From Fluctibacter corallii (GTDB lineage Bacteria; Pseudomonadota; Gammaproteobacteria; Enterobacterales; Alteromonadaceae): 64,000 bases of DNA. The stretch spans positions 137,423 through 201,422 of the forward strand of contig NZ_JAOWKX010000005.1 in assembly GCF_025751585.1 (NCBI RefSeq), written 5' to 3'. Shown piece by piece: positions 1 to 64,000 of the stretch; position 1 is the first letter of the stretch, and every line of letters starts with the position of its first letter. The notes beneath the pieces were generated by a model. The model searched no databases. It had not been told where the DNA came from and was given only the letters and a program-made list of their open reading frames with translations. The position numbers and the translations under genes were made by a program.

Positions 1-114
1 GGTCTTAAGAAAGCGTCTGTAGAAATCGATCGTAAGATCTTGGCAGACATTGCTGTTCACGACAAAAATGCATTCAGCGCACTTGTAGAAGCTGCAAAAG
101 GCGCACTGGCTTAA
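1..114 (+). CDS. rplT: 50S ribosomal protein L20, C-terminal end (partial)
   Basis: The window opens inside a reading frame whose last 37 residues match the C-terminus of ribosomal protein L20: a [12 protein letters not shown] stretch followed by ILADIA and a final alanine-rich helix. L20 binds 23S rRNA early in assembly of the large subunit. The 5' part lies outside the window. A strong intrinsic terminator follows 34 bases after the stop. In many gammaproteobacteria pheS and pheT follow rplT directly; here five other features lie between them. Confidence 0.9.
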
Positions 115-147
115 TTTTATAAACAATTAAGTTTAAGTTCTTTCGGG

Positions 148-180
148 AAACGGCGAGCAGGATGCTCGCCGTTTTTCTTT
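148..180 (+). terminator. Intrinsic terminator of rplT
   Basis: A perfect inverted repeat, CGGCGAGCA at 151-159 and TGCTCGCCG at 163-171, has a 3-base loop and is followed by TTTTTCTTT. Flanking AAA and TTT extend the stem. It should end the rplT transcript before the minus-strand genes that follow. Confidence 0.9.
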
Positions 181-373
181 TCTGAATCAAGTATCGTTAT
201 TTCATTAACGTTTCATAATCATGCAAGCCTACGCAGGTGGTGAACAGAACTCCCCTCGCCATATATCAAATTGCCGTACAATTAAAAAGCAGCTTGCATT
301 AGATGCGTGTTTTGTCGAGATTTTTATGACAAAAAAGCAAATGAAGTGTACGTGAAAAGGTGGGATGGAACGA

Positions 374-709
374 TTATTCAGACGAACTAGAGGGAGGAAC
401 ACCGGCTTCAGCCAATTCATCTCTTGCGGTATCTTTGGCAAGTTCTCTGTTCGCTTTAATTTGCCACAATTTCATGGCTATGGCTGTAAATGAAAAGCGG
501 CTTTCCGTAGTGTTATTTGTTCCTAACCATCCTTTCAAGAAGCCTAAAGAAAAACTGGCAACCAGAGATTCTGGTCGTTTGAGCAACGACTCCGAATGAA
601 CCAATAGTTTATCTGTCAAAATGTGGTTTTGCTGTTTTCTAAAATAATAGGCTTTTTGTAATGCATCTAGTTCACGACGTTCTCGCCTTAATAATAGGTT
701 GCCTAGCAT
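374..709 (-). CDS. YqjK-like small basic protein
   Basis: Protein of 111 residues, rich in basic residues and leucine at the N-terminus (RRERRELDALQK). It has a weakly hydrophobic middle (SLGFLKGWLG) and an acidic or serine C-terminus. I chose ATG at 709 over a longer frame because AGGAG lies 7 bases upstream and because it starts one base after the stop of the preceding gene, which implies translational coupling. It is third in a DUF883/YqjE/YqjK-like cassette, as in the Escherichia coli yqjDEK cluster. Assignment to YqjK rests mainly on that position and on size and charge; the sequence match is weak. Its function is unknown. A link to the inner membrane is inferred from the neighbours. Confidence 0.65.
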   Translation of the reverse strand: MLGNLLLRRERRELDALQKAYYFRKQQNHILTDKLLVHSESLLKRPESLVASFSLGFLKGWLGTNNTTESRFSFTAIAMKLWQIKANRELAKDTARDELAEAGVPPSSSSE

Positions 710-710
710 C

Positions 711-1136
711 TTACTTCTCCTCTTCTGGCGGCGTTGACAATTTAAGTACGCGCCACGTTCGGCTGAATCCAATACGAGACGACGTCTGTTTTATCGTGTG
801 CCAGAGCACATAGCTTGCGAATAGATTCAACACAAACAATGACGGAATGACGACCCAGTAATTTGCGTCTATTGACATGAGGCCTAGTGCAACAGCCCAA
901 TTGATGAGTCCCCATAAACCCGCTATTACGACCCCCAACACGATTGAGAGTAAAATAGTGAGAAAGAAACTGTGCTTGCTATGCTGCCATTCGTATTGCG
1001 CTAGACGTACACCAGCATTCCATTGTTGCTGATACCCTTCTGCTAATTCAGTTCCGGCTGAAAAAATCTCTTCAAGAAGCGCAGAATCACTTAGTGATTC
1101 TGCGTCTGCTTCTTTAGGCCTTACAGGGCGGTTCAT
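711..1136 (-). CDS. YqjE-like holin-superfamily membrane protein (DUF1469-like)
   Basis: Protein of 141 residues with two hydrophobic segments, at about 55-87 and 93-117, separated by a short loop, and a polar N-terminus. This is the architecture of the YqjE/phage-holin-like (DUF1469) family of inner-membrane proteins. A phage lysis role is not implied. It is the middle gene of a three-gene minus-strand cluster: the DUF883 gene ends 14 bases upstream, and the next gene starts directly at its stop. AGAGGGAAC lies upstream of the ATG. In enterobacteria the equivalent cluster is stationary-phase associated; whether that holds here is inference. Confidence 0.75.
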   Translation of the reverse strand: MNRPVRPKEADAESLSDSALLEEIFSAGTELAEGYQQQWNAGVRLAQYEWQHSKHSFFLTILLSIVLGVVIAGLWGLINWAVALGLMSIDANYWVVIPSLFVLNLFASYVLWHTIKQTSSRIGFSRTWRVLKLSTPPEEEK

Positions 1137-1150
1137 CAGAACAGTTCCCT

Positions 1151-1480
1151 CTAATTAGGCTTGCGTAATAATGACGAAATAAGCACGCCCGCTGCAAATG
1201 CGATACCCGCAGAAGCGACAGGGTGATCTGATACATATTTGCCGACTGACGATGAATGCCACTTTTTGTCAATTTCGTCGCGCTTTTTACTGAAAGATTC
1301 AGCTGAATTATGCGCACCTTCTCTTAATGAAACTTCGGTTGCAGACACGCGAGCGGCTAAATTGTCAATTGCTTCATGCAAGGTATCTCGGGCTTTGTCT
1401 GTAAGCGGAGCGCCTGTAGAAACATGTGTATTTCCTGTGCCATTAGGTTGAGATTTACTTTGTGGTGATGCAGTTGCCAT
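1151..1480 (-). CDS. DUF883 family protein (YqjD/ElaB-like)
   Basis: Protein of 109 residues. A Ser/Thr/Gln-rich N-terminus is followed by an amphipathic helical region (about 30-80) and one C-terminal transmembrane segment (HPVASAGIAFAAGVLISSLL) with a short basic tail. That is the hallmark of the DUF883/ElaB/YqjD family. In E. coli YqjD and its paralogues are C-tail-anchored inner-membrane proteins that associate with ribosomes in stationary phase. The ribosome link is family knowledge, not something seen here. The ATG has GAGG a few bases upstream. It heads the cassette, so its 5' side (1481-1709) should hold the promoter, though I could not identify one with confidence. Confidence 0.8.
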   Translation of the reverse strand: MATASPQSKSQPNGTGNTHVSTGAPLTDKARDTLHEAIDNLAARVSATEVSLREGAHNSAESFSKKRDEIDKKWHSSSVGKYVSDHPVASAGIAFAAGVLISSLLRKPN

Positions 1481-1709
1481 AATTTCCTCTTTTACTTTTC
1501 CGATAGAAAGTAACAGGTAGACAGCAAAACGTATGCCTGTTAAACATACTCTATATAAATCATAGCGTTGCGACGTCTACCCCTTAGTATTGTCATCGTT
1601 TTCCGCGCAACATTTACAACGATTTAAGAGCAACGTGTAATTGTTTCATACTGCTACTTTACTTCGTTTACTGCTTTGTTTAACGACCCGATATGGCAAT
1701 ACGCTCTAA

Positions 1710-2771
1710 TTATAGAATATTTTTACCCTGTTCAGGATCTCTCGCATTTTGCGCTTGATTATGAATCTCTTGAATCGAGGAAGACACATCATCTATTTGA
1801 TTTATTGCGCGCGCTGATATTGGTGGGGAAGTGGGTGTTGATGCTTCAGCGTTAGTTTTCGGTTCGTAATGCTTTTGGCGATAAATTGGCACGCCTTCAG
1901 GAAATACGATTTCTCTGGCATCGTCTGGCATTGAAATATTATTTTCAAGAAAGGCATTGGTAACAGCGCGCATGGCCAACGATGATACTTTTAGTACGCT
2001 GTAGTCGTGTGCGTTTAGCCAAAAATACACTTTAATGTTAATCGTGGCAGAGCCTAATGAATCGACCAAAATCTGGGGTTCAGGCTCTTTTAAAATTGGC
2101 GTTAATGATGTCAATGCTGACATCGCGATTTGTTGTGCAGTTTGAATATTGTTGTCATAACCGATGCCAACCATGAAGTGACTTTGCATATTCGGGTTTG
2201 CTGTGAAATTCTTAATGGTATTTTTGTAAATGGTCGCGTTGGGAATCTGAATATGATTTCCATCAAAGTCCACCAAGGTGGTAGCACGGGCGGTGACTTG
2301 TTTGATGATGCCTGTCTGCCCATCGACTTCAATCACATCACCAATTTTAAATGGTCGTTGAATGCTCAATAGTAAGCTTGAGATAAAATTTTCGGCAATA
2401 TCTTTAAATGCAAATCCGACAATAAGACCGATGACACCCGTGCCGCTAAGAATAGCTAACGCGAATGATGTGAGCCCGGCAAACTGTAAAAACAGATAAA
2501 GGCCAAGCAAGATAAATGCTATGCGAAATGTTCTGCGAACCACGGTTTGAATAAGAAGTGAAGAATAGACGTTTGACACTAACCGAGTTAAAAAATTAGC
2601 GAATGGCGCAGATAGAATAAACGTAATTATGAGTATTAAGAAGCCGATACCTATTTCAGGAAGAAGGTCTCTCGCGCTGTTGAGTATATCTGTAATTGGA
2701 TCCATAACACTACCAGTAACGTTGTTTTTGTTTTCCGCGTTTCGCATCTTTACCTGATGCCGATTGAGCAT
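1710..2771 (-). CDS. MscS-family mechanosensitive ion channel
   Basis: Small-conductance mechanosensitive channel of at most 353 residues. Three hydrophobic helices lie in the first 145 residues; the third, pore-lining one has the glycine/alanine-rich pattern SGTGVIGLIVGFAF. The cytoplasmic beta domain follows, with RPFKIGDVIEVDGQTG and the DFDGNHIQIPN motif typical of MscS. It releases solutes on hypo-osmotic shock. The C-terminus carries an extra polar tail of about 60 residues. The start is uncertain: the first ATG (2771) has AGGAG directly abutting it, an ATG at 2747 has AGGTAAAG, and an ATG at 2705 gives the most family-like N-terminus (MDPITDIL). It is monocistronic. Confidence 0.9.
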   Translation of the reverse strand: MLNRHQVKMRNAENKNNVTGSVMDPITDILNSARDLLPEIGIGFLILIITFILSAPFANFLTRLVSNVYSSLLIQTVVRRTFRIAFILLGLYLFLQFAGLTSFALAILSGTGVIGLIVGFAFKDIAENFISSLLLSIQRPFKIGDVIEVDGQTGIIKQVTARATTLVDFDGNHIQIPNATIYKNTIKNFTANPNMQSHFMVGIGYDNNIQTAQQIAMSALTSLTPILKEPEPQILVDSLGSATINIKVYFWLNAHDYSVLKVSSLAMRAVTNAFLENNISMPDDAREIVFPEGVPIYRQKHYEPKTNAEASTPTSPPISARAINQIDDVSSSIQEIHNQAQNARDPEQGKNIL

Positions 2772-2903
2772 CTCCTGTTTATGTTGACTTGAGTGTTAGC
2801 CCAATACGCGGTGAATAGATCACCTTAATAGCATGTATTGTCTATATTTGCCCAATTTTTCAACGAATTAATGCTTTTGCTCTGGAAGAAGGGAGTCAAG
2901 ATC

Positions 2904-2948
2904 ATGTACAATTGCGGGTTCTTTTTTAAATATATGTATACGCGTTGA
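2904..2948 (+). CDS. Candidate PheM-like leader peptide (14 aa) upstream of pheS
   Basis: A 14-codon frame, MYNCGFFFKYMYTR, has three consecutive Phe codons (TTC TTT TTT). A GGGAG ribosome binding site lies 8 bases before its ATG, and its stop is 48 bases before pheS. E. coli PheM is also a 14-residue Phe-rich leader that controls pheST by attenuation, so length, composition and position all fit. Against it, I see no clear intrinsic terminator with a T-run between 2948 and 2997. There is only a short CGTTG (2943-2947) / CAACG (2956-2960) stem. Regulation by another mechanism, or chance, cannot be excluded. Confidence 0.5.
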   Translation: MYNCGFFFKYMYTR

Positions 2949-3977
<1,029 letters not shown>

Positions 3978-3989
3978 GCGAAAACGACA

Positions 3990-6377
3990 ATGAAATTCAG
4001 TGAAAATTGGTTAAGAGAGTGGGTCAATCCAGCCATTACGTCTGAAGAGCTGGCAGAGCAACTAAGTATGGCTGGCCTTGAGGTAGATGCTGTTGATCCC
4101 GTGGCAGGGGAATTTACCGGTGTTAAAGTTGGTGAAGTTGTTGAGTGCGGGCAGCACCCAGATGCCGATAAATTACGCGTCACCAAGGTCAATGTAGGCG
4201 AAGATGAACTACTTGATATTGTATGTGGTGCGCCAAATTGTCGCTTAGGTCTTAAAGTTGCCGTCGCGACAGTAGGAGCGGTGTTACCAGGCAATTTTAA
4301 AATTAAGAAAGCAAAGCTACGTGGGCAACCTTCTCACGGCATGTTGTGTAGCTTTTCAGAGTTAGGTATATCTGATGATCATGACGGTATCATTGAGCTT
4401 CCTGAAGACGCTCCTCTTGGGCAAGACATCAGAGAATATTTGAACCTTGATGACAAAGCCATCGAAGTAGACTTGACGCCGAACCGCGCTGACTGTCTGG
4501 GAATTCGCGGTTTAGCGCGTGAAGTTGGCGTATTGAACCAAGCGGATGTGTGTAAGCCTGAAATAACCTCAGTTGAAGAAACTCTACAAGAAACGAGAGC
4601 TATTCGTCTTGAATCACCAGATGCATGCCCACGTTATCTCGGTCGTGTTATTCGCAATGTTAATTTGTCTGCTGCTTCACCTTTATGGATGCAAGAAAAA
4701 TTGCGCCGAAGCGGCATACGTAGCATCGATCCTGTTGTTGATGTAACGAACTATGTGTTGCTTGAGCTGGGTCATCCCATGCACGCTTTCGACCTTGATA
4801 AGTTAGATGGCGATATTATTGTTAGACATGCGGCTGAAAATGAAAAGCTGACATTACTTGATGGCAACGAAGTTGAGCTGAAAACTGATACGCTACTTAT
4901 TGCCGACCAGAGTAAAGCCCTTGCGATGGCGGGGATTTTTGGCGGTGAAGAGTCTGGTGTAACAGCGAACACCCAACATATTTTCCTTGAAAGTGCGTTT
5001 TTCTCACCCGATGCCATTCGTGGCGTAGCGCGCCAATATGGTTTACACACAGATGCCTCACATCGCTATGAGCGAGGCGTTGATCCGCAGCTTCAGCGTG
5101 TTGCTATGGAGCGTGCAACAGAACTACTTACACAAATTGTTGGTGGTGATGTTGGGCCAATAACAGAAGCGGTGAGCCACGATCACTTACCAACCACGCG
5201 TAAGGTAACGTTGCGTAAACAACGTTTAGAACGCGTTTTGGGTATTGAGATAGCACAAGAAAAAGTGACAGATATTTTAAATCGCCTTGGCCTTGATGCT
5301 ACGTTTGACTGTAATGAATGGCAAACCGAAGTGCCTTCCTACCGATTTGATATCGCTATCGAAGAAGATTTGATTGAAGAAGTTGCTCGGGTTTATGGCT
5401 ACAACGCGATTCCTAACGTTTCGCCTACGGCACAGCTAAAGATGTCTCAACATCAAGAAGCGGCAATTTCTGCAAAAACGTTTAAAGATGTGTTGGTAAA
5501 TCGAGAGTATCAAGAGGCGATTACCTATTCGTTCGTTGAACCTAAAATGCAAGCTGCCTTATTCCCTGAACTTAAAGGGTTAGTGCTACCTCATCCGATT
5601 TCGGCTGACATGTCTGTGATGCGTGTAAGCTTATGGTCAGGCCTACTGCCGGCTGTATCATATAATCAAAAACGTCAACAAGGCCGTGTTCGTTTGTTCG
5701 AAACAGGGTTGCGCTTTATTCCTGATAGCAGTGAGAAAGCGGGTGTCAGACAAGAAAATATGATTGCAGGTGTTGTCGCGGGTAACATCAATGATGAACA
5801 CTGGGATAAACCTGACCGCGCAGTAGACTTCTTTGATGTTAAAGCTGATGTAGAGGCGCTGTTGTCTGCTACGGCTAAAATATCCGAGGTAGAATTTAAG
5901 CCAGCTCAACATAGTGCACTTCACCCAGGGCAAAGTGCTGCTATCTTTATGCAAGGTCATCTAATTGGTCATATTGGCGCGATTCACCCTAAATTTGAAA
6001 AAACATTGGGTTTAAACGGAAGAACTTACGTTTTTGAGTTGGATTTAGACGCTATTTCGACTAAAAAGATACCTGAGGCTAAAGAAATTTCGAAATTTCC
6101 GGCGAACAGACGTGACATTGCCGTTGTAGTATCGGAAGATAAGGCTGTAGGCGATATTTTAAACTGCGTCGAAAAATCTGGCGGAAATCAATTAGTTGGC
6201 CTAAACTTGTTCGATGTATATAGAGGTAAAGGAATTGAGCCTGGATTTAAGAGTCTGGCTATTTCAATTACCTTGCAGGACGCAACGAGAACGCTTGAAG
6301 AAAGTGAAATTCAAGCAGAGGTCGATAGCATTGTGTCCCAGTTGAAAGAACAATTCGGGGCTTCTCTGAGGGAATGA
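3990..6377 (+). CDS. pheT: Phenylalanine-tRNA ligase beta subunit
   Basis: PheT, 795 residues, the usual length. Domains in order: the N-terminal EMAP/OB-fold tRNA-binding domain (about 40-150, with the motif [15 protein letters not shown]), the B3/B4 editing domain (about 210-385), B5 (about 400-475), the catalytic-like core (about 490-690) and the C-terminal ferredoxin-fold anticodon-binding domain (about 700-795, with [13 protein letters not shown]). It partners PheS and removes mischarged Tyr-tRNA-Phe. The gene lies between pheS and ihfA, with only four bases before ihfA. That is the classical gammaproteobacterial order. Confidence 0.97.
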
Positions 6378-6381
6378 CGGT

Positions 6382-6681
6382 ATGGCGTTAACCAAAGCCG
6401 ACATGGCGGAACATTTATTTGAAAAGTTAGGCATTAACAAGCGAGATGCGAAGGAGCTTGTGGAACTGTTTTTCGAAGAAGTCCGTGAAGCATTAGAATC
6501 AGGAGAGCAAGTAAAGCTTTCTGGTTTTGGTAACTTCGACTTACGACAGAAGAACGAACGGCCTGGCCGCAATCCAAAAACGGGCGAAGATATTCCTATC
6601 AAAGCACGTAGGGTTGTTACATTCCGACCTGGGCAAAAGCTGAAAAGCCGGGTAGAAAATACCAAACCTGCTGATCAGTAA
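6382..6681 (+). CDS. ihfA: Integration host factor alpha subunit
   Basis: IHF-alpha, 99 residues, a nucleoid protein that sharply bends DNA as a heterodimer with IHF-beta. It shows the HU/IHF fold: helical N-terminus ([17 protein letters not shown]), SGFGNFDLR, and the DNA-binding beta arm with the intercalating proline in [14 protein letters not shown] (about 60-75). The distance to the pheT stop is four bases, so it is read from the pheST transcript. An intrinsic terminator follows within 20 bases. Confidence 0.97.
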
Positions 6682-6695
6682 ATGACAGAGAACAA

Positions 6696-6740
6696 AACGC
6701 GAGAACTGTGTGAAAGAACATCACGGTTCTCGCTTTTTTT
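6696..6740 (+). terminator. Intrinsic terminator after ihfA
   Basis: A 12-base stem, GCGAGAACTGTG at 6699-6710 and CACGGTTCTCGC at 6722-6733 (one G-T mismatch position), is followed by seven T residues. An AAAA run on the left side could let it also serve the convergent gene ending at 6759. Confidence 0.88.
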
Positions 6741-6758
6741 ATGCTTTAAATAATATTC

Positions 6759-7397
6759 CTACATAGACTGTTGCATGGTCAGAAAGTACGTGCCTAGTCC
6801 AACAGTAAATAAAAAATATCCCCAAAGCGAATGTTCCAGTACAACGATGAGTGTTGATCGGGTTTGCATGTAGCGATAACCGAACAAAAGCCCTCCAGCG
6901 CAAGACAATACAACTGCAATCCAATTCCCATAAACAGTATGGGCCATTCCAAAGCATAATGAACTCAGAATCCATCTCGCTGTTTTAGACGGTAAAATGC
7001 GTTTATATCGATGAAAGAAATATGTTCTAAATATTAACTCTTGCGGAATGACTGACACAAGAGGGTAAATTAGTAAGGTTGTCAGCCATAATTGCTGATG
7101 CCGCGAAGGAAGATCAAACCATCTATCTGGCAATAAAAAGTACACAAAAATAGAGAGCATTATAGAAAGGGGTAAAAAAAGGGCGAGTAATTGGCGTACA
7201 TGAATATTAAAGGCAACAGTATGCCATAGCCGAAATCGCTTAAAGCTTTGATCGGCGAGCAAAACAATGAGGCAACCTGTTCCGACTGCGAAGAGGACTG
7301 GCATTAACCAAGCATCGATATCATTGATTAATGCTATCATTATGGTAGGTAAAACGATGAAAAGGGTGATGAGTTCACACCATCGAATCAGCTTCAT
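6759..7397 (-). CDS. CPBP-family intramembrane metalloprotease
   Basis: Protein of 212 residues with about seven hydrophobic helices. Three CPBP (CAAX protease and bacteriocin-processing) motifs are visible: QELIFR at 119-124 (the family usually has EExxxR, so the first Glu is Gln here), FGMAH with His153, and EHSLW with His189. The family comprises membrane proteases of varied or unknown substrate. The ATG at 7397 was chosen over a frame 21 codons longer because GGGAG lies 9 bases upstream and the extension is not needed for the first helix. It is monocistronic and convergent with ihfA. Retention of activity is uncertain given the Gln. Confidence 0.8.
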   Translation of the reverse strand: MKLIRWCELITLFIVLPTIMIALINDIDAWLMPVLFAVGTGCLIVLLADQSFKRFRLWHTVAFNIHVRQLLALFLPLSIMLSIFVYFLLPDRWFDLPSRHQQLWLTTLLIYPLVSVIPQELIFRTYFFHRYKRILPSKTARWILSSLCFGMAHTVYGNWIAVVLSCAGGLLFGYRYMQTRSTLIVVLEHSLWGYFLFTVGLGTYFLTMQQSM

Positions 7398-7612
7398 TTT
7401 TAATCTCCCAGTGATAAGAATAGAAGCTGAAATAAAAAAGACATATTTCTTGTTACACAATCATCGTGCCATTCTCTGGCTAGCGAGTTTCAGTCGCTTA
7501 GGTGTATTCAGATAACGTTAGTACGCAGGCAATACACCAAATCGTTCAGAGCGCTAAGGCTAAAAAAGATGAAAGCATGGTTTGCATTCACCTTTAGTTA
7601 GAGGGTCATAGT

Positions 7613-8896
7613 TTAGCCTTTGGCTTTTCCATTACCCGAGCTTATATGATTACAACGCGTATTTGCCAAAGTGGAACGAGCTGATTTATAGGTGAGGAAG
7701 CGCCACAGCTTTTCTAAAGGTCCCATTTTATAACGTCTCAGCCATGCATCACTCATGAATAACTGAACAGTGATAATCGTGATTGCAATCGAAAATTGCA
7801 CAAGCCGAGATGCCTCGCCAAATAAGCCAAGATAGTAAAATATCCCAGTGCAAAACAATGTTTGCATAATGTAGTTGGTGAATGCCATGCGGCCCACATT
7901 AGCCAGTTTTTTACTCAATTCAGACGTGAACGTGTTATCTACGCGTTGTAACCGATTTTCGCTAATCATCACCTTGCATGCCAGCATGACCCAAGCTGCA
8001 TATCCAGTAGCTTGAATAGCACTACCCCAGTAGTTAAATTGACTACCGAAAAACATTGAGTGCGCTAGTGTGAACTGATGAGATAGATTGTAATGAACAC
8101 CATATCCCGTCAGCGCTAAGCCAAGTATGGTGGACACTGCGGCTAGGGTGAAATATTTGTTCGCTGACCACTCCAAATGGAAAAAGCGTTTTCGAAACAA
8201 AATTATCCCTAAAATCATTAATGCGCTGACACGCCAAAACGTATTTGTCATAAATAAGAACGTTTGTAAAAACAACGCTTTTTCTGCTCTGATAGGTAGG
8301 GCTTCAAGCCAACCTGCCGTATACGCGTGTCGTTCATTATTGATGAGTTCAGCAGAAGGTGTCCACGATTGTTGAAGCTCTTCAAGGGCGACTTGAGGCA
8401 TGAAATTTAGGCTAGATTGAAAAAAGAACGTGATGAGCGATGGAATGGTAAAGAAAATAACACTTAACATAATCAGTGTTTTGGTGGCTTTGTTCCTTAC
8501 TACATAAATAAACAACCCACATAGTGCATAACTGAACAAAACGTCTCCGTACCAGAGCAAATAGGCATGAACGAGCCCAAACACGAGTAACCATCCCATT
8601 CTTATGAAATGGAGCCGATTAGAGAGTCTCTTTTGACTTAGGTTTTGCAAGAAAATAATGACACCAACACCAAATAACATAGAAAAAACCGACATAAATT
8701 TTTGATCTGCGAAAAGGTGAGAGACAATCCAGACCAGCTGATTTACGCCTGAAAAGTCACCGTAAACGGTTGGGTTTATGTAGGTTTCAAATGGCATTGA
8801 GAAAGATTGAATGTTCATAAACAATATACCCAGTAGGGCAACGCCTCTAAGCATATCAATAGATTGAAGTCTTTCAGGGGCAAGTGAGGTTATCAT
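7613..8896 (-). CDS. DUF418 family membrane protein (YeiB-like)
   Basis: Protein of about 427 residues with roughly ten membrane helices. The N-terminal signature ERLQSIDMLRGVALLGIL is typical of DUF418/YeiB proteins, which belong to the wider acyltransferase-like heparan-alpha-glucosaminide N-acetyltransferase group. The C-terminal DUF418 region includes GRMAFTNYIMQT. The function is unknown; a transport or acyl-transfer role at the inner membrane has been suggested for relatives. The start at 8896 places the signature near the N-terminus as in the family. The frame is open 21 codons further, and neither start has a convincing ribosome binding site. Confidence 0.82.
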   Translation of the reverse strand: MITSLAPERLQSIDMLRGVALLGILFMNIQSFSMPFETYINPTVYGDFSGVNQLVWIVSHLFADQKFMSVFSMLFGVGVIIFLQNLSQKRLSNRLHFIRMGWLLVFGLVHAYLLWYGDVLFSYALCGLFIYVVRNKATKTLIMLSVIFFTIPSLITFFFQSSLNFMPQVALEELQQSWTPSAELINNERHAYTAGWLEALPIRAEKALFLQTFLFMTNTFWRVSALMILGIILFRKRFFHLEWSANKYFTLAAVSTILGLALTGYGVHYNLSHQFTLAHSMFFGSQFNYWGSAIQATGYAAWVMLACKVMISENRLQRVDNTFTSELSKKLANVGRMAFTNYIMQTLFCTGIFYYLGLFGEASRLVQFSIAITIITVQLFMSDAWLRRYKMGPLEKLWRFLTYKSARSTLANTRCNHISSGNGKAKG

Positions 8897-9011
8897 CAGG
8901 TAATATCTCAAAAAGTAGTCGTGTTTTCTGATAGTATGGCGTTGTCGTGAGAGTGACATGTGCCGAAAGTCACTTTCCTCTGTAAGATTGTTCTAAGGAA
9001 TCAATAATAAA

Positions 9012-9548
9012 ATGAAGAAATTTGCTCTGTTCATCATTGTTCTGTCAGTGCTGGCGATACTGTTTTATCACCATGATGAAAATGAGAATGTTACACAGAC
9101 AAAGACACAACCTTCGATCAGTTACATAGACATCCTGCATAATCCCGAGTTTAAGCATGGCATTATGCAGGCGGTGTCTGCTAAAGATGACGCTTTACTA
9201 AAATCCTTACAAGCCAAGGCGCTCGAAATTGCGGAAGCCGCGAACTTAAGCGAGCAGGAAATTTCGCTGTTTGCTGGTACCAAAGGAGAGGGGTTCATTC
9301 GATTTCATGGGAGTCGCTTTCTTTTTTGGCAGAACGTAGAGCAACGTTATCGTAACTTAACAGACATCGAAGATCTTAAGACTCAGTATCCACAAGCGCA
9401 AGACCTTTTCTCTAAAGCAGATGCATTATTAGAAAAACGTAACGACTTGCTCTCTCAGATGGTAGAGGAGTATCGAATCGCAGGAATTGAAAACCCAGAA
9501 GACGCCGCTAGGCATAACTGGTTAGCCGTTCATACGAATCAAATTTAA
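9012..9548 (+). CDS. Hypothetical membrane-anchored protein
   Basis: Protein of 178 residues. One N-terminal hydrophobic segment (about 4-19) is followed by an acidic linker and a helical, charged domain expected in the periplasm. There is no lipobox cysteine, so it is probably anchored by an uncleaved signal. I do not recognise the family. The sequence has a high share of Ala, Glu, Lys and Leu in helical register and no cysteines. An AAGGA-like sequence lies about 12 bases before the ATG. It is divergent from the DUF418 gene and convergent with the M48 gene, six bases away. Confidence 0.7.
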   Translation: MKKFALFIIVLSVLAILFYHHDENENVTQTKTQPSISYIDILHNPEFKHGIMQAVSAKDDALLKSLQAKALEIAEAANLSEQEISLFAGTKGEGFIRFHGSRFLFWQNVEQRYRNLTDIEDLKTQYPQAQDLFSKADALLEKRNDLLSQMVEEYRIAGIENPEDAARHNWLAVHTNQI

Positions 9549-9554
9549 ACTCTT

Positions 9555-10604
9555 CTACTGGGGACTTTTTGAATATGTACGGGCGTTTGCAATGCGTTCC
9601 TTAAGCCTAGGGTGAGTGGACAGCAAATTTTCTAATTCCCCTTCATCTTTAGAAATAGAAGCAAGCGCCTCGAATGCGTCAGCAAAGTCGTTAGAATCTA
9701 ACCCTATCTTGTGCAAGTTTGATAGTGCAAAATTATCTGCTTCTGTTTCTAATGCTTGAGAATACTGATTTTGTATCACGGTATGAGAGACACCAAAAAA
9801 TAATTCAATAACGCCGCCCATGTCTCCCAAAATGTATTCTAACAATAATGTAGTAGACAAGACTTCTGCCATATATCTCAGACTATGTTGATGGGCGACA
9901 TGACCAAGCTCGTGGAGTAAAATTGCATCGAGTAAACGTGTTTCTTGATCAACGAGTTTGATCAATTCATCAGTGAATATTATGGTACCGTCGGGCAAGG
10001 CGAATGCGTTTGGGCCTAATGCGTTACCCTGTCGAAATAGCACCTGATAGGTGACATCGGGATTTTCAACGCGTTGAAGTTGAGTGTGCAAGTGCCTACC
10101 CAGCTCGGTTTGTATTGAATTGGGCAAAGTAGAAGGCGCTAAAACGCCGTAATCTAACACGTTTAACGTGTGTTTTGACGCATACTCAGCAAATGCATGT
10201 GGCGTAGCAAGGGCTACCGCCTGTCCGATCATAGGTACGATAAACTTAAATACTATAAACAGCATTAACGGTACAAGTAGCAAGCTAGAAAAGATTGCAA
10301 TAGGGTTTCTTTCTAACTTATCTACACGTGAATGAATATGACAATCTAGCCATTCATTAATCGCAGCCTGCTGCTTAATAACGAGTTTGTCTCCACTTGG
10401 AAGTAACACTTCTCTGTCGAGGCGCCCTAATCGTGGAGAAACAGTTAACTGTTGGTGCTCGTATAATTGCACCTCCTCGTCAGTATCTATTTGTAAGTAT
10501 CGCTCATGAAGAGAAACGTCTACAACGGAGCACATGGCAGAGTCAACCTTGAATAAAGTTGCACACATAGGCTGACTCATAGAGGAGGCTGAATCATTAT
10601 TCAT
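9555..10604 (-). CDS. M48-family zinc metallopeptidase, membrane-bound
   Basis: Protein of 349 residues. An N-terminal soluble part of about 100 residues is followed by a transmembrane segment (about 102-125) and an M48 peptidase domain. The zinc-binding motif HELGH is at 231-235 and the third ligand region is ETEAD at 286-290, so the catalytic set is intact. M48 proteins such as HtpX and LoiP act in envelope protein quality control; the substrate here is unknown. It starts nine bases after the stop of the DUF898 gene, so the two form an operon, a pairing that recurs in proteobacteria. Confidence 0.87.
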   Translation of the reverse strand: MNNDSASSMSQPMCATLFKVDSAMCSVVDVSLHERYLQIDTDEEVQLYEHQQLTVSPRLGRLDREVLLPSGDKLVIKQQAAINEWLDCHIHSRVDKLERNPIAIFSSLLLVPLMLFIVFKFIVPMIGQAVALATPHAFAEYASKHTLNVLDYGVLAPSTLPNSIQTELGRHLHTQLQRVENPDVTYQVLFRQGNALGPNAFALPDGTIIFTDELIKLVDQETRLLDAILLHELGHVAHQHSLRYMAEVLSTTLLLEYILGDMGGVIELFFGVSHTVIQNQYSQALETEADNFALSNLHKIGLDSNDFADAFEALASISKDEGELENLLSTHPRLKERIANARTYSKSPQ

Positions 10605-10613
10605 TGAGTGTGG

Positions 10614-11798
10614 TTAAACCAATGAAACGTCAACGTCAAACACATCGGCGACTTCGTCCAATGTTGCACTGGATTGTGAAAGTTCGTTTCTAAGGCTAAG
10701 CTCGGCTCCAGGAAGAATGCCGACTTTTGTATGAGCCGCCAAATATGCTGCCTTTCGTACTTTTACCCACGCAAGGCCTAACCCAAGGGTGAAAATAAGA
10801 ATCAATAGATTGCTGGTTCGCAACCACAATAGTCCCGCAAAGTGAAGGTTAGACTCAAAGTTTGCTAAGTTTGCAAGTTGAGAGTGATTGAACAGGTGAT
10901 TTCTGATTTTGGCAGAGTAGTAACTCGATGCAATCACGAATGAAACAGCATATGCGGCAAATAATGCAATGGTGCTAAAATTAAAGCTACCGCTTTGCTC
11001 GAACATCGCTGTGAGATCAATGCCAAACGCAAAAAATAAACCTGTGAAAGCCAGTAATCCAGAAAGCGCCGCAACATAGAATACTGCAAAATAGTTTCCA
11101 GTAGACAGTTCCGTGGCAAACTGTTTGTTACCAAATTTTGTGTTTGAAACAATGAAGTTGTCAATTTGTTTCAACGCCCAAGGCAATGTTAGATAGAGCG
11201 TAAATAGCGTGGCGATGGGGAAAACGATAAACACACAAAAGGCTTGGACGTAGCGGCCCGTAAAATTAAATTGAATATTGCGATAGGAAGTCATTCTTAG
11301 ATTGAACTTTATACTCTGGCAGATTAGCCACGGCGAAACGAACAACCAAGCTACAATGAAGATGCCCGCAGCAACAGAGGATATTTGAGTAAGGACAATG
11401 TAGAGCACAAAAATAACGACTGCAATAATGCGTCCTTTAAGAATTTGCAGCGGCTTTGCAAGATAAGTAAAGGTGTGGCCGTCTAGTTCTGTATTACTGT
11501 AAAAATAGCGGTTTGTTCGAACTTTAGCCCAAGCTGAATAAATACCGAAGGTCAAAATAGTCAGTAGTACATTAACGATCCAAATGCCGAAGAACTCTTT
11601 CCCGCGCCCGTTAAACACTACTTGGTGCCAAACGGGTTTTTGTTGTTCACGTTCTTGTTCCTGTTGAGAAGCTTCTAGCAGGCCAATCCGTGTTTTTAAT
11701 AACGCTTCGCGTTCTGGATAAGTTGCGGCATCTACGCTCTCTAGGGCGTCTTTGAGTTCAGGCAGTGTGTAATGTTGAATTTTATCTTTATAGTCCAT
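10614..11798 (-). CDS. DUF898 family membrane protein (YjgN-like)
   Basis: Protein of 394 residues. A soluble N-terminus (about 1-60) is followed by a repeated membrane region. The two halves each carry the DUF898 pattern of a glycine-rich helix plus AWAKVRTNRYFYS or LAWVKVRKAAYLA. About seven to eight helices are visible. E. coli YjgN is the best-known relative and has no assigned function. The ATG has GGAAC upstream. It is first gene of an operon with the M48 peptidase. The C-terminal residues past the last helix are acidic and probably cytoplasmic. Confidence 0.85.
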   Translation of the reverse strand: MDYKDKIQHYTLPELKDALESVDAATYPEREALLKTRIGLLEASQQEQEREQQKPVWHQVVFNGRGKEFFGIWIVNVLLTILTFGIYSAWAKVRTNRYFYSNTELDGHTFTYLAKPLQILKGRIIAVVIFVLYIVLTQISSVAAGIFIVAWLFVSPWLICQSIKFNLRMTSYRNIQFNFTGRYVQAFCVFIVFPIATLFTLYLTLPWALKQIDNFIVSNTKFGNKQFATELSTGNYFAVFYVAALSGLLAFTGLFFAFGIDLTAMFEQSGSFNFSTIALFAAYAVSFVIASSYYSAKIRNHLFNHSQLANLANFESNLHFAGLLWLRTSNLLILIFTLGLGLAWVKVRKAAYLAAHTKVGILPGAELSLRNELSQSSATLDEVADVFDVDVSLV

Positions 11799-12130
11799 GT
11801 TAGTTCCATTTATGGTCTCGCTGCGTTCTGGAATAAAGGTGACTACTGTTGAGCAGCGAGATCAGGTTTAGTCCTTTAACCCTGCGCGAATATCTATTTC
11901 GCGTTAAGAGGCGCAATTTATATGAAACGTAGCGCATTTTCCAGAATAAATTTTTGTGTGGACATAAATAACCATTTAATGCAGTTCTTTCTCATCCAAG
12001 TAAAAATTCGTGTTCAAGTATCAAGTTGATTTTTAACGGGAAAAATTACTGGTTGTTAGTAACAATTTGCTCGAAATTAGGTGACCGTTCTTTTATAGTT
12101 CTTATCAATTAGATTTAGGTAGAGGTACTT
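11799..12130. other. 332-base divergent intergenic region with two hairpins
   Basis: The region separates the minus-strand DUF898 gene from nagZ and should hold both promoters. It contains a perfect 9-base inverted repeat, TCTCGCTGC (11816-11824) and GCAGCGAGA (11853-11861), in the leader of the DUF898 transcript, and a 6-base stem CGCGAA (11885-11890) / TTCGCG (11898-11903). I could not fix a promoter with standard spacing. I see no coding sequence. Confidence 0.55.
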
Positions 12131-13138
12131 ATGGGACCTGTCATGCTCGACTTGTCAAGTTGTGAACTGACAAGCGATGAAAAAGATATGCTTGATCATC
12201 CCGTGGTTGGTGGCGTCATTCTTTTTACTCGAAACTTCCATGATATGAAGCAGCTCAATGCGCTTGTGTCACAGATTCGCCTTCATGCTAGAAATGATGT
12301 GATTATTGCGGTGGATCACGAAGGTGGCCGAGTGCAGCGTTTTCGTGACGAGTTTGTTCATATTCCAGCGATGGGCAGAATATATGAGCAAACAGCAGGG
12401 GACATGGATGACGCATCAGAATATGCCCACCAATTTGGTTGGCTAATGGCGTCTGAGTTGTTAGCCCATGATATTGATATCAGCTTTGCGCCTGTGTTGG
12501 ATGTAAAAGGGGTCTCTGATGTGATTGGAGACAGGAGTTTTGGCGAGAAGCCCGAAGTGATTATTCAGCTTGCCAACCAATTTATTAAAGGCATGCGCAA
12601 AGCTGGAATGAGATCGACAGGTAAGCATTTTCCTGGGCACGGCAGTGTAAAAGAAGACTCTCATATTGCTATTCCAGTTGATAATCGAAGTGAGTCGGAA
12701 ATATTTAACTACGATATGCGCGTGTTTGCTGAAATCCACCAGCAGGGCTTATTGGATGCTGTCATGCCTGCGCATGTGATATATCCGAATGTTGATAAAC
12801 TTCCAGCTGGATTCTCAAAAATCTGGATTAGAGATATTTTGCGTAAACGCTTAGGCTTCGACGGCGTTGTATTCTCAGATGATCTGTCGATGCAAGGGGC
12901 TGCGCAGGTGGGTAGTTTCGCGCAGCGTGCCGAGGCGGCGCTGGATGCTGGCTGCGACATGGTGTTGGTGTGTAACGATCATAGCGCTGCCGCTGAAGTG
13001 ATAGACAGCTTGCCTACAAATTATAGTGGTAGCGAGCGCCTTCCTCGGATGCGGAAACAACATGCACTTGATGTTGAATCTCTCAAAAAAACATATGTAT
13101 ATCGTAATGCATTGAAGGCAGTAGAAAAGTTCCGATAA
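12131..13138 (+). CDS. nagZ: Beta-N-acetylhexosaminidase (peptidoglycan recycling)
   Basis: NagZ, 335 residues (E. coli: 341), glycoside hydrolase family 3. It is the cytosolic enzyme that removes GlcNAc from anhydromuropeptides during cell-wall recycling. Visible signatures are DHEGGRVQRFRDEF (about 58-71), the catalytic loop GKHFPGHGSVKEDSH carrying the His/Asp acid-base pair, and VVFSDDLSM with the nucleophile Asp. There is no signal peptide, as expected. Its stop overlaps the start of the next gene (TAATG), so the transporter is translationally coupled to it. Confidence 0.95.
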   Translation: MGPVMLDLSSCELTSDEKDMLDHPVVGGVILFTRNFHDMKQLNALVSQIRLHARNDVIIAVDHEGGRVQRFRDEFVHIPAMGRIYEQTAGDMDDASEYAHQFGWLMASELLAHDIDISFAPVLDVKGVSDVIGDRSFGEKPEVIIQLANQFIKGMRKAGMRSTGKHFPGHGSVKEDSHIAIPVDNRSESEIFNYDMRVFAEIHQQGLLDAVMPAHVIYPNVDKLPAGFSKIWIRDILRKRLGFDGVVFSDDLSMQGAAQVGSFAQRAEAALDAGCDMVLVCNDHSAAAEVIDSLPTNYSGSERLPRMRKQHALDVESLKKTYVYRNALKAVEKFR

Positions 13139-14508
13139 TGAAAGGCATCAAAACTATCGTCATCGCAGCAGTGGCATCCTGTGCGCTTGCATATTATTTA
13201 ATGGTGATTGGTCAGCCGGTGGCTATCGCCTCAACGGCGGCTATTACTTTATTTACTGCAACACTCTGGGTGACTGAGGCGTTACCCATACCCGTCACGT
13301 CCTTGATCCCCTTTGTTGCATTGCCTATGGCAGGTGTGATTTCACATAAAGAAGCCGCTTCTGCGCTTGGTAGTCACGTCATCTTGCTGTTAATGGGCGC
13401 ATTTATGTTATCCAAAGCACTTGAGCGTTCCAATGTTCATCATCGCTTTGCGACTTACATGCTTAATTTAACGGGAGCAGATAGCGCAAAACGTTTGGTA
13501 TTGGCGTTTATGTTAACGGCGGCTTTGCTCAGTATGTGGATATCAAATACTGCGACGACGTTGATGTTGCTGCCCATCGCACTGGCTATTTTATCTCATT
13601 TCAATAACCCCCGACTAACCGTTGCGTTATTGTTAGGTATCGCGTTTGCAGCCAGCTTAGGAGGAGTAGGCACGCCAATCGGAACGCCACCCAATATTAT
13701 ATTCATGAGTGTGTATTCAGAAACTCAAGGAAAAGAAATCAGCTTCTTGTCGTGGATGAAAACGGGGGTACCGATTGTTTTAATTGCGATCCCGATTATG
13801 GCATTGTGGTTGACAAGGCATCTCGGTAAATTAACCGAATGCCCACAACCTGAATTAGGTGCGTGGTCTACCGAGGAAAAGCGCGTCATTGCGGTATTCT
13901 TTTTTGTGGCGTTAGCATGGGTATTTCGCCCCTACTGGACGGCTTGGCTAAACATGCCGTTTGTGGGAGACAGTACCATAGCGCTGCTCGGTGTCGTTGT
14001 CATGTTCATGATTTCGAGTGGTGATGCAAATGATAAAGATCGGCGCTTATTAGATTGGCAGACCGCGTCTAATATCCCTTGGGGAATGTTGTTGTTATTT
14101 GCAGGGGGGATCTGTTTGGCGAAAGGGTTTGCCGCATCAGGTTTGAGCGCGAAAATGGGCGATCTGATGACTGGGCTAGCGACTTGGGATATCTTTTGGC
14201 TGGTATTAGGAACCTGTTTATTTGTCACGTTTTTAACAGAAATTACCTCAAATACTGCTACGGCTACATTGTTAATGCCTATTCTTGCTACGGCTGGTGT
14301 AGGTGCGGGAATTGACCCTGCGCTATTAATGATGCCAGCGGCAATTAGTGCAAGCTGTGCGTTTATGCTACCCGTTGCGACGGCTCCCAACGCAATTGTA
14401 TACGGAACCAATGCCTTTTCGATAAAAGATATGGCCAAAGAGGGCTTTATTTTAAATGTGATCGTCGCATTTGTGGTTTCCAGTGTGGTAGTGGTTACCA
14501 GAACGTAG
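13138..14508 (+). CDS. SLC13/DASS family sodium:anion symporter
   Basis: Inner-membrane transporter of 456 residues with about 12 helices. The two repeated DASS substrate/sodium motifs are present: WISNTATTLMLLPIA in the first half and ITSNTATATLLMPIL in the second, together with GTPIGTPPN. Family members move dicarboxylates, citrate or sulfate with sodium; the substrate cannot be told from sequence. The start ATG overlaps the nagZ stop by one base. The coupling to a cell-wall recycling enzyme is notable, but does not by itself show that recycled material is the substrate. Confidence 0.9.
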   Translation: MKGIKTIVIAAVASCALAYYLMVIGQPVAIASTAAITLFTATLWVTEALPIPVTSLIPFVALPMAGVISHKEAASALGSHVILLLMGAFMLSKALERSNVHHRFATYMLNLTGADSAKRLVLAFMLTAALLSMWISNTATTLMLLPIALAILSHFNNPRLTVALLLGIAFAASLGGVGTPIGTPPNIIFMSVYSETQGKEISFLSWMKTGVPIVLIAIPIMALWLTRHLGKLTECPQPELGAWSTEEKRVIAVFFFVALAWVFRPYWTAWLNMPFVGDSTIALLGVVVMFMISSGDANDKDRRLLDWQTASNIPWGMLLLFAGGICLAKGFAASGLSAKMGDLMTGLATWDIFWLVLGTCLFVTFLTEITSNTATATLLMPILATAGVGAGIDPALLMMPAAISASCAFMLPVATAPNAIVYGTNAFSIKDMAKEGFILNVIVAFVVSSVVVVTRT

Positions 14509-14521
14509 GGCTCGTAATTAA

Positions 14522-14553
14522 AAGAGGGGGTGTTAACAATTTACCTCCCCCTT
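14522..14553 (+). terminator. Weak hairpin after the DASS transporter
   Basis: AAGAGGGGG (14522-14530) can pair with CTCCCCCTT (14545-14553) with one bulged base. No T-run follows, so termination is uncertain. Confidence 0.3.
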
Positions 14554-14638
14554 ATCAAGAGACAATACAAAACCATGGTTTTCACGAGCAAAACTCGTTA
14601 GGAATGCTAAAGCGCGTTACCAAGATACATGCGGTTAG

Positions 14639-15157
14639 TTATACCGTTGTATCGGCAATCGCATTTTCATGATTAAGACTACGAGCCAGAACAAAAAAGT
14701 AGTCAGACAATCGGTTTATGTAACTTAGTGTGAGTGCAGGAACATCATGGTCATTTGCCAAGTTCACTAACTCTCGTTCGGCACGACGAGCAATGGTGCG
14801 ACACACATGCGCTTGTGCAGCTTGCTGGCAGCCACCTGGCAAAATAAAATGGGTTTGTGGCGGCAGTGTGTCTGACAGTACATCAATTTGATTTTCTAAC
14901 ATCGCCAAATCATTGTCCGTTAACGCAGACGTAGCAGATATTGCAAATCCTATTTGGAACAAATTTCGTTGTATTTGCTCAAGTTGTGCGTCGAATTTGC
15001 TAGGAGACAATAAGCTAACTAGCAAACCGATATGGGCGTTTAGTTCATCTAAGCAACCGTAACAATGCAATATCGGATCTGCCTTAGATTTACGTTTAGC
15101 ATCGCCAATATAAACTTGGGTTTCCCCCTGATCACCTTTTTTCGTATATATTTTCAC
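14639..15157 (-). CDS. ATP:cob(I)alamin adenosyltransferase, PduO type
   Basis: Protein of 172 residues that transfers the adenosyl group from ATP to cobalamin to make coenzyme B12. Signatures: the N-terminal nucleotide loop TKKGDQGETQVYIGD (about 5-19), CRTIARRAERELV with the conserved arginines, and RLSDYFFVLAR near the C-terminus. The start is GTG at 15157; no ATG fits in frame without losing the nucleotide loop. It follows csiV by 14 bases on the same strand and is probably read with it. No cobalamin riboswitch is visible upstream. Confidence 0.92.
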   Translation of the reverse strand: MKIYTKKGDQGETQVYIGDAKRKSKADPILHCYGCLDELNAHIGLLVSLLSPSKFDAQLEQIQRNLFQIGFAISATSALTDNDLAMLENQIDVLSDTLPPQTHFILPGGCQQAAQAHVCRTIARRAERELVNLANDHDVPALTLSYINRLSDYFFVLARSLNHENAIADTTV

Positions 15158-15171
15158 GGTGGATACTCACT

Positions 15172-16497
15172 CTATTCTACGTTGTTACTTGTTAACTGAT
15201 CTTCTGGTTGAGGGGGCGTGTGGCGACGAATTTGTACCACCATGCCAAAAAGTGGGTGGTCAAAATAATGAATTTGTTTACTGATCACTCTACGCAATTG
15301 TTTAAACTCATAGCTCTTGAGTAAATCTGGCTCGACTGGCGTGTCGCTATTGTTTATTTTGTTGAGGTTATCGTCGCTAATTACAGGAACGCGGTAGGCC
15401 ATTTCACTGTCGATATGTAAATACGGTACATTGCGAATTCGTCGTAAGAATACCTTAATAAACCCATCTAGTTGCCATAATTCGTTAAGTTGTACGCCAC
15501 GCTCATCGTCGGGTTTTTCCACTTGGTTGAGCATGGCTAATATTGTGTTATGGTCAATATCTTGGTTGTTGTCGAGCTGCGCGTTTAATGTGTCAAACAA
15601 ATCTGATGAAATTGCTGTTGGTTGGTTGTCATCTTCAATTAATTGTTCGTTGTCTAAACTGATAAATTGCCCAGTAGAATCAAATCGTTTGGCAAAATTT
15701 TCTCCTGCAATCAGCCGAAGTGCAGGGGCCTTGCTTTGCCCGAATGGAACATGCTGTCTCCAGCCTAGGTGAAGAAGTTCTGACACATTCCGTTGTCTAT
15801 TGATATCCCGAGCTAGGCGTTTTAATTTTAATGCTTTAGCAGGGATAAGGTAGGGGGCGCCGCTAAAGGGCTTTGCAATACCATCCACAATTTTAGGTAC
15901 GCTTGATGCGAAGGATGACACTGCGTTTGGTTTTTGATTCGGCCATGCGAACACTTCGTTATCAAACTTACAATACAATGAATTGGGTAACACGACAGAC
16001 TTTATCGGCTGTGGTGCCAATGCATTGTGCTTGTTGTTGACGTGTACTTGGTTATGGCTAGCGTTTGAAGCCATCTTAACTGCATCTACGATACCGAGTA
16101 AGTAAAGATCTAAATCTGTCATCGGCGTGTCGGATGATTGCCAAGCTTTATTTGACCAAAGTGCATCGAGTGTCACGTGGCGTGCAGCAATATCATGATG
16201 AAAACTAAAATCAGAAATAAAGGAAAACGCTGGCTCATCTGCATAACACACAGGGATGCCTTCGATTAGCGTAGTGATATCAGGGTTGAGAAACTGTCCT
16301 ATCAAATCGAAATCCGCTGAATATCGCTGGTAATTAGGCGTAAATTGTTCGTTTACCAACTCAGGCGTGATGTCTCTCTTAAACATGATAACTTCAATTT
16401 CAAACCACCAATCTTGGCTCATGACGGGCGAACTAGCCATAACCGAGAAGGTAAAAAGGCTGAGCAGCAGCTTTTGTTTCACATTGTGTTTTCTCAT
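15172..16497 (-). CDS. csiV: CsiV-family periplasmic peptidoglycan-associated protein
   Basis: Protein of 441 residues with a cleavable signal peptide (basic start, hydrophobic core LLLSLFTFSVMASS). It then shows the family-defining start of the mature protein, WWFEIEVIMFKRD, and a C-terminal region LHIDSEMAYRVPV followed by YFDHPLFGMVVQIRR. In Vibrio cholerae CsiV is needed for PBP1a/LpoA function in peptidoglycan assembly, and csiV lies next to mfd there as here. The frame extends to a TTG (16518) that overlaps the mfd stop. I chose the ATG at 16497, which gives a normal signal peptide. Confidence 0.8.
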   Translation of the reverse strand: MRKHNVKQKLLLSLFTFSVMASSPVMSQDWWFEIEVIMFKRDITPELVNEQFTPNYQRYSADFDLIGQFLNPDITTLIEGIPVCYADEPAFSFISDFSFHHDIAARHVTLDALWSNKAWQSSDTPMTDLDLYLLGIVDAVKMASNASHNQVHVNNKHNALAPQPIKSVVLPNSLYCKFDNEVFAWPNQKPNAVSSFASSVPKIVDGIAKPFSGAPYLIPAKALKLKRLARDINRQRNVSELLHLGWRQHVPFGQSKAPALRLIAGENFAKRFDSTGQFISLDNEQLIEDDNQPTAISSDLFDTLNAQLDNNQDIDHNTILAMLNQVEKPDDERGVQLNELWQLDGFIKVFLRRIRNVPYLHIDSEMAYRVPVISDDNLNKINNSDTPVEPDLLKSYEFKQLRRVISKQIHYFDHPLFGMVVQIRRHTPPQPEDQLTSNNVE

Positions 16498-16514
16498 AAG
16501 TCTTAGTAAGTGTT

Positions 16515-19500
16515 TCAAGCTGCTTTTACCTGTTGCGCGAAGTCACTTAACAGTGATTCGACAAATGCTATTCTGGACTCGGCTGATTCCGTGGTTTTCA
16601 TGAAACGAATTTTCTGGGGACCTTCGAGTCTGAAAACATTGGGCTTAGACTGAATAAGTTGAATGATATATCCAGGATCCACATGAGGCTGTTCAATAAA
16701 CTCAATTGCGCCACCAGCTTGGCTTGCGTCTACTTTCATGATTCCGGCTTTTTCTGCATGCAATTTCATTTCTGAAATTTTCATTAGATTTTTTGCCTGA
16801 GGAGGAAGCAATCCAAATCGATCAATTAACTCAACTTGCAGTTCTTTGATTTCATTCGTATTTTTGCAGCTAGCGAGCTTTTTGTACAGAGAAAGACGTG
16901 TATTGACATCGTTAATATAATCTTCGGGAAACAAAGCTGGCACACGCAATTCAATGTCGGTTTGATTCATTAATGCACCATCAAGGGAGGGTTCCTTTCC
17001 AGCTTTTAGTGCATCGACGGCTCTTTCAAGCATATCCATATAAAGTGAAAAGCCAACGGTGGCTATTTGTCCTGATTGATCGTCACCCAATAGTTCTCCA
17101 GCGCCTCGAATTTCTAAATCGTGGGTCGCTAGCGCAAAACCTGCACCTAAATCTTCCAGTGACGCAATCGCTTCTAGGCGTTTTTGTGCATCTCGCGTCA
17201 TGCGTTTAGGGTGAGGTGTCAACAAATAAGCATAAGCTTGGTGGTGTGAACGACCTACACGACCACGCAGTTGATGCAACTGTGCCAATCCTAAATGGTC
17301 AGCTCTATCCATGATGATAGTATTTGCTGTGGGCACATCTATACCTGTTTCAACAATGGTGGTACAAACCAAAACGTTAAAGCGTTGGTGATAGAAATCA
17401 CTCATGACTTTTTCAAGTTCACGCTCACGCATTTGCCCATGACCAATGCCAATTCTGGCTTCTGGGACTATCTCTGCAATATCGGCAGCGGTTTTCTCAA
17501 TTGTGTCGACTTCATTATGCAGGAAGTACACTTGTCCGCCTCGCAAAATTTCACGCATAATGGCTTCACGAATCATTTCTTTATCGCGCTGGCGTACAAA
17601 TGTTTTAATCGCTAATCGTTTTGCGGGTGGCGTAGCAATAATCGACAAATCTCGCATGCCACTCAGAGCCATATTCAGTGTTCTTGGTATCGGTGTAGCC
17701 GTTAATGTAAGAATATCGACGTCTGCACGCAACGCTTTGAACTTTTCTTTTTGGCGCACACCAAATCGATGTTCTTCATCGATGATAACTAAGCCGAGAT
17801 CGCTAAATTTTACGTCGTCCTGTAACAGTTTATGCGTGCCTACTACAATGTCTACTTTGCCCTCAGCAATGCCTTCAATTACTGCCTTTTGGGCTTTTCC
17901 TCCGACAAAGCGCGACATGACTTCAATTTTAAATGGCCAGTCGGCAAAGCGATCTTTAAAGTTTTCGTAATGTTGCTGTGCAAGGAGTGTCGTGGGGACA
18001 AGTATCGCTACTTGTTTGCCTTCATTGGCGGCTAAAAAGGCCGCTCGCATGGCCACCTCAGTTTTACCGAAGCCAACGTCTCCACAAACGAGTCTGTCCA
18101 TCGCATTTGGGCTGCCCATATCGTGTATGACGGCATTGATAGCTTGGGCTTGATCATCGGTTTCTTCAAAGGGAAAGCTGTCGGCAAAACGTTGGTACTC
18201 TTCCCAGTTAATAGGATAAGCGTAGCCAGGTTTAGCAGCGCGTCTGGCGTAGACATCGAGCAATTGTGCAGCCACGTCACGTACCTTTTCAGCGGCTTTT
18301 TTCTTCGCTTTACTCCATGCATCGCTGCCAAGACTGTGTAGCGGCGCGCTGTCTAAATCGCCACCGCTATAACGACTGATCATGTGCAGTGCTGAAACAG
18401 GCACATAAAGCTTTGCTTCTTTGGCATACTCAATCGTCAGGTACTCTGTCGCCACCCCGCCAGCATCCAGTGTTTGCAAGCCGAGGTAACGCCCTACACC
18501 ATGCTCAAGGTGAACAACTGGCTGGCCTACCGACAACTCGGCTAAGTTTTTGATAACCGCATGTTCATCGGTTGCTTGACGTTTTTCTCGCAACCGACGT
18601 TGACTAATTTTGTGGCCGAGTAACTCTGCTTCGGTGATAAATGCCAGTTTGCCATCGGGTTCATCTAGCAAGAAACTATGCTCGACAAGAGAAACGGTTA
18701 TTCCTATGGGCTCGTGACTGGCCATAAAGTCAGATAGCCGTTCAAATATTTTGATGCGAATGTCTGCTTTTTTGAGAATATCCATTAGGCTTTCGCGACG
18801 GCCTTGCGATTCTGCGCTAAACAAAATTTTTCTGCCGTCATTGACCCATTGATTTACTTGTTCTTTCAAACTGGCCCAAGGCACCTTGCTTTGGTGTTTA
18901 ATCGCAATATTCTCGACTTTTTCTGCTCGAAAATTGACATACCCCGCTTTGTCTTCCAATGGTGCATGTTGAATAACAATACGAGGCCATTTTTTTAGGT
19001 GACCAAAAAGCTCTTCGTAGCGAAGAAACAATTCGGCTGGTGCGAGAATCGGCCTTTCTGTGTCGTAGCGGTATTGTTCGTAGCGTTCATTGGCGTCAGC
19101 CCAGAAAAATTCGCTGGCAGAAGAAAGATCACCGTGTAGTACGACACGTGTATTCTCATGAAGGTAATCAAATAACGTAGAGGTTTGCTCAAAAAACAAG
19201 GGTAAATAATACTCAATGCCCCCAGGCATCAGGCCTTTCCCTACATCATGGTAGATGACGTTTTTCGCAGTAACATTATCAAACCGTGATAGAAACCGTT
19301 GTTTGAATTGCGCGATGGCGTCTTTGTCTGTTGGGAATTCTCTGGCTGGTAACAGGTTTATCCCGTCAACTTTGTCACTTGAGCGTTGAGTCTCAGGATC
19401 AAAGATACGAATGGTATCAATTTCGTTGTCGAACAAGTCGATACGATAGGGGTGATGACTTCCCATCGGGAATAGATCGATAATACTGCCTCGAACAGAG

Positions 19501-19997
19501 AACTCGCCGTGCCCCATTACTTGATTCACATGCGTATAGCCTGCGCGCTCCAATTTGCTGCGAAAGTCATCAATGTCAAGTTGCTCTGACACATGTAAAA
19601 TTAACAGATATTTACCAAGGTAATCTACTGGTGCCATTCTAAGCATGAGTGTATTGATTGGCACAATGACGACGCTGTTGGCTTGTTGTGTCAGTTTATA
19701 GAGTGTTTCTAAACGTTGGGAAACAATGTCTTGATGAGGTGAAAATTTATCGTAGGGCAACGTTTCCCAGTCAGGTAACAGAGTAATGGGTAGCGCTTCA
19801 CCTTTTAGAAAATAATTTAGTTCTTTCTCTAACTTTAATGCAGATGGCGTATCGGCAGTGACAAGTAATAATGCGCCATCTAGTGCTTTTGCTGCACTCG
19901 CGATGGCAAGCGCCAGTGCGCTTCCACGTAAATTGCCCCAATAGTTTACATCGCCAGGTTTACTTGGGAGAGAAGGTGAAAATATAGTTTGCTTCAT
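16515..19997 (-). CDS. mfd: Transcription-repair coupling factor
   Basis: Mfd, 1160 residues (E. coli: 1148). It removes RNA polymerase stalled at DNA lesions and recruits UvrA. Domains in order: the UvrB-like N-terminal module (about 1-330), the RNA-polymerase-interacting CarD-like domain (about 480-560, LSVGQPVVHLEHGVGRYLGL), the RecG-like translocase with Walker A GDVGFGKTEV and the DEEH box IIDEEHRFGV, the helicase C domain including LGLAQLHQLRGRVGRS, and the C-terminal autoinhibitory TRCF domain. Its ATG overlaps the stop of the PilZ gene (TAATG), so the two are translationally coupled. Confidence 0.97.
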   Translation of the reverse strand: MKQTIFSPSLPSKPGDVNYWGNLRGSALALAIASAAKALDGALLLVTADTPSALKLEKELNYFLKGEALPITLLPDWETLPYDKFSPHQDIVSQRLETLYKLTQQANSVVIVPINTLMLRMAPVDYLGKYLLILHVSEQLDIDDFRSKLERAGYTHVNQVMGHGEFSVRGSIIDLFPMGSHHPYRIDLFDNEIDTIRIFDPETQRSSDKVDGINLLPAREFPTDKDAIAQFKQRFLSRFDNVTAKNVIYHDVGKGLMPGGIEYYLPLFFEQTSTLFDYLHENTRVVLHGDLSSASEFFWADANERYEQYRYDTERPILAPAELFLRYEELFGHLKKWPRIVIQHAPLEDKAGYVNFRAEKVENIAIKHQSKVPWASLKEQVNQWVNDGRKILFSAESQGRRESLMDILKKADIRIKIFERLSDFMASHEPIGITVSLVEHSFLLDEPDGKLAFITEAELLGHKISQRRLREKRQATDEHAVIKNLAELSVGQPVVHLEHGVGRYLGLQTLDAGGVATEYLTIEYAKEAKLYVPVSALHMISRYSGGDLDSAPLHSLGSDAWSKAKKKAAEKVRDVAAQLLDVYARRAAKPGYAYPINWEEYQRFADSFPFEETDDQAQAINAVIHDMGSPNAMDRLVCGDVGFGKTEVAMRAAFLAANEGKQVAILVPTTLLAQQHYENFKDRFADWPFKIEVMSRFVGGKAQKAVIEGIAEGKVDIVVGTHKLLQDDVKFSDLGLVIIDEEHRFGVRQKEKFKALRADVDILTLTATPIPRTLNMALSGMRDLSIIATPPAKRLAIKTFVRQRDKEMIREAIMREILRGGQVYFLHNEVDTIEKTAADIAEIVPEARIGIGHGQMRERELEKVMSDFYHQRFNVLVCTTIVETGIDVPTANTIIMDRADHLGLAQLHQLRGRVGRSHHQAYAYLLTPHPKRMTRDAQKRLEAIASLEDLGAGFALATHDLEIRGAGELLGDDQSGQIATVGFSLYMDMLERAVDALKAGKEPSLDGALMNQTDIELRVPALFPEDYINDVNTRLSLYKKLASCKNTNEIKELQVELIDRFGLLPPQAKNLMKISEMKLHAEKAGIMKVDASQAGGAIEFIEQPHVDPGYIIQLIQSKPNVFRLEGPQKIRFMKTTESAESRIAFVESLLSDFAQQVKAA

Positions 19998-20599
19998 TAC
20001 TCAGCTTCGTTTTTCTGTTGTTTGGCGCGAGCGCGTAATTGTAAAGTTTGAAGGTGCAGACTCGCTCGCACAATTAAGTCTTGGTCTTGTTCCCGAATGC
20101 GCGTGAATAGTAGTGCTATATGATATTGGTCGTCAGCTTCTTTGCAATCTATCACTTCTGCATACGTAAAAACCGCAGATGCTTCATCAGTAAGAAAGAG
20201 TTTCAACTCAGCCTTTTGGCCTATGGAGAGCGGTTTGTCACTTACTATCGTTAGACCGCCACCACCGAATGAAATCGTTTTATATCGATTGTCTTCATGG
20301 TCTTGTTGTTGAAGAATAAACGACATGATTAAGTCTATTTTTCTAGATTGATGATTGAGAAACTCAACCAGTTCAGCGGCATGTTCGCCTAATCGCCTCA
20401 GTGGTCGCAGTGCTCGGCTTTCGATTTCAGACATTTCACTGGCAATTCGAAATGCATAGGGCATATTTTCTGTCAATTCATCGACAGGTGGGAACTCAAA
20501 CGCGTCAGACAGGCAAACAAGATTCACACTGATTGAGTGTTGAATAGAAAAAAATTCGTCAAACTGGGCTTGTTTTTGCGCCAGATCTAAATTGCTCAT
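19997..20599 (-). CDS. PilZ-domain protein
   Basis: Protein of 200 residues. The N-terminal half (about 1-115) is helical with no clear family. The C-terminal half is a PilZ-like beta domain with ISFGGGGLTIVSDKPLSIGQKAELKLFL and a closing helix. PilZ domains bind cyclic-di-GMP through RxxxR and D/NxSxxG motifs. Here the loop is FGGGG instead of NxSxxG, so c-di-GMP binding is doubtful. The ATG has GGAG six bases upstream. The gene sits directly upstream of mfd, a pairing seen in related marine gammaproteobacteria. Confidence 0.8.
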   Translation of the reverse strand: MSNLDLAQKQAQFDEFFSIQHSISVNLVCLSDAFEFPPVDELTENMPYAFRIASEMSEIESRALRPLRRLGEHAAELVEFLNHQSRKIDLIMSFILQQQDHEDNRYKTISFGGGGLTIVSDKPLSIGQKAELKLFLTDEASAVFTYAEVIDCKEADDQYHIALLFTRIREQDQDLIVRASLHLQTLQLRARAKQQKNEAE

Positions 20600-20923
20600 G
20601 TCCTCTCCGAATTACTGCTTATTCGCAGGATGGTGTTTTTGCTTGAAAAGCAGGCAAAAGGCATCCTGTTTTAGTTCCCACACTATTGTTGGGGCTTGGT
20701 ATGCCATAATCAACATTTTTAACACTTCTGCTTGTTCGCAGCAACGCTAACACGTAATATGCCATGCAATTCAAAACTTTAGTATGGCAGACTATTTTAC
20801 ACGTAAATCGACATTCTTTGTGAGTGCGTATTTTATATTTAGTGTAGCCAACGCCATTTAGCCAAAGCCTGAGGTACGTGCACGCAGTACCGTAGGGGTT
20901 TAATACAGACGACACTCGATACC
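20600..20923. other. 324-base divergent intergenic region with repeats and a leader hairpin
   Basis: The region lies between the PilZ-mfd operon and the LolC-like gene. It holds a long stem, CAGGATG (20626-20632) with CATCCTG (20662-20668) plus an inner TTTTGC/GCAAAA stem, in the 5' leader of the PilZ transcript. A 14-base element with CTGC and GCAG arms occurs twice, at 20615-20628 and 20728-20741, differing at one base. A GGTAC/GTACC inverted repeat lies near 20890. I see no convincing coding sequence. Confidence 0.5.
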
Positions 20924-22132
20924 ATGTTTCAACCTGCGTTTGCTTTTGTTGGGCTCAGATATGCAAGAACGACAAAGCGAAATCATTTTATTTCATTTAT
21001 CAATCTTTTTTCGGTTGTAGGGATAGCCTTGGGGCTGGTTGCCTTGATTACCATGTCTTCGGTGATGAATGGGTTCCAAACCCAATTGAAAAACCGTGTG
21101 CTAGGTATCACGCCGCATATTGTGGTGAACGCTCCAGTAGATGGAGAATTAACGAAAGTGTTACAACAAAGCGCTAGTGTTATTGCAAGCTCTCCCTTTA
21201 GCGAATCTGAAGGCGTACTGCAATCTGCGAAAGACTTACAAGGTGTGATGATTCATGGTGTGATACCTGACGATATGCTATTGCACAGCGCTGCGGCACA
21301 AGCGATGTTGGCGGGGGAATTTACTCAACTCAAAGCAGGGGAATTTGGCCTTATTATTGGGCGTGCATTGGCCATTCGGTTAAACATTAGTCTTGGCGAA
21401 CGAGTGAGGGTGATTTCGGCATCTACGGCGGTATTTTCGCCTTTTGGTCAAATGTATAGCCAGCGCGTATTTCGTGTTGTTGGCATGTTTGACATTGGTT
21501 CAGAGCTGGATGACAAAGTCGTTTATACGCATCTTCATGACGCAGCCAAACTACAACGGGTGAAACCAGAAGCGATGGCATCTACCCGGTTGTTTCTGGA
21601 TGATGCGTTTAACTATTTACAGGTGATCGACCTGCTTGATGGTGCTGAACTGAGCTATGACACTTGGCGTGCGAGGCAGGGGCCGCTGTTTGATGCGGTA
21701 AAAATGGAAAAGAACATGATGGTCCTCATGTTGGTTCTAATTATTGCGGTTGCGGCGTTTAACATTGTGTCTGCTCTTGTGATGCTGGTGAAGGAAAAGC
21801 AGGGCGATATTGCGATTTTGCGCACGCAAGGGATGGAAGATAAAGGCGTGTTTCTCGTGTTTATTTTAAGCGGTTTATACAATGGCGTAAAAGGCACCAT
21901 TGTTGGATTACTTGGTGGCCTACTGGTTGTATTTTCACTGAATCCTTTACTGTCTTTACTTAATGTACCTATTATGTTGGGAGAGCATGGTCAGCATCTT
22001 CCTGTCGATTTACGCCTGTCTCAGGTGGTAGTGCTGGTGGGGCTGTCTTTGCTGTTATCGTTCCTGGCGACGCTTTACCCTGCATACAGAGCGTTAAAAT
22101 CAGAGCCAGCAAATGCATTGCAGTATGAATAG
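20924..22132 (+). CDS. LolC/LolE-family lipoprotein-releasing permease
   Basis: Inner-membrane protein of 402 residues with the MacB/FtsX/LolCE layout. TM1 lies at about 23-47 (ISFINLFSVVGIALGLVALI). A large periplasmic domain follows (about 48-260), then three C-terminal helices (about 267-295, 310-345 and 365-385). The ending, LYPAYRALKSEPANALQYE, matches LolC/E. With the LolD ATPase such permeases extract mature lipoproteins from the inner membrane for delivery to LolA. Unusually, no lolD or second permease follows; a phosphoribosyltransferase does. The partner ATPase must be encoded elsewhere. Confidence 0.85.
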   Translation: MFQPAFAFVGLRYARTTKRNHFISFINLFSVVGIALGLVALITMSSVMNGFQTQLKNRVLGITPHIVVNAPVDGELTKVLQQSASVIASSPFSESEGVLQSAKDLQGVMIHGVIPDDMLLHSAAAQAMLAGEFTQLKAGEFGLIIGRALAIRLNISLGERVRVISASTAVFSPFGQMYSQRVFRVVGMFDIGSELDDKVVYTHLHDAAKLQRVKPEAMASTRLFLDDAFNYLQVIDLLDGAELSYDTWRARQGPLFDAVKMEKNMMVLMLVLIIAVAAFNIVSALVMLVKEKQGDIAILRTQGMEDKGVFLVFILSGLYNGVKGTIVGLLGGLLVVFSLNPLLSLLNVPIMLGEHGQHLPVDLRLSQVVVLVGLSLLLSFLATLYPAYRALKSEPANALQYE

Positions 22133-22323
22133 TCGCCAATAATGGGTGGGAATTCGTTCGCTTAATGAAAATAGTGTGAAATTTCAGACATATGTTGACG
22201 ATAATTTGGCTATAATAGCCGTTTATTATTTCAAATTTTGTCGATAAACGGTTTGTACTCCGTAAATGTTTAGTTTAATGGGGTGAGAAATCACATCGAA
22301 CATGCTGGGTAAGAGGTAATCCA

Positions 22324-22884
22324 ATGGAAAAAACATTCATCACCGCACAGCAGTTACTAGAAGACTCGTTTCGTCTTGCTGCTAAGGTTTATGAAAGTGG
22401 TTTTCGTCCACATTTTATCGTAGGTATTTGGCGCGGTGGCGCACCAATCGGTATCGCGGTACAGGAGTATTTTGACTTTAAAGAAGTGGAAACTGATCAC
22501 ATTGCAGTGCGTACCTCTTCATACTACGGTATCGACCAGCAATCAAAAGAAATCAAAGTGCATGGCCTGCATTATTTGATTGAGAATGCAAACGAAGAAG
22601 ACAGTCTGTTAATTGTTGATGACGTGTTCGACTCAGGTCGCAGTGTAGAGGCGCTTATTAAGCAAATTAAGAAGCTGTCGCGTCGAAATATGCCTCATGA
22701 TGTTCGTATCGCGTGTCCGTGGTATAAGCCACAAAATAACAAAACAGATATTGTGCCGGATTACTTTGTGCATGAGAGTGAAGAGTGGTTAGTTTTCCCT
22801 CATGAAATTTCGGGGTTGACGCCTGACGAAATTATTAATGGAAAAACAGATCTTGCCAATGTAAGAGATTTGCTGACCAAGTAA
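22324..22884 (+). CDS. Purine phosphoribosyltransferase-family protein
   Basis: Protein of 186 residues with the type I phosphoribosyltransferase fold. The PRPP-binding loop is LLIVDDVFDSGRS (about 98-110), and RGGAPIG lies earlier at about 38-44. It is close to hypoxanthine/xanthine-guanine salvage enzymes, which join a purine base to PRPP; the exact base is not certain. GAGG precedes the ATG. Upstream is a good -10 (TATAAT, 22211-22216) without a well-spaced -35. A strong intrinsic terminator follows, so the gene is probably monocistronic. Confidence 0.82.
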   Translation: MEKTFITAQQLLEDSFRLAAKVYESGFRPHFIVGIWRGGAPIGIAVQEYFDFKEVETDHIAVRTSSYYGIDQQSKEIKVHGLHYLIENANEEDSLLIVDDVFDSGRSVEALIKQIKKLSRRNMPHDVRIACPWYKPQNNKTDIVPDYFVHESEEWLVFPHEISGLTPDEIINGKTDLANVRDLLTK

Positions 22885-22910
22885 ACGTTGTCACGTTTTT
22901 ATATCCAAAC

Positions 22911-22938
22911 AAAGCGCTTCATGTAGGAGCGCTTTTTT
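22911..22938 (+). terminator. Intrinsic terminator of the phosphoribosyltransferase gene
   Basis: AAAGCGCT (22911-22918) pairs with AGCGCTTT (22928-22935) around a 9-base loop, and T residues continue to 22938. This is a standard intrinsic terminator. Confidence 0.88.
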
Positions 22939-23003
22939 GATTCAACGCCACACAAAGCGTATCTCAGACTGATCACTTATCCTTCAGCTTTCCCCTTAAC
23001 GGG

Positions 23004-23030
23004 GTATTGCCGCTTGGCGGCATACTTTTT
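23004..23030 (+). terminator. Second terminator-like hairpin with no gene of its own
   Basis: GTATTGCCGC (23004-23013) pairs with GCGGCATAC (23017-23025) with one bulge and a 3-base loop, followed by TTTTT. A small CCCC/GGGG hairpin lies directly upstream. No coding gene ends here after the terminator at 22911-22938. It is either a back-up terminator or the 3' end of a short RNA. Confidence 0.5.
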
Positions 23031-23224
23031 GAATACTTTTCCTTGAAATTTACCAGAATGATTTTTTCTTAAGGCCGTTTTTTATATTTAAGTAGCCTAG
23101 AAGGCACGATATGTCGGTGCTGACAGAAAAATTCAAAAATTGGCATTTATATGTCAACCAAACTCTATGCTGTGCGTTTTTACATAAGCATAGGGAAATT
23201 TTACAACGATAAAGGAGCGTCTCT

Positions 23225-23962
23225 ATGCAACAAGTGGCTGTTTTATATCGCATGGTAACGGATGAGCATGTGTGTCCGTTTGGCATTAAGTCTAAACACT
23301 TATTAGAGGAACAGGGTTACGACGTTGAGGATCATCACTTAACCAACCGTGAAGAAACGGACAGGTTCAAAGAAAAACACGACGTTAAGACAACACCGCA
23401 AACCTTTATCAATGATCAAAGAGTCGGTGGGTATGATGAATTACGTCAGCACTTTGGTAAGCAGACAGAGCAAGAAAAGGTGTCGCGGTATAGGCCGGTT
23501 TTAGTAGTTTTCGCTATTGCGTTTTTATTGAGTGTTGGCTCTCAGTTGGCGTTTATGAGCGGCCTGTCTTTTGAAAAAACAGTCTTTATGTTTGTTGGTT
23601 TTACTATGACGTTGTTGGCGCTACAGAAATTACAAGACGTAGTGTCTTTCAGTAATCAATTTCTGGGCTACGATTTATTGGCGCAACGTTATGTCCCTTA
23701 TGCGTACGTCTATCCCTATGCTGAAGCATATACGGGCATCGGTATGATATCGGGCTTACCAGCATGGAGTGTAGCCCCCATTGGATTGTTTATCGGAATG
23801 ATTGGCGCGATTTCGGTGTTCAAGGCGGTGTACGTCGATAAACGGGAACTGAAATGTGCGTGTGTTGGAGGCAATAGTGATGTTCCGCTTGGGTTCATTT
23901 CATTGTCTGAAAATCTATTCATGGTTGGGGCAGCCGTGTACATGTTATGGAAATGGATGTGA
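23225..23962 (+). CDS. Glutaredoxin domain fused to a MauE/DoxX-like membrane domain
   Basis: Protein of 245 residues. Residues 1-78 form a glutaredoxin-like domain with CPFG in place of the usual CPYC, the cis-proline motif TTPQTF and the GGYDEL end. Residues 90-245 hold four hydrophobic helices and the loop KCACVGGNSDVPLG, as in MauE/DoxX-type redox-associated membrane proteins. It probably shuttles electrons to or from a membrane thiol system. The single active-site Cys suggests a monothiol mechanism. An AGGAG ribosome binding site lies upstream of the ATG. The next gene starts about 90 bases downstream. Confidence 0.82.
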   Translation: MQQVAVLYRMVTDEHVCPFGIKSKHLLEEQGYDVEDHHLTNREETDRFKEKHDVKTTPQTFINDQRVGGYDELRQHFGKQTEQEKVSRYRPVLVVFAIAFLLSVGSQLAFMSGLSFEKTVFMFVGFTMTLLALQKLQDVVSFSNQFLGYDLLAQRYVPYAYVYPYAEAYTGIGMISGLPAWSVAPIGLFIGMIGAISVFKAVYVDKRELKCACVGGNSDVPLGFISLSENLFMVGAAVYMLWKWM

Positions 23963-24049
23963 ATTTGGGTGGCGAAAAATTGATCAGGGTCAATGCCTGT
24001 TGTTAAAAGCTGCTGAATAATGACAATAACAAACATTGGGAGCGAGAGA

Positions 24050-24292
24050 ATGCAATTTTCAGAATTTGTGAGTTTTTTTGGATGGATGACAGTGGTTAAC
24101 TACGCCATTTTATGCCTATGGTTGGCTATTTTTGGTGGTGCAAAACAACACTTATTCTTCTTACATACCCGTTTTTTTCGCCTTACTGAACAACAATTTG
24201 ACCTCATTCATTACTGCGGAATGGGTTTATACAAGTTGCTGATTATTGCATTTTCTCTTACGCCATTTTTAGTGATGAACTCATTGTTTTAA
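24050..24292 (+). CDS. DUF6868-like small membrane protein
   Basis: Protein of 80 residues with two hydrophobic helices: TVVNYAILCLWLAIFGG at about 14-32, and LYKLLIIAFSLTPFLVM at about 58-75. Between them lies FFRLTEQQFDLIHYCGMG, the pattern I associate with DUF6868. The function is unknown. I chose the ATG at 24050, not 24020, because GGGAGCGAG lies just upstream. A long perfect inverted repeat (24272-24308) overlaps its stop codon. It is downstream of the redox fusion gene on the same strand. Confidence 0.72.
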   Translation: MQFSEFVSFFGWMTVVNYAILCLWLAIFGGAKQHLFFLHTRFFRLTEQQFDLIHYCGMGLYKLLIIAFSLTPFLVMNSLF

Positions 24293-24308
24293 TGAGGGAG
24301 TTCATCAC
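24272..24308. repeat. 11-base perfect inverted repeat across a stop codon
   Basis: GTGATGAACTC at 24272-24282 and GAGTTCATCAC at 24298-24308 enclose a 15-base loop containing the TAA stop of the preceding gene. No T-run follows. It could stabilise the mRNA 3' end, or act as a terminator that does not need a U-tract. Confidence 0.6.
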
Positions 24309-24339
24309 AGTACGTGACTTAATCGATTGTCATTAATAA

Positions 24340-24984
24340 TCATTTATCTTGCAAATAAAACTTATCGTAAAAAGTATACACCCATGTAGGCTTATAGATA
24401 ATGAGTAACGTCATGGTCATACCGTTAAGCATTGCCTCTGGAAACAACATCAATGGAATAAGAATTAAGAAGTTGTCTTTCACGGTGTTCCAATCGTGAA
24501 ATCCGTCGACAAAATAATAGCCACCCAGCAGTGCCATTTTTAGTGCAATAAGGATGGCTCCTGGGAAAAATGCACAAATGAATACATAAACAAAAAAGTG
24601 ACGTGGCAATTTGTGAAATGATAGGTTGTAAATGAGGTAGCTGACGCTCAACGGAATGAGTGCACCCAATACGCCATTGATGCCAAACATCGCCCAATTT
24701 TCCAACCCAGCAATGGTTACACCCAACAAGCTTATAAAACTGCATACAATGGCCCATCGCAAACCAAGTATCAGTGACAAAGCAGCAAGCCATAAAAAAT
24801 GCACATTTAGCCCGTCATAAATACCTGCACGGAACATCCACAAGATAAATACACTGGCAGCACACCCAAATACTAGATGCTGGAGTTTTTTGTCTTCTAC
24901 AAGCTGTTTTAAATCAAGATGACGAACGGTGAAAAACAGGCTGGCGATATACGCCAGCAAGCCAATTATTTGTAAGGTAGTCAA
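24340..24984 (-). CDS. COG3235-type membrane protein (ECF-permease-like)
   Basis: Protein of 214 residues with about six helices. Its features are those of COG3235 proteins, often annotated as energy-coupling factor permeases related to CbiM: HFLWLAALSLILGLRWAIV, the NWAMFGINGVLGALIPL segment and LFPEAMLNGMTMT. CbiM-type proteins bind cobalt or nickel, but the N-terminal metal-binding histidines of CbiM are not present, so a metal substrate is not supported. It lies nine bases downstream of xthA on the same strand and is probably co-transcribed. Confidence 0.7.
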   Translation of the reverse strand: MTTLQIIGLLAYIASLFFTVRHLDLKQLVEDKKLQHLVFGCAASVFILWMFRAGIYDGLNVHFLWLAALSLILGLRWAIVCSFISLLGVTIAGLENWAMFGINGVLGALIPLSVSYLIYNLSFHKLPRHFFVYVFICAFFPGAILIALKMALLGGYYFVDGFHDWNTVKDNFLILIPLMLFPEAMLNGMTMTLLIIYKPTWVYTFYDKFYLQDK

Positions 24985-24993
24985 CGCAATTCC

Positions 24994-25806
24994 TTATTGC
25001 TGTTGGTAAACGGCCCATATCGGTGCATGGTCTGACGGTTTTTCTATGCCGCGCAATTCATAATCGATCCCCACTTCGCTGAGGGATTGATGCAGTGAAG
25101 GGGTGGCTAGAATTACATCAATGCGTAATCCACGATTGTCGTCGAAGCCTTTTGAACGATAGTCAAACCAGCTGAACTGATCGTTCACATCGGGGTTCAT
25201 GCTTCGAAAACTATCTTCAAACCCCCAGTTCATTAACTTGGTCAACCACTCACGCTCTTCTGGCAAGAAGCTACATTTTCCTGTTTTTAACCAGCGCTTG
25301 CGGTTGGCTTCACCGATGCCAATATCTAAATCGGTAGGGGAGATATTGATATCGCCCATGACGACGACATGTTCTTCTGGCGTATGGTAGTCATCTAAAT
25401 AGGTCATTAAATCTTGATAGAATTTACGTTTAGCAGGGTACTTAGTTTCATGCGCCTGATTTTCACCCTGTGGGAAGTACCCATTCAATATCCGCACACT
25501 CTCCCCATTGGGTGCTTCATAGGTCACCATAATCATACGACGCTGCGCGTCTTCATCATCTGTTGGGAAGCCATATTGAACGGCTGTAGGCGCGTTTTTA
25601 CAGAGCATCGCGACACCGTAATGCCCTTTTTGGCCGTGATGATACACGTGGTAGCCCATTTTTTGCACGTCTTCGAGAGGGAACATCGGGTTATCGACTT
25701 TAATTTCTTGAAGCCCAATCACGTCAGGCTGATGTTTCTCAATAAGCGCTTGAAGTTGGTGAAGCCTTGCGCGTATTCCATTGATATTAAAAGAAATAAT
25801 CTTCAT
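24994..25806 (-). CDS. xthA: Exodeoxyribonuclease III
   Basis: ExoIII, 270 residues, the major AP endonuclease and 3'-5' exonuclease in base excision repair. Endonuclease/exonuclease/phosphatase fold motifs are in order: NINGIRAR with the first Asn, LQEIKVDN with the catalytic Glu (about 34), [13 protein letters not shown] (about 151), RIDVILATP and the terminal SDHAPIWAV with the catalytic His. The ATG is at 25806. It is followed on the same strand by the COG3235 gene. Confidence 0.95.
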
Positions 25807-25884
25807 AACATACGATTGCTTTGTGTCATTTTTATATTGGGAAGAATACTACCAGAAATATTCATGTAGCAGAACCCGTTACCC

Positions 25885-26655
25885 TTATCCATAAGGGGTA
25901 GGAATGTGTCGCTGTGTATGCATTGGTGGCCGCGAATAGCCCTTTTTATTAATTGGCGGCAAGGTGATGTCGGGATAATGCACGTGAGAGTAGGGAACTT
26001 GAGATAAAATATGGCTAAGGCAGTTTAGTCTGGCTGCGCGCTTATTTTCTGCGTCTACCACAAACCAAGGAGAAGACTCGGTATCTGTATGCTCAAACAT
26101 AGCATCTTTGGCTTTAGAGTATTCTACCCAGCGGCTGCGCGCGTATACATCCATATCTGAAAATTTCCAGCGTTTTAAGGGATTACTTAGTCTTGCTTGA
26201 AAGCGTTTCTCCTGCTCTTCGTCTGACACTGAGAACCAATACTTGATTAGCAAAATACCCTCTCGAATTAGCATATTTTCAAACATAGGGCAGTCTTGTA
26301 AAAAGTTGTGGTACTGCTTGTCTGTGCAAAAGCCCATAACGCGTTCTACGCCAGCGCGGTTATACCAACTGCGATCGAATAATACGATTTCTCCCGCGCT
26401 CGGCAGATGGGCGACATAGCGTTGAAAGTACCATTGGGATTGTTCTGTGTCTGATGGCTTTGTTAATGCAGCAACCCGCACAATTCTTGGATTTAAATGG
26501 CTCGTTAGCATTTTTATCATGCCGCCTTTGCCCGCTGTATCACGCCCTTCAAATACGATAACCACACGCTGGCGCTCCTTAGCCACCCACTGTTGTAATT
26601 GCACCATTTCATGCATGAGAGCGTACAAACACTTTTCGTATTCTTTCTTTTTCAT
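25885..26655 (-). CDS. Polyphosphate kinase 2 family protein
   Basis: PPK2, 256 residues. It transfers phosphate between polyphosphate and nucleotides. Walker A GRDTAGKGG is at 37-45, the lid-module region LTKPSDTEQSQWYFQRY at about 65-80, and Walker B VLFDRSWYNR at 91-100. This single-domain length fits class I PPK2 (NDP to NTP) or class III; the class cannot be fixed by eye. CTCCCT-type complement (GGGAG) precedes the ATG. A perfect CCCTTA/TAAGGG repeat lies at its stop codon. It is monocistronic. Confidence 0.92.
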   Translation of the reverse strand: MKKKEYEKCLYALMHEMVQLQQWVAKERQRVVIVFEGRDTAGKGGMIKMLTSHLNPRIVRVAALTKPSDTEQSQWYFQRYVAHLPSAGEIVLFDRSWYNRAGVERVMGFCTDKQYHNFLQDCPMFENMLIREGILLIKYWFSVSDEEQEKRFQARLSNPLKRWKFSDMDVYARSRWVEYSKAKDAMFEHTDTESSPWFVVDAENKRAARLNCLSHILSQVPYSHVHYPDITLPPINKKGYSRPPMHTQRHIPTPYG

Positions 26656-26850
26656 GGTATCTCCCTGAGCCTAACATACTTAACGCTGACACAGACCTTT
26701 TCATCAGGCAACATTTATTACAGTATAGAGAATAAGCAAATGTGTTATTTAATATTCGATTAACGAGATTGCGTCATTAAGTATTTGATTAAGTACATTA
26801 AAAATCAGAGACTTTGTTACAATCGAGCCACAAATCGGCGGGAAAAATAC

Positions 26851-29800
26851 GTGCTTCACTTAATTCAATCAAACAACATGACGGTACTCGCAGCACACCT
26901 TGTGCAGCACATATGTAGCCAAAAAGACGGTGCTTTTTCTGTGTTTCGCCCAGACACCGTCTTAGTGCAAAGCCCAGGGATGGCGCAATGGTTGAAATTG
27001 TTTATTGCCGAGCATGTCGGAATTGCTGCAAACTTAGCTTTTCCGCTGCCATCAAGCTATATCTGGCAACTTTATCGAGATCATATTTCTGATTTGCCTG
27101 AGCAAAGTGCCTATACCAAACCCAATTTAACGTGGAAATTGATGGCAATATTGCCGAAGTATATTCATTTGCCAGAATTTGCATCGGTCAAATCGTATTT
27201 GGTCCCATCTGCAACTTTAGAACAGCGTGAGAAACAAAACGGCAATCAGGATGAACTTAACCTTCGGTGGTTCCAGTTGTGCCATAAAATAGCCGACGTC
27301 TTCGATCAATATTTGGTGTACCGGCCAGAATGGATAATGGCGTGGGAGGAGCATGATGATCTCTTAGATGAAGTTGATGTGTCGCTGCACCCGTGGCAGC
27401 CCATTTTGTGGCGTGCTTTGCAAGAATATACACGGGTATTGGGTGAGTCTGGTTATCACCGAGCAAATTTGCACACCACACTCATTGAGCAATTGCACAC
27501 CACATCAGATGTACAGGCGTCAGAAGGTGAAAATCACCCAAACTCTCAACCACAGCCGCCATTGTACGTGTTTGGTATATCCGCGTTGCCCCAACAACAG
27601 CTCGAACTCTTAACGGTGTTAGGACAAACCCGCGATGTCTATATATTTTGGTTAAATCCAAGTTGTCATTATTGGGGAGATATCGTTGACACCAAAACGT
27701 TAGCGAAGATGGCACTGAAAGACCGCCACAACGGAGATAAATACCGCGATGTTGGCAACCCTTTATTGGCGTCATGGGGAAAACTAGGACGTGATTACCA
27801 AGACATGCTTTTGCAGCTTGATGTGCTCCAGCATGACGCATTTGTAGACTTTCCCGAATCACATAATTTGACCTTGCTTCAACATATCCAACGAGAAATC
27901 TATGAGTTAACGCATCGTGGTTCGCCTTCGCCGTTGGCTGCCGATGAATTGTTATCTAATGGCCGAACTTTCCCTAAGTTGCCAATTTCTGCTACTGATA
28001 ATTCGCTGCAGATAGCCGTGTGCCATTCTAAGGTGCGTGAATTGGAGGTGTTAAAAGACAAACTACTACACGCATTCGAAACAGACCCGTCACTACAACC
28101 CGGCGATGTGATTGTTATGATGCCTGATGTCGCGGCATATGCGCCTTTTATTGATGGCATATTTACGGACAAATCTGATGTGACGATTCCATACGGTATC
28201 TCTGACCGCAGCGCTGCCGACGCATCGCCATTGGTGAAGAGTTTTTTGCAGGTTATGGCGTTACACACCAGTCGCTTCAGCCTGTCTGATGTGTTGTCTT
28301 TGTTAGATGTACCTGCGGTACGTCGTAAATTTACCATTTCAGATAATGAGTTTGAAAAGATAAAATTGTGGCTAAACGAAGCGGGTGTTAGGTGGGGGTG
28401 GAATGCGACCGATAAAATTCGCTGGGGATTACCGCCATCTCACCAGAATACATGGGCATTTGGCTTAGAACGGCTATTAAGTGGATTTGCGCAAACAGAT
28501 CATCATGTCTTGTTTGCGTCGGGTAGAAACATGTTGCCGTACGGCGAAGTGGAAGGCCAAGACTCAATGGCTGTTGGCAAGCTGTATTGTTTTTGTGAGA
28601 ACCTACAAACGGCGTTGAATTACTGCCAGACTGACGCGCCCTTGGCAGATAAAGTAGCAGGGGCACATGCATTGTTAGATAGCCTTTATGACGTTGATGA
28701 GATTGAACAGCTTGAGATCAATCATTTACGTCAGGTAACCGAATCGCTTCTTGCACACAGTGCTCAATACCGGGGTGATATTAGCCAAGATATTTTTCTT
28801 TATGAAGTCACGCAACGATTGCAGGAAAAAGGCGTAGGGCAGCGCTTTTTAGCGGGGAGCGTTAACTTTTGTACATTGATGCCAATGCGGTCTATTCCCT
28901 TTAAACGCGTGTGTATATTGGGCTTAAATGATGAAGATTATCCGAGACAAAATGCGCCGCTTGGCTTTGACTTAATGCGCCACGCTGTGTCACGTCGTGG
29001 TGACCGATCTCGTAAACATGATGATCGATATTTATTGTTAGAAGCGTTGTTGTCAGCAGAAGAGCAACTTTACTTGAGTTATCAAGGTTTCAGCGAGCGC
29101 GACAACAGTGAAAAAGTGCCTTCCATTTTACTGAGCGAACTAATTGAATACTGTCAGCAAACCTTTTGTATTGAAGGTTCAACCGATGTGGAGGCCGAAA
29201 AAACAACCAGGATGTTAACTGAACATCTGATGTCGTATTTTCCGCTACAGCCGTTTTCACCATCAAATTATTTGTCGAATTCAGGCAATGGCGTGAGTTA
29301 TCAAGCACGGTGGTTTGATGTAGCCGCATCGTCATTTGTCGCTGAAAAGCCGTTTCATCAGCCGCTCACCGCTGAAACACCAGACATTGATGAGCTACAA
29401 ATTGAAGATTTAATCCGCTTTTTCACCAATCCAGCCCGCTATTTCTTCCGACAGCGTTGGGGAACAAGTTTATCGATTTATACCCAGACACTCGAGGATG
29501 AGGAGCCTTTTTCTCTCGAGCCTCTGACACGTTTTCAATTGAGTGAAGCGCTGATAACTGCAAATGAGCCTGATCAATTTGACAGCATCGTTGCTAGCGG
29601 TGTGTTGCCTGCTGGGCAAGCATCGCAGATTCACTTTGACGGATTGCAGCGCCGACTCGCACCAATTAAAGAAGCATTATTGGATTTCCGTAATAATCAG
29701 CCATTAAGGGCACACGTAGATTTTCCAGCGCTTCTTGAAGGGATCAGTGTGAGCGGCACCATCGATCATATTTACGACGGTAAGTTGATTCGATGGCGAA

Positions 29801-30213
29801 CAGGAAAAGTACGCGGCAAAGATAAGTTGGCATTGTATATTGAATGGCTAACATTGTGTGCCCTTGAGGACTCCCCAACTGTGCTTAAAGAGGCAATATT
29901 TATCGGCGAAAAAGCGCATTTTACGCTGCCTCTGTTTGAGCAGCCCGATGCGCTGGCTCGATTGTCGAACTTGTGTTCTTTATGGCAACAAGGATTGCAT
30001 CAACCTTTGTTCTTTTTCCCTGAATCTGCATTTGCTTGGCTTAAACATAAAGACGAATCAAAAGCGATAGCAGCATTTAAAGGCAATGACTTTGCTAAAG
30101 GCGATGTCTCTGACCCACATATTGCGAGACTGTGTCCAGACTTGACGCAACATTTTGATACGTTTACTCGCGTGTCAGAATCTGTTCTCGCGGGTTTGGA
30201 GGAGTGGATCTGA
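26851..30213 (+). CDS. recC: Exodeoxyribonuclease V subunit gamma
   Basis: RecC, 1120 residues from the GTG at 26851 (E. coli: 1122). It recognises Chi within RecBCD. Conserved features include VQSPGMAQWLKLFI, GIAANLAFPLPSSYIW, the helicase-like fold without a working Walker A, and the nuclease-like C-terminal half. The frame is open to a TTG at 26785, but GTG is preferred. It places VLHLIQSNNM level with the start of E. coli RecC, and a G-rich sequence (GGCGGGA) lies upstream. Its stop overlaps the recB start (TGATG). Confidence 0.95.
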   Translation: MLHLIQSNNMTVLAAHLVQHICSQKDGAFSVFRPDTVLVQSPGMAQWLKLFIAEHVGIAANLAFPLPSSYIWQLYRDHISDLPEQSAYTKPNLTWKLMAILPKYIHLPEFASVKSYLVPSATLEQREKQNGNQDELNLRWFQLCHKIADVFDQYLVYRPEWIMAWEEHDDLLDEVDVSLHPWQPILWRALQEYTRVLGESGYHRANLHTTLIEQLHTTSDVQASEGENHPNSQPQPPLYVFGISALPQQQLELLTVLGQTRDVYIFWLNPSCHYWGDIVDTKTLAKMALKDRHNGDKYRDVGNPLLASWGKLGRDYQDMLLQLDVLQHDAFVDFPESHNLTLLQHIQREIYELTHRGSPSPLAADELLSNGRTFPKLPISATDNSLQIAVCHSKVRELEVLKDKLLHAFETDPSLQPGDVIVMMPDVAAYAPFIDGIFTDKSDVTIPYGISDRSAADASPLVKSFLQVMALHTSRFSLSDVLSLLDVPAVRRKFTISDNEFEKIKLWLNEAGVRWGWNATDKIRWGLPPSHQNTWAFGLERLLSGFAQTDHHVLFASGRNMLPYGEVEGQDSMAVGKLYCFCENLQTALNYCQTDAPLADKVAGAHALLDSLYDVDEIEQLEINHLRQVTESLLAHSAQYRGDISQDIFLYEVTQRLQEKGVGQRFLAGSVNFCTLMPMRSIPFKRVCILGLNDEDYPRQNAPLGFDLMRHAVSRRGDRSRKHDDRYLLLEALLSAEEQLYLSYQGFSERDNSEKVPSILLSELIEYCQQTFCIEGSTDVEAEKTTRMLTEHLMSYFPLQPFSPSNYLSNSGNGVSYQARWFDVAASSFVAEKPFHQPLTAETPDIDELQIEDLIRFFTNPARYFFRQRWGTSLSIYTQTLEDEEPFSLEPLTRFQLSEALITANEPDQFDSIVASGVLPAGQASQIHFDGLQRRLAPIKEALLDFRNNQPLRAHVDFPALLEGISVSGTIDHIYDGKLIRWRTGKVRGKDKLALYIEWLTLCALEDSPTVLKEAIFIGEKAHFTLPLFEQPDALARLSNLCSLWQQGLHQPLFFFPESAFAWLKHKDESKAIAAFKGNDFAKGDVSDPHIARLCPDLTQHFDTFTRVSESVLAGLEEWI

Positions 30214-33200
30214 TGCAGCAGCTTAACAGTGTGACATTCCCATTGACTGGCCCGTCACTCATCGAGGCTAGCGCGGGAACAGGTAAAACCTACACGATCG
30301 TTAATTTGTATTTGCGCTTGTTGCTCGGAGACGGTTGTGAGCCTCATGACATTGAAAATATTCTTGTTGTTACCTTTACAAAGGCGGCGACAGCTGAATT
30401 GAGAGAGCGTATCCGAGCGCGTTTACATGATGCCTATATGGCGTTTTATGCTGACAAATTGGATAACGTTAATGACGAGGTGCTACACCATTTAATTCAC
30501 CACTGCCAAGATAAAGGCATGGCATTACGTCGACTTAACCTCGCGATACGGCAAATGGACGAGGCGGCGGTGTTTACCATTCATAGTTTCTGTCAACGTA
30601 TGCTATCTGAGCACGCATTTGAAAGTGGTGCGAACTATGACGTGGATATGGTCATGGATGAAAGTCAGTGGGTTGAATTAGCGGTGAATGACTATTGGCG
30701 ACGAGAGATTGCACCGCAAGATACTCACTGGATTGAAATGGTGATGTCGGTGTTTAATTCGCCCGATCAGTTACGCCAGACATTACGGCCTTTGTTATAC
30801 CGATCAGTTCGTATTGATGATGCACACGATGTGATGCAACTAGAGCACAATGTCAAAGAGTATGTGCACGCAGTGAAGCGATTTAAGCTGTGGTGGCTTA
30901 ATGCGAATTTATCTGCCAAATTGCTAGAGGCCGGGCTGAAGAAAAATCATTCAGTAGGTAAAGCCGCTTTTCATGAAAAAATTCTGGCGTTCTGCCAATC
31001 AGATGACATCGTGCCTCAATTTTCCAGCGCGCCCAGCTGGGAATCCATTACATCTGACAAAATACAAAAAGCGCTACCAAAAACTCTCGACAAACCATTA
31101 GATATTGATTTTACCGTGATTGATGATCTTCATCTAACGTTAACGAGTATACAACGTGCATTAAAGCCTTCAATTATTGCGCATGCGCAACATGCGGTAT
31201 CGCAGTTATTGGCAGACATCAAACAACGATTGTCACTGATTGCACCTGATGACTTGTTACGGGTTTTACATGACGCATTGCGCCATCCTCAAACAGGTAA
31301 AAAACTGGCAGAGGCAATTCGCCAAAGTTATCCGGCTGCATTGATAGATGAATTCCAAGACACCGATGCCATACAGTTTTCAATTTTTGAATCATTATAT
31401 TTGTCTCTGCAATCGGGTTCGCCTCAAGACAATGACAATCATCGCCTGATTAACGAGATACCTGTCGATGCGCCTAATATGACGTCGCCGTGTTGTTTCA
31501 TTATGATTGGCGATCCGAAACAAGCAATCTATGCGTTTCGTGGTGCAGATATTTTTACTTATATTCAAGCGAAACGCTGTTTAAGTGAAGAGCGACTATT
31601 TACTCTGACAAAGAATTACCGCACGCAATCGTCATTAGTACATAGCGTCAACCACATCTTTGCAAGGCAAAAAAATGCGTTCATGATGGACGCAGATATT
31701 CCATTTATGCCAGTACAAGCGCATCAATCTGAGACTGCAATCACCATCGGTAATAAAAGACTGAATGCGCTAACATTTCGCCATTTAAGAAGTGACACAG
31801 ATAAACCGCTCAGTTGGTCTGAAGCGAGTGTGATAATGGCGACAGATGCAGCATTGCAAGTGAAAGAGTTACTCACACTCAATGCTATGGTGGCAGAGCG
31901 AGCGATACGCGCTGGTGATTGCTGTATGCTAGTTCGAGATAGGCAAGAAGCGACATTGCTCCGAACGGCGCTGCGTCAACAGGGTATTGATAGTGTATTT
32001 CAAGTGCGCCAGAGCGTGTTTAGTTCAACGGTTGCTCGGGATCTCTATTTGTTGCTGCATGCCATTGCAAATCCAGCAGAAGAGCAAGCACTTAGGGCAG
32101 TATTTTGTAGTAGTTTGTTTGTCATGGATGCCGCAGAAATAGACGCGTTATTTTCAGACGAAAAGCGGTGGCAGGCGGTGTTAGACCAATGTTATAGCTG
32201 GCAAAAGAGCTGGCTACGATATGGCATAATGCATACGGTGATGCAGGTTTGTGAGCAGTTTGATGTCTTTAGGCGAAATGTGATGCACTTTGAAGATGGT
32301 CAGCGACGGGTTACGGATTTACGCCATGTTACTGAATTATTGCAAGAGCAGCATGCCAAAACGCCATCGATGTCTCAGGTTCTTCACTGGTTCAGTGAGC
32401 ATTTGCATGAGCCTGATGATAATCATGAAGCTCAGCAAATCCGTTTAGAAACAGACGAAAACCTTGTTCAAATCGTGACGATGCACAGCGCCAAAGGGTT
32501 GGAGTATCCTGTCGTATTTATTCCTTTTGCTTGTCGCGCAAGAGAAGCGAATAACGCGTTATATCACGATGCAAATCATGCTTTGCGTGCAGATTTAAAC
32601 AATCAGGAAGCACGTTTAGCTTTGGCAGAATCTGAGCGTCTAGCAGAGGATATTCGCCTTTTGTATGTTGCTCTGACTCGCGCTGTGTATCATTGCAGTG
32701 TCGGAATCTGGAATCCGGGCGACAGGAAAAAGCAATCTGTGTTCACGCGCTCGGCGTTAGGCGCGCTGTTAATTCAAGAGCACTGTGCCATGAATGACAC
32801 AGATAACGTTGACGATGGGGTGTTGGCAAAGGCGATTATGGCTTTGGTAGAGGCGAAGTCTTCTAATACAATGGATCTTAGCGATACGGCTTACCATCAG
32901 ATCGATCCTAGCGCTATGGCACAAGCTCCACATGTGACTGCCCGCAATGATAAAGGGTCAGATAAGTCGGCACTGGCGTTATCAACCGTCACCAGACACA
33001 ATCTGCAAACGTGGCGATTAGCCAGCTATTCGAGTATTTCTAAACAGCGACAAGAGATTGAACATCATACTTTACTGCCTGGTCGAGACGAAGGGGAGAG
33101 GGATATTGAGCCGCAAAAGCCAAGTGTAGATATTGACGCGTTACCTACGCGGTTTGCCTTTGAAAAGGGAGCGCAAGCGGGCTCTTTTTTACACGGCGTT

Positions 33201-33896
33201 TTAGAGCATTGCACTTTTAATTCGCTGGATAACTTGCCAGACATTGTGGCGCAACAAAGCCAATGGTTTGGCATTGATGAAGAGTGGCACATTAAATTAG
33301 TAGATTGGATCACAGAGGTACTTAATACGCCTTTGACGGGCGCGCTCTGTGATGCCAAATTGAGCGATTTGCCTGCTACACATATTTTACCTGAAATGGA
33401 ATTTCACCTTCCTATGAAGCAGGTAAAAGAAGCGCAGTTTAATCACATTCTTAATCAATTTATGCCCGGAAAAGCGAAGTATTACCGTTTCCAAGAAATC
33501 AATGGCATGTTGAAGGGGTTTATTGATTTAACGTTTTGCCATCAAAATCAATACTACGTTGCAGACTACAAATCGAATCACCTAGGCTACCATTTTGACG
33601 ATTACACACAAGACAACCTCGAAGCGGCAATGGATGATCATGATTACCACCTTCAGGCGATTCTGTATTCTTTGGCTATGCATCGTTGGTTGAGGCGTAA
33701 ATTGGTAAATTATGATTACGATACGCATTTCGGCGGGGCCTATTATTTGTTTTTACGAGGAATGAGTGAGGCACAGCAAGGCCGCGGCGTGTATTTTTCT
33801 CGTCCAGAAAAGGCATTTATAGACGCATTAGATGCCCTGTTTGACGGCGAATATCGCCCTCAATCTTCCGAGCAGGAGCAAATGTCATTATGGTAA
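30213..33896 (+). CDS. recB: Exodeoxyribonuclease V subunit beta
   Basis: RecB, 1227 residues, the 3'-5' helicase and nuclease subunit of RecBCD. Walker A ASAGTGKT is at 19-26. Other superfamily 1 motifs visible are EFQDTD, GDPKQAIYAFRGAD and the VTMHSAKGLEYPVVF box. The C-terminal nuclease domain has AGSFLHGVLEH, GFIDLTF and VADYKSN, carrying the expected His, Asp, Asp and Lys. ATG 30213 was chosen over GTG 30204 because it overlaps the recC stop and has GGAGG at proper spacing. The linker before the nuclease domain (about 890-960) is poorly conserved. Confidence 0.96.
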   Translation: MQQLNSVTFPLTGPSLIEASAGTGKTYTIVNLYLRLLLGDGCEPHDIENILVVTFTKAATAELRERIRARLHDAYMAFYADKLDNVNDEVLHHLIHHCQDKGMALRRLNLAIRQMDEAAVFTIHSFCQRMLSEHAFESGANYDVDMVMDESQWVELAVNDYWRREIAPQDTHWIEMVMSVFNSPDQLRQTLRPLLYRSVRIDDAHDVMQLEHNVKEYVHAVKRFKLWWLNANLSAKLLEAGLKKNHSVGKAAFHEKILAFCQSDDIVPQFSSAPSWESITSDKIQKALPKTLDKPLDIDFTVIDDLHLTLTSIQRALKPSIIAHAQHAVSQLLADIKQRLSLIAPDDLLRVLHDALRHPQTGKKLAEAIRQSYPAALIDEFQDTDAIQFSIFESLYLSLQSGSPQDNDNHRLINEIPVDAPNMTSPCCFIMIGDPKQAIYAFRGADIFTYIQAKRCLSEERLFTLTKNYRTQSSLVHSVNHIFARQKNAFMMDADIPFMPVQAHQSETAITIGNKRLNALTFRHLRSDTDKPLSWSEASVIMATDAALQVKELLTLNAMVAERAIRAGDCCMLVRDRQEATLLRTALRQQGIDSVFQVRQSVFSSTVARDLYLLLHAIANPAEEQALRAVFCSSLFVMDAAEIDALFSDEKRWQAVLDQCYSWQKSWLRYGIMHTVMQVCEQFDVFRRNVMHFEDGQRRVTDLRHVTELLQEQHAKTPSMSQVLHWFSEHLHEPDDNHEAQQIRLETDENLVQIVTMHSAKGLEYPVVFIPFACRAREANNALYHDANHALRADLNNQEARLALAESERLAEDIRLLYVALTRAVYHCSVGIWNPGDRKKQSVFTRSALGALLIQEHCAMNDTDNVDDGVLAKAIMALVEAKSSNTMDLSDTAYHQIDPSAMAQAPHVTARNDKGSDKSALALSTVTRHNLQTWRLASYSSISKQRQEIEHHTLLPGRDEGERDIEPQKPSVDIDALPTRFAFEKGAQAGSFLHGVLEHCTFNSLDNLPDIVAQQSQWFGIDEEWHIKLVDWITEVLNTPLTGALCDAKLSDLPATHILPEMEFHLPMKQVKEAQFNHILNQFMPGKAKYYRFQEINGMLKGFIDLTFCHQNQYYVADYKSNHLGYHFDDYTQDNLEAAMDDHDYHLQAILYSLAMHRWLRRKLVNYDYDTHFGGAYYLFLRGMSEAQQGRGVYFSRPEKAFIDALDALFDGEYRPQSSEQEQMSLW

Positions 33897-35773
33897 AAGA
33901 CGGTTTACGAAAATTACTTGAAATGGGTATTGTATCTGAACGTGATTATGCGTTTGGTTGCTTTTTGAACGACCATGAGTCGGGGCATGCAGCGTTAATC
34001 GCCTACATCGGTTGCTATTTGAGTCAGCGCTTGTCTCAGCAAGATACGTGTATTGATGCGACTGAAATACGTCAGCCATTTTTGCCTGTATTCACGTTTC
34101 CAGATCCAGATATATTGTTGCTGAAATTAGCGGAATGTCACCTTGTTGCATTTGGGCCTAGCAACGAGGTGCTCGACAAACCTATTGTCGTAGACAACGG
34201 CAAGTTATATTTGCAACGATATTGGTTTTATGAAAAGCAATTAGCTAGCCAATTACTCGAACGTGCAGGGCAGAGACGAAATATTGACTCAACACTAGCG
34301 AAATCGGTGATCAAAACCTTATTTTCTGAGACAGCTGGTACGGAAGACATCGACTGGCAACAAATTGCAGTGGCACTAGCGGCAAGCAAGCGTTTAAGTT
34401 TTATTACTGGCGGGCCAGGAACGGGGAAAACAACAACGGTAGCGAAGCTGCTGGCGTTACTTCAGTCGTTGGCGCGTGCGCAAGGGCAACCCTGTCGAAT
34501 TAAATTGGTTGCACCTACGGGTAAAGCCGCCGCGCGACTAAGTGAATCGCTGGAACAGGCTAAAACACGATTGCCTGACGCATTTGCTGCACATTTGCCT
34601 ACGCAATGTAGTACCGTGCACCGGCTTTTAAAAGTGATACCTAATCGAACCCAATTTAAGCATAACATCCGTCACCCCCTTGCCCTTGATGTATTGGTGG
34701 TAGATGAAGCGTCTATGATTGATTTGCCATTAATGTCTAAGTTATTTGATGCGTTACCTCAGCATGCTCAAGTCATTATGTTGGGTGATAAAGAGCAGCT
34801 CGCATCCGTAGAAGCGGGCAGCGTCCTTGCTGATATTTGTGATGCGGGGTTGCAGCAAGAGAGCGTGACTTATTCTGCAGAGATGTGCGAAAGCATTGCA
34901 TCGCTTACGGATATTTACCTAACGCCGCAACGTATTTCTCATGCTGTAGTGCCCCCACACGAGCCTACCCAAACAACGTACAGTGGAATATCAGACAACG
35001 TGGTCATGCTACAAAAAAGCCATCGTTTCTCTGCTGATAGCAGCATTGGTCACCTTGCCTTGTCTATAAAAAACGGCAATATCAATGGGGCAATGCAAGT
35101 GTTGAAGTCAGAACAACATGACACAGTGCAGTTAAAAGCAAATCAATCCCCACAAGATGTGGTAAACGACATCGCGAAGCACGTTGATGCGTACTTTAAT
35201 GCCGTGCTCAATGGCGATATTCAACTCGCGTTCGCGTGTTTGCAGGCACAGCAGATATTGTGCGCTCAGCGTAACGGTGAATGGGGCGTTGAGCAAATGA
35301 ACGCGCGAATTGAAGCCGCTTTGTTCCGCTTAGGTAGAATTGATCTGACGTTTGACTATTACGTTGGGCGGCCAATTATGCTGAGTGAAAATGATCATGC
35401 GCTAAAATTGTTTAATGGAGACATTGGTATTGTGTTTCCTGACAGTGATAACCCTGAATTAAACAAGGTGTATTTTCCCGATGGTAAAGGCGGAGTGAGA
35501 GGGATTTTACCGGGGCGATTGCCCGCCCATGAAACCACATTTGCTATGACCGTTCACAAAAGCCAAGGATCGGAATTTCAGCGCGTATTATTATGCTTGC
35601 CAAATGCGAAGCAAGGCGCGACTAAAGGACTAAACCGTGAGTTGCTATATACTGCATTGACGCGCGCTAAACAGCACTTTACGGTATTTGGAACGCAAGA
35701 CGAGATTGCAACTTGTATTCATACTCGATGTCAACGCAGTTCCGGCTTGGCCTCAAGGTTGATAGCATCTTAA
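33890..35773 (+). CDS. recD: Exodeoxyribonuclease V subunit alpha
   Basis: RecD, 627 residues, the 5'-3' helicase of RecBCD. The N-terminal RecB-interaction region (about 1-150) is followed by Walker A GGPGTGKTT at 174-182, Walker B VVDEASMID, the motif GDKEQLASVEAGSVLADI, and the C-terminal UvrD-like domain with MTVHKSQGSEFQRV and YTALTRAK. It overlaps recB by seven bases, giving a tight recC-recB-recD order. ptrA, which in E. coli lies between recC and recB, is absent. Confidence 0.96.
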   Translation: MVKDGLRKLLEMGIVSERDYAFGCFLNDHESGHAALIAYIGCYLSQRLSQQDTCIDATEIRQPFLPVFTFPDPDILLLKLAECHLVAFGPSNEVLDKPIVVDNGKLYLQRYWFYEKQLASQLLERAGQRRNIDSTLAKSVIKTLFSETAGTEDIDWQQIAVALAASKRLSFITGGPGTGKTTTVAKLLALLQSLARAQGQPCRIKLVAPTGKAAARLSESLEQAKTRLPDAFAAHLPTQCSTVHRLLKVIPNRTQFKHNIRHPLALDVLVVDEASMIDLPLMSKLFDALPQHAQVIMLGDKEQLASVEAGSVLADICDAGLQQESVTYSAEMCESIASLTDIYLTPQRISHAVVPPHEPTQTTYSGISDNVVMLQKSHRFSADSSIGHLALSIKNGNINGAMQVLKSEQHDTVQLKANQSPQDVVNDIAKHVDAYFNAVLNGDIQLAFACLQAQQILCAQRNGEWGVEQMNARIEAALFRLGRIDLTFDYYVGRPIMLSENDHALKLFNGDIGIVFPDSDNPELNKVYFPDGKGGVRGILPGRLPAHETTFAMTVHKSQGSEFQRVLLCLPNAKQGATKGLNRELLYTALTRAKQHFTVFGTQDEIATCIHTRCQRSSGLASRLIAS

Positions 35774-35954
35774 CCTGATTTGTATAGCGTGACGAATAAG
35801 CAAGTTAGCTGACAGAGCAATAGTTGAACGCTACAAGAGGGCCGTTACATTGAAAAAAGGGTAAACGCGCAGTCAAATTAATGGGGTGAGAGATGGGGAA
35901 AAAGCCTGTAGAATCCCCCGCCTTACATTAAAGAACACAGAAACGAGAAAGAAT

Positions 35955-36362
35955 ATGCAAACAGACGGTCAAACAACGTTGTCGCCAGACACTTTTGTAG
36001 AAGTGAGCAATATGCAGCCAGAGGCACGCTTTGACTACATGATGGAAACCTTAATTAAACAAGGCGAGCTTTGGGGATTATTTGGCAAAAATGGTTGGCT
36101 TATGCTTAAAGCCGATGATGATGAATGCTTACCAATCTGGCCTCACAGTGAGTTTGCTAAAGCGTGGGAAAAAAATGACTTTCCTGATTGCGAGCCTAAG
36201 CGTATTTCGTTACAAGAATTTCAAAATAAATGGTTGCCGGGCATGAAGCAGGTAAACCATCTCGTGTTGGCATTTCCACTGAGTGAAGACGAAGAAGGCA
36301 TTGTTTTGGATGCAGACGAAATGGCGGAATGCATTCAGGATGAGAGAGACGCTCAAGGTTAA
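35955..36362 (+). CDS. DUF2750 domain protein
   Basis: Protein of 135 residues, acidic and soluble, matching the DUF2750 pattern: FVEVSNMQPEARFDYMMETLI, then GELWGLFGKNGWLMLKADDDECLPIWPHSEFAKAW, and a C-terminal LPGM...LVLAFPL stretch. The function of the family is unknown. I chose ATG 35955 over an in-frame ATG 23 codons upstream because the extension (RKN, TLKNTE) is not part of the domain and a GAGAAAG sequence precedes 35955. Its TAA overlaps the next start by one base. Confidence 0.85.
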   Translation: MQTDGQTTLSPDTFVEVSNMQPEARFDYMMETLIKQGELWGLFGKNGWLMLKADDDECLPIWPHSEFAKAWEKNDFPDCEPKRISLQEFQNKWLPGMKQVNHLVLAFPLSEDEEGIVLDADEMAECIQDERDAQG

Positions 36363-36928
36363 TGCCGGTGTCGGATTCCGCTGATAAAGCTGGTTTACTC
36401 GGCGCGGTTGGGCTGGGCGATATCAAGGCAAAATGTGTTATCTATATCGCTAACCAACCCATTGGTAGCGGATTCGAATCACCGGATGGGGTGATGGCAC
36501 TGTCGAGTGGCGATATTGCAGATATTGGTACCGCATGCGGTAATGGCTGGCGTAAGGTGTTTAACGTGATGGCGAAACTCCTTTTTGCAGCCCGCTTTAA
36601 CGGTTGTGATACGCGTTATGGTTCTTGGCAGAAGTACCGTGATAACGAGATGCTACACAGCGAATCTGGCATTGCTTTGGTGTTTTCACCACCTCAAAAA
36701 AATGAGGCAAAATTACAGATTGTGATGGGTAAACACTATGCAATTTCATTGGCGTTTCCACAAAACTGGCGATGGCTTGATGCGTATTTTGCTGAGAGTG
36801 AGGGTTACCAGATGATAGCGTGCCCGTATTTTGATTATCGCCAGTTAACCAATCAGAAAATTATTGCGTTGGTTTCAATACTTCAAACCTACCATCGCGC
36901 ACTTTTGCAATCACCCTCGAAGGACTAA
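36362..36928 (+). CDS. Conserved hypothetical protein, coupled to the DUF2750 gene (possibly DUF6942)
   Basis: Soluble protein of 188 residues with no membrane segment or signal peptide. I do not recognise it with certainty; size and position suggest the DUF6942 family of marine gammaproteobacteria. Notable features are a glycine-rich N-terminus, GNGWRKVFNVMAKLLFAARF, WQKYRDNEMLHSESGIALVFS, and PQNWRWLDAYFAE in the C-terminal half. Its ATG overlaps the DUF2750 stop (TAATG), and the csdA fusion starts nine bases after its end, so all three may share a transcript. Confidence 0.75.
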   Translation: MPVSDSADKAGLLGAVGLGDIKAKCVIYIANQPIGSGFESPDGVMALSSGDIADIGTACGNGWRKVFNVMAKLLFAARFNGCDTRYGSWQKYRDNEMLHSESGIALVFSPPQKNEAKLQIVMGKHYAISLAFPQNWRWLDAYFAESEGYQMIACPYFDYRQLTNQKIIALVSILQTYHRALLQSPSKD

Positions 36929-36937
36929 ACTGCGTCA

Positions 36938-38605
36938 ATGAATACGTTGCGTCAACATTTTCCGATTTTTCAACACATGGATGAGAATGTGCACGGTTAC
37001 CAATGGGTCTACCTCGATAGCAGTGCCACTACACAAAAGCCTCAAAACGTCATACAAGCGGTAAATCAGTTTTATTTATCGGGCAATGCCAATGTGCATC
37101 GCGCCAGCCATGACGTAGCGAGAAAAAGCACAGAAGCTTATGAACAAGCTAGGAAGCGAGTGGCCGCATTTTTGCGCGCGTCGTCTCACGAAGAAATTGT
37201 CTGGACTAAAGGGGCGACAGAAGGGATGAATCTGATTGCCAGCAGTATTACGTCTGACATGCTCAACGGTGGTAAGCGTATTCTAATATCAGCGACTGAG
37301 CATCACGCTAATATCGTGCCTTGGCAGCGATTAGCTGAACGATTTGGAATGTCGATTGACGTGATACCGGTGGATGAAAAAGGCGTATGGAAGCTTAATG
37401 ATGGATTGAGTTTGCTTGGCGAGAATACAGCGATTGTGGCGTTAGGGCATGTTTCTAATGCACTGGGAAATATCAATCCAATTTCACCATTTATTGATAA
37501 GGCCAAAGAAGTAGGCGCACTAACCATCATTGATGGTTGCCAAGCGGTAGCCCACTTTCCCGTTGATGTCACAGCCTTGGATTGCGATTTCTACCTGTTT
37601 AGTGGACACAAAGTGTTTGCGCCAATGGGGGTGGGGGTTTTGTATGGAAAGGCAGATGTGCTCAATGCGTTGCAGCCTTACCAAGTTGGCGGTGAGATGA
37701 TTTTGGATGTCGAGTACACCCACTCGAGCTACAGAGATGCACCTTACAAATTTGAAACAGGCACACCCAATGTGCCGGCTATTTTGGGCCTTGCGGAAGC
37801 CATTCAGTTTGTTCAGACCCATTTTGATGAGATTCAACGTGTTGAGTCAGAACTGTATGAGTATTTGCTCGAAAGTATTTCAGCGATAAAGGGGCTTGAA
37901 CTATGGGGAGACAATACCCGTAGCGTTGGCGTGGTTTCATTTACTTCAAGCACGATAAACAATCAGGATTTAGGGATCCTGTTGAATGAGCAAAATATCG
38001 CCTTACGGGTTGGGCATCATTGCGCTATGCCGTTAATGAAAACATTGGGCATTTCTGGAACGCTGCGTATTTCACTAAGTTGCTATAACACCAAAGACGA
38101 TATTGACCGAGTGATTGCCGCAATATCGCGCGCGTTGTCACATGAAAATGACACCATGACAATGTCTGTCGAAAGCGGAAGCTCAATATCGACAGAGAGT
38201 GAAACAACAGATACATCATCTTTTCCTTTGGCAAAAAAAGTATCGACTGCATCGTCTTGGGATGAGAAGTATCGTCAAATCATGTTAGCCGGAAAGCAGC
38301 TTGAACGGTTGGGAGAGGACGAAAAATCATCAGACAATGAGGTTCACGGGTGTGAAAGCCGAGTATGGGTTGAAGTACATACTGACCCTGTGGTGGTCAT
38401 TAAAGCCGATTCTGCTAGTAAAATTATTCGCGGTTTGCTCGCCGTGTTGCTGGAGCCCTTACAACATCAACCCAAAAGCATGGTGATGCAATTTAACCCT
38501 CAAGACTACCTATCATCGCTGGGGTTAGAAAAACATATCAGTGAGTCGCGCGGAAACGGGCTTAAACTTGTGATATCTGCTATCAAAGAGAAGTTAGAAG
38601 AGTAG
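36938..38605 (+). CDS. csdA: Cysteine desulfurase fused to a SufE-like sulfur acceptor
   Basis: Protein of 555 residues made of two enzymes. Residues 1-400 are a group II cysteine desulfurase (CsdA/SufS type): PLP lysine in FSGHKVF (Lys225) and catalytic Cys362 in GHHCAMP. A Ser/Thr-rich linker (about 403-438) joins residues 440-555, a SufE/CsdE-like domain with the sulfur-accepting Cys472 in HGCESRVWV. Normally the acceptor is a separate protein. The fusion places donor and acceptor cysteines in one chain, for Fe-S cluster or tRNA sulfur supply. No csdE, csdL or suf gene is adjacent. Confidence 0.93.
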   Translation: MNTLRQHFPIFQHMDENVHGYQWVYLDSSATTQKPQNVIQAVNQFYLSGNANVHRASHDVARKSTEAYEQARKRVAAFLRASSHEEIVWTKGATEGMNLIASSITSDMLNGGKRILISATEHHANIVPWQRLAERFGMSIDVIPVDEKGVWKLNDGLSLLGENTAIVALGHVSNALGNINPISPFIDKAKEVGALTIIDGCQAVAHFPVDVTALDCDFYLFSGHKVFAPMGVGVLYGKADVLNALQPYQVGGEMILDVEYTHSSYRDAPYKFETGTPNVPAILGLAEAIQFVQTHFDEIQRVESELYEYLLESISAIKGLELWGDNTRSVGVVSFTSSTINNQDLGILLNEQNIALRVGHHCAMPLMKTLGISGTLRISLSCYNTKDDIDRVIAAISRALSHENDTMTMSVESGSSISTESETTDTSSFPLAKKVSTASSWDEKYRQIMLAGKQLERLGEDEKSSDNEVHGCESRVWVEVHTDPVVVIKADSASKIIRGLLAVLLEPLQHQPKSMVMQFNPQDYLSSLGLEKHISESRGNGLKLVISAIKEKLEE

Positions 38606-38622
38606 GCAAAAGGGATTGCATT

Positions 38623-39876
38623 CTACTCGTTTCCAATCAGTTTGTTCTTTGCTTCAATCCACTGCGACATATATTGGGTGCTTTTGTGCTGGTGGTGTTG
38701 GAGCATTGCTCCTGTAAAATTCGTTAATCTGTGCGTGTTTAGCGTTTGTTGCAATTGGGTGATACGATCAATTAGCTGAGAGGCGATAAGATCTTTATCA
38801 AACCGGGAGCGCAGCAATGGTGTGGCAAGGCGTTGTTTTTCTGCCCAGCTATCAGCTTGTGTATATAGCGACACAGCGCTATTTGCAAACGTTTCCGCAT
38901 CGTCGGTCACACTGCCAGGCCATGCTTGAATATCGTCAATCATTCCTTCTGCGCCGATTGATGAGGTCACACTGGGCGTTCCGGTTAACATCGCATCGGT
39001 TAGTTTGCCTTTTATTCCTGCTCCGAAACGCAGGGGAGCCAAACAGATTCGTGCGTTTGCTAACACCTCGTATGCATCCTCAGCCCATCCTTTGATCAGA
39101 AATCCTTTTTTAGGGTTGTGTAGTTGCGTTGCTTTTGGCGGTGGATAAGCGCCATAAATATGTAATTCGGCCGTTGGAAGTTGCTGGCGTATTCTAGGCC
39201 ATAGGGTATTCGCTAAGTACAACACCGCATCCCAATTGGGCGCATGGCGAAAATTACCAATTGAAATAAAGTGTTCTCGCTCATCAAACTTGCGTACTTC
39301 TTTATGTTCAAACGCGTCTATATCCAACATGAAAGGGCAATGAAACAGAAGATTCGACGGTACATTAAAGGTAGAGGTTAATAGCCTAATTTCTGCGTCT
39401 GAGATTATCAGGGTTAAATCACAGCGATAAATAGAAGCGATTTCACGTTTGGCCATATCGCTAAACAAATCCGCATTTGTCATTTCACGGTTTTGTTTAA
39501 CAGCAGTATGCCTTGCGTGACGCAAGCAGTGTAAATCTTCTGTATCCAGAATACGCAGCGCATTGGGACAACACGTTGCGACACGCCAGCCAAATTGCTC
39601 TTCCATCATGAACCGATCGAATACCACGAGATCGGGTTGCATGTCGGTAACAAACGCATCAAACGAACTGCAATTCAGAGCAATTGCGTGTTCCTTCACG
39701 CCTAAACTTGCTAAAGAAAATCGGTGCTCACCTTGTTGTGCTGGGCTGGCGTATTCAACTTGCCACCCATTATTCAATAAGGTTTGTACAATGCTTAGCA
39801 TGTGTCGCCCAGCGGCAGACGAGTTAGGTTCTGGCCATACATAGCCGACAATAAGCGCTTTTGGTAAGGAGGTCAT
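38623..39876 (-). CDS. Glycosyltransferase (GT4-like)
   Basis: Protein of 417 residues with two Rossmann-like halves. The N-terminal part begins KALIVGYVWPEPNSSAAGRH, typical of GT-B enzymes that start with a glycine-rich loop. The C-terminal part has FISIGNFRHAPNWDAVLYL, LHIYGAYPPPK and the nucleotide-sugar region LAPLRFGAGIKGKLTDAMLTGTPSVTS. The acceptor and sugar are unknown. It is a single gene, not part of a polysaccharide cluster. It lies ten bases downstream of the diguanylate cyclase on the same strand and is probably co-transcribed. Confidence 0.85.
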   Translation of the reverse strand: MTSLPKALIVGYVWPEPNSSAAGRHMLSIVQTLLNNGWQVEYASPAQQGEHRFSLASLGVKEHAIALNCSSFDAFVTDMQPDLVVFDRFMMEEQFGWRVATCCPNALRILDTEDLHCLRHARHTAVKQNREMTNADLFSDMAKREIASIYRCDLTLIISDAEIRLLTSTFNVPSNLLFHCPFMLDIDAFEHKEVRKFDEREHFISIGNFRHAPNWDAVLYLANTLWPRIRQQLPTAELHIYGAYPPPKATQLHNPKKGFLIKGWAEDAYEVLANARICLAPLRFGAGIKGKLTDAMLTGTPSVTSSIGAEGMIDDIQAWPGSVTDDAETFANSAVSLYTQADSWAEKQRLATPLLRSRFDKDLIASQLIDRITQLQQTLNTHRLTNFTGAMLQHHQHKSTQYMSQWIEAKNKLIGNE

Positions 39877-39886
39877 GGTCGTTGAT

Positions 39887-41113
39887 TTACTTGCTTTTGA
39901 TATCTCGTGTCGATTTTACGCAGTTTCTTCCCGCTTTTTTGGCTTCATACAATGCGATATCGGCTTGTTTCATAATATCGTGAAAATCCGTTAAGTCTGC
40001 AGTGCGTTCAGCGACACCAAAACTGCATGTTACATTCACGGTCTTACGCGTTGGTGCATCAGCAGCAGAGTGGCGCTTTTTAGGGGCCTCGTCTGGGCGA
40101 TCTTTTCCGCGCAACACAATATCATAGTCTGCGATGGTTTGCCTTAACACGTCTAAATGCGGCGTGACATCGGCAATCGAACGTCGAGGAAAAATTATGG
40201 TGAATTCTTCTCCGCCGTAACGAAATGCTTTTCCACCACCGGTAACAGCATTTAAGCGGCTTGCAACCAGTTTAAGTACTTGGTCGCCAACGTCGTGACC
40301 ATAGGTGTCGTTGAATTTTTTGAAGTGATCCACGTCACTCATTGCCACCACATACTTTCTGCCTAATGTGGGTACATATTGCATGAGCGCTCTACGCGAT
40401 GGAATGCCTGTCAGTTCATCTCTAAATGCCATGTTAAAACTGTCGGTGAGTATCGCAAACAGATAAAGAGCGGATATCGCTAATGCAATCATACCGATGA
40501 CATAAAATTGCGTATCTAACATGATAACGACAAGCAAGCATTGGGTTAACCAAATAACCACATGAGTATGTGTAGGAACTAATGCCACACGCAGCAAGCC
40601 TGCTGCCAGCAAGCATGCGATAAGCAAATACTCAAACACCGATAGGTGCGTTAGCAAAGATGGATTCAACGAGTGAAGTACGTCAAATAAGCCTGAAAGA
40701 TAGGGGGTAAGTGTATTTGCTAAGTTGTCTATGCTAAGTCGCAGTAAAATACAAATAATAGCGATTTCTGTAACACTCCAGACAAGGTTAATGGGGGAAA
40801 TACCTTTGTCTGGTCGCCAAAGTAGCCACGCTGCCGAGACAAATACATACATCGCAGCCATATTGGCAAAATGCAGGGCTTCTGAGGCAACGATGCCAAT
40901 GCCTAAACTAAGAAGTGATAAAAAGGCGAGTCGGGTTCGACCAAAGCTAATGGCAACTGTGCCAGCTATGCAGAGTGCTGCATAGGGTAACCACTCCATT
41001 GGAGACAACCAATCGCTCAGGGTAGGCTGCTGCCAATATATGGTAAAAATAAACGCGATGATAAGAAGAGTGAGAGGGGTTAATCGCTGATAAATAAACT
41101 GCTTTAAAGGCAC
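39887..41113 (-). CDS. Membrane diguanylate cyclase (GGDEF)
   Basis: Protein of 408 residues. About seven to eight hydrophobic helices fill residues 12-230, and a GGDEF domain follows. The active-site motif is RYGGEEF (about 296-302), with FKKFNDTYGHDVGDQVL upstream and CSFGVAE downstream, so the cyclase should make cyclic-di-GMP. The RxxD inhibitory site normally five residues before GGEEF is not visible, so product feedback is probably lost. The start is GTG at 41113; no in-frame ATG lies nearby. The input signal is unknown. Confidence 0.9.
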   Translation of the reverse strand: MPLKQFIYQRLTPLTLLIIAFIFTIYWQQPTLSDWLSPMEWLPYAALCIAGTVAISFGRTRLAFLSLLSLGIGIVASEALHFANMAAMYVFVSAAWLLWRPDKGISPINLVWSVTEIAIICILLRLSIDNLANTLTPYLSGLFDVLHSLNPSLLTHLSVFEYLLIACLLAAGLLRVALVPTHTHVVIWLTQCLLVVIMLDTQFYVIGMIALAISALYLFAILTDSFNMAFRDELTGIPSRRALMQYVPTLGRKYVVAMSDVDHFKKFNDTYGHDVGDQVLKLVASRLNAVTGGGKAFRYGGEEFTIIFPRRSIADVTPHLDVLRQTIADYDIVLRGKDRPDEAPKKRHSAADAPTRKTVNVTCSFGVAERTADLTDFHDIMKQADIALYEAKKAGRNCVKSTRDIKSK

Positions 41114-41243
41114 AACATACCATTGATACTACAGATAAAGATGGCCTTATTGTATGCATAATTATTACGTGATTGCACGGCTTTGATGTTCGGTGTAAAA
41201 GGTTTTTGTTGCTTACTTCTTAAGATGAATACGCAAGATGCAA

Positions 41244-41267
41244 ATACGTATTTTAAAATATACGTTT
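41244..41267. promoter_or_regulatory. Palindrome between the cyclase and the PanE-like gene
   Basis: ACGTAT at 41246-41251 and ATACGT at 41260-41265 flank an A/T-only centre. The symmetry extends to AA and TT outside. It lies in the 288-base divergent region and could be a binding site for a dimeric regulator of either gene. No factor can be named. Confidence 0.35.
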
Positions 41268-41401
41268 GGGTGTGGTGAGATACTCGCAATTGCGTGTGAA
41301 AATGCTTACTATATTTTTATATATCTCATTGCTTGTATGGAAGTTTTTGCAAATATTGTGGTGTATTTGCATGATTTTATCTGATGATCGACGGAGTGAA
41401 C

Positions 41402-42463
41402 GTGTCACATCTTATTTTTGGTGCCGGACAGATTGGCTGTTTTATTGGAGCCTGTATGCATGAGGCGGGTGTAGATGTGTCTTTTCTTGCTAGGCGTCAT
41501 ATTAAAGCCATGCTTGAACACGGCCTATTGCTCACCGATTATCAAGGCTACCGATCAGAAGTTACGCATTTGCAATGCGTAGATACAACACAAGCACGGC
41601 CTTTCGATGTTGTATGGTTAACCGTGAAATGCACCGCAGTGCAACCATCATTAGATGAGCTAGCGGCTTTTGTGGGCCAAGACACCATTATTATGTGCTG
41701 CCAGAATGGCCTTGGCAGCGATCAGATCGTACGCGAACGCTTTCCTAATAACCAAGTGCTTCGTGTCATGGTGCCGTTTAATGTGGTACTGCAAGAGAAC
41801 GAGCAAGCTAACAGTCAGGTGCGCGAAGTGAGTAAGTTTGCCAATTATCATCGAGGCTCAGAAGGCACGTTATGTATTGAAAAAAATCATTCCGACAGGT
41901 TGGCCGCGTGGATGAAATTAATGAACAGCAGTTGTCTGGATGTGGCTGAAGAATCAAACATGACGGGCTTACAATGGGCCAAGCTGCAATTAAATTTGGG
42001 CAATAGTGTGAACGCTCTGGCAGACATTCCCGTAAAAGCTATGTTGATGCAGCGCAATTACAGGTTGGTTATTGCGTCTCTCATGGATGAGTTACTCAAC
42101 GTGGCTCAATCTCAGCATATTCAGCTACCGAAGGTAGCGAGTGTGAAAGGCCATTGGATTCCCTATGTGTTAAGGCTACCGGACATTTTGTTTAAGCTAC
42201 TAGCGAATAAAATGCTTGCGATAGACCCTACTGTTCGTACCTCAATGTGGTGGGATATCAAAAATGGTAAGCCGACTGAAATTCAGTATTTAAATGGTGC
42301 AGTGGAGCGCGCGGGCCAAGCGTTAGGAATAGCATGCCCGATTAATAATGCGATTATTGCTCTCATTTCAAAGAAGCAAAACGGTGAGTTAAAAGGCGCA
42401 ATTTCTGCTTCTGAATTAAGAAAATATGTATTAAGCAATGATTCGTCTAAACTTAACGGATAA
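41402..42463 (+). CDS. Ketopantoate reductase-family protein (PanE/ApbA-like)
   Basis: Protein of 353 residues. The N-terminal Rossmann motif FGAGQIGCFIG is followed by the nucleotide-binding domain with TVKCTAVQ, and the C-terminal helical domain contains WAKLQLNLGNSVNAL, the usual Lys/Asn region of 2-dehydropantoate 2-reductases. It is about 50 residues longer than E. coli PanE, so the true substrate may differ. The GTG at 41402 is preferred to an ATG at 41384 because GGAG lies five bases before it and the protein then begins at the Rossmann strand. Confidence 0.85.
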   Translation: MSHLIFGAGQIGCFIGACMHEAGVDVSFLARRHIKAMLEHGLLLTDYQGYRSEVTHLQCVDTTQARPFDVVWLTVKCTAVQPSLDELAAFVGQDTIIMCCQNGLGSDQIVRERFPNNQVLRVMVPFNVVLQENEQANSQVREVSKFANYHRGSEGTLCIEKNHSDRLAAWMKLMNSSCLDVAEESNMTGLQWAKLQLNLGNSVNALADIPVKAMLMQRNYRLVIASLMDELLNVAQSQHIQLPKVASVKGHWIPYVLRLPDILFKLLANKMLAIDPTVRTSMWWDIKNGKPTEIQYLNGAVERAGQALGIACPINNAIIALISKKQNGELKGAISASELRKYVLSNDSSKLNG

Positions 42464-42566
42464 TTGTCTGATTTTGCTTTAAAACTTGAAAAGCCCAAAT
42501 AATTATTGATCTGCTTGGATTTGTGTTTAAATTATTGGGGCGAAACTCTAGGACGTTGAACTGTAT

Positions 42567-43412
42567 ATGAATGCATTAGAATGTGCCAATCAGGCTGTAG
42601 ACGTTTTTGTTCTTCCTGACGCTGTCATGCGCGTGAAAGAACTAATCGATGATGATTCCGCAAGTATGCAAGACATTGCAGATGTGGTGAATTTCGATCC
42701 TGCGCTAATGAGTCAGGTGTTACGTGTTGCTAACAGTGCGATATACAATTTTCCAAAATCTATAGATACGGTGAGTAAGGCCGTTCAGGTAATTGGCTCT
42801 AATTCTATCTATGACCTTGTGGTTGGGTATGGTGTCTCAAAAGCATTTGGCTCAGTGGATCCTAATGTCATTGAATTAGACAAATATTGGGAAAAAAGCG
42901 TTACCTGCGCATTGTTATGTAAATATTTGGCCGATAAATTAGGTGCTGAAGAGCCTGAGCGCTTATTTGTGTCGGGCCTTCTTCATAATATTGGTGAATT
43001 GGTCGTCGTTCAGTTTCAACCGGAAATGGCAGCAAAATGTGCGCAATACGATGAATCTGTGACTCCAGAAGCGCTACAACAGCAACATTTGTCGACTACG
43101 TATGCGCAAATTGGCGGAGAGCTGATTGCCGCATGGGGATTACCAGAGTCAATTGCTCAAACCATCAAGCATCAACATTTTGCATATACAGAAGCAAAAA
43201 ATCTGGATGAAAAAATCATGCAATTGGCCTATGTGCTGACGTTAGATAACTCACACCCTGAGTTTTATGCAGGAAATGCAAACGTTGATCCAGAGATGTA
43301 TGACAGATTAAACCTTGATCTGGCTGATTTGCAGGCGGCGCTGGATTTTACCAATCTACAGGCACTGAGTGTTTTAGCCTTGTTTAGCCCGTCTTCCGCG
43401 TCTATTTATTAG
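42567..43412 (+). CDS. HDOD domain protein
   Basis: Protein of 281 residues formed almost wholly of an HDOD domain (about 8-215). Visible features are SASMQDIADVVNFDPALMSQVLRVANSAIYNFP, VSKAVQVIGSNSIYDL and GLLHNIGELVV, where the metal-site Asp of true HD hydrolases is Asn. It is therefore a non-enzymatic regulator, as is usual in the family, which is linked to signalling, motility and stress control. A palindromic terminator-like hairpin follows. No effector domain is attached. Confidence 0.88.
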   Translation: MNALECANQAVDVFVLPDAVMRVKELIDDDSASMQDIADVVNFDPALMSQVLRVANSAIYNFPKSIDTVSKAVQVIGSNSIYDLVVGYGVSKAFGSVDPNVIELDKYWEKSVTCALLCKYLADKLGAEEPERLFVSGLLHNIGELVVVQFQPEMAAKCAQYDESVTPEALQQQHLSTTYAQIGGELIAAWGLPESIAQTIKHQHFAYTEAKNLDEKIMQLAYVLTLDNSHPEFYAGNANVDPEMYDRLNLDLADLQAALDFTNLQALSVLALFSPSSASIY

Positions 43413-43435
43413 CATTCACGTTTCAACTGCAATAC

Positions 43436-43472
43436 GCTATTGCGATGAAGGCAAGGCCTTAGTCGCAATAGC
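43436..43472. terminator. Bidirectional terminator-like hairpin
   Basis: GCTATTGCGA (43436-43445) pairs perfectly with TCGCAATAGC (43463-43472), with an inner AAGG/CCTT stem, between two convergent genes. T-runs on both sides are weak (TTAATTATT on the plus side), so efficiency is uncertain. Confidence 0.6.
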
Positions 43473-43484
43473 TTAATTATTGTA

Positions 43485-44294
43485 TTAATCGAATATCGCT
43501 ACGGCTTGTCGGCTTATTGCAATCAAGTCGCCATTTTCATCCCAAATATTAGCCTCAGTGTGGCCATAGCCATCAGCTGCTTGACGCGTGTCTACTTGGT
43601 AGGCAAACCAACCATCGGCTTTAAACTCAGCATGTGGATGAATAAACTCTACGTTCCAACTCATCGTGCTTGCTGGGGCTGGCCATTTAAGCATTTGTAA
43701 AACAGTAGGCGGCCACGCATCAATCAGTCCAATCAAGTGTGCATCGGTAATGGTTGCCGGCGCTTTTTTGTAACGCATCCAGCCATGAATATGATGGTCT
43801 TTGCTTCCTGTAAATGGCAGCTTACCCGAGTCTATGGCTAACTCAAAGTGACGTAAAAATTTAGGCGTAAGTTTGGGGATTTGCGGAATGAATTTCGCCT
43901 TTTTAGGTAGCGCCATCGTATGTTTATCATTGTTTGCTACCGTTACTTTTGACTTACGGGGAACACCAAAACTCGCTTGTGCTAAAAGGCTAACGTTACC
44001 ATTTTGAACAATACGCGCTAAAATTTGCGACGCATTTTTGCCCTCTCGCAGTATTTCTACTTTTACTTCAAAAGGGGCATCGGGTTCAATGGGGCCTACA
44101 AAATTACAGTTGAACGAGCGCAGCAGTCGATCAGCGTGAATTGAAACACGCATTGCTTCGTATGCAAGCGCCGCAGAGACACCGCCGTATAGGGTTCTGC
44201 CTTGCGACCAATCTTTAGGGACCAACATAGTAGGCATTTGTTCAGGGGATTCAATGTGTTGCCTAACCTGTGTTAAAAGTTCATCTATATGCAT
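43485..44294 (-). CDS. Acyl-CoA thioesterase family protein
   Basis: Protein of 269 residues with a double hotdog fold. The N-terminal half has DWSQGRTLYGGVSAALAYEAM and a conserved FVGPIEPDAPFEV stretch. The C-terminal half has the TesB-like PPTVLQMLKWPAPASTMSWNVEF and ends DENGDLIAISRQAVAIFD. It is expected to hydrolyse acyl-CoA esters in the cytoplasm; chain length is unknown. The ATG at 44294 (MHIDELL) matches the family start. The frame is open 11 codons further to 44327, and neither start has a strong ribosome binding site. Confidence 0.85.
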   Translation of the reverse strand: MHIDELLTQVRQHIESPEQMPTMLVPKDWSQGRTLYGGVSAALAYEAMRVSIHADRLLRSFNCNFVGPIEPDAPFEVKVEILREGKNASQILARIVQNGNVSLLAQASFGVPRKSKVTVANNDKHTMALPKKAKFIPQIPKLTPKFLRHFELAIDSGKLPFTGSKDHHIHGWMRYKKAPATITDAHLIGLIDAWPPTVLQMLKWPAPASTMSWNVEFIHPHAEFKADGWFAYQVDTRQAADGYGHTEANIWDENGDLIAISRQAVAIFD

Positions 44295-44410
44295 AAGTCT
44301 GTTATCTGTTACTGCGAGATGTGTCATTTATAGCGGGCAACTGGTCGGATGTCTAGTGAATTTCTAATACTTTGGTGATAATTTAGGCCAACTATCATCA
44401 CTTTTATTTA

Positions 44411-44434
44411 TATATGTTATTTTATTTACATATA
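44411..44434. repeat. 7-base inverted repeat in a divergent intergenic region
   Basis: TATATGT at 44411-44417 and ACATATA at 44428-44434 are perfect arms around a 10-base A/T spacer, between the thioesterase and the MFS gene. It may be an operator, but high A/T content makes chance plausible. Confidence 0.3.
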
Positions 44435-44558
44435 GTTAACATAAAATGCTTGTTTTCTAGGTTGGCGAAAAATTAGACTGATTTCAGGGTGTTGAATTTT
44501 CGCACTCTTGCCAAGGGATTGCCATTTTGGCGTATATATCTGATAAGAGGTAACTCGT

Positions 44559-45875
44559 ATGGAGCACGCATCAGTCGCTAATCGAACATCTACCAGTGAC
44601 GCCCGTTCAAAACACTATAGAACGTATGTATTGATCGTACTCACGTTGGTGTACGCTTTTAATTTTATCGATAGGCAGATTATTGGAATTCTTTCACCGT
44701 TTATCAAAGAAGATTTGGGGCTGGATGATGCACAGTTGGGCTGGCTAAAAGGAATATACTTTGCGCTGTTATACACCACCGTAGGGATACCCATAGCGTG
44801 GTTGGCTGACCGATATAATCGTGTGAATATCATTGCAATATCACTTACGATGTGGAGCGGTTTTACTGCGCTTTCAGGCTTAGCATCTAACTATCTCCAA
44901 CTTGCCCTTGCGAGGATTGGCGTCGGTATAGGTGAAGCGGGGGGAAGTCCGCCCTCCCATTCAATCATTTCTGATTTATATCCTAAGGAAAAACGGGCTG
45001 CGGCATTGTCGATTTATTCTTTAGGTATTCCCTTTGGTATCATGATTGCGTTTTTTGCATCTGCATTTATTCTCAAAGGCGGCAATGCAGACTGGCGCAC
45101 CGTGATGATCAGTGTTGGGTTGCCAGGTATCGCCTTAGCACTGCTATTAAAATTTACCGTTCAAGAGCCGCCGCGTGGTGGAAGTTCTGCAGGGCAAATA
45201 GACAAAGAACCAATCCCGTTCAAGCAAGCCATCGCAATGCTACTCACCATTCCTTCGTGGTGGGGAATGTGTTTAGGTATTTCGTTTAGTTCGTTTGGTA
45301 ATTATGCCATTTCTACGTGGGTAATTGATTATTATGTGCGAGCGTTTGCAGGTTTGGATATATTCACACTATTAATTTGGATGGGAATTATAAACGGAAC
45401 TGTCTATGCACTCGGTGTTTGGCTAGGAGGCGTATTGGCAGATAAATGGTCTGCTAAAACGCCTAAGGCATATGGTTACTTACCGGCCGCTGCACTTATT
45501 GTCGGTGCACCTGCGTTTTGGTTTGCGCTGCAAGCCGAATCATTAACTGCTTCACTTGTGTTGTTTACTGTTTTGCTATTTACAACAGGAATGAACCTAG
45601 GTCCTTCCTTTGCTATTGCTCAGACATTAGCACCCGTGAGAGTAAGAGCTTTGTCGACAGCACTGTTTTTCTTCGTACTAAACCTTATCGCTTTGGGTGG
45701 CGGGCCAACATTTGTCGGCATTGTGAGCAATAGCTTGAGTGCTACATTAGGGGAAACGGAAGCGTTGAGAACGTCTATGTCATGGCTGATGGTAACGTAT
45801 GGCTTGGCGATTGTGGCATTTTTATGGACAACTGTGCACATCGAAAAAGATTGGCACAAAGCCAGACACTACTAG
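44559..45875 (+). CDS. MFS transporter, spinster-like
   Basis: Protein of 438 residues with 12 predicted helices. The MFS signature between helices 2 and 3 is ADRYNRVNII, and GIGEAGGSPPSHSIISDL lies in helix 4-5, the pattern of spinster-like major facilitators. GMNLGPSFAIAQTLAPVRVRALS is near the end. The substrate is unknown; relatives move lipids, sugars or aromatic acids. A GAGG-type ribosome binding site precedes the ATG. The gene is flanked by a divergent thioesterase and followed convergently by a small secreted protein gene. Confidence 0.88.
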   Translation: MEHASVANRTSTSDARSKHYRTYVLIVLTLVYAFNFIDRQIIGILSPFIKEDLGLDDAQLGWLKGIYFALLYTTVGIPIAWLADRYNRVNIIAISLTMWSGFTALSGLASNYLQLALARIGVGIGEAGGSPPSHSIISDLYPKEKRAAALSIYSLGIPFGIMIAFFASAFILKGGNADWRTVMISVGLPGIALALLLKFTVQEPPRGGSSAGQIDKEPIPFKQAIAMLLTIPSWWGMCLGISFSSFGNYAISTWVIDYYVRAFAGLDIFTLLIWMGIINGTVYALGVWLGGVLADKWSAKTPKAYGYLPAAALIVGAPAFWFALQAESLTASLVLFTVLLFTTGMNLGPSFAIAQTLAPVRVRALSTALFFFVLNLIALGGGPTFVGIVSNSLSATLGETEALRTSMSWLMVTYGLAIVAFLWTTVHIEKDWHKARHY

Positions 45876-45888
45876 TGTTGTTTTAGAC

Positions 45889-45914
45889 AAAAAAATGCCG
45901 CATAGGGTGCGGCA
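45889..45914 (-). terminator. Intrinsic terminator of the small secreted protein gene
   Basis: TGCCGCA (45896-45902) and TGCGGCA (45908-45914) form a 7-base stem with a 5-base loop. On the minus strand the stem is followed by a run of seven T, so it ends the minus-strand transcript. Confidence 0.85.
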
Positions 45915-45958
45915 AAGTGGCTTCGAAGAACACAACGCAGGGAGCGTTGCGGTAGAAT

Positions 45959-46309
45959 TTATTTCGCAGTGCGAGACAATTCCATTTGCTCTTGGTTCGT
46001 CTTTTGATTGTTAGACGTCATTACTGAAACCAGAGACAGTCCTTCGCAGCTCATTGTTTTGTAATGGGATGCAATTTTTTGTTGATAATTGATTTTTCCC
46101 ATTTGAGCACGTGGCTTCATTTCAGTGTTTCGCTCATGCGTGTTTCGCGAGCTATCGACCAACTCAGCGTGTTTGCACACGGACACTAACGCTGTTTCGA
46201 TGCCTGTGGTCGCACTCTCAGTATTTGCACTCACATGTAAGGAAAACAATGACGACGCGCCTAACATAATGCTTAACATCAAACTGGTTTTCATGGTCAT
46301 TGTTGTCAT
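45959..46309 (-). CDS. Small secreted protein, DUF3718-like
   Basis: Protein of 116 residues with a signal peptide (MKTSLMLSIMLGASSLFSLHVSA, preceded by MTTMT). Two cysteines lie in the mature part, CKHAELVD and SCEGLSLVSVM, spaced as in the DUF3718 family, where they probably form a disulfide. The function is unknown and the assignment is tentative. Methionines at positions 1, 4 and 6 are all possible starts; the third gives the most compact signal peptide. An intrinsic terminator follows on the same strand. Confidence 0.65.
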   Translation of the reverse strand: MTTMTMKTSLMLSIMLGASSLFSLHVSANTESATTGIETALVSVCKHAELVDSSRNTHERNTEMKPRAQMGKINYQQKIASHYKTMSCEGLSLVSVMTSNNQKTNQEQMELSRTAK

Positions 46310-46452
46310 CCCTCACTTTCATCGTTGCTGTAATTTTAGTCAGTTCGCTGGCGTGTAAAAGAGTGCAGGGGATACCTATGTATTATAAAATATACGAAAG
46401 CACTGGTGGGAGGACGCGGAGTGATGCCAACCTTGTGGTTTTACAGCGTAAC

Positions 46453-46494
46453 TTTTCAATTTTTTCATTCATTTATTGAGAATTGAAAAAGTGG
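46453..46494. repeat. Inverted repeat upstream of the alpha/beta hydrolase gene
   Basis: ACTTTTCAATT (46453-46463) and AATTGAAAAAGT (46483-46494) pair over 11 bases with one bulge, ending 39 bases before the hydrolase ATG. It may be an operator or a leader hairpin. Confidence 0.35.
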
Positions 46495-46533
46495 TATAAC
46501 CAGTTCTAATTACAGCTTGCTTTGAATAAAAAA

Positions 46534-47325
46534 ATGACGCGACTACATTTTGCTCACGCGAATGGCTTTCCTGCTGGCAGCTATCGTCAACTTTTCGAAT
46601 ATTTGCCAGATACATGGCACATTGAAGCAATTGACAAAATTGGCCATAATCCTCAATTCCCCGTTTCTCGCGGCTGGCCATTTTTAATTAAGGAGCTGGA
46701 GCATTATCTTGAATCGCATTTTGATGCGCCCGTTTATGGCGTGGGCCATTCATTCGGTGGACTGTTAACTTACTTAACTGCATGTCATCGCCCCGATTTA
46801 TTTAAGGGCGTGATCATGCTCGACCCACCCGTGGTAACAGGGCTAATGCGTCATGTCGCTAAAGCGGTTAGGTTGACCCCGTTTTTCGATAAAATCACCC
46901 CTGCTGGCAAGGCTGCCGTCAGGTGTACTCGCTGGCCTAAAGACACTGATTTGGTCCAGTATTTCAAACAGCGAGGGCTATTCCGTCATATTTCTGAAGA
47001 CATTGTTGGAGATTACGTTGCGTCTGCAATTGCTTCCAATGAAGATGAGCACATATTAGCGTTTGATCATCAAACTGAAGCTGAAATATTTCGTACTGTG
47101 CCATTGAATCTACCTGCGTATTACAACAAATTTACCGTACCTGGAAAGTTGGTTACTGCGGAACACTCTGATGTGGTCAAGCCAAGTATGGTAAAACAGT
47201 TTATTCATAAAAATGGTTTACTGCACACTGAATTTAAAGGCGCAGGTCACATGTTTCCCCTTGAACAGCCTGGTGAAACCGCGAAGTTAATTCAGCGCAC
47301 TATTGATAACTGGGAGCATGGTTAG
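46534..47325 (+). CDS. Alpha/beta hydrolase
   Basis: Protein of 263 residues with the alpha/beta hydrolase fold. HANGFPAGSYRQLFEYL is near the start (oxyanion-hole HxNG type), the nucleophile elbow is GHSFGG (about 76-81), and the catalytic His lies in GAGHMFPLEQPG near the C-terminus. The substrate is unknown. The ATG at 46534 is preferred to an in-frame TTG 12 bases upstream. No good ribosome binding site is visible at either, so translation may be weak or leaderless. It is convergent with glgC. Confidence 0.85.
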   Translation: MTRLHFAHANGFPAGSYRQLFEYLPDTWHIEAIDKIGHNPQFPVSRGWPFLIKELEHYLESHFDAPVYGVGHSFGGLLTYLTACHRPDLFKGVIMLDPPVVTGLMRHVAKAVRLTPFFDKITPAGKAAVRCTRWPKDTDLVQYFKQRGLFRHISEDIVGDYVASAIASNEDEHILAFDHQTEAEIFRTVPLNLPAYYNKFTVPGKLVTAEHSDVVKPSMVKQFIHKNGLLHTEFKGAGHMFPLEQPGETAKLIQRTIDNWEHG

Positions 47326-47363
47326 TCTAAATCGCTTCGTTTTAGGTGCACGCAAGGTGGTTA

Positions 47364-48626
47364 TTAGTAGCCAACTGGTAGTCCTAGCATTTCGCGAGTG
47401 ACCAACACGACATTGTTATCGGTGACGCGAAACCCACGGGCTACATCCTCGTCTTTATTTTTACCGATTGTTGTACCTTCCGGTATCACGCAACCACGAT
47501 CTAAAATAGCACGATTAATATTGCAGTGACGTTTGATTTCGACATCGGGCAATAACACAGACTCGTTAACTTGACTGTATGAATGCACGCGTACGTTAGA
47601 AAAACACAAACTTTTCCGTAATGTCGCGCCAGAGATAATACACCCTCCCGATACGACCGAATTGATTGCAGAGCCTGTTCTATTGGTTTCTTCCCAAACA
47701 AATTTTGCTGGCGGCAGTTGCTCTTGGTAAGTCCAAATTGGCCACCGTTTGTCGTATAAATTTAACGCGGGAACAGGCGATACCAACTCCATATTCGCTT
47801 CCCAAAACGAGTCAAGTGTGCCTACATCTCGCCAATAGGTTTCGCGTTGGTCGTGGCTGTCAAAAGGGTAAGCATGCACCGTATGCTCTTTAATAATAGA
47901 AGGGATGATGTCTTTGCCAAAATCACGCTGCGAACCATCGGTTTCAGCATCACGTTTAAGTTGTTCAAACAAAAAGTCTGCGTCAAAGACATAATTGCCC
48001 ATTGAGGCTAAACACATCTCGGGATTATTGGGAAGCGGGTGAGGGGAGGCGGGCTTTTCCTCGAAACCAGTGACATGCATATTTTCATCTACCGACATCA
48101 CACCAAATGCGCCCGCCGCCTCTTTGCATTTAACAGGCATACAGCACACTGTCATCGGTGCTTTAGATTCAGCATGTTTGGCAAGTAGTGCGCCGTAATC
48201 CATGCGATATATATGATCGCCAGATAAAATCATGACGTACTTTGGCATTTCATCGCGAATGATATCAATGTTCTGAAACACCGCATCTGCGGTACCTTGA
48301 TACCAGTTTTCAGAAAAACGCTGTGAAGCGGGCAATATCTCTACCGATTCGCCCAGTTCTTTTTTAAAGTGCCCCCAACCTCGGACTAAATGGCGTATCA
48401 AAGAGTGGGATTTGTATTGAGTGATCACTCCAATTCTGCGAATACCCGAATTTACACAATTTGACAGTGGGAAATCAATGATTCGAAACTTGCCGCCAAA
48501 ATACAGGGCAGGCTTGGCACGCCAAGTAGTGAGTTCATGTAGCCGCGAGCCCCGACCTCCTGCCAAAATGAGTGCGTAAGTATCGCGCGTAAGGTTACTG
48601 ATATAGCGGGGGCTGCGGTTAACCAT
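47364..48626 (-). CDS. glgC: Glucose-1-phosphate adenylyltransferase
   Basis: GlgC, 420 residues, makes ADP-glucose for glycogen synthesis. The nucleotide-binding loop [13 protein letters not shown] is at 21-33 and [19 protein letters not shown] follows. The catalytic Asp region is [11 protein letters not shown], and the C-terminal left-handed beta helix has the [18 protein letters not shown] repeats. The ATG at 48626 has AGGTG five bases upstream; a 15-codon extension is not family-like. The other glycogen genes (glgA, glgB, glgP) are absent from the window. Confidence 0.94.
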
Positions 48627-48810
48627 AATACACCTTTTTTGAGTAATACTGACAGTGAACGCCGAAAACAACTAAGGCTGTTTTCTAACTACTCAAAGCG
48701 TTTTATGTAGAGTAATTCATCTTACACAATGTGTTTCTAAACTCAATACATTGCATTTAACCTTGCCTAACATTATGCTTCGCGGTTCGTTTCAGAATGG
48801 AAGTAGTAAC

Positions 48811-49767
48811 ATGCAAACTAAACAAGCAGTAATTTTCGATCATGATGGTGGGGTAGATGATTTATTATCATTGATGCTGCTGTTAACGATGGAACACATC
48901 GATCTATTAGGCGTAACCGTAACACCTGCTGATTGCTATCTTTCTGATGCGACTACATCGACATTAAAACTTCTTTCAATGTTCGGGCGTGAAGATGTGC
49001 CAGTCGCGAAAGGCACACTACATGGCATCAACGCATTTCCTGCCGATTGGCGTGCACAGCCCAAAATGTGTAATGCGCTCCCTATGATGCTTACGGCCAA
49101 AGCAAATACATCGCAAATCAGTGAGTTACCTGCGCATGAGTTTATTGCTACGGCATTGAAAGATGCTGACAATGTCACTTTGCTAATGACAGGGCCGTGT
49201 ACTAATTTAACCGCAGCAATGGACTTAGATCCAAACATCAAATCGAGTATTAAAGAGTTGGTATGGATGGGCGGAGCAGTACATGTACCTGGCAACGTGT
49301 CAATGCATAACCACAATACCTCTGCCGAATGGAATGCGTTTTGGGATCCGATTGCCACAAAAGCGCTTTTTGAGTCTGGTATTAACGTTAAATTAATTTC
49401 ATTAGATTCTACCAATGCTTTACCCGTCGATATCGCGTTTCTTGAGCGACTCGCTGCCATGCGCGAGCATGCAATGGCGGATTTAGCTGGGCAATTTTGG
49501 GCATTAACGGTAAATAGTATTCCTGCTTACGAGTTTACTTATTACATGTGGGATGTGTTGGCTACCAGTTATTTGGGTCTGCCAGACGGGACGATTCAAT
49601 TTGAGAAAACAGAACTCGATGTATCTGTAGATGAACCCAATGCGGGTGAAACCTTTGTTTCTGAGGGCACTAACAACTTGATTGATGTGTCTGTGTCTGT
49701 GAATAAAGATGTGGTTTTAGATTACGTTGCAAGCCAATTTGCAAGAGACTTTAACAAGCGTATTTAA
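48811..49767 (+). CDS. Nucleoside hydrolase
   Basis: Protein of 318 residues of the inosine-uridine preferring nucleoside hydrolase family. The calcium-binding DHDGGVDD cluster is at 10-17 (DxDxxxDD pattern), MTGPCTNLTAAMD follows, and WMGGAVHVPGNVSMHNHNT carries the conserved loop. It cleaves the N-glycosidic bond of nucleosides for salvage. The ATG at 48811 has GGAAG seven bases upstream and is preferred to an ATG 20 codons earlier. The stop codon lies inside a 13-base tandem repeat (see 49752-49803). Confidence 0.88.
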   Translation: MQTKQAVIFDHDGGVDDLLSLMLLLTMEHIDLLGVTVTPADCYLSDATTSTLKLLSMFGREDVPVAKGTLHGINAFPADWRAQPKMCNALPMMLTAKANTSQISELPAHEFIATALKDADNVTLLMTGPCTNLTAAMDLDPNIKSSIKELVWMGGAVHVPGNVSMHNHNTSAEWNAFWDPIATKALFESGINVKLISLDSTNALPVDIAFLERLAAMREHAMADLAGQFWALTVNSIPAYEFTYYMWDVLATSYLGLPDGTIQFEKTELDVSVDEPNAGETFVSEGTNNLIDVSVSVNKDVVLDYVASQFARDFNKRI

Positions 49768-49803
49768 CAAGCGTCTTTTACAAGCGTCTTCTACAAACGT
49801 ACA
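49752..49803 (+). repeat. Four imperfect 13-base tandem repeats over a stop codon
   Basis: Units are TAACAAGCGTATT (49752), TAACAAGCGTCTT (49765), TTACAAGCGTCTT (49778) and CTACAAACGTACA (49791). The nucleoside hydrolase C-terminus NKRI and its TAA lie in the first two units. Copy-number change would not alter the protein much, since each further unit keeps the in-frame stop. Slippage during replication is the likely origin. Confidence 0.75.
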
Positions 49804-50045
49804 CATCAAAAAAATCTGTTAATCCCTATGCTAATGGGCGCTTAGGCACTTACTTTCACGTTATATTAAGGTAACGGCCTTGCGTCCATTGCATTATGAG
49901 TTTAAGCATTTTCTATTCCCCCCGTCTTTGTTCTACATTACACGCTCTTGTTAGTATTAATCAGCCAGTTATAACTTTTCCTACCATATGTTAATAATAT
50001 GTTATATATTCTGGTCGGACATGATGAATAACAGGAACATCGCCC

Positions 50046-50576
50046 ATGTTTAAAAAACTGCTCATCGGTGTAGTGGTAGTGGTCGTTGGATTTTTTGCTG
50101 TCGGATTTTTGTTGCCCTCTGACTTTCGAGTCGAGCGTTCCGTTTTAATCGAAGCACCACCTGAAAAAGTGTTTCCCTATGTGGTTAATTTGCGTGAATG
50201 GCGTAATTGGGGCGTGTGGTTTAAACGCGACCCGCAAATGACAACCGAATACTCAGGGCCAGAAGCGCAACAGGGAATGAAGTCCCAATGGACGAGTGAA
50301 ACCGAAGGATCTGGTGAAATGGAGCTGGTTGAGGTCAAGCCAAATAGGTTGATTGTGTACTCGCTGTATTTTCCTGAATTCGATATGGGGTCGACAGGTG
50401 AGATGCGGCTACAAGAAGAAGATGGACGTACCATCGTAACGTGGGTTGATTATGGCGATGTGGGAGACAATCCAGTGAATCGCTACTTTGCACTTATGAT
50501 GGATTCAATGATTGGGCCTGATTTTGAAGTGGGGCTTGAAAATCTCAAAATGTTGGCTGAAAACGGAACCATCTGA
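50046..50576 (+). CDS. SRPBCC-family (polyketide cyclase-like) protein
   Basis: Protein of 176 residues. An N-terminal hydrophobic segment (about 5-25), probably a membrane anchor or uncleaved signal, precedes a START/SRPBCC domain. Visible features are RSVLIEAPPEKVFPYVVNLREWRNWG and the C-terminal helix DFEVGLENLKMLAE. Such domains hold hydrophobic ligands in a beta-grip cavity; the ligand is unknown. Its TGA overlaps the desaturase ATG (TGATG). The coupling suggests a role linked to lipids, which is inference. Confidence 0.85.
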   Translation: MFKKLLIGVVVVVVGFFAVGFLLPSDFRVERSVLIEAPPEKVFPYVVNLREWRNWGVWFKRDPQMTTEYSGPEAQQGMKSQWTSETEGSGEMELVEVKPNRLIVYSLYFPEFDMGSTGEMRLQEEDGRTIVTWVDYGDVGDNPVNRYFALMMDSMIGPDFEVGLENLKMLAENGTI

Positions 50577-51553
50577 TGGAATTAGATTCTTCGTCAGTGC
50601 CAGATTTTAGGCAGGCGTTAGCGAACACTGAGTTTAGGCCGTTTTTGAAAAAGTCTAATGGCTTAGCTCTCAGAAGCCTAGGGATAACTTACGGGCTGAT
50701 TGCCTTGGCGTTTGCGCTTCCCATTTTATTTCCCCATGCTGTTACTGTTCTACTCGGCATTGTGTTGCTCGGAAATCGCCAGCTGGGTTTGGGGATTTTA
50801 ATGCATGATTGTGTTCACGGTGCATTATTTACATCGTCTAACCTTAATCGCTGGGTAGGAGAATATGTATGTGCGGCACCCATATTCGCGCAATTTGAAG
50901 GCTACCGCCGTTATCACCTTCGCCATCATGCCAAAGCGGGCACAAAAGACGATCCAGACTATCCAAATTATCAACCGTACCCCGTCTCTAAGCGGAGTTT
51001 AATGAGAAAGTTTCTACGTGATCTGGCTGGCATTACGGGATTGAAAAATCTATATATCCTGATGCTGATGCATGCAGGTTACATTGAATACGATATGTCT
51101 TATCAAACCCACTCACGTCAGCGCAAATTAGGTGTTTTTGAGGTGGGCAAGCAGCTGTTTCGTAACATGTTGCCTGCATTAGGGTTTCACGCACTTCTTA
51201 TTGCCATTTTATGGTTTTGCAATGCCGTTGTGTTTTACGCAATGTGGTGGGCAGCTTACTTAACGACGTTTATGTTGTTTTCGAGAATACGCAATGCGGC
51301 GGAGCATGCCAATGTCCCTGATTTACTGAGTGCGGATCCACGTTTACACGCAAGAACCGTTTACGCCAGTTGGTGGGAAAAATTAACCGTTGCACCCTGC
51401 GATGTAAACTATCATCTAGAGCATCATTGGATGCCTGCCATTCCTCCTTATCGTCTTAAAGGCTTTCATCAACATCTACTTAAACACAACTTGTTAGATC
51501 AAACCGCTATCTTATCTGGCTACCGTGATGTGATTAGCGCGTTAGTGCGCTAA
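50576..51553 (+). CDS. Fatty acid desaturase
   Basis: Membrane protein of 325 residues. It has the three histidine boxes of the FADS group: HDCVHG (77-82), HLRHH (114-118) and HLEHH (about 280-284), which bind the di-iron centre, and about four to five hydrophobic helices. Positional specificity cannot be predicted. It is translationally coupled to the SRPBCC gene. This operon probably adjusts or handles membrane lipids. Confidence 0.9.
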   Translation: MELDSSSVPDFRQALANTEFRPFLKKSNGLALRSLGITYGLIALAFALPILFPHAVTVLLGIVLLGNRQLGLGILMHDCVHGALFTSSNLNRWVGEYVCAAPIFAQFEGYRRYHLRHHAKAGTKDDPDYPNYQPYPVSKRSLMRKFLRDLAGITGLKNLYILMLMHAGYIEYDMSYQTHSRQRKLGVFEVGKQLFRNMLPALGFHALLIAILWFCNAVVFYAMWWAAYLTTFMLFSRIRNAAEHANVPDLLSADPRLHARTVYASWWEKLTVAPCDVNYHLEHHWMPAIPPYRLKGFHQHLLKHNLLDQTAILSGYRDVISALVR

Positions 51554-51567
51554 TTGCGTACAGCATG

Positions 51568-52152
51568 CTATTTTACAAAAGCACCTTGAGTTTTACCGTG
51601 TTCGGTTGAGTGATCATACTCGCTATTTTTGTGTTTGTAGCGTTCAATAATCTCAGTCACTTTTGATGCTATCTGTTCGTTTAACATCTGGCAGTCATAA
51701 TGGGGTGGAAACCTCTCTAACGCTTCTTCGATTTTCAAGCCAGCCTCATACCACAGTGTTTCGTGTCCTTTTTCATGCGTCAGGAGATTCTCATAGTATG
51801 CGGCAAAAAAAGAGGTGATTTTATTATCAACGTGTTCTGCGTTTGCCAGCTTGGGTAAGGTGTATACACCATTTATTTCAATATGAATTGCGTTAACTCG
51901 GCATAAACCATGGTGTTTACTGAGGTTGTAATAAGGCTGCAAATGCCATTGCGTTTGACCATGAAATTGCGCCTTGCCTTTTTTAATCGGAGACTGGGAG
52001 CGTAATTCGTATTTTATATCGGATACCGATGTTGGAGCGATGGGGTAGTGATGTGTTGTAGTAGATATGACAACATCTGCTATCGATGAAGCAGGTAAGA
52101 TGCTCATAGTAAGCAGCAATGTTGTCAAAAATCGGTGGGTTTGAATGCGCAA
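51568..52152 (-). CDS. DUF922-family putative zinc peptidase, secreted
   Basis: Protein of up to 194 residues with a signal-like N-terminus (TTLLLTMSILPASSIA). The mature part has HHYPIAPTSVSDIKYELRSQSPI and a zinc-binding HEKGH at about 126-130, the DUF922 signature. The family is predicted to be secreted zinc-dependent proteases. The frame begins at a TTG (52152), and an internal ATG would cut the signal short. No good ribosome binding site is visible, so the start is uncertain. It lies downstream of the liu terminator. Confidence 0.7.
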   Translation of the reverse strand: MRIQTHRFLTTLLLTMSILPASSIADVVISTTTHHYPIAPTSVSDIKYELRSQSPIKKGKAQFHGQTQWHLQPYYNLSKHHGLCRVNAIHIEINGVYTLPKLANAEHVDNKITSFFAAYYENLLTHEKGHETLWYEAGLKIEEALERFPPHYDCQMLNEQIASKVTEIIERYKHKNSEYDHSTEHGKTQGAFVK

Positions 52153-52224
52153 GTAGATGTATAAATCGCAATTGAATAGACGATACTATAGGCAATTGCT
52201 GTTTGTCTGTGAAGCGTAAGTACA

Positions 52225-52263
52225 AGAAAAAAGGTTAGGCCTGCATCAAGCAAGGGCCTAACC
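52225..52263 (-). terminator. Intrinsic terminator of the liu operon
   Basis: GGTTAGGCC (52233-52241) and GGCCTAACC (52255-52263) form a perfect 9-base stem with a 13-base loop. On the minus strand a T-rich run follows (complement of 52225-52232). It ends the liuABCDE transcript before the DUF922 gene. Confidence 0.92.
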
Positions 52264-52301
52264 GTCAACGGAGTATTAGATAGTAAGATCAGTGTTGTTT
52301 A

Positions 52302-53198
52302 TTACACTAACGCATTGGCGACTTTGGATTGTCCCTCGCGATTAAGAGCGCGCATAATGGTTTGGCCTGCATCCACGAGTTTATTCAAGTCGATGCCAGT
52401 ATCAATGCCCATACCGTGTAGCATGTAGACCACATCTTCGGTAGACACATTTCCAGAGGCACCTTTGGCATAGGGGCATCCGCCTAACCCCGCAACCGAT
52501 GCATCGATCGTGGCTATGCCATGTTGTAATGCAATTAATATGTTGGCGAGTGCTTGACCGTAAGTATCATGAAAATGCACTGCCAACTTATCAACAGGCA
52601 CAACTGTCAATACTTCACTTAGCATTTCTGCGGTTTTTATTGGTGTACCGACGCCAATGGTGTCGCCAAGTGAAATTTCATAACACCCCATGTCCAATAG
52701 TTGCTTTGCAACATTGGCAACGGCTTGAGGGTGAATAAATCCATCATACGGGCAGCCTAATACGCATGACACATAGCCACGAACACGTATATTGTGTTTC
52801 TGCGCTTCTGCAATCACTGGTTCAAAACGCGTTAAGCTTTCCTCTATCGAACAGTTAATATTCTTTTGAGAAAACGCTTCAGACGCTGCACCAAATACGG
52901 CGACTTCATCGACATTGGCCGCCAGAGCGGCTTCGAAACCCTTCATGTTTGGCGTTAGCGCAGTATATTGCACAGAAGGATTACGGCTGATGTGGCGAAA
53001 TACCTCTGCGCTATCTGCCATTTGCGGTACCCATTTAGGAGAGACAAAACTGCCTGTTTCAATCACATTTAGGCCAGCATTGGCGAGGTCGTGCACTAGA
53101 GTGACTTTGTGTTCTAACGAGACGATGTCCTTCTCATTTTGCAAGCCGTCTCTTGGGCCGACCTCTACAATTTTTACCTTGGAAGGGTAACGAATCAT
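52302..53198 (-). CDS. liuE: Hydroxymethylglutaryl-CoA lyase
   Basis: HMG-CoA lyase, 298 residues, last enzyme of leucine degradation. It splits HMG-CoA into acetyl-CoA and acetoacetate. It has the TIM-barrel fold with [10 protein letters not shown] at the start, [23 protein letters not shown] with the metal-binding histidines, and [20 protein letters not shown] with the catalytic Cys. Its ATG overlaps the liuD stop by four bases (ATGA). A strong terminator follows. Confidence 0.96.
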
Positions 53199-55198
53199 GT
53201 GTCAGACTCCTCAAAGTCAAGTAATGTAGCGCCACCGTCCACAAGCTCACCTGGTTGGAAAAAGAATTCTTTCACTGTGCCTTTGGTTGGTGCAGCGATT
53301 TGGTGTTCCATTTTCATGGCTTCCATGACCATCAATGGTGTCCCTTTTCCGATTTCTGTTCCTACTTCTACCAGATGCGCAACGACCGTGCCATTCATGG
53401 GAGCAGTAAGCCCAGCACCTGATGTATCATCGTCAGCTAAGCCGAGATCGGGCATTTCGCGACTAAATCTAAGTACGCGCTCTGATGTGAAAATAGAATA
53501 GCTTTGCTCATGCGCGACAACAGTAGAGCGGCGTCGGTGGCCGTTGATGGTGGTAATTAGCATGTCACCATCTAAATCTGCCTGACACTTATATGCGTCA
53601 TTTTCAGTTTCAATTAAAAATGATCGCGTCCCTTGTTGCATTTGTAACGTCACGCTCAGTGTATGGACTTTATCATCCACACGTAGCGTTAAAGTCTGTG
53701 CATGTACTTCATTGGCACGCCAGTTGTTGTTCTCCTGCCACGGAGAATAGCGATCGTGATTGCCTGACGCCATATCGGCTTCTTTGCTAAGCAACAAATA
53801 CAATGCAGCCTGAGGAATCAGACCTTCTGCATCCGCGTCATCATGTTTAAACAAACTTTCTTCATGTTTTTCGATGAAGTTGGTGGTTAACTCGGCATGC
53901 TTAAATGAAGCGTGTGTGCTCAGGTTATATAAAAAATCTATATTGGTGGTCACACCTTCGATGTGGTACTCGCTCAATGCAGTTGAAAGACGAGCCAGTG
54001 CTTTTTCGCGGTTTTCATCCCAAACAATGAGCTTTGCAATCATGGGATCGTAGAACACCGATACGTCATCGCCTTGGTTCACACCTGTATCGACTCTCAC
54101 AAAGTCTGATTCAACAGGTGGTCGCAAAAGGTGCAGTGTGCCAGTTGCTGGTAGAAAGTCATTGTTAGGATCTTCCGCATACACCCGCGCTTCAAACGCA
54201 TGTCCTTTTAAGGTCAATTGTTCCTGTCGTTTAGGAAGTGGCTCACCACTGGCGACACGAAGTTGCCACTCAACCAGATCTTCACCTGTAATCATCTCGG
54301 TTACAGGGTGTTCTACTTGCAAACGCGTATTCATTTCCATGAAGTAGAAGCGGCCATCTGAATCCAGCAGGAATTCGACTGTGCCCGCGCCGACGTAGTC
54401 GATGGCGTTAGCCGCTTTTAATGCTGCTTCGCCCATTTGCGCTCGCAGATCGTCAGACATACCAGGTGCAGGAGCTTCTTCGATTACTTTTTGGTGGCGG
54501 CGCTGTACGGAACAATCCCGCTCGAATAAATACACCCCCTTTCCATATTTATCACAGAAAACTTGAATTTCGACATGACGCGGCTGAGTAAGGTATTTTT
54601 CTACCAGCATGATGTCGTCACCAAAACTCGACATGGCTTCTCGTTTAGCTGCATTCAGTGCAGACGTAAACTCAGATTCAGACCATACCTGACGCATGCC
54701 TTTGCCACCGCCGCCAGCAGCGGCTTTAAGCAGTACGGGGTAACCCATATCGTCAGCATGTTTTTTCAGTATGTCTGGTGCTTGGTCGTCGCCATGATAG
54801 CCAGGCACTAATGGAACACCGGCTTCTTCCATAATTTGTTTAGCAGCAGACTTTGAGCCCATTGCTTCGATGGCAGACGCTGGCGGACCAACAAATTCGA
54901 TATCATTGTCTTCACACATACGTGCAAAGTCGGCATTTTCAGATAAAAAACCATAACCGGGGTGAATGGCATCTGCGCCAGTTGCGACGGCAATATCGAT
55001 AATCTTTTTAGCTTGTAAATAGCTCTCTCTCGAGGGAGATGGGCCAACATGCACGGCTTCGTCTGCCATGTTCACATGTAACGCGTTCGCATCAGCATCT
55101 GAATAAATAGCGACAGTTTTTACACCCAGCTTACGGGCTGAATGAATCACACGGCAAGTAATCTCGCCGCGATTTGCAATGAGTAATTTCTTAAACAT
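53195..55198 (-). CDS. liuD: Methylcrotonyl-CoA carboxylase, biotin-carrying alpha subunit
   Basis: LiuD, 667 residues. N-terminal biotin carboxylase domains (about 1-450) have [12 protein letters not shown] and the ATP-grasp loop [11 protein letters not shown]. The C-terminal biotinyl domain carries the attachment Lys in [10 protein letters not shown]. With LiuB it carboxylates 3-methylcrotonyl-CoA to 3-methylglutaconyl-CoA. It starts two bases after the liuC stop and overlaps liuE by four, so the operon is translationally tight. Confidence 0.96.
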
Positions 55199-55200
55199 GA

Positions 55201-56058
55201 TTACTTATCATCCTTTGAGGTAGCCACTTCAGCGTCTTTTGCAGTTTGAACTCGCCATGCAGGTTGACGTTTTTCCAAGAAAGCTGTTAACCCTTCTTGA
55301 CCCTCTTCAGAAACCCGTATTTCTGCAATTTTATTGCTGGTAAGTTGCATTAAAGGCGCGCCAATGGTTTGGTCTTTTACGTCAAAAACAAGTGACTTGG
55401 CGGCTGCCACGGCTAAGGGAGCATTGGCGAGTAGGCTATCTAATATACCTTCGATGGTTGAATCTAGTTCTTCTTCTGTTACCGACTCATCAAGTAAACC
55501 TAGGCGTCTTGCACGGTGGGATGAAAAGACTTCTGCGGTCATAAAATAGCGTTTAGCATTGCGGGTGCCCATCGCTTCCATGACATAAGGACTAATGGTG
55601 GCAGGAATGAGCCCCAATTTTACTTCACTTAAACAGAATTTGCTTAGTTTGCTGCCGATGGCGATATCGCAGCATGCGACTAAACCCACAGCACCACCAA
55701 AGGCTGCGCCTTGTACACGAGCGATGGTGGGCTTTGGTAGCGTGTAAAGCGTATGCAGCATGGTCGCTAGCGCATTCGCATCTGCAAGGTTTTCATCGTA
55801 AGAATAAGTCGCCATGCGCTTCATCCAGTTTAGATCTGCACCCGCGCAGAAACTTTTACCTTCGGCTTGGAGAATCATGGCTTTTACACGCTCGTTTGCA
55901 CCTATTGCTAGGAACGTGTCGGTCAATCCGGCAATAAGTTGGTCATCAAATGCGTTATGTTTTTCAGGACGATTCAGGGTGACATAGGCCACACCACGAG
56001 CGTCAATTTCAACACGAATGGCTTCGTTAGAGGGAAGGGAAGTGATAGATGTATTCAC
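55201..56058 (-). CDS. liuC: Methylglutaconyl-CoA hydratase (enoyl-CoA hydratase family)
   Basis: LiuC, 285 residues, crotonase fold. It hydrates 3-methylglutaconyl-CoA to HMG-CoA. Visible are VTLNRPEKHNAFDDQLIAGL, the oxyanion-hole segment GKSFCAGADLNWM, and AAFGGAVGLVACCDIAIGS with the second oxyanion-hole glycine. GTG at 56058 was chosen over a longer frame overlapping liuB because AAGGA lies seven bases upstream. It sits between liuB and liuD in the usual operon order. Confidence 0.93.
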   Translation of the reverse strand: MNTSITSLPSNEAIRVEIDARGVAYVTLNRPEKHNAFDDQLIAGLTDTFLAIGANERVKAMILQAEGKSFCAGADLNWMKRMATYSYDENLADANALATMLHTLYTLPKPTIARVQGAAFGGAVGLVACCDIAIGSKLSKFCLSEVKLGLIPATISPYVMEAMGTRNAKRYFMTAEVFSSHRARRLGLLDESVTEEELDSTIEGILDSLLANAPLAVAAAKSLVFDVKDQTIGAPLMQLTSNKIAEIRVSEEGQEGLTAFLEKRQPAWRVQTAKDAEVATSKDDK

Positions 56059-56068
56059 GGCTATGTCC

Positions 56069-57676
56069 TTACATTCTGAATACGCCAAAGCGTGTTTCTT
56101 CAATGTCTTTATTAAGGGCGGCTGATAGAGACAAACCTAACACATACCGTGTGTCGGCAGGATCGATGACGCCATCGTCCCACAAACGGGCCGATGCGTA
56201 GTATGGATGCCCTTGTTCTTCATAGGTGTCGATAATGGGTTGCTTGAACGCAGTTTCATCGTCAGCACTCCAATTTTCACCGGCACGCTCTTTTTGATCG
56301 CGTTTAACCTGTGCTAGAACACCTGCGGCTTGTTCGCCGCCCATGACCGAAATGCGCGCGTTAGGCCACATGAACAAGAAGCGCGGATCGTATGCTCTGC
56401 CGCACATGCCATAGTTCCCTGCACCAAAACTGCCGCCGATCAACACCGTGAGTTTAGGAACATTTGCACATGCCACAGCGGTAACCATTTTTGCGCCGTG
56501 CTTGGCAATACCGCCAGATTCGTACTGTTTCCCTACCATGAACCCTGTAATATTTTGTAAAAATACCAGCGGAATTTTACGTTGCGCACAAAGCTCAATA
56601 AAGTGTGCCCCTTTCTGTGCAGATTCTGAGAATAGAATGCCATTATTCGCGACAATGCCTACAGGATAGCCGAAAATGCGCGCAAATCCGCAGACCAGCG
56701 TTGTGCCATAAAGGGCTTTAAATTCGTCGAACTCAGAACCATCGACGATGCGGGCGATGATTTCCCGAACATCATAAGGCTGCTTGGTGTCTTTTGGTAT
56801 TACACCGTAGATTTCTTCGCTGGCATATAGTGGGTCAACTGGCGGCCTGATATCAAGTTGCGATGACTTAGTGCGATTTAATCGCGCTACGGCATCTCTT
56901 GCGAGTTGAAGGGCATGGTGATCGTTATTGGCAAGATGATCAACAACGCCTGATGTACGGCAGTGTACATCTCCGCCGCCTAGTTCTTCAGCGCTGACCA
57001 CTTCGCCCGTTGCCGCTTTAACCAGTGGAGGTCCACCTAGAAAAATGGTGCCTTGGTTTTTTACAATAATCGACTCATCAGCCATAGCTGGTACGTAAGC
57101 ACCACCCGCCGTGCATGAGCCCATTACCACCGCAATTTGAGGAATATTCTGTGCAGAGAGATTAGCTTGGTTGTAGAAGATACGCCCAAAATGCTCACGG
57201 TCTGGGAATACATCATCTTGGCGTGGGAGGTTCGCACCGCCAGAGTCTACTAAATAAATACACGGTAGGTTGTTTTGCTCTGCAATGGTTTGAGCGCGTA
57301 AATGCTTTTTCACGGTAAGTGGGTAATAGGTGCCACCTTTTACTGTGGCATCGTTTGCCACAATCATACATTCGACACCGCTAACGCGTCCGATACCGGC
57401 GATCACACCGGCTGCGGGAACATAATCTTCGTATACATTCCAGCCTGCCAATTGTGATAACTCTAAAAAGGGAGAGCCTTCATCTAATAAGGTATTGATG
57501 CGTTCACGAGGTAACAGTTTACCTCTGTCGGTATGGCGCTTATTGGCTTTTTCGCCGCCACCTTGTTTTACCGTATCAATGACTTCACGCAAGTCGTTAA
57601 CTTGAGCGCGCATGTGCTCAGCATTGTCTAGGAATGCCTGAGATTTGCTATTAATTTTACTTTGAATGCGGGGCAC
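56069..57676 (-). CDS. liuB: Methylcrotonyl-CoA carboxylase, carboxyltransferase beta subunit
   Basis: LiuB, 535 residues from the GTG at 57676. This equals the length I recall for Pseudomonas LiuB, and AGGAG lies seven bases upstream; a 12-codon extension was discarded. The carboxyltransferase domain shows [39 protein letters not shown] and the C-terminal [18 protein letters not shown]. It is the partner of LiuD. It is second gene in the liu operon. Confidence 0.95.
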
Positions 57677-57757
57677 GGATTTGCTCCTGACAATTAACTT
57701 CAAAAACAGCAAGCGGGCTTATTCACTGATGAATAAACCCGCTCAGGTTTAATTAGA

Positions 57758-58927
57758 TTAGACAGACTCTTTGAAGAGTTCACGTCCAATAAGCATGCGG
57801 CGAATTTCCGATGTGCCTGCGCCAATTTCATAGAGCTTGGCATCACGCAACAATCGACCCGTTGGATACTCATTGATGTAGCCATTTCCGCCGAGAAGCT
57901 GAATAGCATCTAATGCCATCTTGGTGGCAAGCTCTGCGGAGTACAAAATGGCTCCGGCTGCGTCTTTACGGGTGGTTTCGCTACGATCACATGAGCGGGC
58001 AACAGCATAAACATAGGCACGTGCCGCATTCATTTGGGTGTACATGTCGGCTACTTTGCCTTGTACCAACTGGAACTCACCAATCGATTGACCAAATTGC
58101 TTTCTGTCGTGAATGTAAGGAACCACAATGTCCATGCACGCTTGCATAATACCTAACGGGCCGCCCGATAAAACAAGACGCTCGTAGTCGAGTCCGCTCA
58201 TGAGTACGCGCACGCCATCGCCTTCTTTACCCAAAATATTTTCTGCCGGTACTTCGCAATCTTCAAATACCAATTCACATGTGTTGGAAGAACGCATACC
58301 TAATTTGTCGAGTTTTTGAGCTTGAGAGAATCCCGGCGTGCTTTTCTCTACAATAAATGCGGTAATACCACGAGGACCTGCGTTTACGTCTGTTTTCGCA
58401 TAAATAACAAACGTTTCAGCATCAGGCCCGTTTGTGATCCACATTTTATTGCCATTTAGTACATAAACGTCGCCTTTCTTTTCAGCGCGTAGCTTCATGC
58501 TTACCACATCAGAACCCGCATTTGGTTCACTCATCGCTAATGCGCCAATGTGCTCACCACTGACCAATTGGGGGAGGTATTTTTCACGCTGGGCATCATT
58601 GCCGTTACGATAAATCTGATTAACACATAGGTTAGAATGTGCGCCATAACTTAAGCCAATACCCGCAGAGGCGCGGCTCACTTCTTCCATAGCTATGGTA
58701 TGGGCTAAGTAACCCATATCTGAGCCGCCGAATTGTTCAGATACTGTTACCCCTAACAGGCCCATTTCACCCAGCTTTGGCCATAATTCATTTGGAAACT
58801 GGTTTTGTTCGTCTGCTTTTTCAGCAAGCGGAGCGATTTCAGCTTGTGCGAAGTTGTATACGTGGTCACGCAACATATCAATTTCTTCGCCAAGGCCAAA
58901 GTTTAGGGTAGGGTAAGGTGCATGCAT
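57758..58927 (-). CDS. liuA: Isovaleryl-CoA dehydrogenase
   Basis: LiuA, 389 residues, an FAD-dependent acyl-CoA dehydrogenase that oxidises isovaleryl-CoA to 3-methylcrotonyl-CoA. Signatures are [18 protein letters not shown] (FAD/substrate-binding), [25 protein letters not shown] with the catalytic Glu region, and [38 protein letters not shown] near the C-terminus. AGAGGA lies eight bases before the ATG at 58927. It starts five bases after the stop of the regulator gene. Confidence 0.95.
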
Positions 58928-58932
58928 GGTAT

Positions 58933-59319
58933 TTATCCTCTTCGTAATTCGCTGAGCTCGTCGATACAACGGGCTTCAACTTCGTCCAGTTCATTCATTA
59001 GCATTTGAATATCTTCTAACTGCTGATTCATGATGGCGCGCTTTTGTTCTGTCATAAGCAGCATCGCCTCTAGCTGTGCTTCAGAGTTGCTACTGTTGTC
59101 ATAAAGGGCAAACAACGTTTTGACTTCCGCCAACGAAAATCCTAATCGCTTGCCTCGTAATATAAGTTTTAAGCGTGTTTTGTCTTTCTTTTTGTAAACG
59201 CGGTTTTGACCTGCACGCTCAGGTTGCAACAAACCTTGTTCCTCGTAAAACCGAATTGATCTAGGTGTTATATCGAAGGTTTTTGATAACTCTCCGATGG
59301 TGTAAGTCACATCAGCCAT
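58933..59319 (-). CDS. liuR: MerR-family regulator of the liu operon
   Basis: Protein of 128 residues. The winged-helix DNA-binding domain is at the N-terminus ([37 protein letters not shown], about 5-41), followed by a dimerising coiled coil (about 80-115). As first gene of the liu operon it matches LiuR, which represses branched-chain amino acid degradation genes in proteobacteria. The ATG at 59319 is preferred to a TTG five codons upstream. A candidate operator (59364-59381) lies 45 bases upstream. Confidence 0.9.
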
Positions 59320-59363
59320 GGATTTACTTCTCAATTATTTGCTGCTTTTATCGAAAAATATCA

Positions 59364-59408
59364 CTTTACGTTTACGTAAAGAGTAAGTTAACGTAAAGGT
59401 AAAGTAAC
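59364..59408. promoter_or_regulatory. Candidate LiuR operator region
   Basis: A perfect inverted repeat, CTTTACG (59364-59370) and CGTAAAG (59375-59381), has a 4-base spacer. The half-site recurs as ACGTAAAG at 59391-59398 and GTAAAG at 59399-59404, within GTTA...TAAC ends (59387-59408). It lies between the divergent liuR and thiolase genes, where a MerR-type operator would control both. Binding by LiuR is inferred from position. Confidence 0.6.
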
Positions 59409-59534
59409 AGTTACATGTCGTCAACATTTGTTCTGGATTTGTGAAGAACGTTACAAAGTCGTATGTTCATAATCCTGTACGAAACGACAAATCTGTACGA
59501 AATATTGTCTATTTTTTAGCGTTAAGGAATTCTT

Positions 59535-60710
59535 ATGAGCGGTCAAAATGTTGTCATCGTTGCGGCAAAACGTACTCCTATGGGAGGGTTTATGGGCGCA
59601 CTTTCACCTCTGGCAGCAACAGAACTAGGCGCAGAGGCGATCAAGCACACTGTGACGTCTGAAATTGCCAAAGACGTCGATGAAGTTATTATGGGGTGTG
59701 TTTTACCTGCTGGGCTAGGCCAGTCACCAGCTAGGCAAGCAGCATTAAAAGCTGGGCTCCCCCTGTCGGCAGGTGTGACTACCATCAATAAAGTATGTGG
59801 CTCAGGTATGAAAGCGGTCATGATGGCTCATGACCTGATTAAAGCCGGTTCGGCAGATGCCGTGGTGGCAGGTGGCATGGAAAGCATGAGCAATGCCCCT
59901 TACTTATTGCCTAAAGCACGTGGTGGTTATCGTATGGGTCATGGGCAAATGCTCGACCATATGATGATGGATGGATTGGAAAATGCCTATGATGGACAAG
60001 CCATGGGATGTTTTGCGCAAGCTACCGCTGATGAAGAGGGTATTACGCGTGAAGCGATGGATGAGTTTGCGTTACGCTCGTTGTCTCGCGCATCTGACGC
60101 AATCGAGTCAGGCGCGTTTGATAATGAAGTGGCACCCATCACGATATCAACTCGCAAAGGTGAAATCACGGTGACGAGTGATGAAGGCCCAGCCAATGCG
60201 AAGCCTGAAAAAATTCCGTCTTTGCGTCCGGCATTTAAAAAAGATGGCACCGTGACTGCTGCCAACTCAAGTTCTATTTCAGACGGCGCCGCAGCACTAT
60301 TAGTAATGTCAGAAGATAAGGCAAAGTCGCTTGGCCTGCCTGTGTTGGCTACTATTAAAGCGCATGCCACGAATTCAATTAAACCTGAAGATTTTACCAT
60401 AGCGCCCGTCGGTGCGATGGAAAAAGTGTTAGAAAAAGCAGGGTGGAGCAAGGATGACGTTGATCTATTTGAAATCAATGAAGCGTTCGCTATGGTAACG
60501 ATGTTGGCCATGAGTAAATTGAACTTAGATGCTGATAAAGTGAACATTCACGGTGGCGCATGCGCATTGGGTCACCCAATTGGTGCATCGGGCGCGAGAT
60601 TATTGGTCACACTTATTCACGCATTGAAAAACAAAGGACTGAAAAAGGGTGTTGCGTCTCTGTGTATTGGTGGTGGTGAAGCTACGGCTATGGCAATAGA
60701 GCTTGCTTAA
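59535..60710 (+). CDS. Acetyl-CoA C-acetyltransferase (thiolase)
   Basis: Thiolase of 391 residues. The nucleophilic Cys is in KVCGSGMKAVM (about 88-90), the His in EINEAFAMV, and the second Cys in GGGEATAMAIELA at the end, preceded by GGACALGHPIGASGARLLVTL. It interconverts acetoacetyl-CoA and two acetyl-CoA. It is divergent from the liu operon and separated by the candidate LiuR operator, so co-regulation is likely. AAGGA precedes the ATG. Acetoacetate activation genes are not adjacent. Confidence 0.95.
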   Translation: MSGQNVVIVAAKRTPMGGFMGALSPLAATELGAEAIKHTVTSEIAKDVDEVIMGCVLPAGLGQSPARQAALKAGLPLSAGVTTINKVCGSGMKAVMMAHDLIKAGSADAVVAGGMESMSNAPYLLPKARGGYRMGHGQMLDHMMMDGLENAYDGQAMGCFAQATADEEGITREAMDEFALRSLSRASDAIESGAFDNEVAPITISTRKGEITVTSDEGPANAKPEKIPSLRPAFKKDGTVTAANSSSISDGAAALLVMSEDKAKSLGLPVLATIKAHATNSIKPEDFTIAPVGAMEKVLEKAGWSKDDVDLFEINEAFAMVTMLAMSKLNLDADKVNIHGGACALGHPIGASGARLLVTLIHALKNKGLKKGVASLCIGGGEATAMAIELA

Positions 60711-60837
60711 TAACGTTTTGAGAACACCCTTCTGAATACAGGTGCATGCCAGTTGATAGGGTATCTACAGATACATTGAAAATTGGCTTCGCACCTGTGG
60801 GCGTTGTCAATATGCTCTCATTTTATTGACAACGTTA
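60711..60837. repeat. Nested inverted repeats between the thiolase and a small gene
   Basis: Three inverted repeats lie in 127 bases. TAACGTT (60711-60717) / AACGTTA (60831-60837) form the outer arms, and ACAGGTGC (60738-60745) / GCACCTGT (60791-60798) a long-range 8-base stem. GTTGTCAAT (60803-60811) / ATTGACAAC (60825-60833) is a perfect 9-base hairpin. No T-run follows directly. Confidence 0.55.
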
Positions 60838-60892
60838 TGAACACATTAGAAATGAATCGTATCGAATGAAAATGTGCTGAAAAGGACCTATT

Positions 60893-61090
60893 ATGGACAA
60901 AACAGAAAAAGCCATTGAAAGCGCTTATCAAGCTCACGTTTCTTCACTTTACAAAATATTGACCGAAGCGCTGATGGTGGCGAATGGGGATGAAACAGGT
61001 ATATCGGCAGCTGAAGCTCGGTTTAAAAAAGGGCTCGATTTTGCGTCCTATGTAAGAGAGAAAGCAAGGGCTGCCGCAGGGTTGAATTAA
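60893..61090 (+). CDS. Small hypothetical protein
   Basis: Charged, helical protein of 65 residues with no membrane segment or signal (MDKTEKAIESAYQAHVSSL start, KARAAAGLN end). I do not recognise it. It is accepted as real because AAAGGA lies seven bases before the ATG, the reading frame is compact, and an untranslated structured region precedes it. Its function is unknown. Confidence 0.6.
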   Translation: MDKTEKAIESAYQAHVSSLYKILTEALMVANGDETGISAAEARFKKGLDFASYVREKARAAAGLN

Positions 61091-61429
61091 TCCTGCGTTT
61101 AGATGATTGCAACGTTCCTCAGTGATGCATAATGCTTCTGTTTAAATATATACGTAGTGTTATAGTTTCGTTCTGATAACTTTGTGAGCTCGCGTTAGTG
61201 AACGCTTTGCGCTTCATGAGCGTTTATTCAGTTCACGCCATCGCCTGATTGATGAAGTGAAGATAAAGTACCAATTGCCACTGTAGACAAGCAAGTCAGG
61301 GGGCGACTTCTCTGAAATTTAATTAGACAACATCTAGTGTTGAGCCTTGCCTATATTTTTCTTCAGCAGAAAAGGAGGGGTATAACGCTTTTCCTTGTCA
61401 GGAACTATCCTATTTTACGTTTTGGACGC
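61091..61429. other. 339-base intergenic region with no clear gene
   Basis: The region lies between the small gene and the convergent membrane module. It has a short AACGCT (61201-61206) / AGCGTT (61219-61224) stem followed by TTATT, a weak terminator. I see no coding frame, promoter or larger repeat that I can support. Confidence 0.5.
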
Positions 61430-63148
61430 TTATTGGACGACACCTGATAAAAACTGGCAATGTGGGGTAGCGATGAAGGCAACATCTACTCGTCGATTAA
61501 AAAGACCAAGGATTGGATCATATTTGCCATCATTTTCGTCAACCACGCCGCGCCTTAATGCCATCTCGTCATATTCAGTCCAGCGGGTACCCGTTACTCG
61601 GCATCCTTTTCCACATTCCAGCAAGCCTGTTTCATCAAGCCCCAAAGCGCTTAAAACTCTTTCACGTCGTGCATTTGCTACCTTTACGTTGAATTCCATC
61701 GGTGATTTTACACCGCAACCTTGTAGGTCTCTTCGGGCAATGGTAGAGCTACTGGCAAAGCCTGCGACGTCAATAACTATAGTGTGTCCTCGGCCTACAC
61801 ACGCTCTAATTTCTTCTTTGAGCTTGAAAAGATAGCTCTTATCATCTGGCATAATCTTCAACGAATTTTCATCAATACGCACGCTCATATTTTCCTTCTG
61901 TAGGTCGGTGTTTTGAGATGCACATTTTGCTTCTGCATTGAAAAAAATCGGTAGTCTTATTTCGCGATTATACAGTGTCTGCTTACTCGCACCTTCCTCT
62001 ACTTTTAACACTTCTGAATTTTGCTTTTCATTTCTCTTATCCAGATAGATTTTAAGCGACTCTATAATACGGTTACTTATAAGGCTGGTGCTTATAGGCA
62101 AACTATGCTGTTCGGTGCTTCGGGATAGTGACGGCGGTAGAATGATTGAAACAGGTAAGGCGGTAGTTTGACCCTCAGCAGTGTGAGAGGATGAGATGTT
62201 TATGGATTCTTTTCGAGCTATCATAAAGAGCAAAAAAATGACAATGATAAGCACTAACAGCGAAAAAAAAATACTGAATAGCCGAAAGTGTTTGTTTCTA
62301 TTCTGAGCTTTAGTATCTCGCCCATTTTCAGCAGCGTGAAAGGCTGCAGCGATTAGAATGCATGTTATTCCGATTAATGATACTGCTAAACTAGGAAGTT
62401 CAGCACTGAATTCGACTGCTGTTAGTGAAATGCTACTACTTAGCGAAATAATAAGCCCCGTAAACAACATTGAAATTTCGAAGCCGTTCAGGTTGTCATA
62501 TTTATCTTTAAGAACTGACAGCAGTTTTCCAGCGGCATAAATTACAGCATATAAAATTAAGAAAACTATAAGAAAATAAGCCCAAATAGGGATATCAGAT
62601 ATTTGGTTTACAGTTTTTTTCTGGTTAGTTTGTAGAGTAGTGTTAATTTTGGCTAGTTGTGATGATATTGCAGATAAATCTAATTCCGAAGATTGGTTAG
62701 TCAGTAATTCATGTTTACGCTTTTTGAGATTTTCTTGCAAATCCATAAGCTGTTCGTGCAAGGCTCTATGATGGGAGAAGTTTTCATCGACCGCTTTATT
62801 GGTAGCAATTTCCTGCTCTAGCCAAGTTATTCTGTTACTGAGCTCGTTGAGCGTGATGTTTATCGATAATTTAGCCTCTTGCAACTGCTCTACGCAGCCT
62901 TCGCACTGATTAAAGCTCTCAAGTGTTTGCGGAGAAAGAGCCACTAAAATCGGTTCATTTGGCTTTGGCGCGGGCTTTTGGAATGCTCCAAATAACATGA
63001 TTGAGACAGGGATAATCGTCAGTAGTAGTATTAATACCCAGCGAATAATTAGTCTATCTCTGTGCCAAGATGTTTGAAAGTTAATTAATATCATCGTAGC
63101 CGTCAATAGCCCCAAAAGAGCCAATAGAAGCATAAGATATAAATCCAT
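61430..63148 (-). CDS. Six-TM protein with a cysteine-rich OmpA-like C-terminal domain
   Basis: Protein of 572 residues. TM1 is at about 3-22 and TM2 at 33-55, followed by a coiled-coil-like polar region (about 60-185) starting with CEGC (82-85). TM3-TM6 follow at about 187-210, 224-245, 250-272 and 290-311. The C-terminal domain (about 398-560) resembles OmpA/MotB peptidoglycan-binding domains: LPIFFNAEAK, VAGFASSS, FNVKVANARRERVLSAL, FNRRVDVAF. By the positive-inside rule the coiled coil and C-domain face the periplasm. Six cysteines in the C-domain suggest disulfides. The ATG at 63148 is preceded by AAGGA. I cannot name the family. Confidence 0.75.
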   Translation of the reverse strand: MDLYLMLLLALLGLLTATMILINFQTSWHRDRLIIRWVLILLLTIIPVSIMLFGAFQKPAPKPNEPILVALSPQTLESFNQCEGCVEQLQEAKLSINITLNELSNRITWLEQEIATNKAVDENFSHHRALHEQLMDLQENLKKRKHELLTNQSSELDLSAISSQLAKINTTLQTNQKKTVNQISDIPIWAYFLIVFLILYAVIYAAGKLLSVLKDKYDNLNGFEISMLFTGLIISLSSSISLTAVEFSAELPSLAVSLIGITCILIAAAFHAAENGRDTKAQNRNKHFRLFSIFFSLLVLIIVIFLLFMIARKESINISSSHTAEGQTTALPVSIILPPSLSRSTEQHSLPISTSLISNRIIESLKIYLDKRNEKQNSEVLKVEEGASKQTLYNREIRLPIFFNAEAKCASQNTDLQKENMSVRIDENSLKIMPDDKSYLFKLKEEIRACVGRGHTIVIDVAGFASSSTIARRDLQGCGVKSPMEFNVKVANARRERVLSALGLDETGLLECGKGCRVTGTRWTEYDEMALRRGVVDENDGKYDPILGLFNRRVDVAFIATPHCQFLSGVVQ

Positions 63149-63161
63149 TTGGCCACAATCC

Positions 63162-63731
63162 TTATAAGAAGCCAGAATAGCGCAATAGCACGATAACAGT
63201 CGCTGAAAAAACAAAAAGAACTGCCAGCAATATTGAGTTGTGAAGCGCAGATTGTTGTAACAGCTGTTTTTGTAAGAGCTCGGTTACATCGCCTATGCTC
63301 AAATTTTGGTTAGCGAACCTAACGGTTTCCTTCACCTCTTTTTTATCATAATTTTGTAATGTAGGACGTAATGATACTTTAACGATATAACCATCGCCGA
63401 ATTTATCTTGCAGCTGGTGGGAGAGCATTGTCCGTGCATAATCTTCGAATATTTGTCTAGCATCGCTGGAAATAGCAACATTAACGGCTAACAGCGCTCC
63501 CACCTCTTCGTCATCTATAACGTGTTTAACAAAGGGATCGCCAATAATATCTCTTTGCCAATCTAACGTGTGCGGGGTAAATTTAGTTCTGAATACCTTT
63601 CTGTACGTGTGTTCTAGTTTAGAAACAACCTCCTCGAGTTTTTCATTACGCTCAGCTTTTTCGTGGGGGCTCGAAACACTTTGCGTTTTAGTAATCAAGA
63701 TATTAAACAAATACAGTGAGTTTTGGCTCAT
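63162..63731 (-). CDS. Hypothetical tail-anchored protein
   Basis: Protein of 189 residues. The N-terminal region is basic and acidic in alternation (coiled-coil-like, about 20-45), and a folded domain follows (about 50-155) with FVKHVIDDEEVGALLAVNVAI. A single C-terminal transmembrane helix (LHNSILLAVLFVFSATVIVLLRY, about 163-185) has almost no tail. The layout predicts a C-tail-anchored membrane protein with a cytoplasmic head. I do not recognise it. It ends 13 bases before the OmpA-like gene on the same strand, so the two form a pair. Confidence 0.7.
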   Translation of the reverse strand: MSQNSLYLFNILITKTQSVSSPHEKAERNEKLEEVVSKLEHTYRKVFRTKFTPHTLDWQRDIIGDPFVKHVIDDEEVGALLAVNVAISSDARQIFEDYARTMLSHQLQDKFGDGYIVKVSLRPTLQNYDKKEVKETVRFANQNLSIGDVTELLQKQLLQQSALHNSILLAVLFVFSATVIVLLRYSGFL

Positions 63732-63901
63732 GCTCTGTCACCTCCATGTCTTAATCGTTGTAAAGTCATGTGAACCAATATTTTTAAGTATAGGATAAAA
63801 AGCCTAAAAGCTTAGGTCTGTTAGAGCGACGTTACTTCGTTACATATTTTTTGCCGATGTTTGCTATCAGCTAACTGGTCGTTTTTACCTAAAATGAATA
63901 T

Positions 63902-64000
63902 GTGGAAATCAAGACCTTTCAGTTTGCACTCACAGGGTTATTTTTCTCTATACTAGCGATTGGGGCGACGCTGTTTGTTAAAGAATCTGCCCCCCGCTTT
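63902..64000 (+). CDS. Possible start of a membrane or secreted protein (partial)
   Basis: A frame opens with GTG at 63902, after a stop at 63890, and runs off the window. It encodes about 33 residues with a hydrophobic core (FALTGLFFSILAIGATLFV), like a signal or first transmembrane helix. No clear ribosome binding site is visible. It is too short to identify. Confidence 0.3.
   Translation, partial: MEIKTFQFALTGLFFSILAIGATLFVKESAPRF

Follow-up and report, generated by a model that had tools for sequence, protein, structure and literature searches.

The P1-P2 gene pair

Two adjacent genes, here called P1 and P2, lie on the minus strand of the window, the 64-kb stretch of DNA that was analyzed. 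P1 occupies positions 63162-63731 and encodes a protein of 189 amino acids. P2 occupies positions 61430-63148 and encodes a protein of 572 amino acids. A 13-base gap (63149-63161) separates the stop codon of P1 from the ATG of P2. The two open reading frames (ORFs), their shared strand and their spacing had been predicted originally, and the ORF list, the translations and the sequence agree with that description. The ribosome-site-like sequence GGAGGT is found at 63740-63745 on the minus strand, 8 nt before the ATG of P1. The Shine-Dalgarno-like sequence of P2, read as TAAGGA, overlaps the P1 stop codon. The ORF list also contains a longer, 594-amino-acid form of P2 that starts at an upstream TTG within P1; it is the ATG at 63148 that is preceded by the Shine-Dalgarno-like sequence.

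Codon usage and base composition were compared with those of 34 long ORFs of the window. For both P1 and P2, the annotated frame has the top codon score among the six frames. The scores are 0.097 for P1 and 0.058 for P2 against 0.153 +/- 0.035 (minimum 0.061) in the reference ORFs, and both genes are coding-like but weakly codon-adapted. The GC content of the pair is 39.6% and 40.1% against 45.0 +/- 1.9% in the reference ORFs, in line with the A/T richness that had been noticed for this region. The best reading frame, the ribosome sites, the weak codon adaptation and the low GC content together indicate that the genes are very likely real and that they are compositionally foreign or young.

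A variable slot in a conserved neighborhood

The host genome (4.1 Mb, 99.96% complete) is the sole representative of its genus in the collection that was searched. On one side the pair is flanked by a thiolase gene. On the other side, beyond the end of the window, lie a small lipoprotein-like ORF, a gene for a response-regulator/TPR protein (RR-TPR, L002:6336-7994) and the catabolic mmsA genes. The claim that no housekeeping gene flanks the pair is contradicted by the thiolase on one side and by RR-TPR and mmsA on the other.

RR-TPR is conserved among genera of this family, and clear orthologues are present in eight other genera at 37-59% identity (loci L051-L058). Seven of the eight adjoin mmsA, and the eighth adjoins an enoyl-CoA hydratase-like gene of the mmsA operon. 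The side of RR-TPR that faces away from mmsA is a variable gap, and kynurenine-degradation-like genes occur there in L054 and L051. The names of the slot genes were assigned by reading their sequences. In the related genus G017, the interval from thiolase to the response regulator holds a kynurenine formamidase-like hydrolase and a kynureninase-like gene. The genus G010 carries the same two genes, placed between the response regulator and merR, and other genera carry different genes. In the host genome, the kynureninase-like protein has only a relative of 25% identity, located elsewhere. The pair is an accessory occupant of a variable slot within a conserved catabolic neighborhood. This bears out the accessory character that had been proposed. 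The slot may have received the pair by insertion, or other genes may have been lost from it separately. No convincing bounding repeats or tRNA genes mark an insertion around the pair, and a search of the 64-kb window against Rfam gave no match.

Two small ORFs are located near the pair. The lipoprotein-like ORF past the end of the window (124 amino acids, L002:5749-6123, minus strand) has a lipobox-like start, LTSC, and no Pfam match. It shares the strand of the pair and lies about 600 bases upstream of it; it may be part of the slot or lie outside it. Between thiolase and the pair, a 65-amino-acid ORF on the plus strand (60893-61090) has a coding-like codon score of 0.127 and no Pfam match. 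It gave no tblastn match in the eight related loci.

Anatomy of the two proteins

Hydropathy gives one transmembrane helix in P1, at residues 165-183, followed by a six-residue tail. This bears out the C-terminal membrane helix that had been described. The helix has no charged residues and the protein has no cysteines. The predicted structure of P1, which is of low confidence (pLDDT 66, pTM 0.52), follows a beta-alpha-beta-alpha-beta-alpha order. P1 is predicted to comprise a cytoplasmic alpha/beta domain and a C-terminal membrane helix. Comparison of the model with the PDB and with viral models returned no match at E < 0.001, and TM-scores normalized by query length were below 0.4, too low for a fold assignment.

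P2 has six transmembrane helices by hydropathy, at residues 4-22, 38-56, 188-206, 227-245, 251-269 and 293-311. Residues 57-187 form a predicted helical stalk, assigned from hydropathy and loop charges, that contains a CEGC motif at residues 82-85. Both the six helices and the motif are as originally reported. The loops at 23-37 and 270-292 are positively charged and the short loop at 246-250 is acidic. Read by the positive-inside rule, these charges would place the loops 23-37, 207-226 and 270-292 in the cytoplasm and would make the stalk and the last 261 residues periplasmic. P2 has nine cysteines, of which eight are predicted to be periplasmic, with two located in the stalk and six C-terminally, a placement that would fit disulfides. 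No D, E, K, R or H residue is found in any of the P2 transmembrane helices. Taken alone, the anatomy of the pair is something we hold with good confidence.

An OmpA-like region in P2

The C-terminal part of P2 had been described as a cysteine-rich OmpA-like domain. Its cysteines and its ordered landmarks uphold this description, while a match to the Pfam model is absent: PF00691 did not match whole P2 or the isolated C-terminal part. The OmpA-like region spans approximately residues 386-564 (61455-61993, minus strand) and has cysteines at residues 409, 450, 478, 512, 516 and 564. The landmarks of the family, G[HYF]x[D], N..L..R and NRR, are present in the OmpA order in P2, as GFAS at residue 463, N..VA..RR..V within 485-498 and NRRV within 550-558. 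The combination occurs elsewhere only in six genuine OmpA domains of the host genome and in none of 200,000 shuffles, a result somewhat weakened by the pattern having been composed with P2 in view. A home-made profile was built from eight OmpA domains of the host genome. P2 scores 6.6 bits with this profile, where the best of 200 shuffles reached 2.8, and ranks second of 470 protein chunks, but this score alone is not significant because a non-OmpA chunk reached 7.6. A structure prediction of P2 without an alignment has a pLDDT of 42, which is too low for judging an OmpA fold. In our judgement, the ordered landmarks make an OmpA-type fold likely for this part of P2. It shares with PF00691 the ordered series GFAS, N..V..R and NRRV, and differs in being missed by the Pfam model, in longer insertions and in its six cysteines.

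The residues of TagL that contact diaminopimelate are Asp486, Asn494, Leu497 and Arg501 (PMC8253398). In an alignment with P2, Asn and Arg are kept, Leu is replaced by Val and Asp is replaced by Ser. The same alignment places Ser at this Asp position in two further OmpA domains of the host genome. With Asn and Arg kept but Asp replaced, binding of peptidoglycan by the C-terminal region of P2 is plausible, short of established.

Search for relatives

P1 and P2 gave nothing over the cut-off in Pfam, NCBIfam, PADLOC or PHROGs, so the pair keeps the unrecognized status that it was originally given. Searches of the PDB by sequence returned chance-level matches only. P2 was compared with overlapping samples of genomes from the family (297), class (369), order (228) and phylum (219) and had no convincing relative there; its C-terminal part alone had none in the 369 class genomes. 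Likewise, the 247 family genomes and 229 class genomes searched with P1 contained no convincing relative. The matches that did appear were isolated and short, scored 17-21 bits at E values near 1e-3, and were read as chance; several of them contain internal stop codons. Scans of GTDB with P2, including one with hand-varied motif rows made solely for loosening the search patterns, found no relative, and neither did scans of viral contigs (IMG/VR), plasmids and phages. Such peptide-pattern scans reach mainly close relatives, and distant ones may therefore exist. At this search sensitivity the pair is an orphan, found so far in one genome. Known families gave no match that would speak against the original prediction, and neither gene was met without the other, as neither was met anywhere else. 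A literature search revealed no description of a matching two-gene system.

A candidate envelope module and its alternatives

The reading that we favor, with a probability of about 0.35, is that P1 and P2 form a lineage-specific and probably horizontally acquired envelope module, an inner-membrane complex tethered toward the wall and relaying through P1. The cytoplasmic domain of P1 would sit at the inner membrane through its C-terminal helix. P2 would span the inner membrane with its six helices, its helical stalk would lie in the periplasm, and its OmpA-like domain would contact either a periplasmic partner or the wall. Both proteins would most likely belong to one complex, as suggested by their adjacent same-strand genes and by the P1 stop codon that overlaps the P2 ribosome site. 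The wall-facing domain may fix P2 in place or sense the wall, and P1 may pass the state of P2 on to a cytoplasmic partner or recruit one. An envelope location is suggested by the helices and loop charges, which predict a periplasmic stalk and a periplasmic C-terminal region, and by the distribution of cysteines, which are predicted to be nearly all periplasmic in P2 and are absent from P1. The ordered OmpA landmarks and the conserved Asn and Arg would fit wall contact, and acquisition is suggested by low GC content and the variable slot. The resemblance to the TssL-TagL pair described below also argues for an envelope complex. Points against it are the missing OmpA profile or structure match, the Ser in place of the wall-binding Asp, and the lack of relatives. 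A stronger version of this reading, in which the pair is a wall-tethered inner-membrane signaling or defense device of a new type, seen here for the first time, with the OmpA-type domain of P2 passing the envelope state to the alpha/beta domain of P1, is distinctly unlikely.

An anti-phage abortive-infection module is a minor but real possibility. Here P1 or P2 would sense infection or wall damage and P2 would open or disrupt the inner membrane. A small pair of membrane genes with low GC content, placed in an accessory slot and devoid of relatives, is what fast-evolving conflict genes look like, but PADLOC recognizes neither gene and no defense, nuclease or mobile genes were seen in the flanks. 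It is rather unlikely that P1 and P2 are two unrelated foreign genes, decaying or functionless and adjacent by chance. Their weak codon adaptation and lack of detected relatives would suit decay, whereas the intact frames, good ribosome sites, six ordered helices and retained OmpA landmarks speak against it. A role as an accessory anchor for a secretion machine, similar to that of the TssL-TagL pair of the type VI secretion system (T6SS), would account for the gross topology and for a polytopic partner of about 570 amino acids with a C-terminal OmpA-type domain. This role is very unlikely: P1, predicted to be alpha/beta, has no Pfam match to a DotU/TssL domain up to E = 1, P2 has twice the three transmembrane helices of TagL, and no T6SS genes were seen within roughly 8 kb of the pair in one direction and 14 kb in the other. 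An ion-driven, wall-anchored motor similar to Zorya or MotAB is suggested by the OmpA-type domain on a membrane protein and is scarcely credible, given that the helices of P1 and P2 are uncharged whereas ZorB requires a membrane Asp (PMC11890865), that inspection of the flanking ORFs revealed no ZorA/MotA-like gene, and that PADLOC returned nothing meaningful.

Comparison with known wall-tethered complexes

The original prediction likened the pair to MotB and ZorB, while stating that it saw no MotA-like partner or nuclease; neither was seen among the flanking ORFs by inspection, and the likeness itself does not hold. P2 does share with ZorB and MotB its nature as an inner-membrane protein with an OmpA-type C-terminal domain. 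However, ZorB and MotB have a single transmembrane helix with an essential Asp, whereas P2 has six, none of them charged. The stators of Zorya and MotAB also pair with ZorA and MotA, and no such partner was seen beside P1 and P2.

Orphan pairs such as P1-P2 are common, and the value of this one hangs on an experimentally shown function. If P1 and P2 cooperate, they would represent a new layout among the few wall-tethered inner-membrane complexes, one that does without the ion-channel residue of the stators.

In the T6SS, the secretion machine is fastened to the wall by TagL, which binds TssL (PMC3426401, PMC8253398). The likeness lies in a C-tail-anchored cytoplasmic protein that stands beside a polytopic inner-membrane protein with a C-terminal OmpA-type, wall-binding domain, and P2 is also of TagL-like size. 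The two differ in their middle region, which is predicted to be periplasmic in P2 and is cytoplasmic in TagL. As an analogy of topology, TssL-TagL is the nearest working counterpart of the P1-P2 pair.
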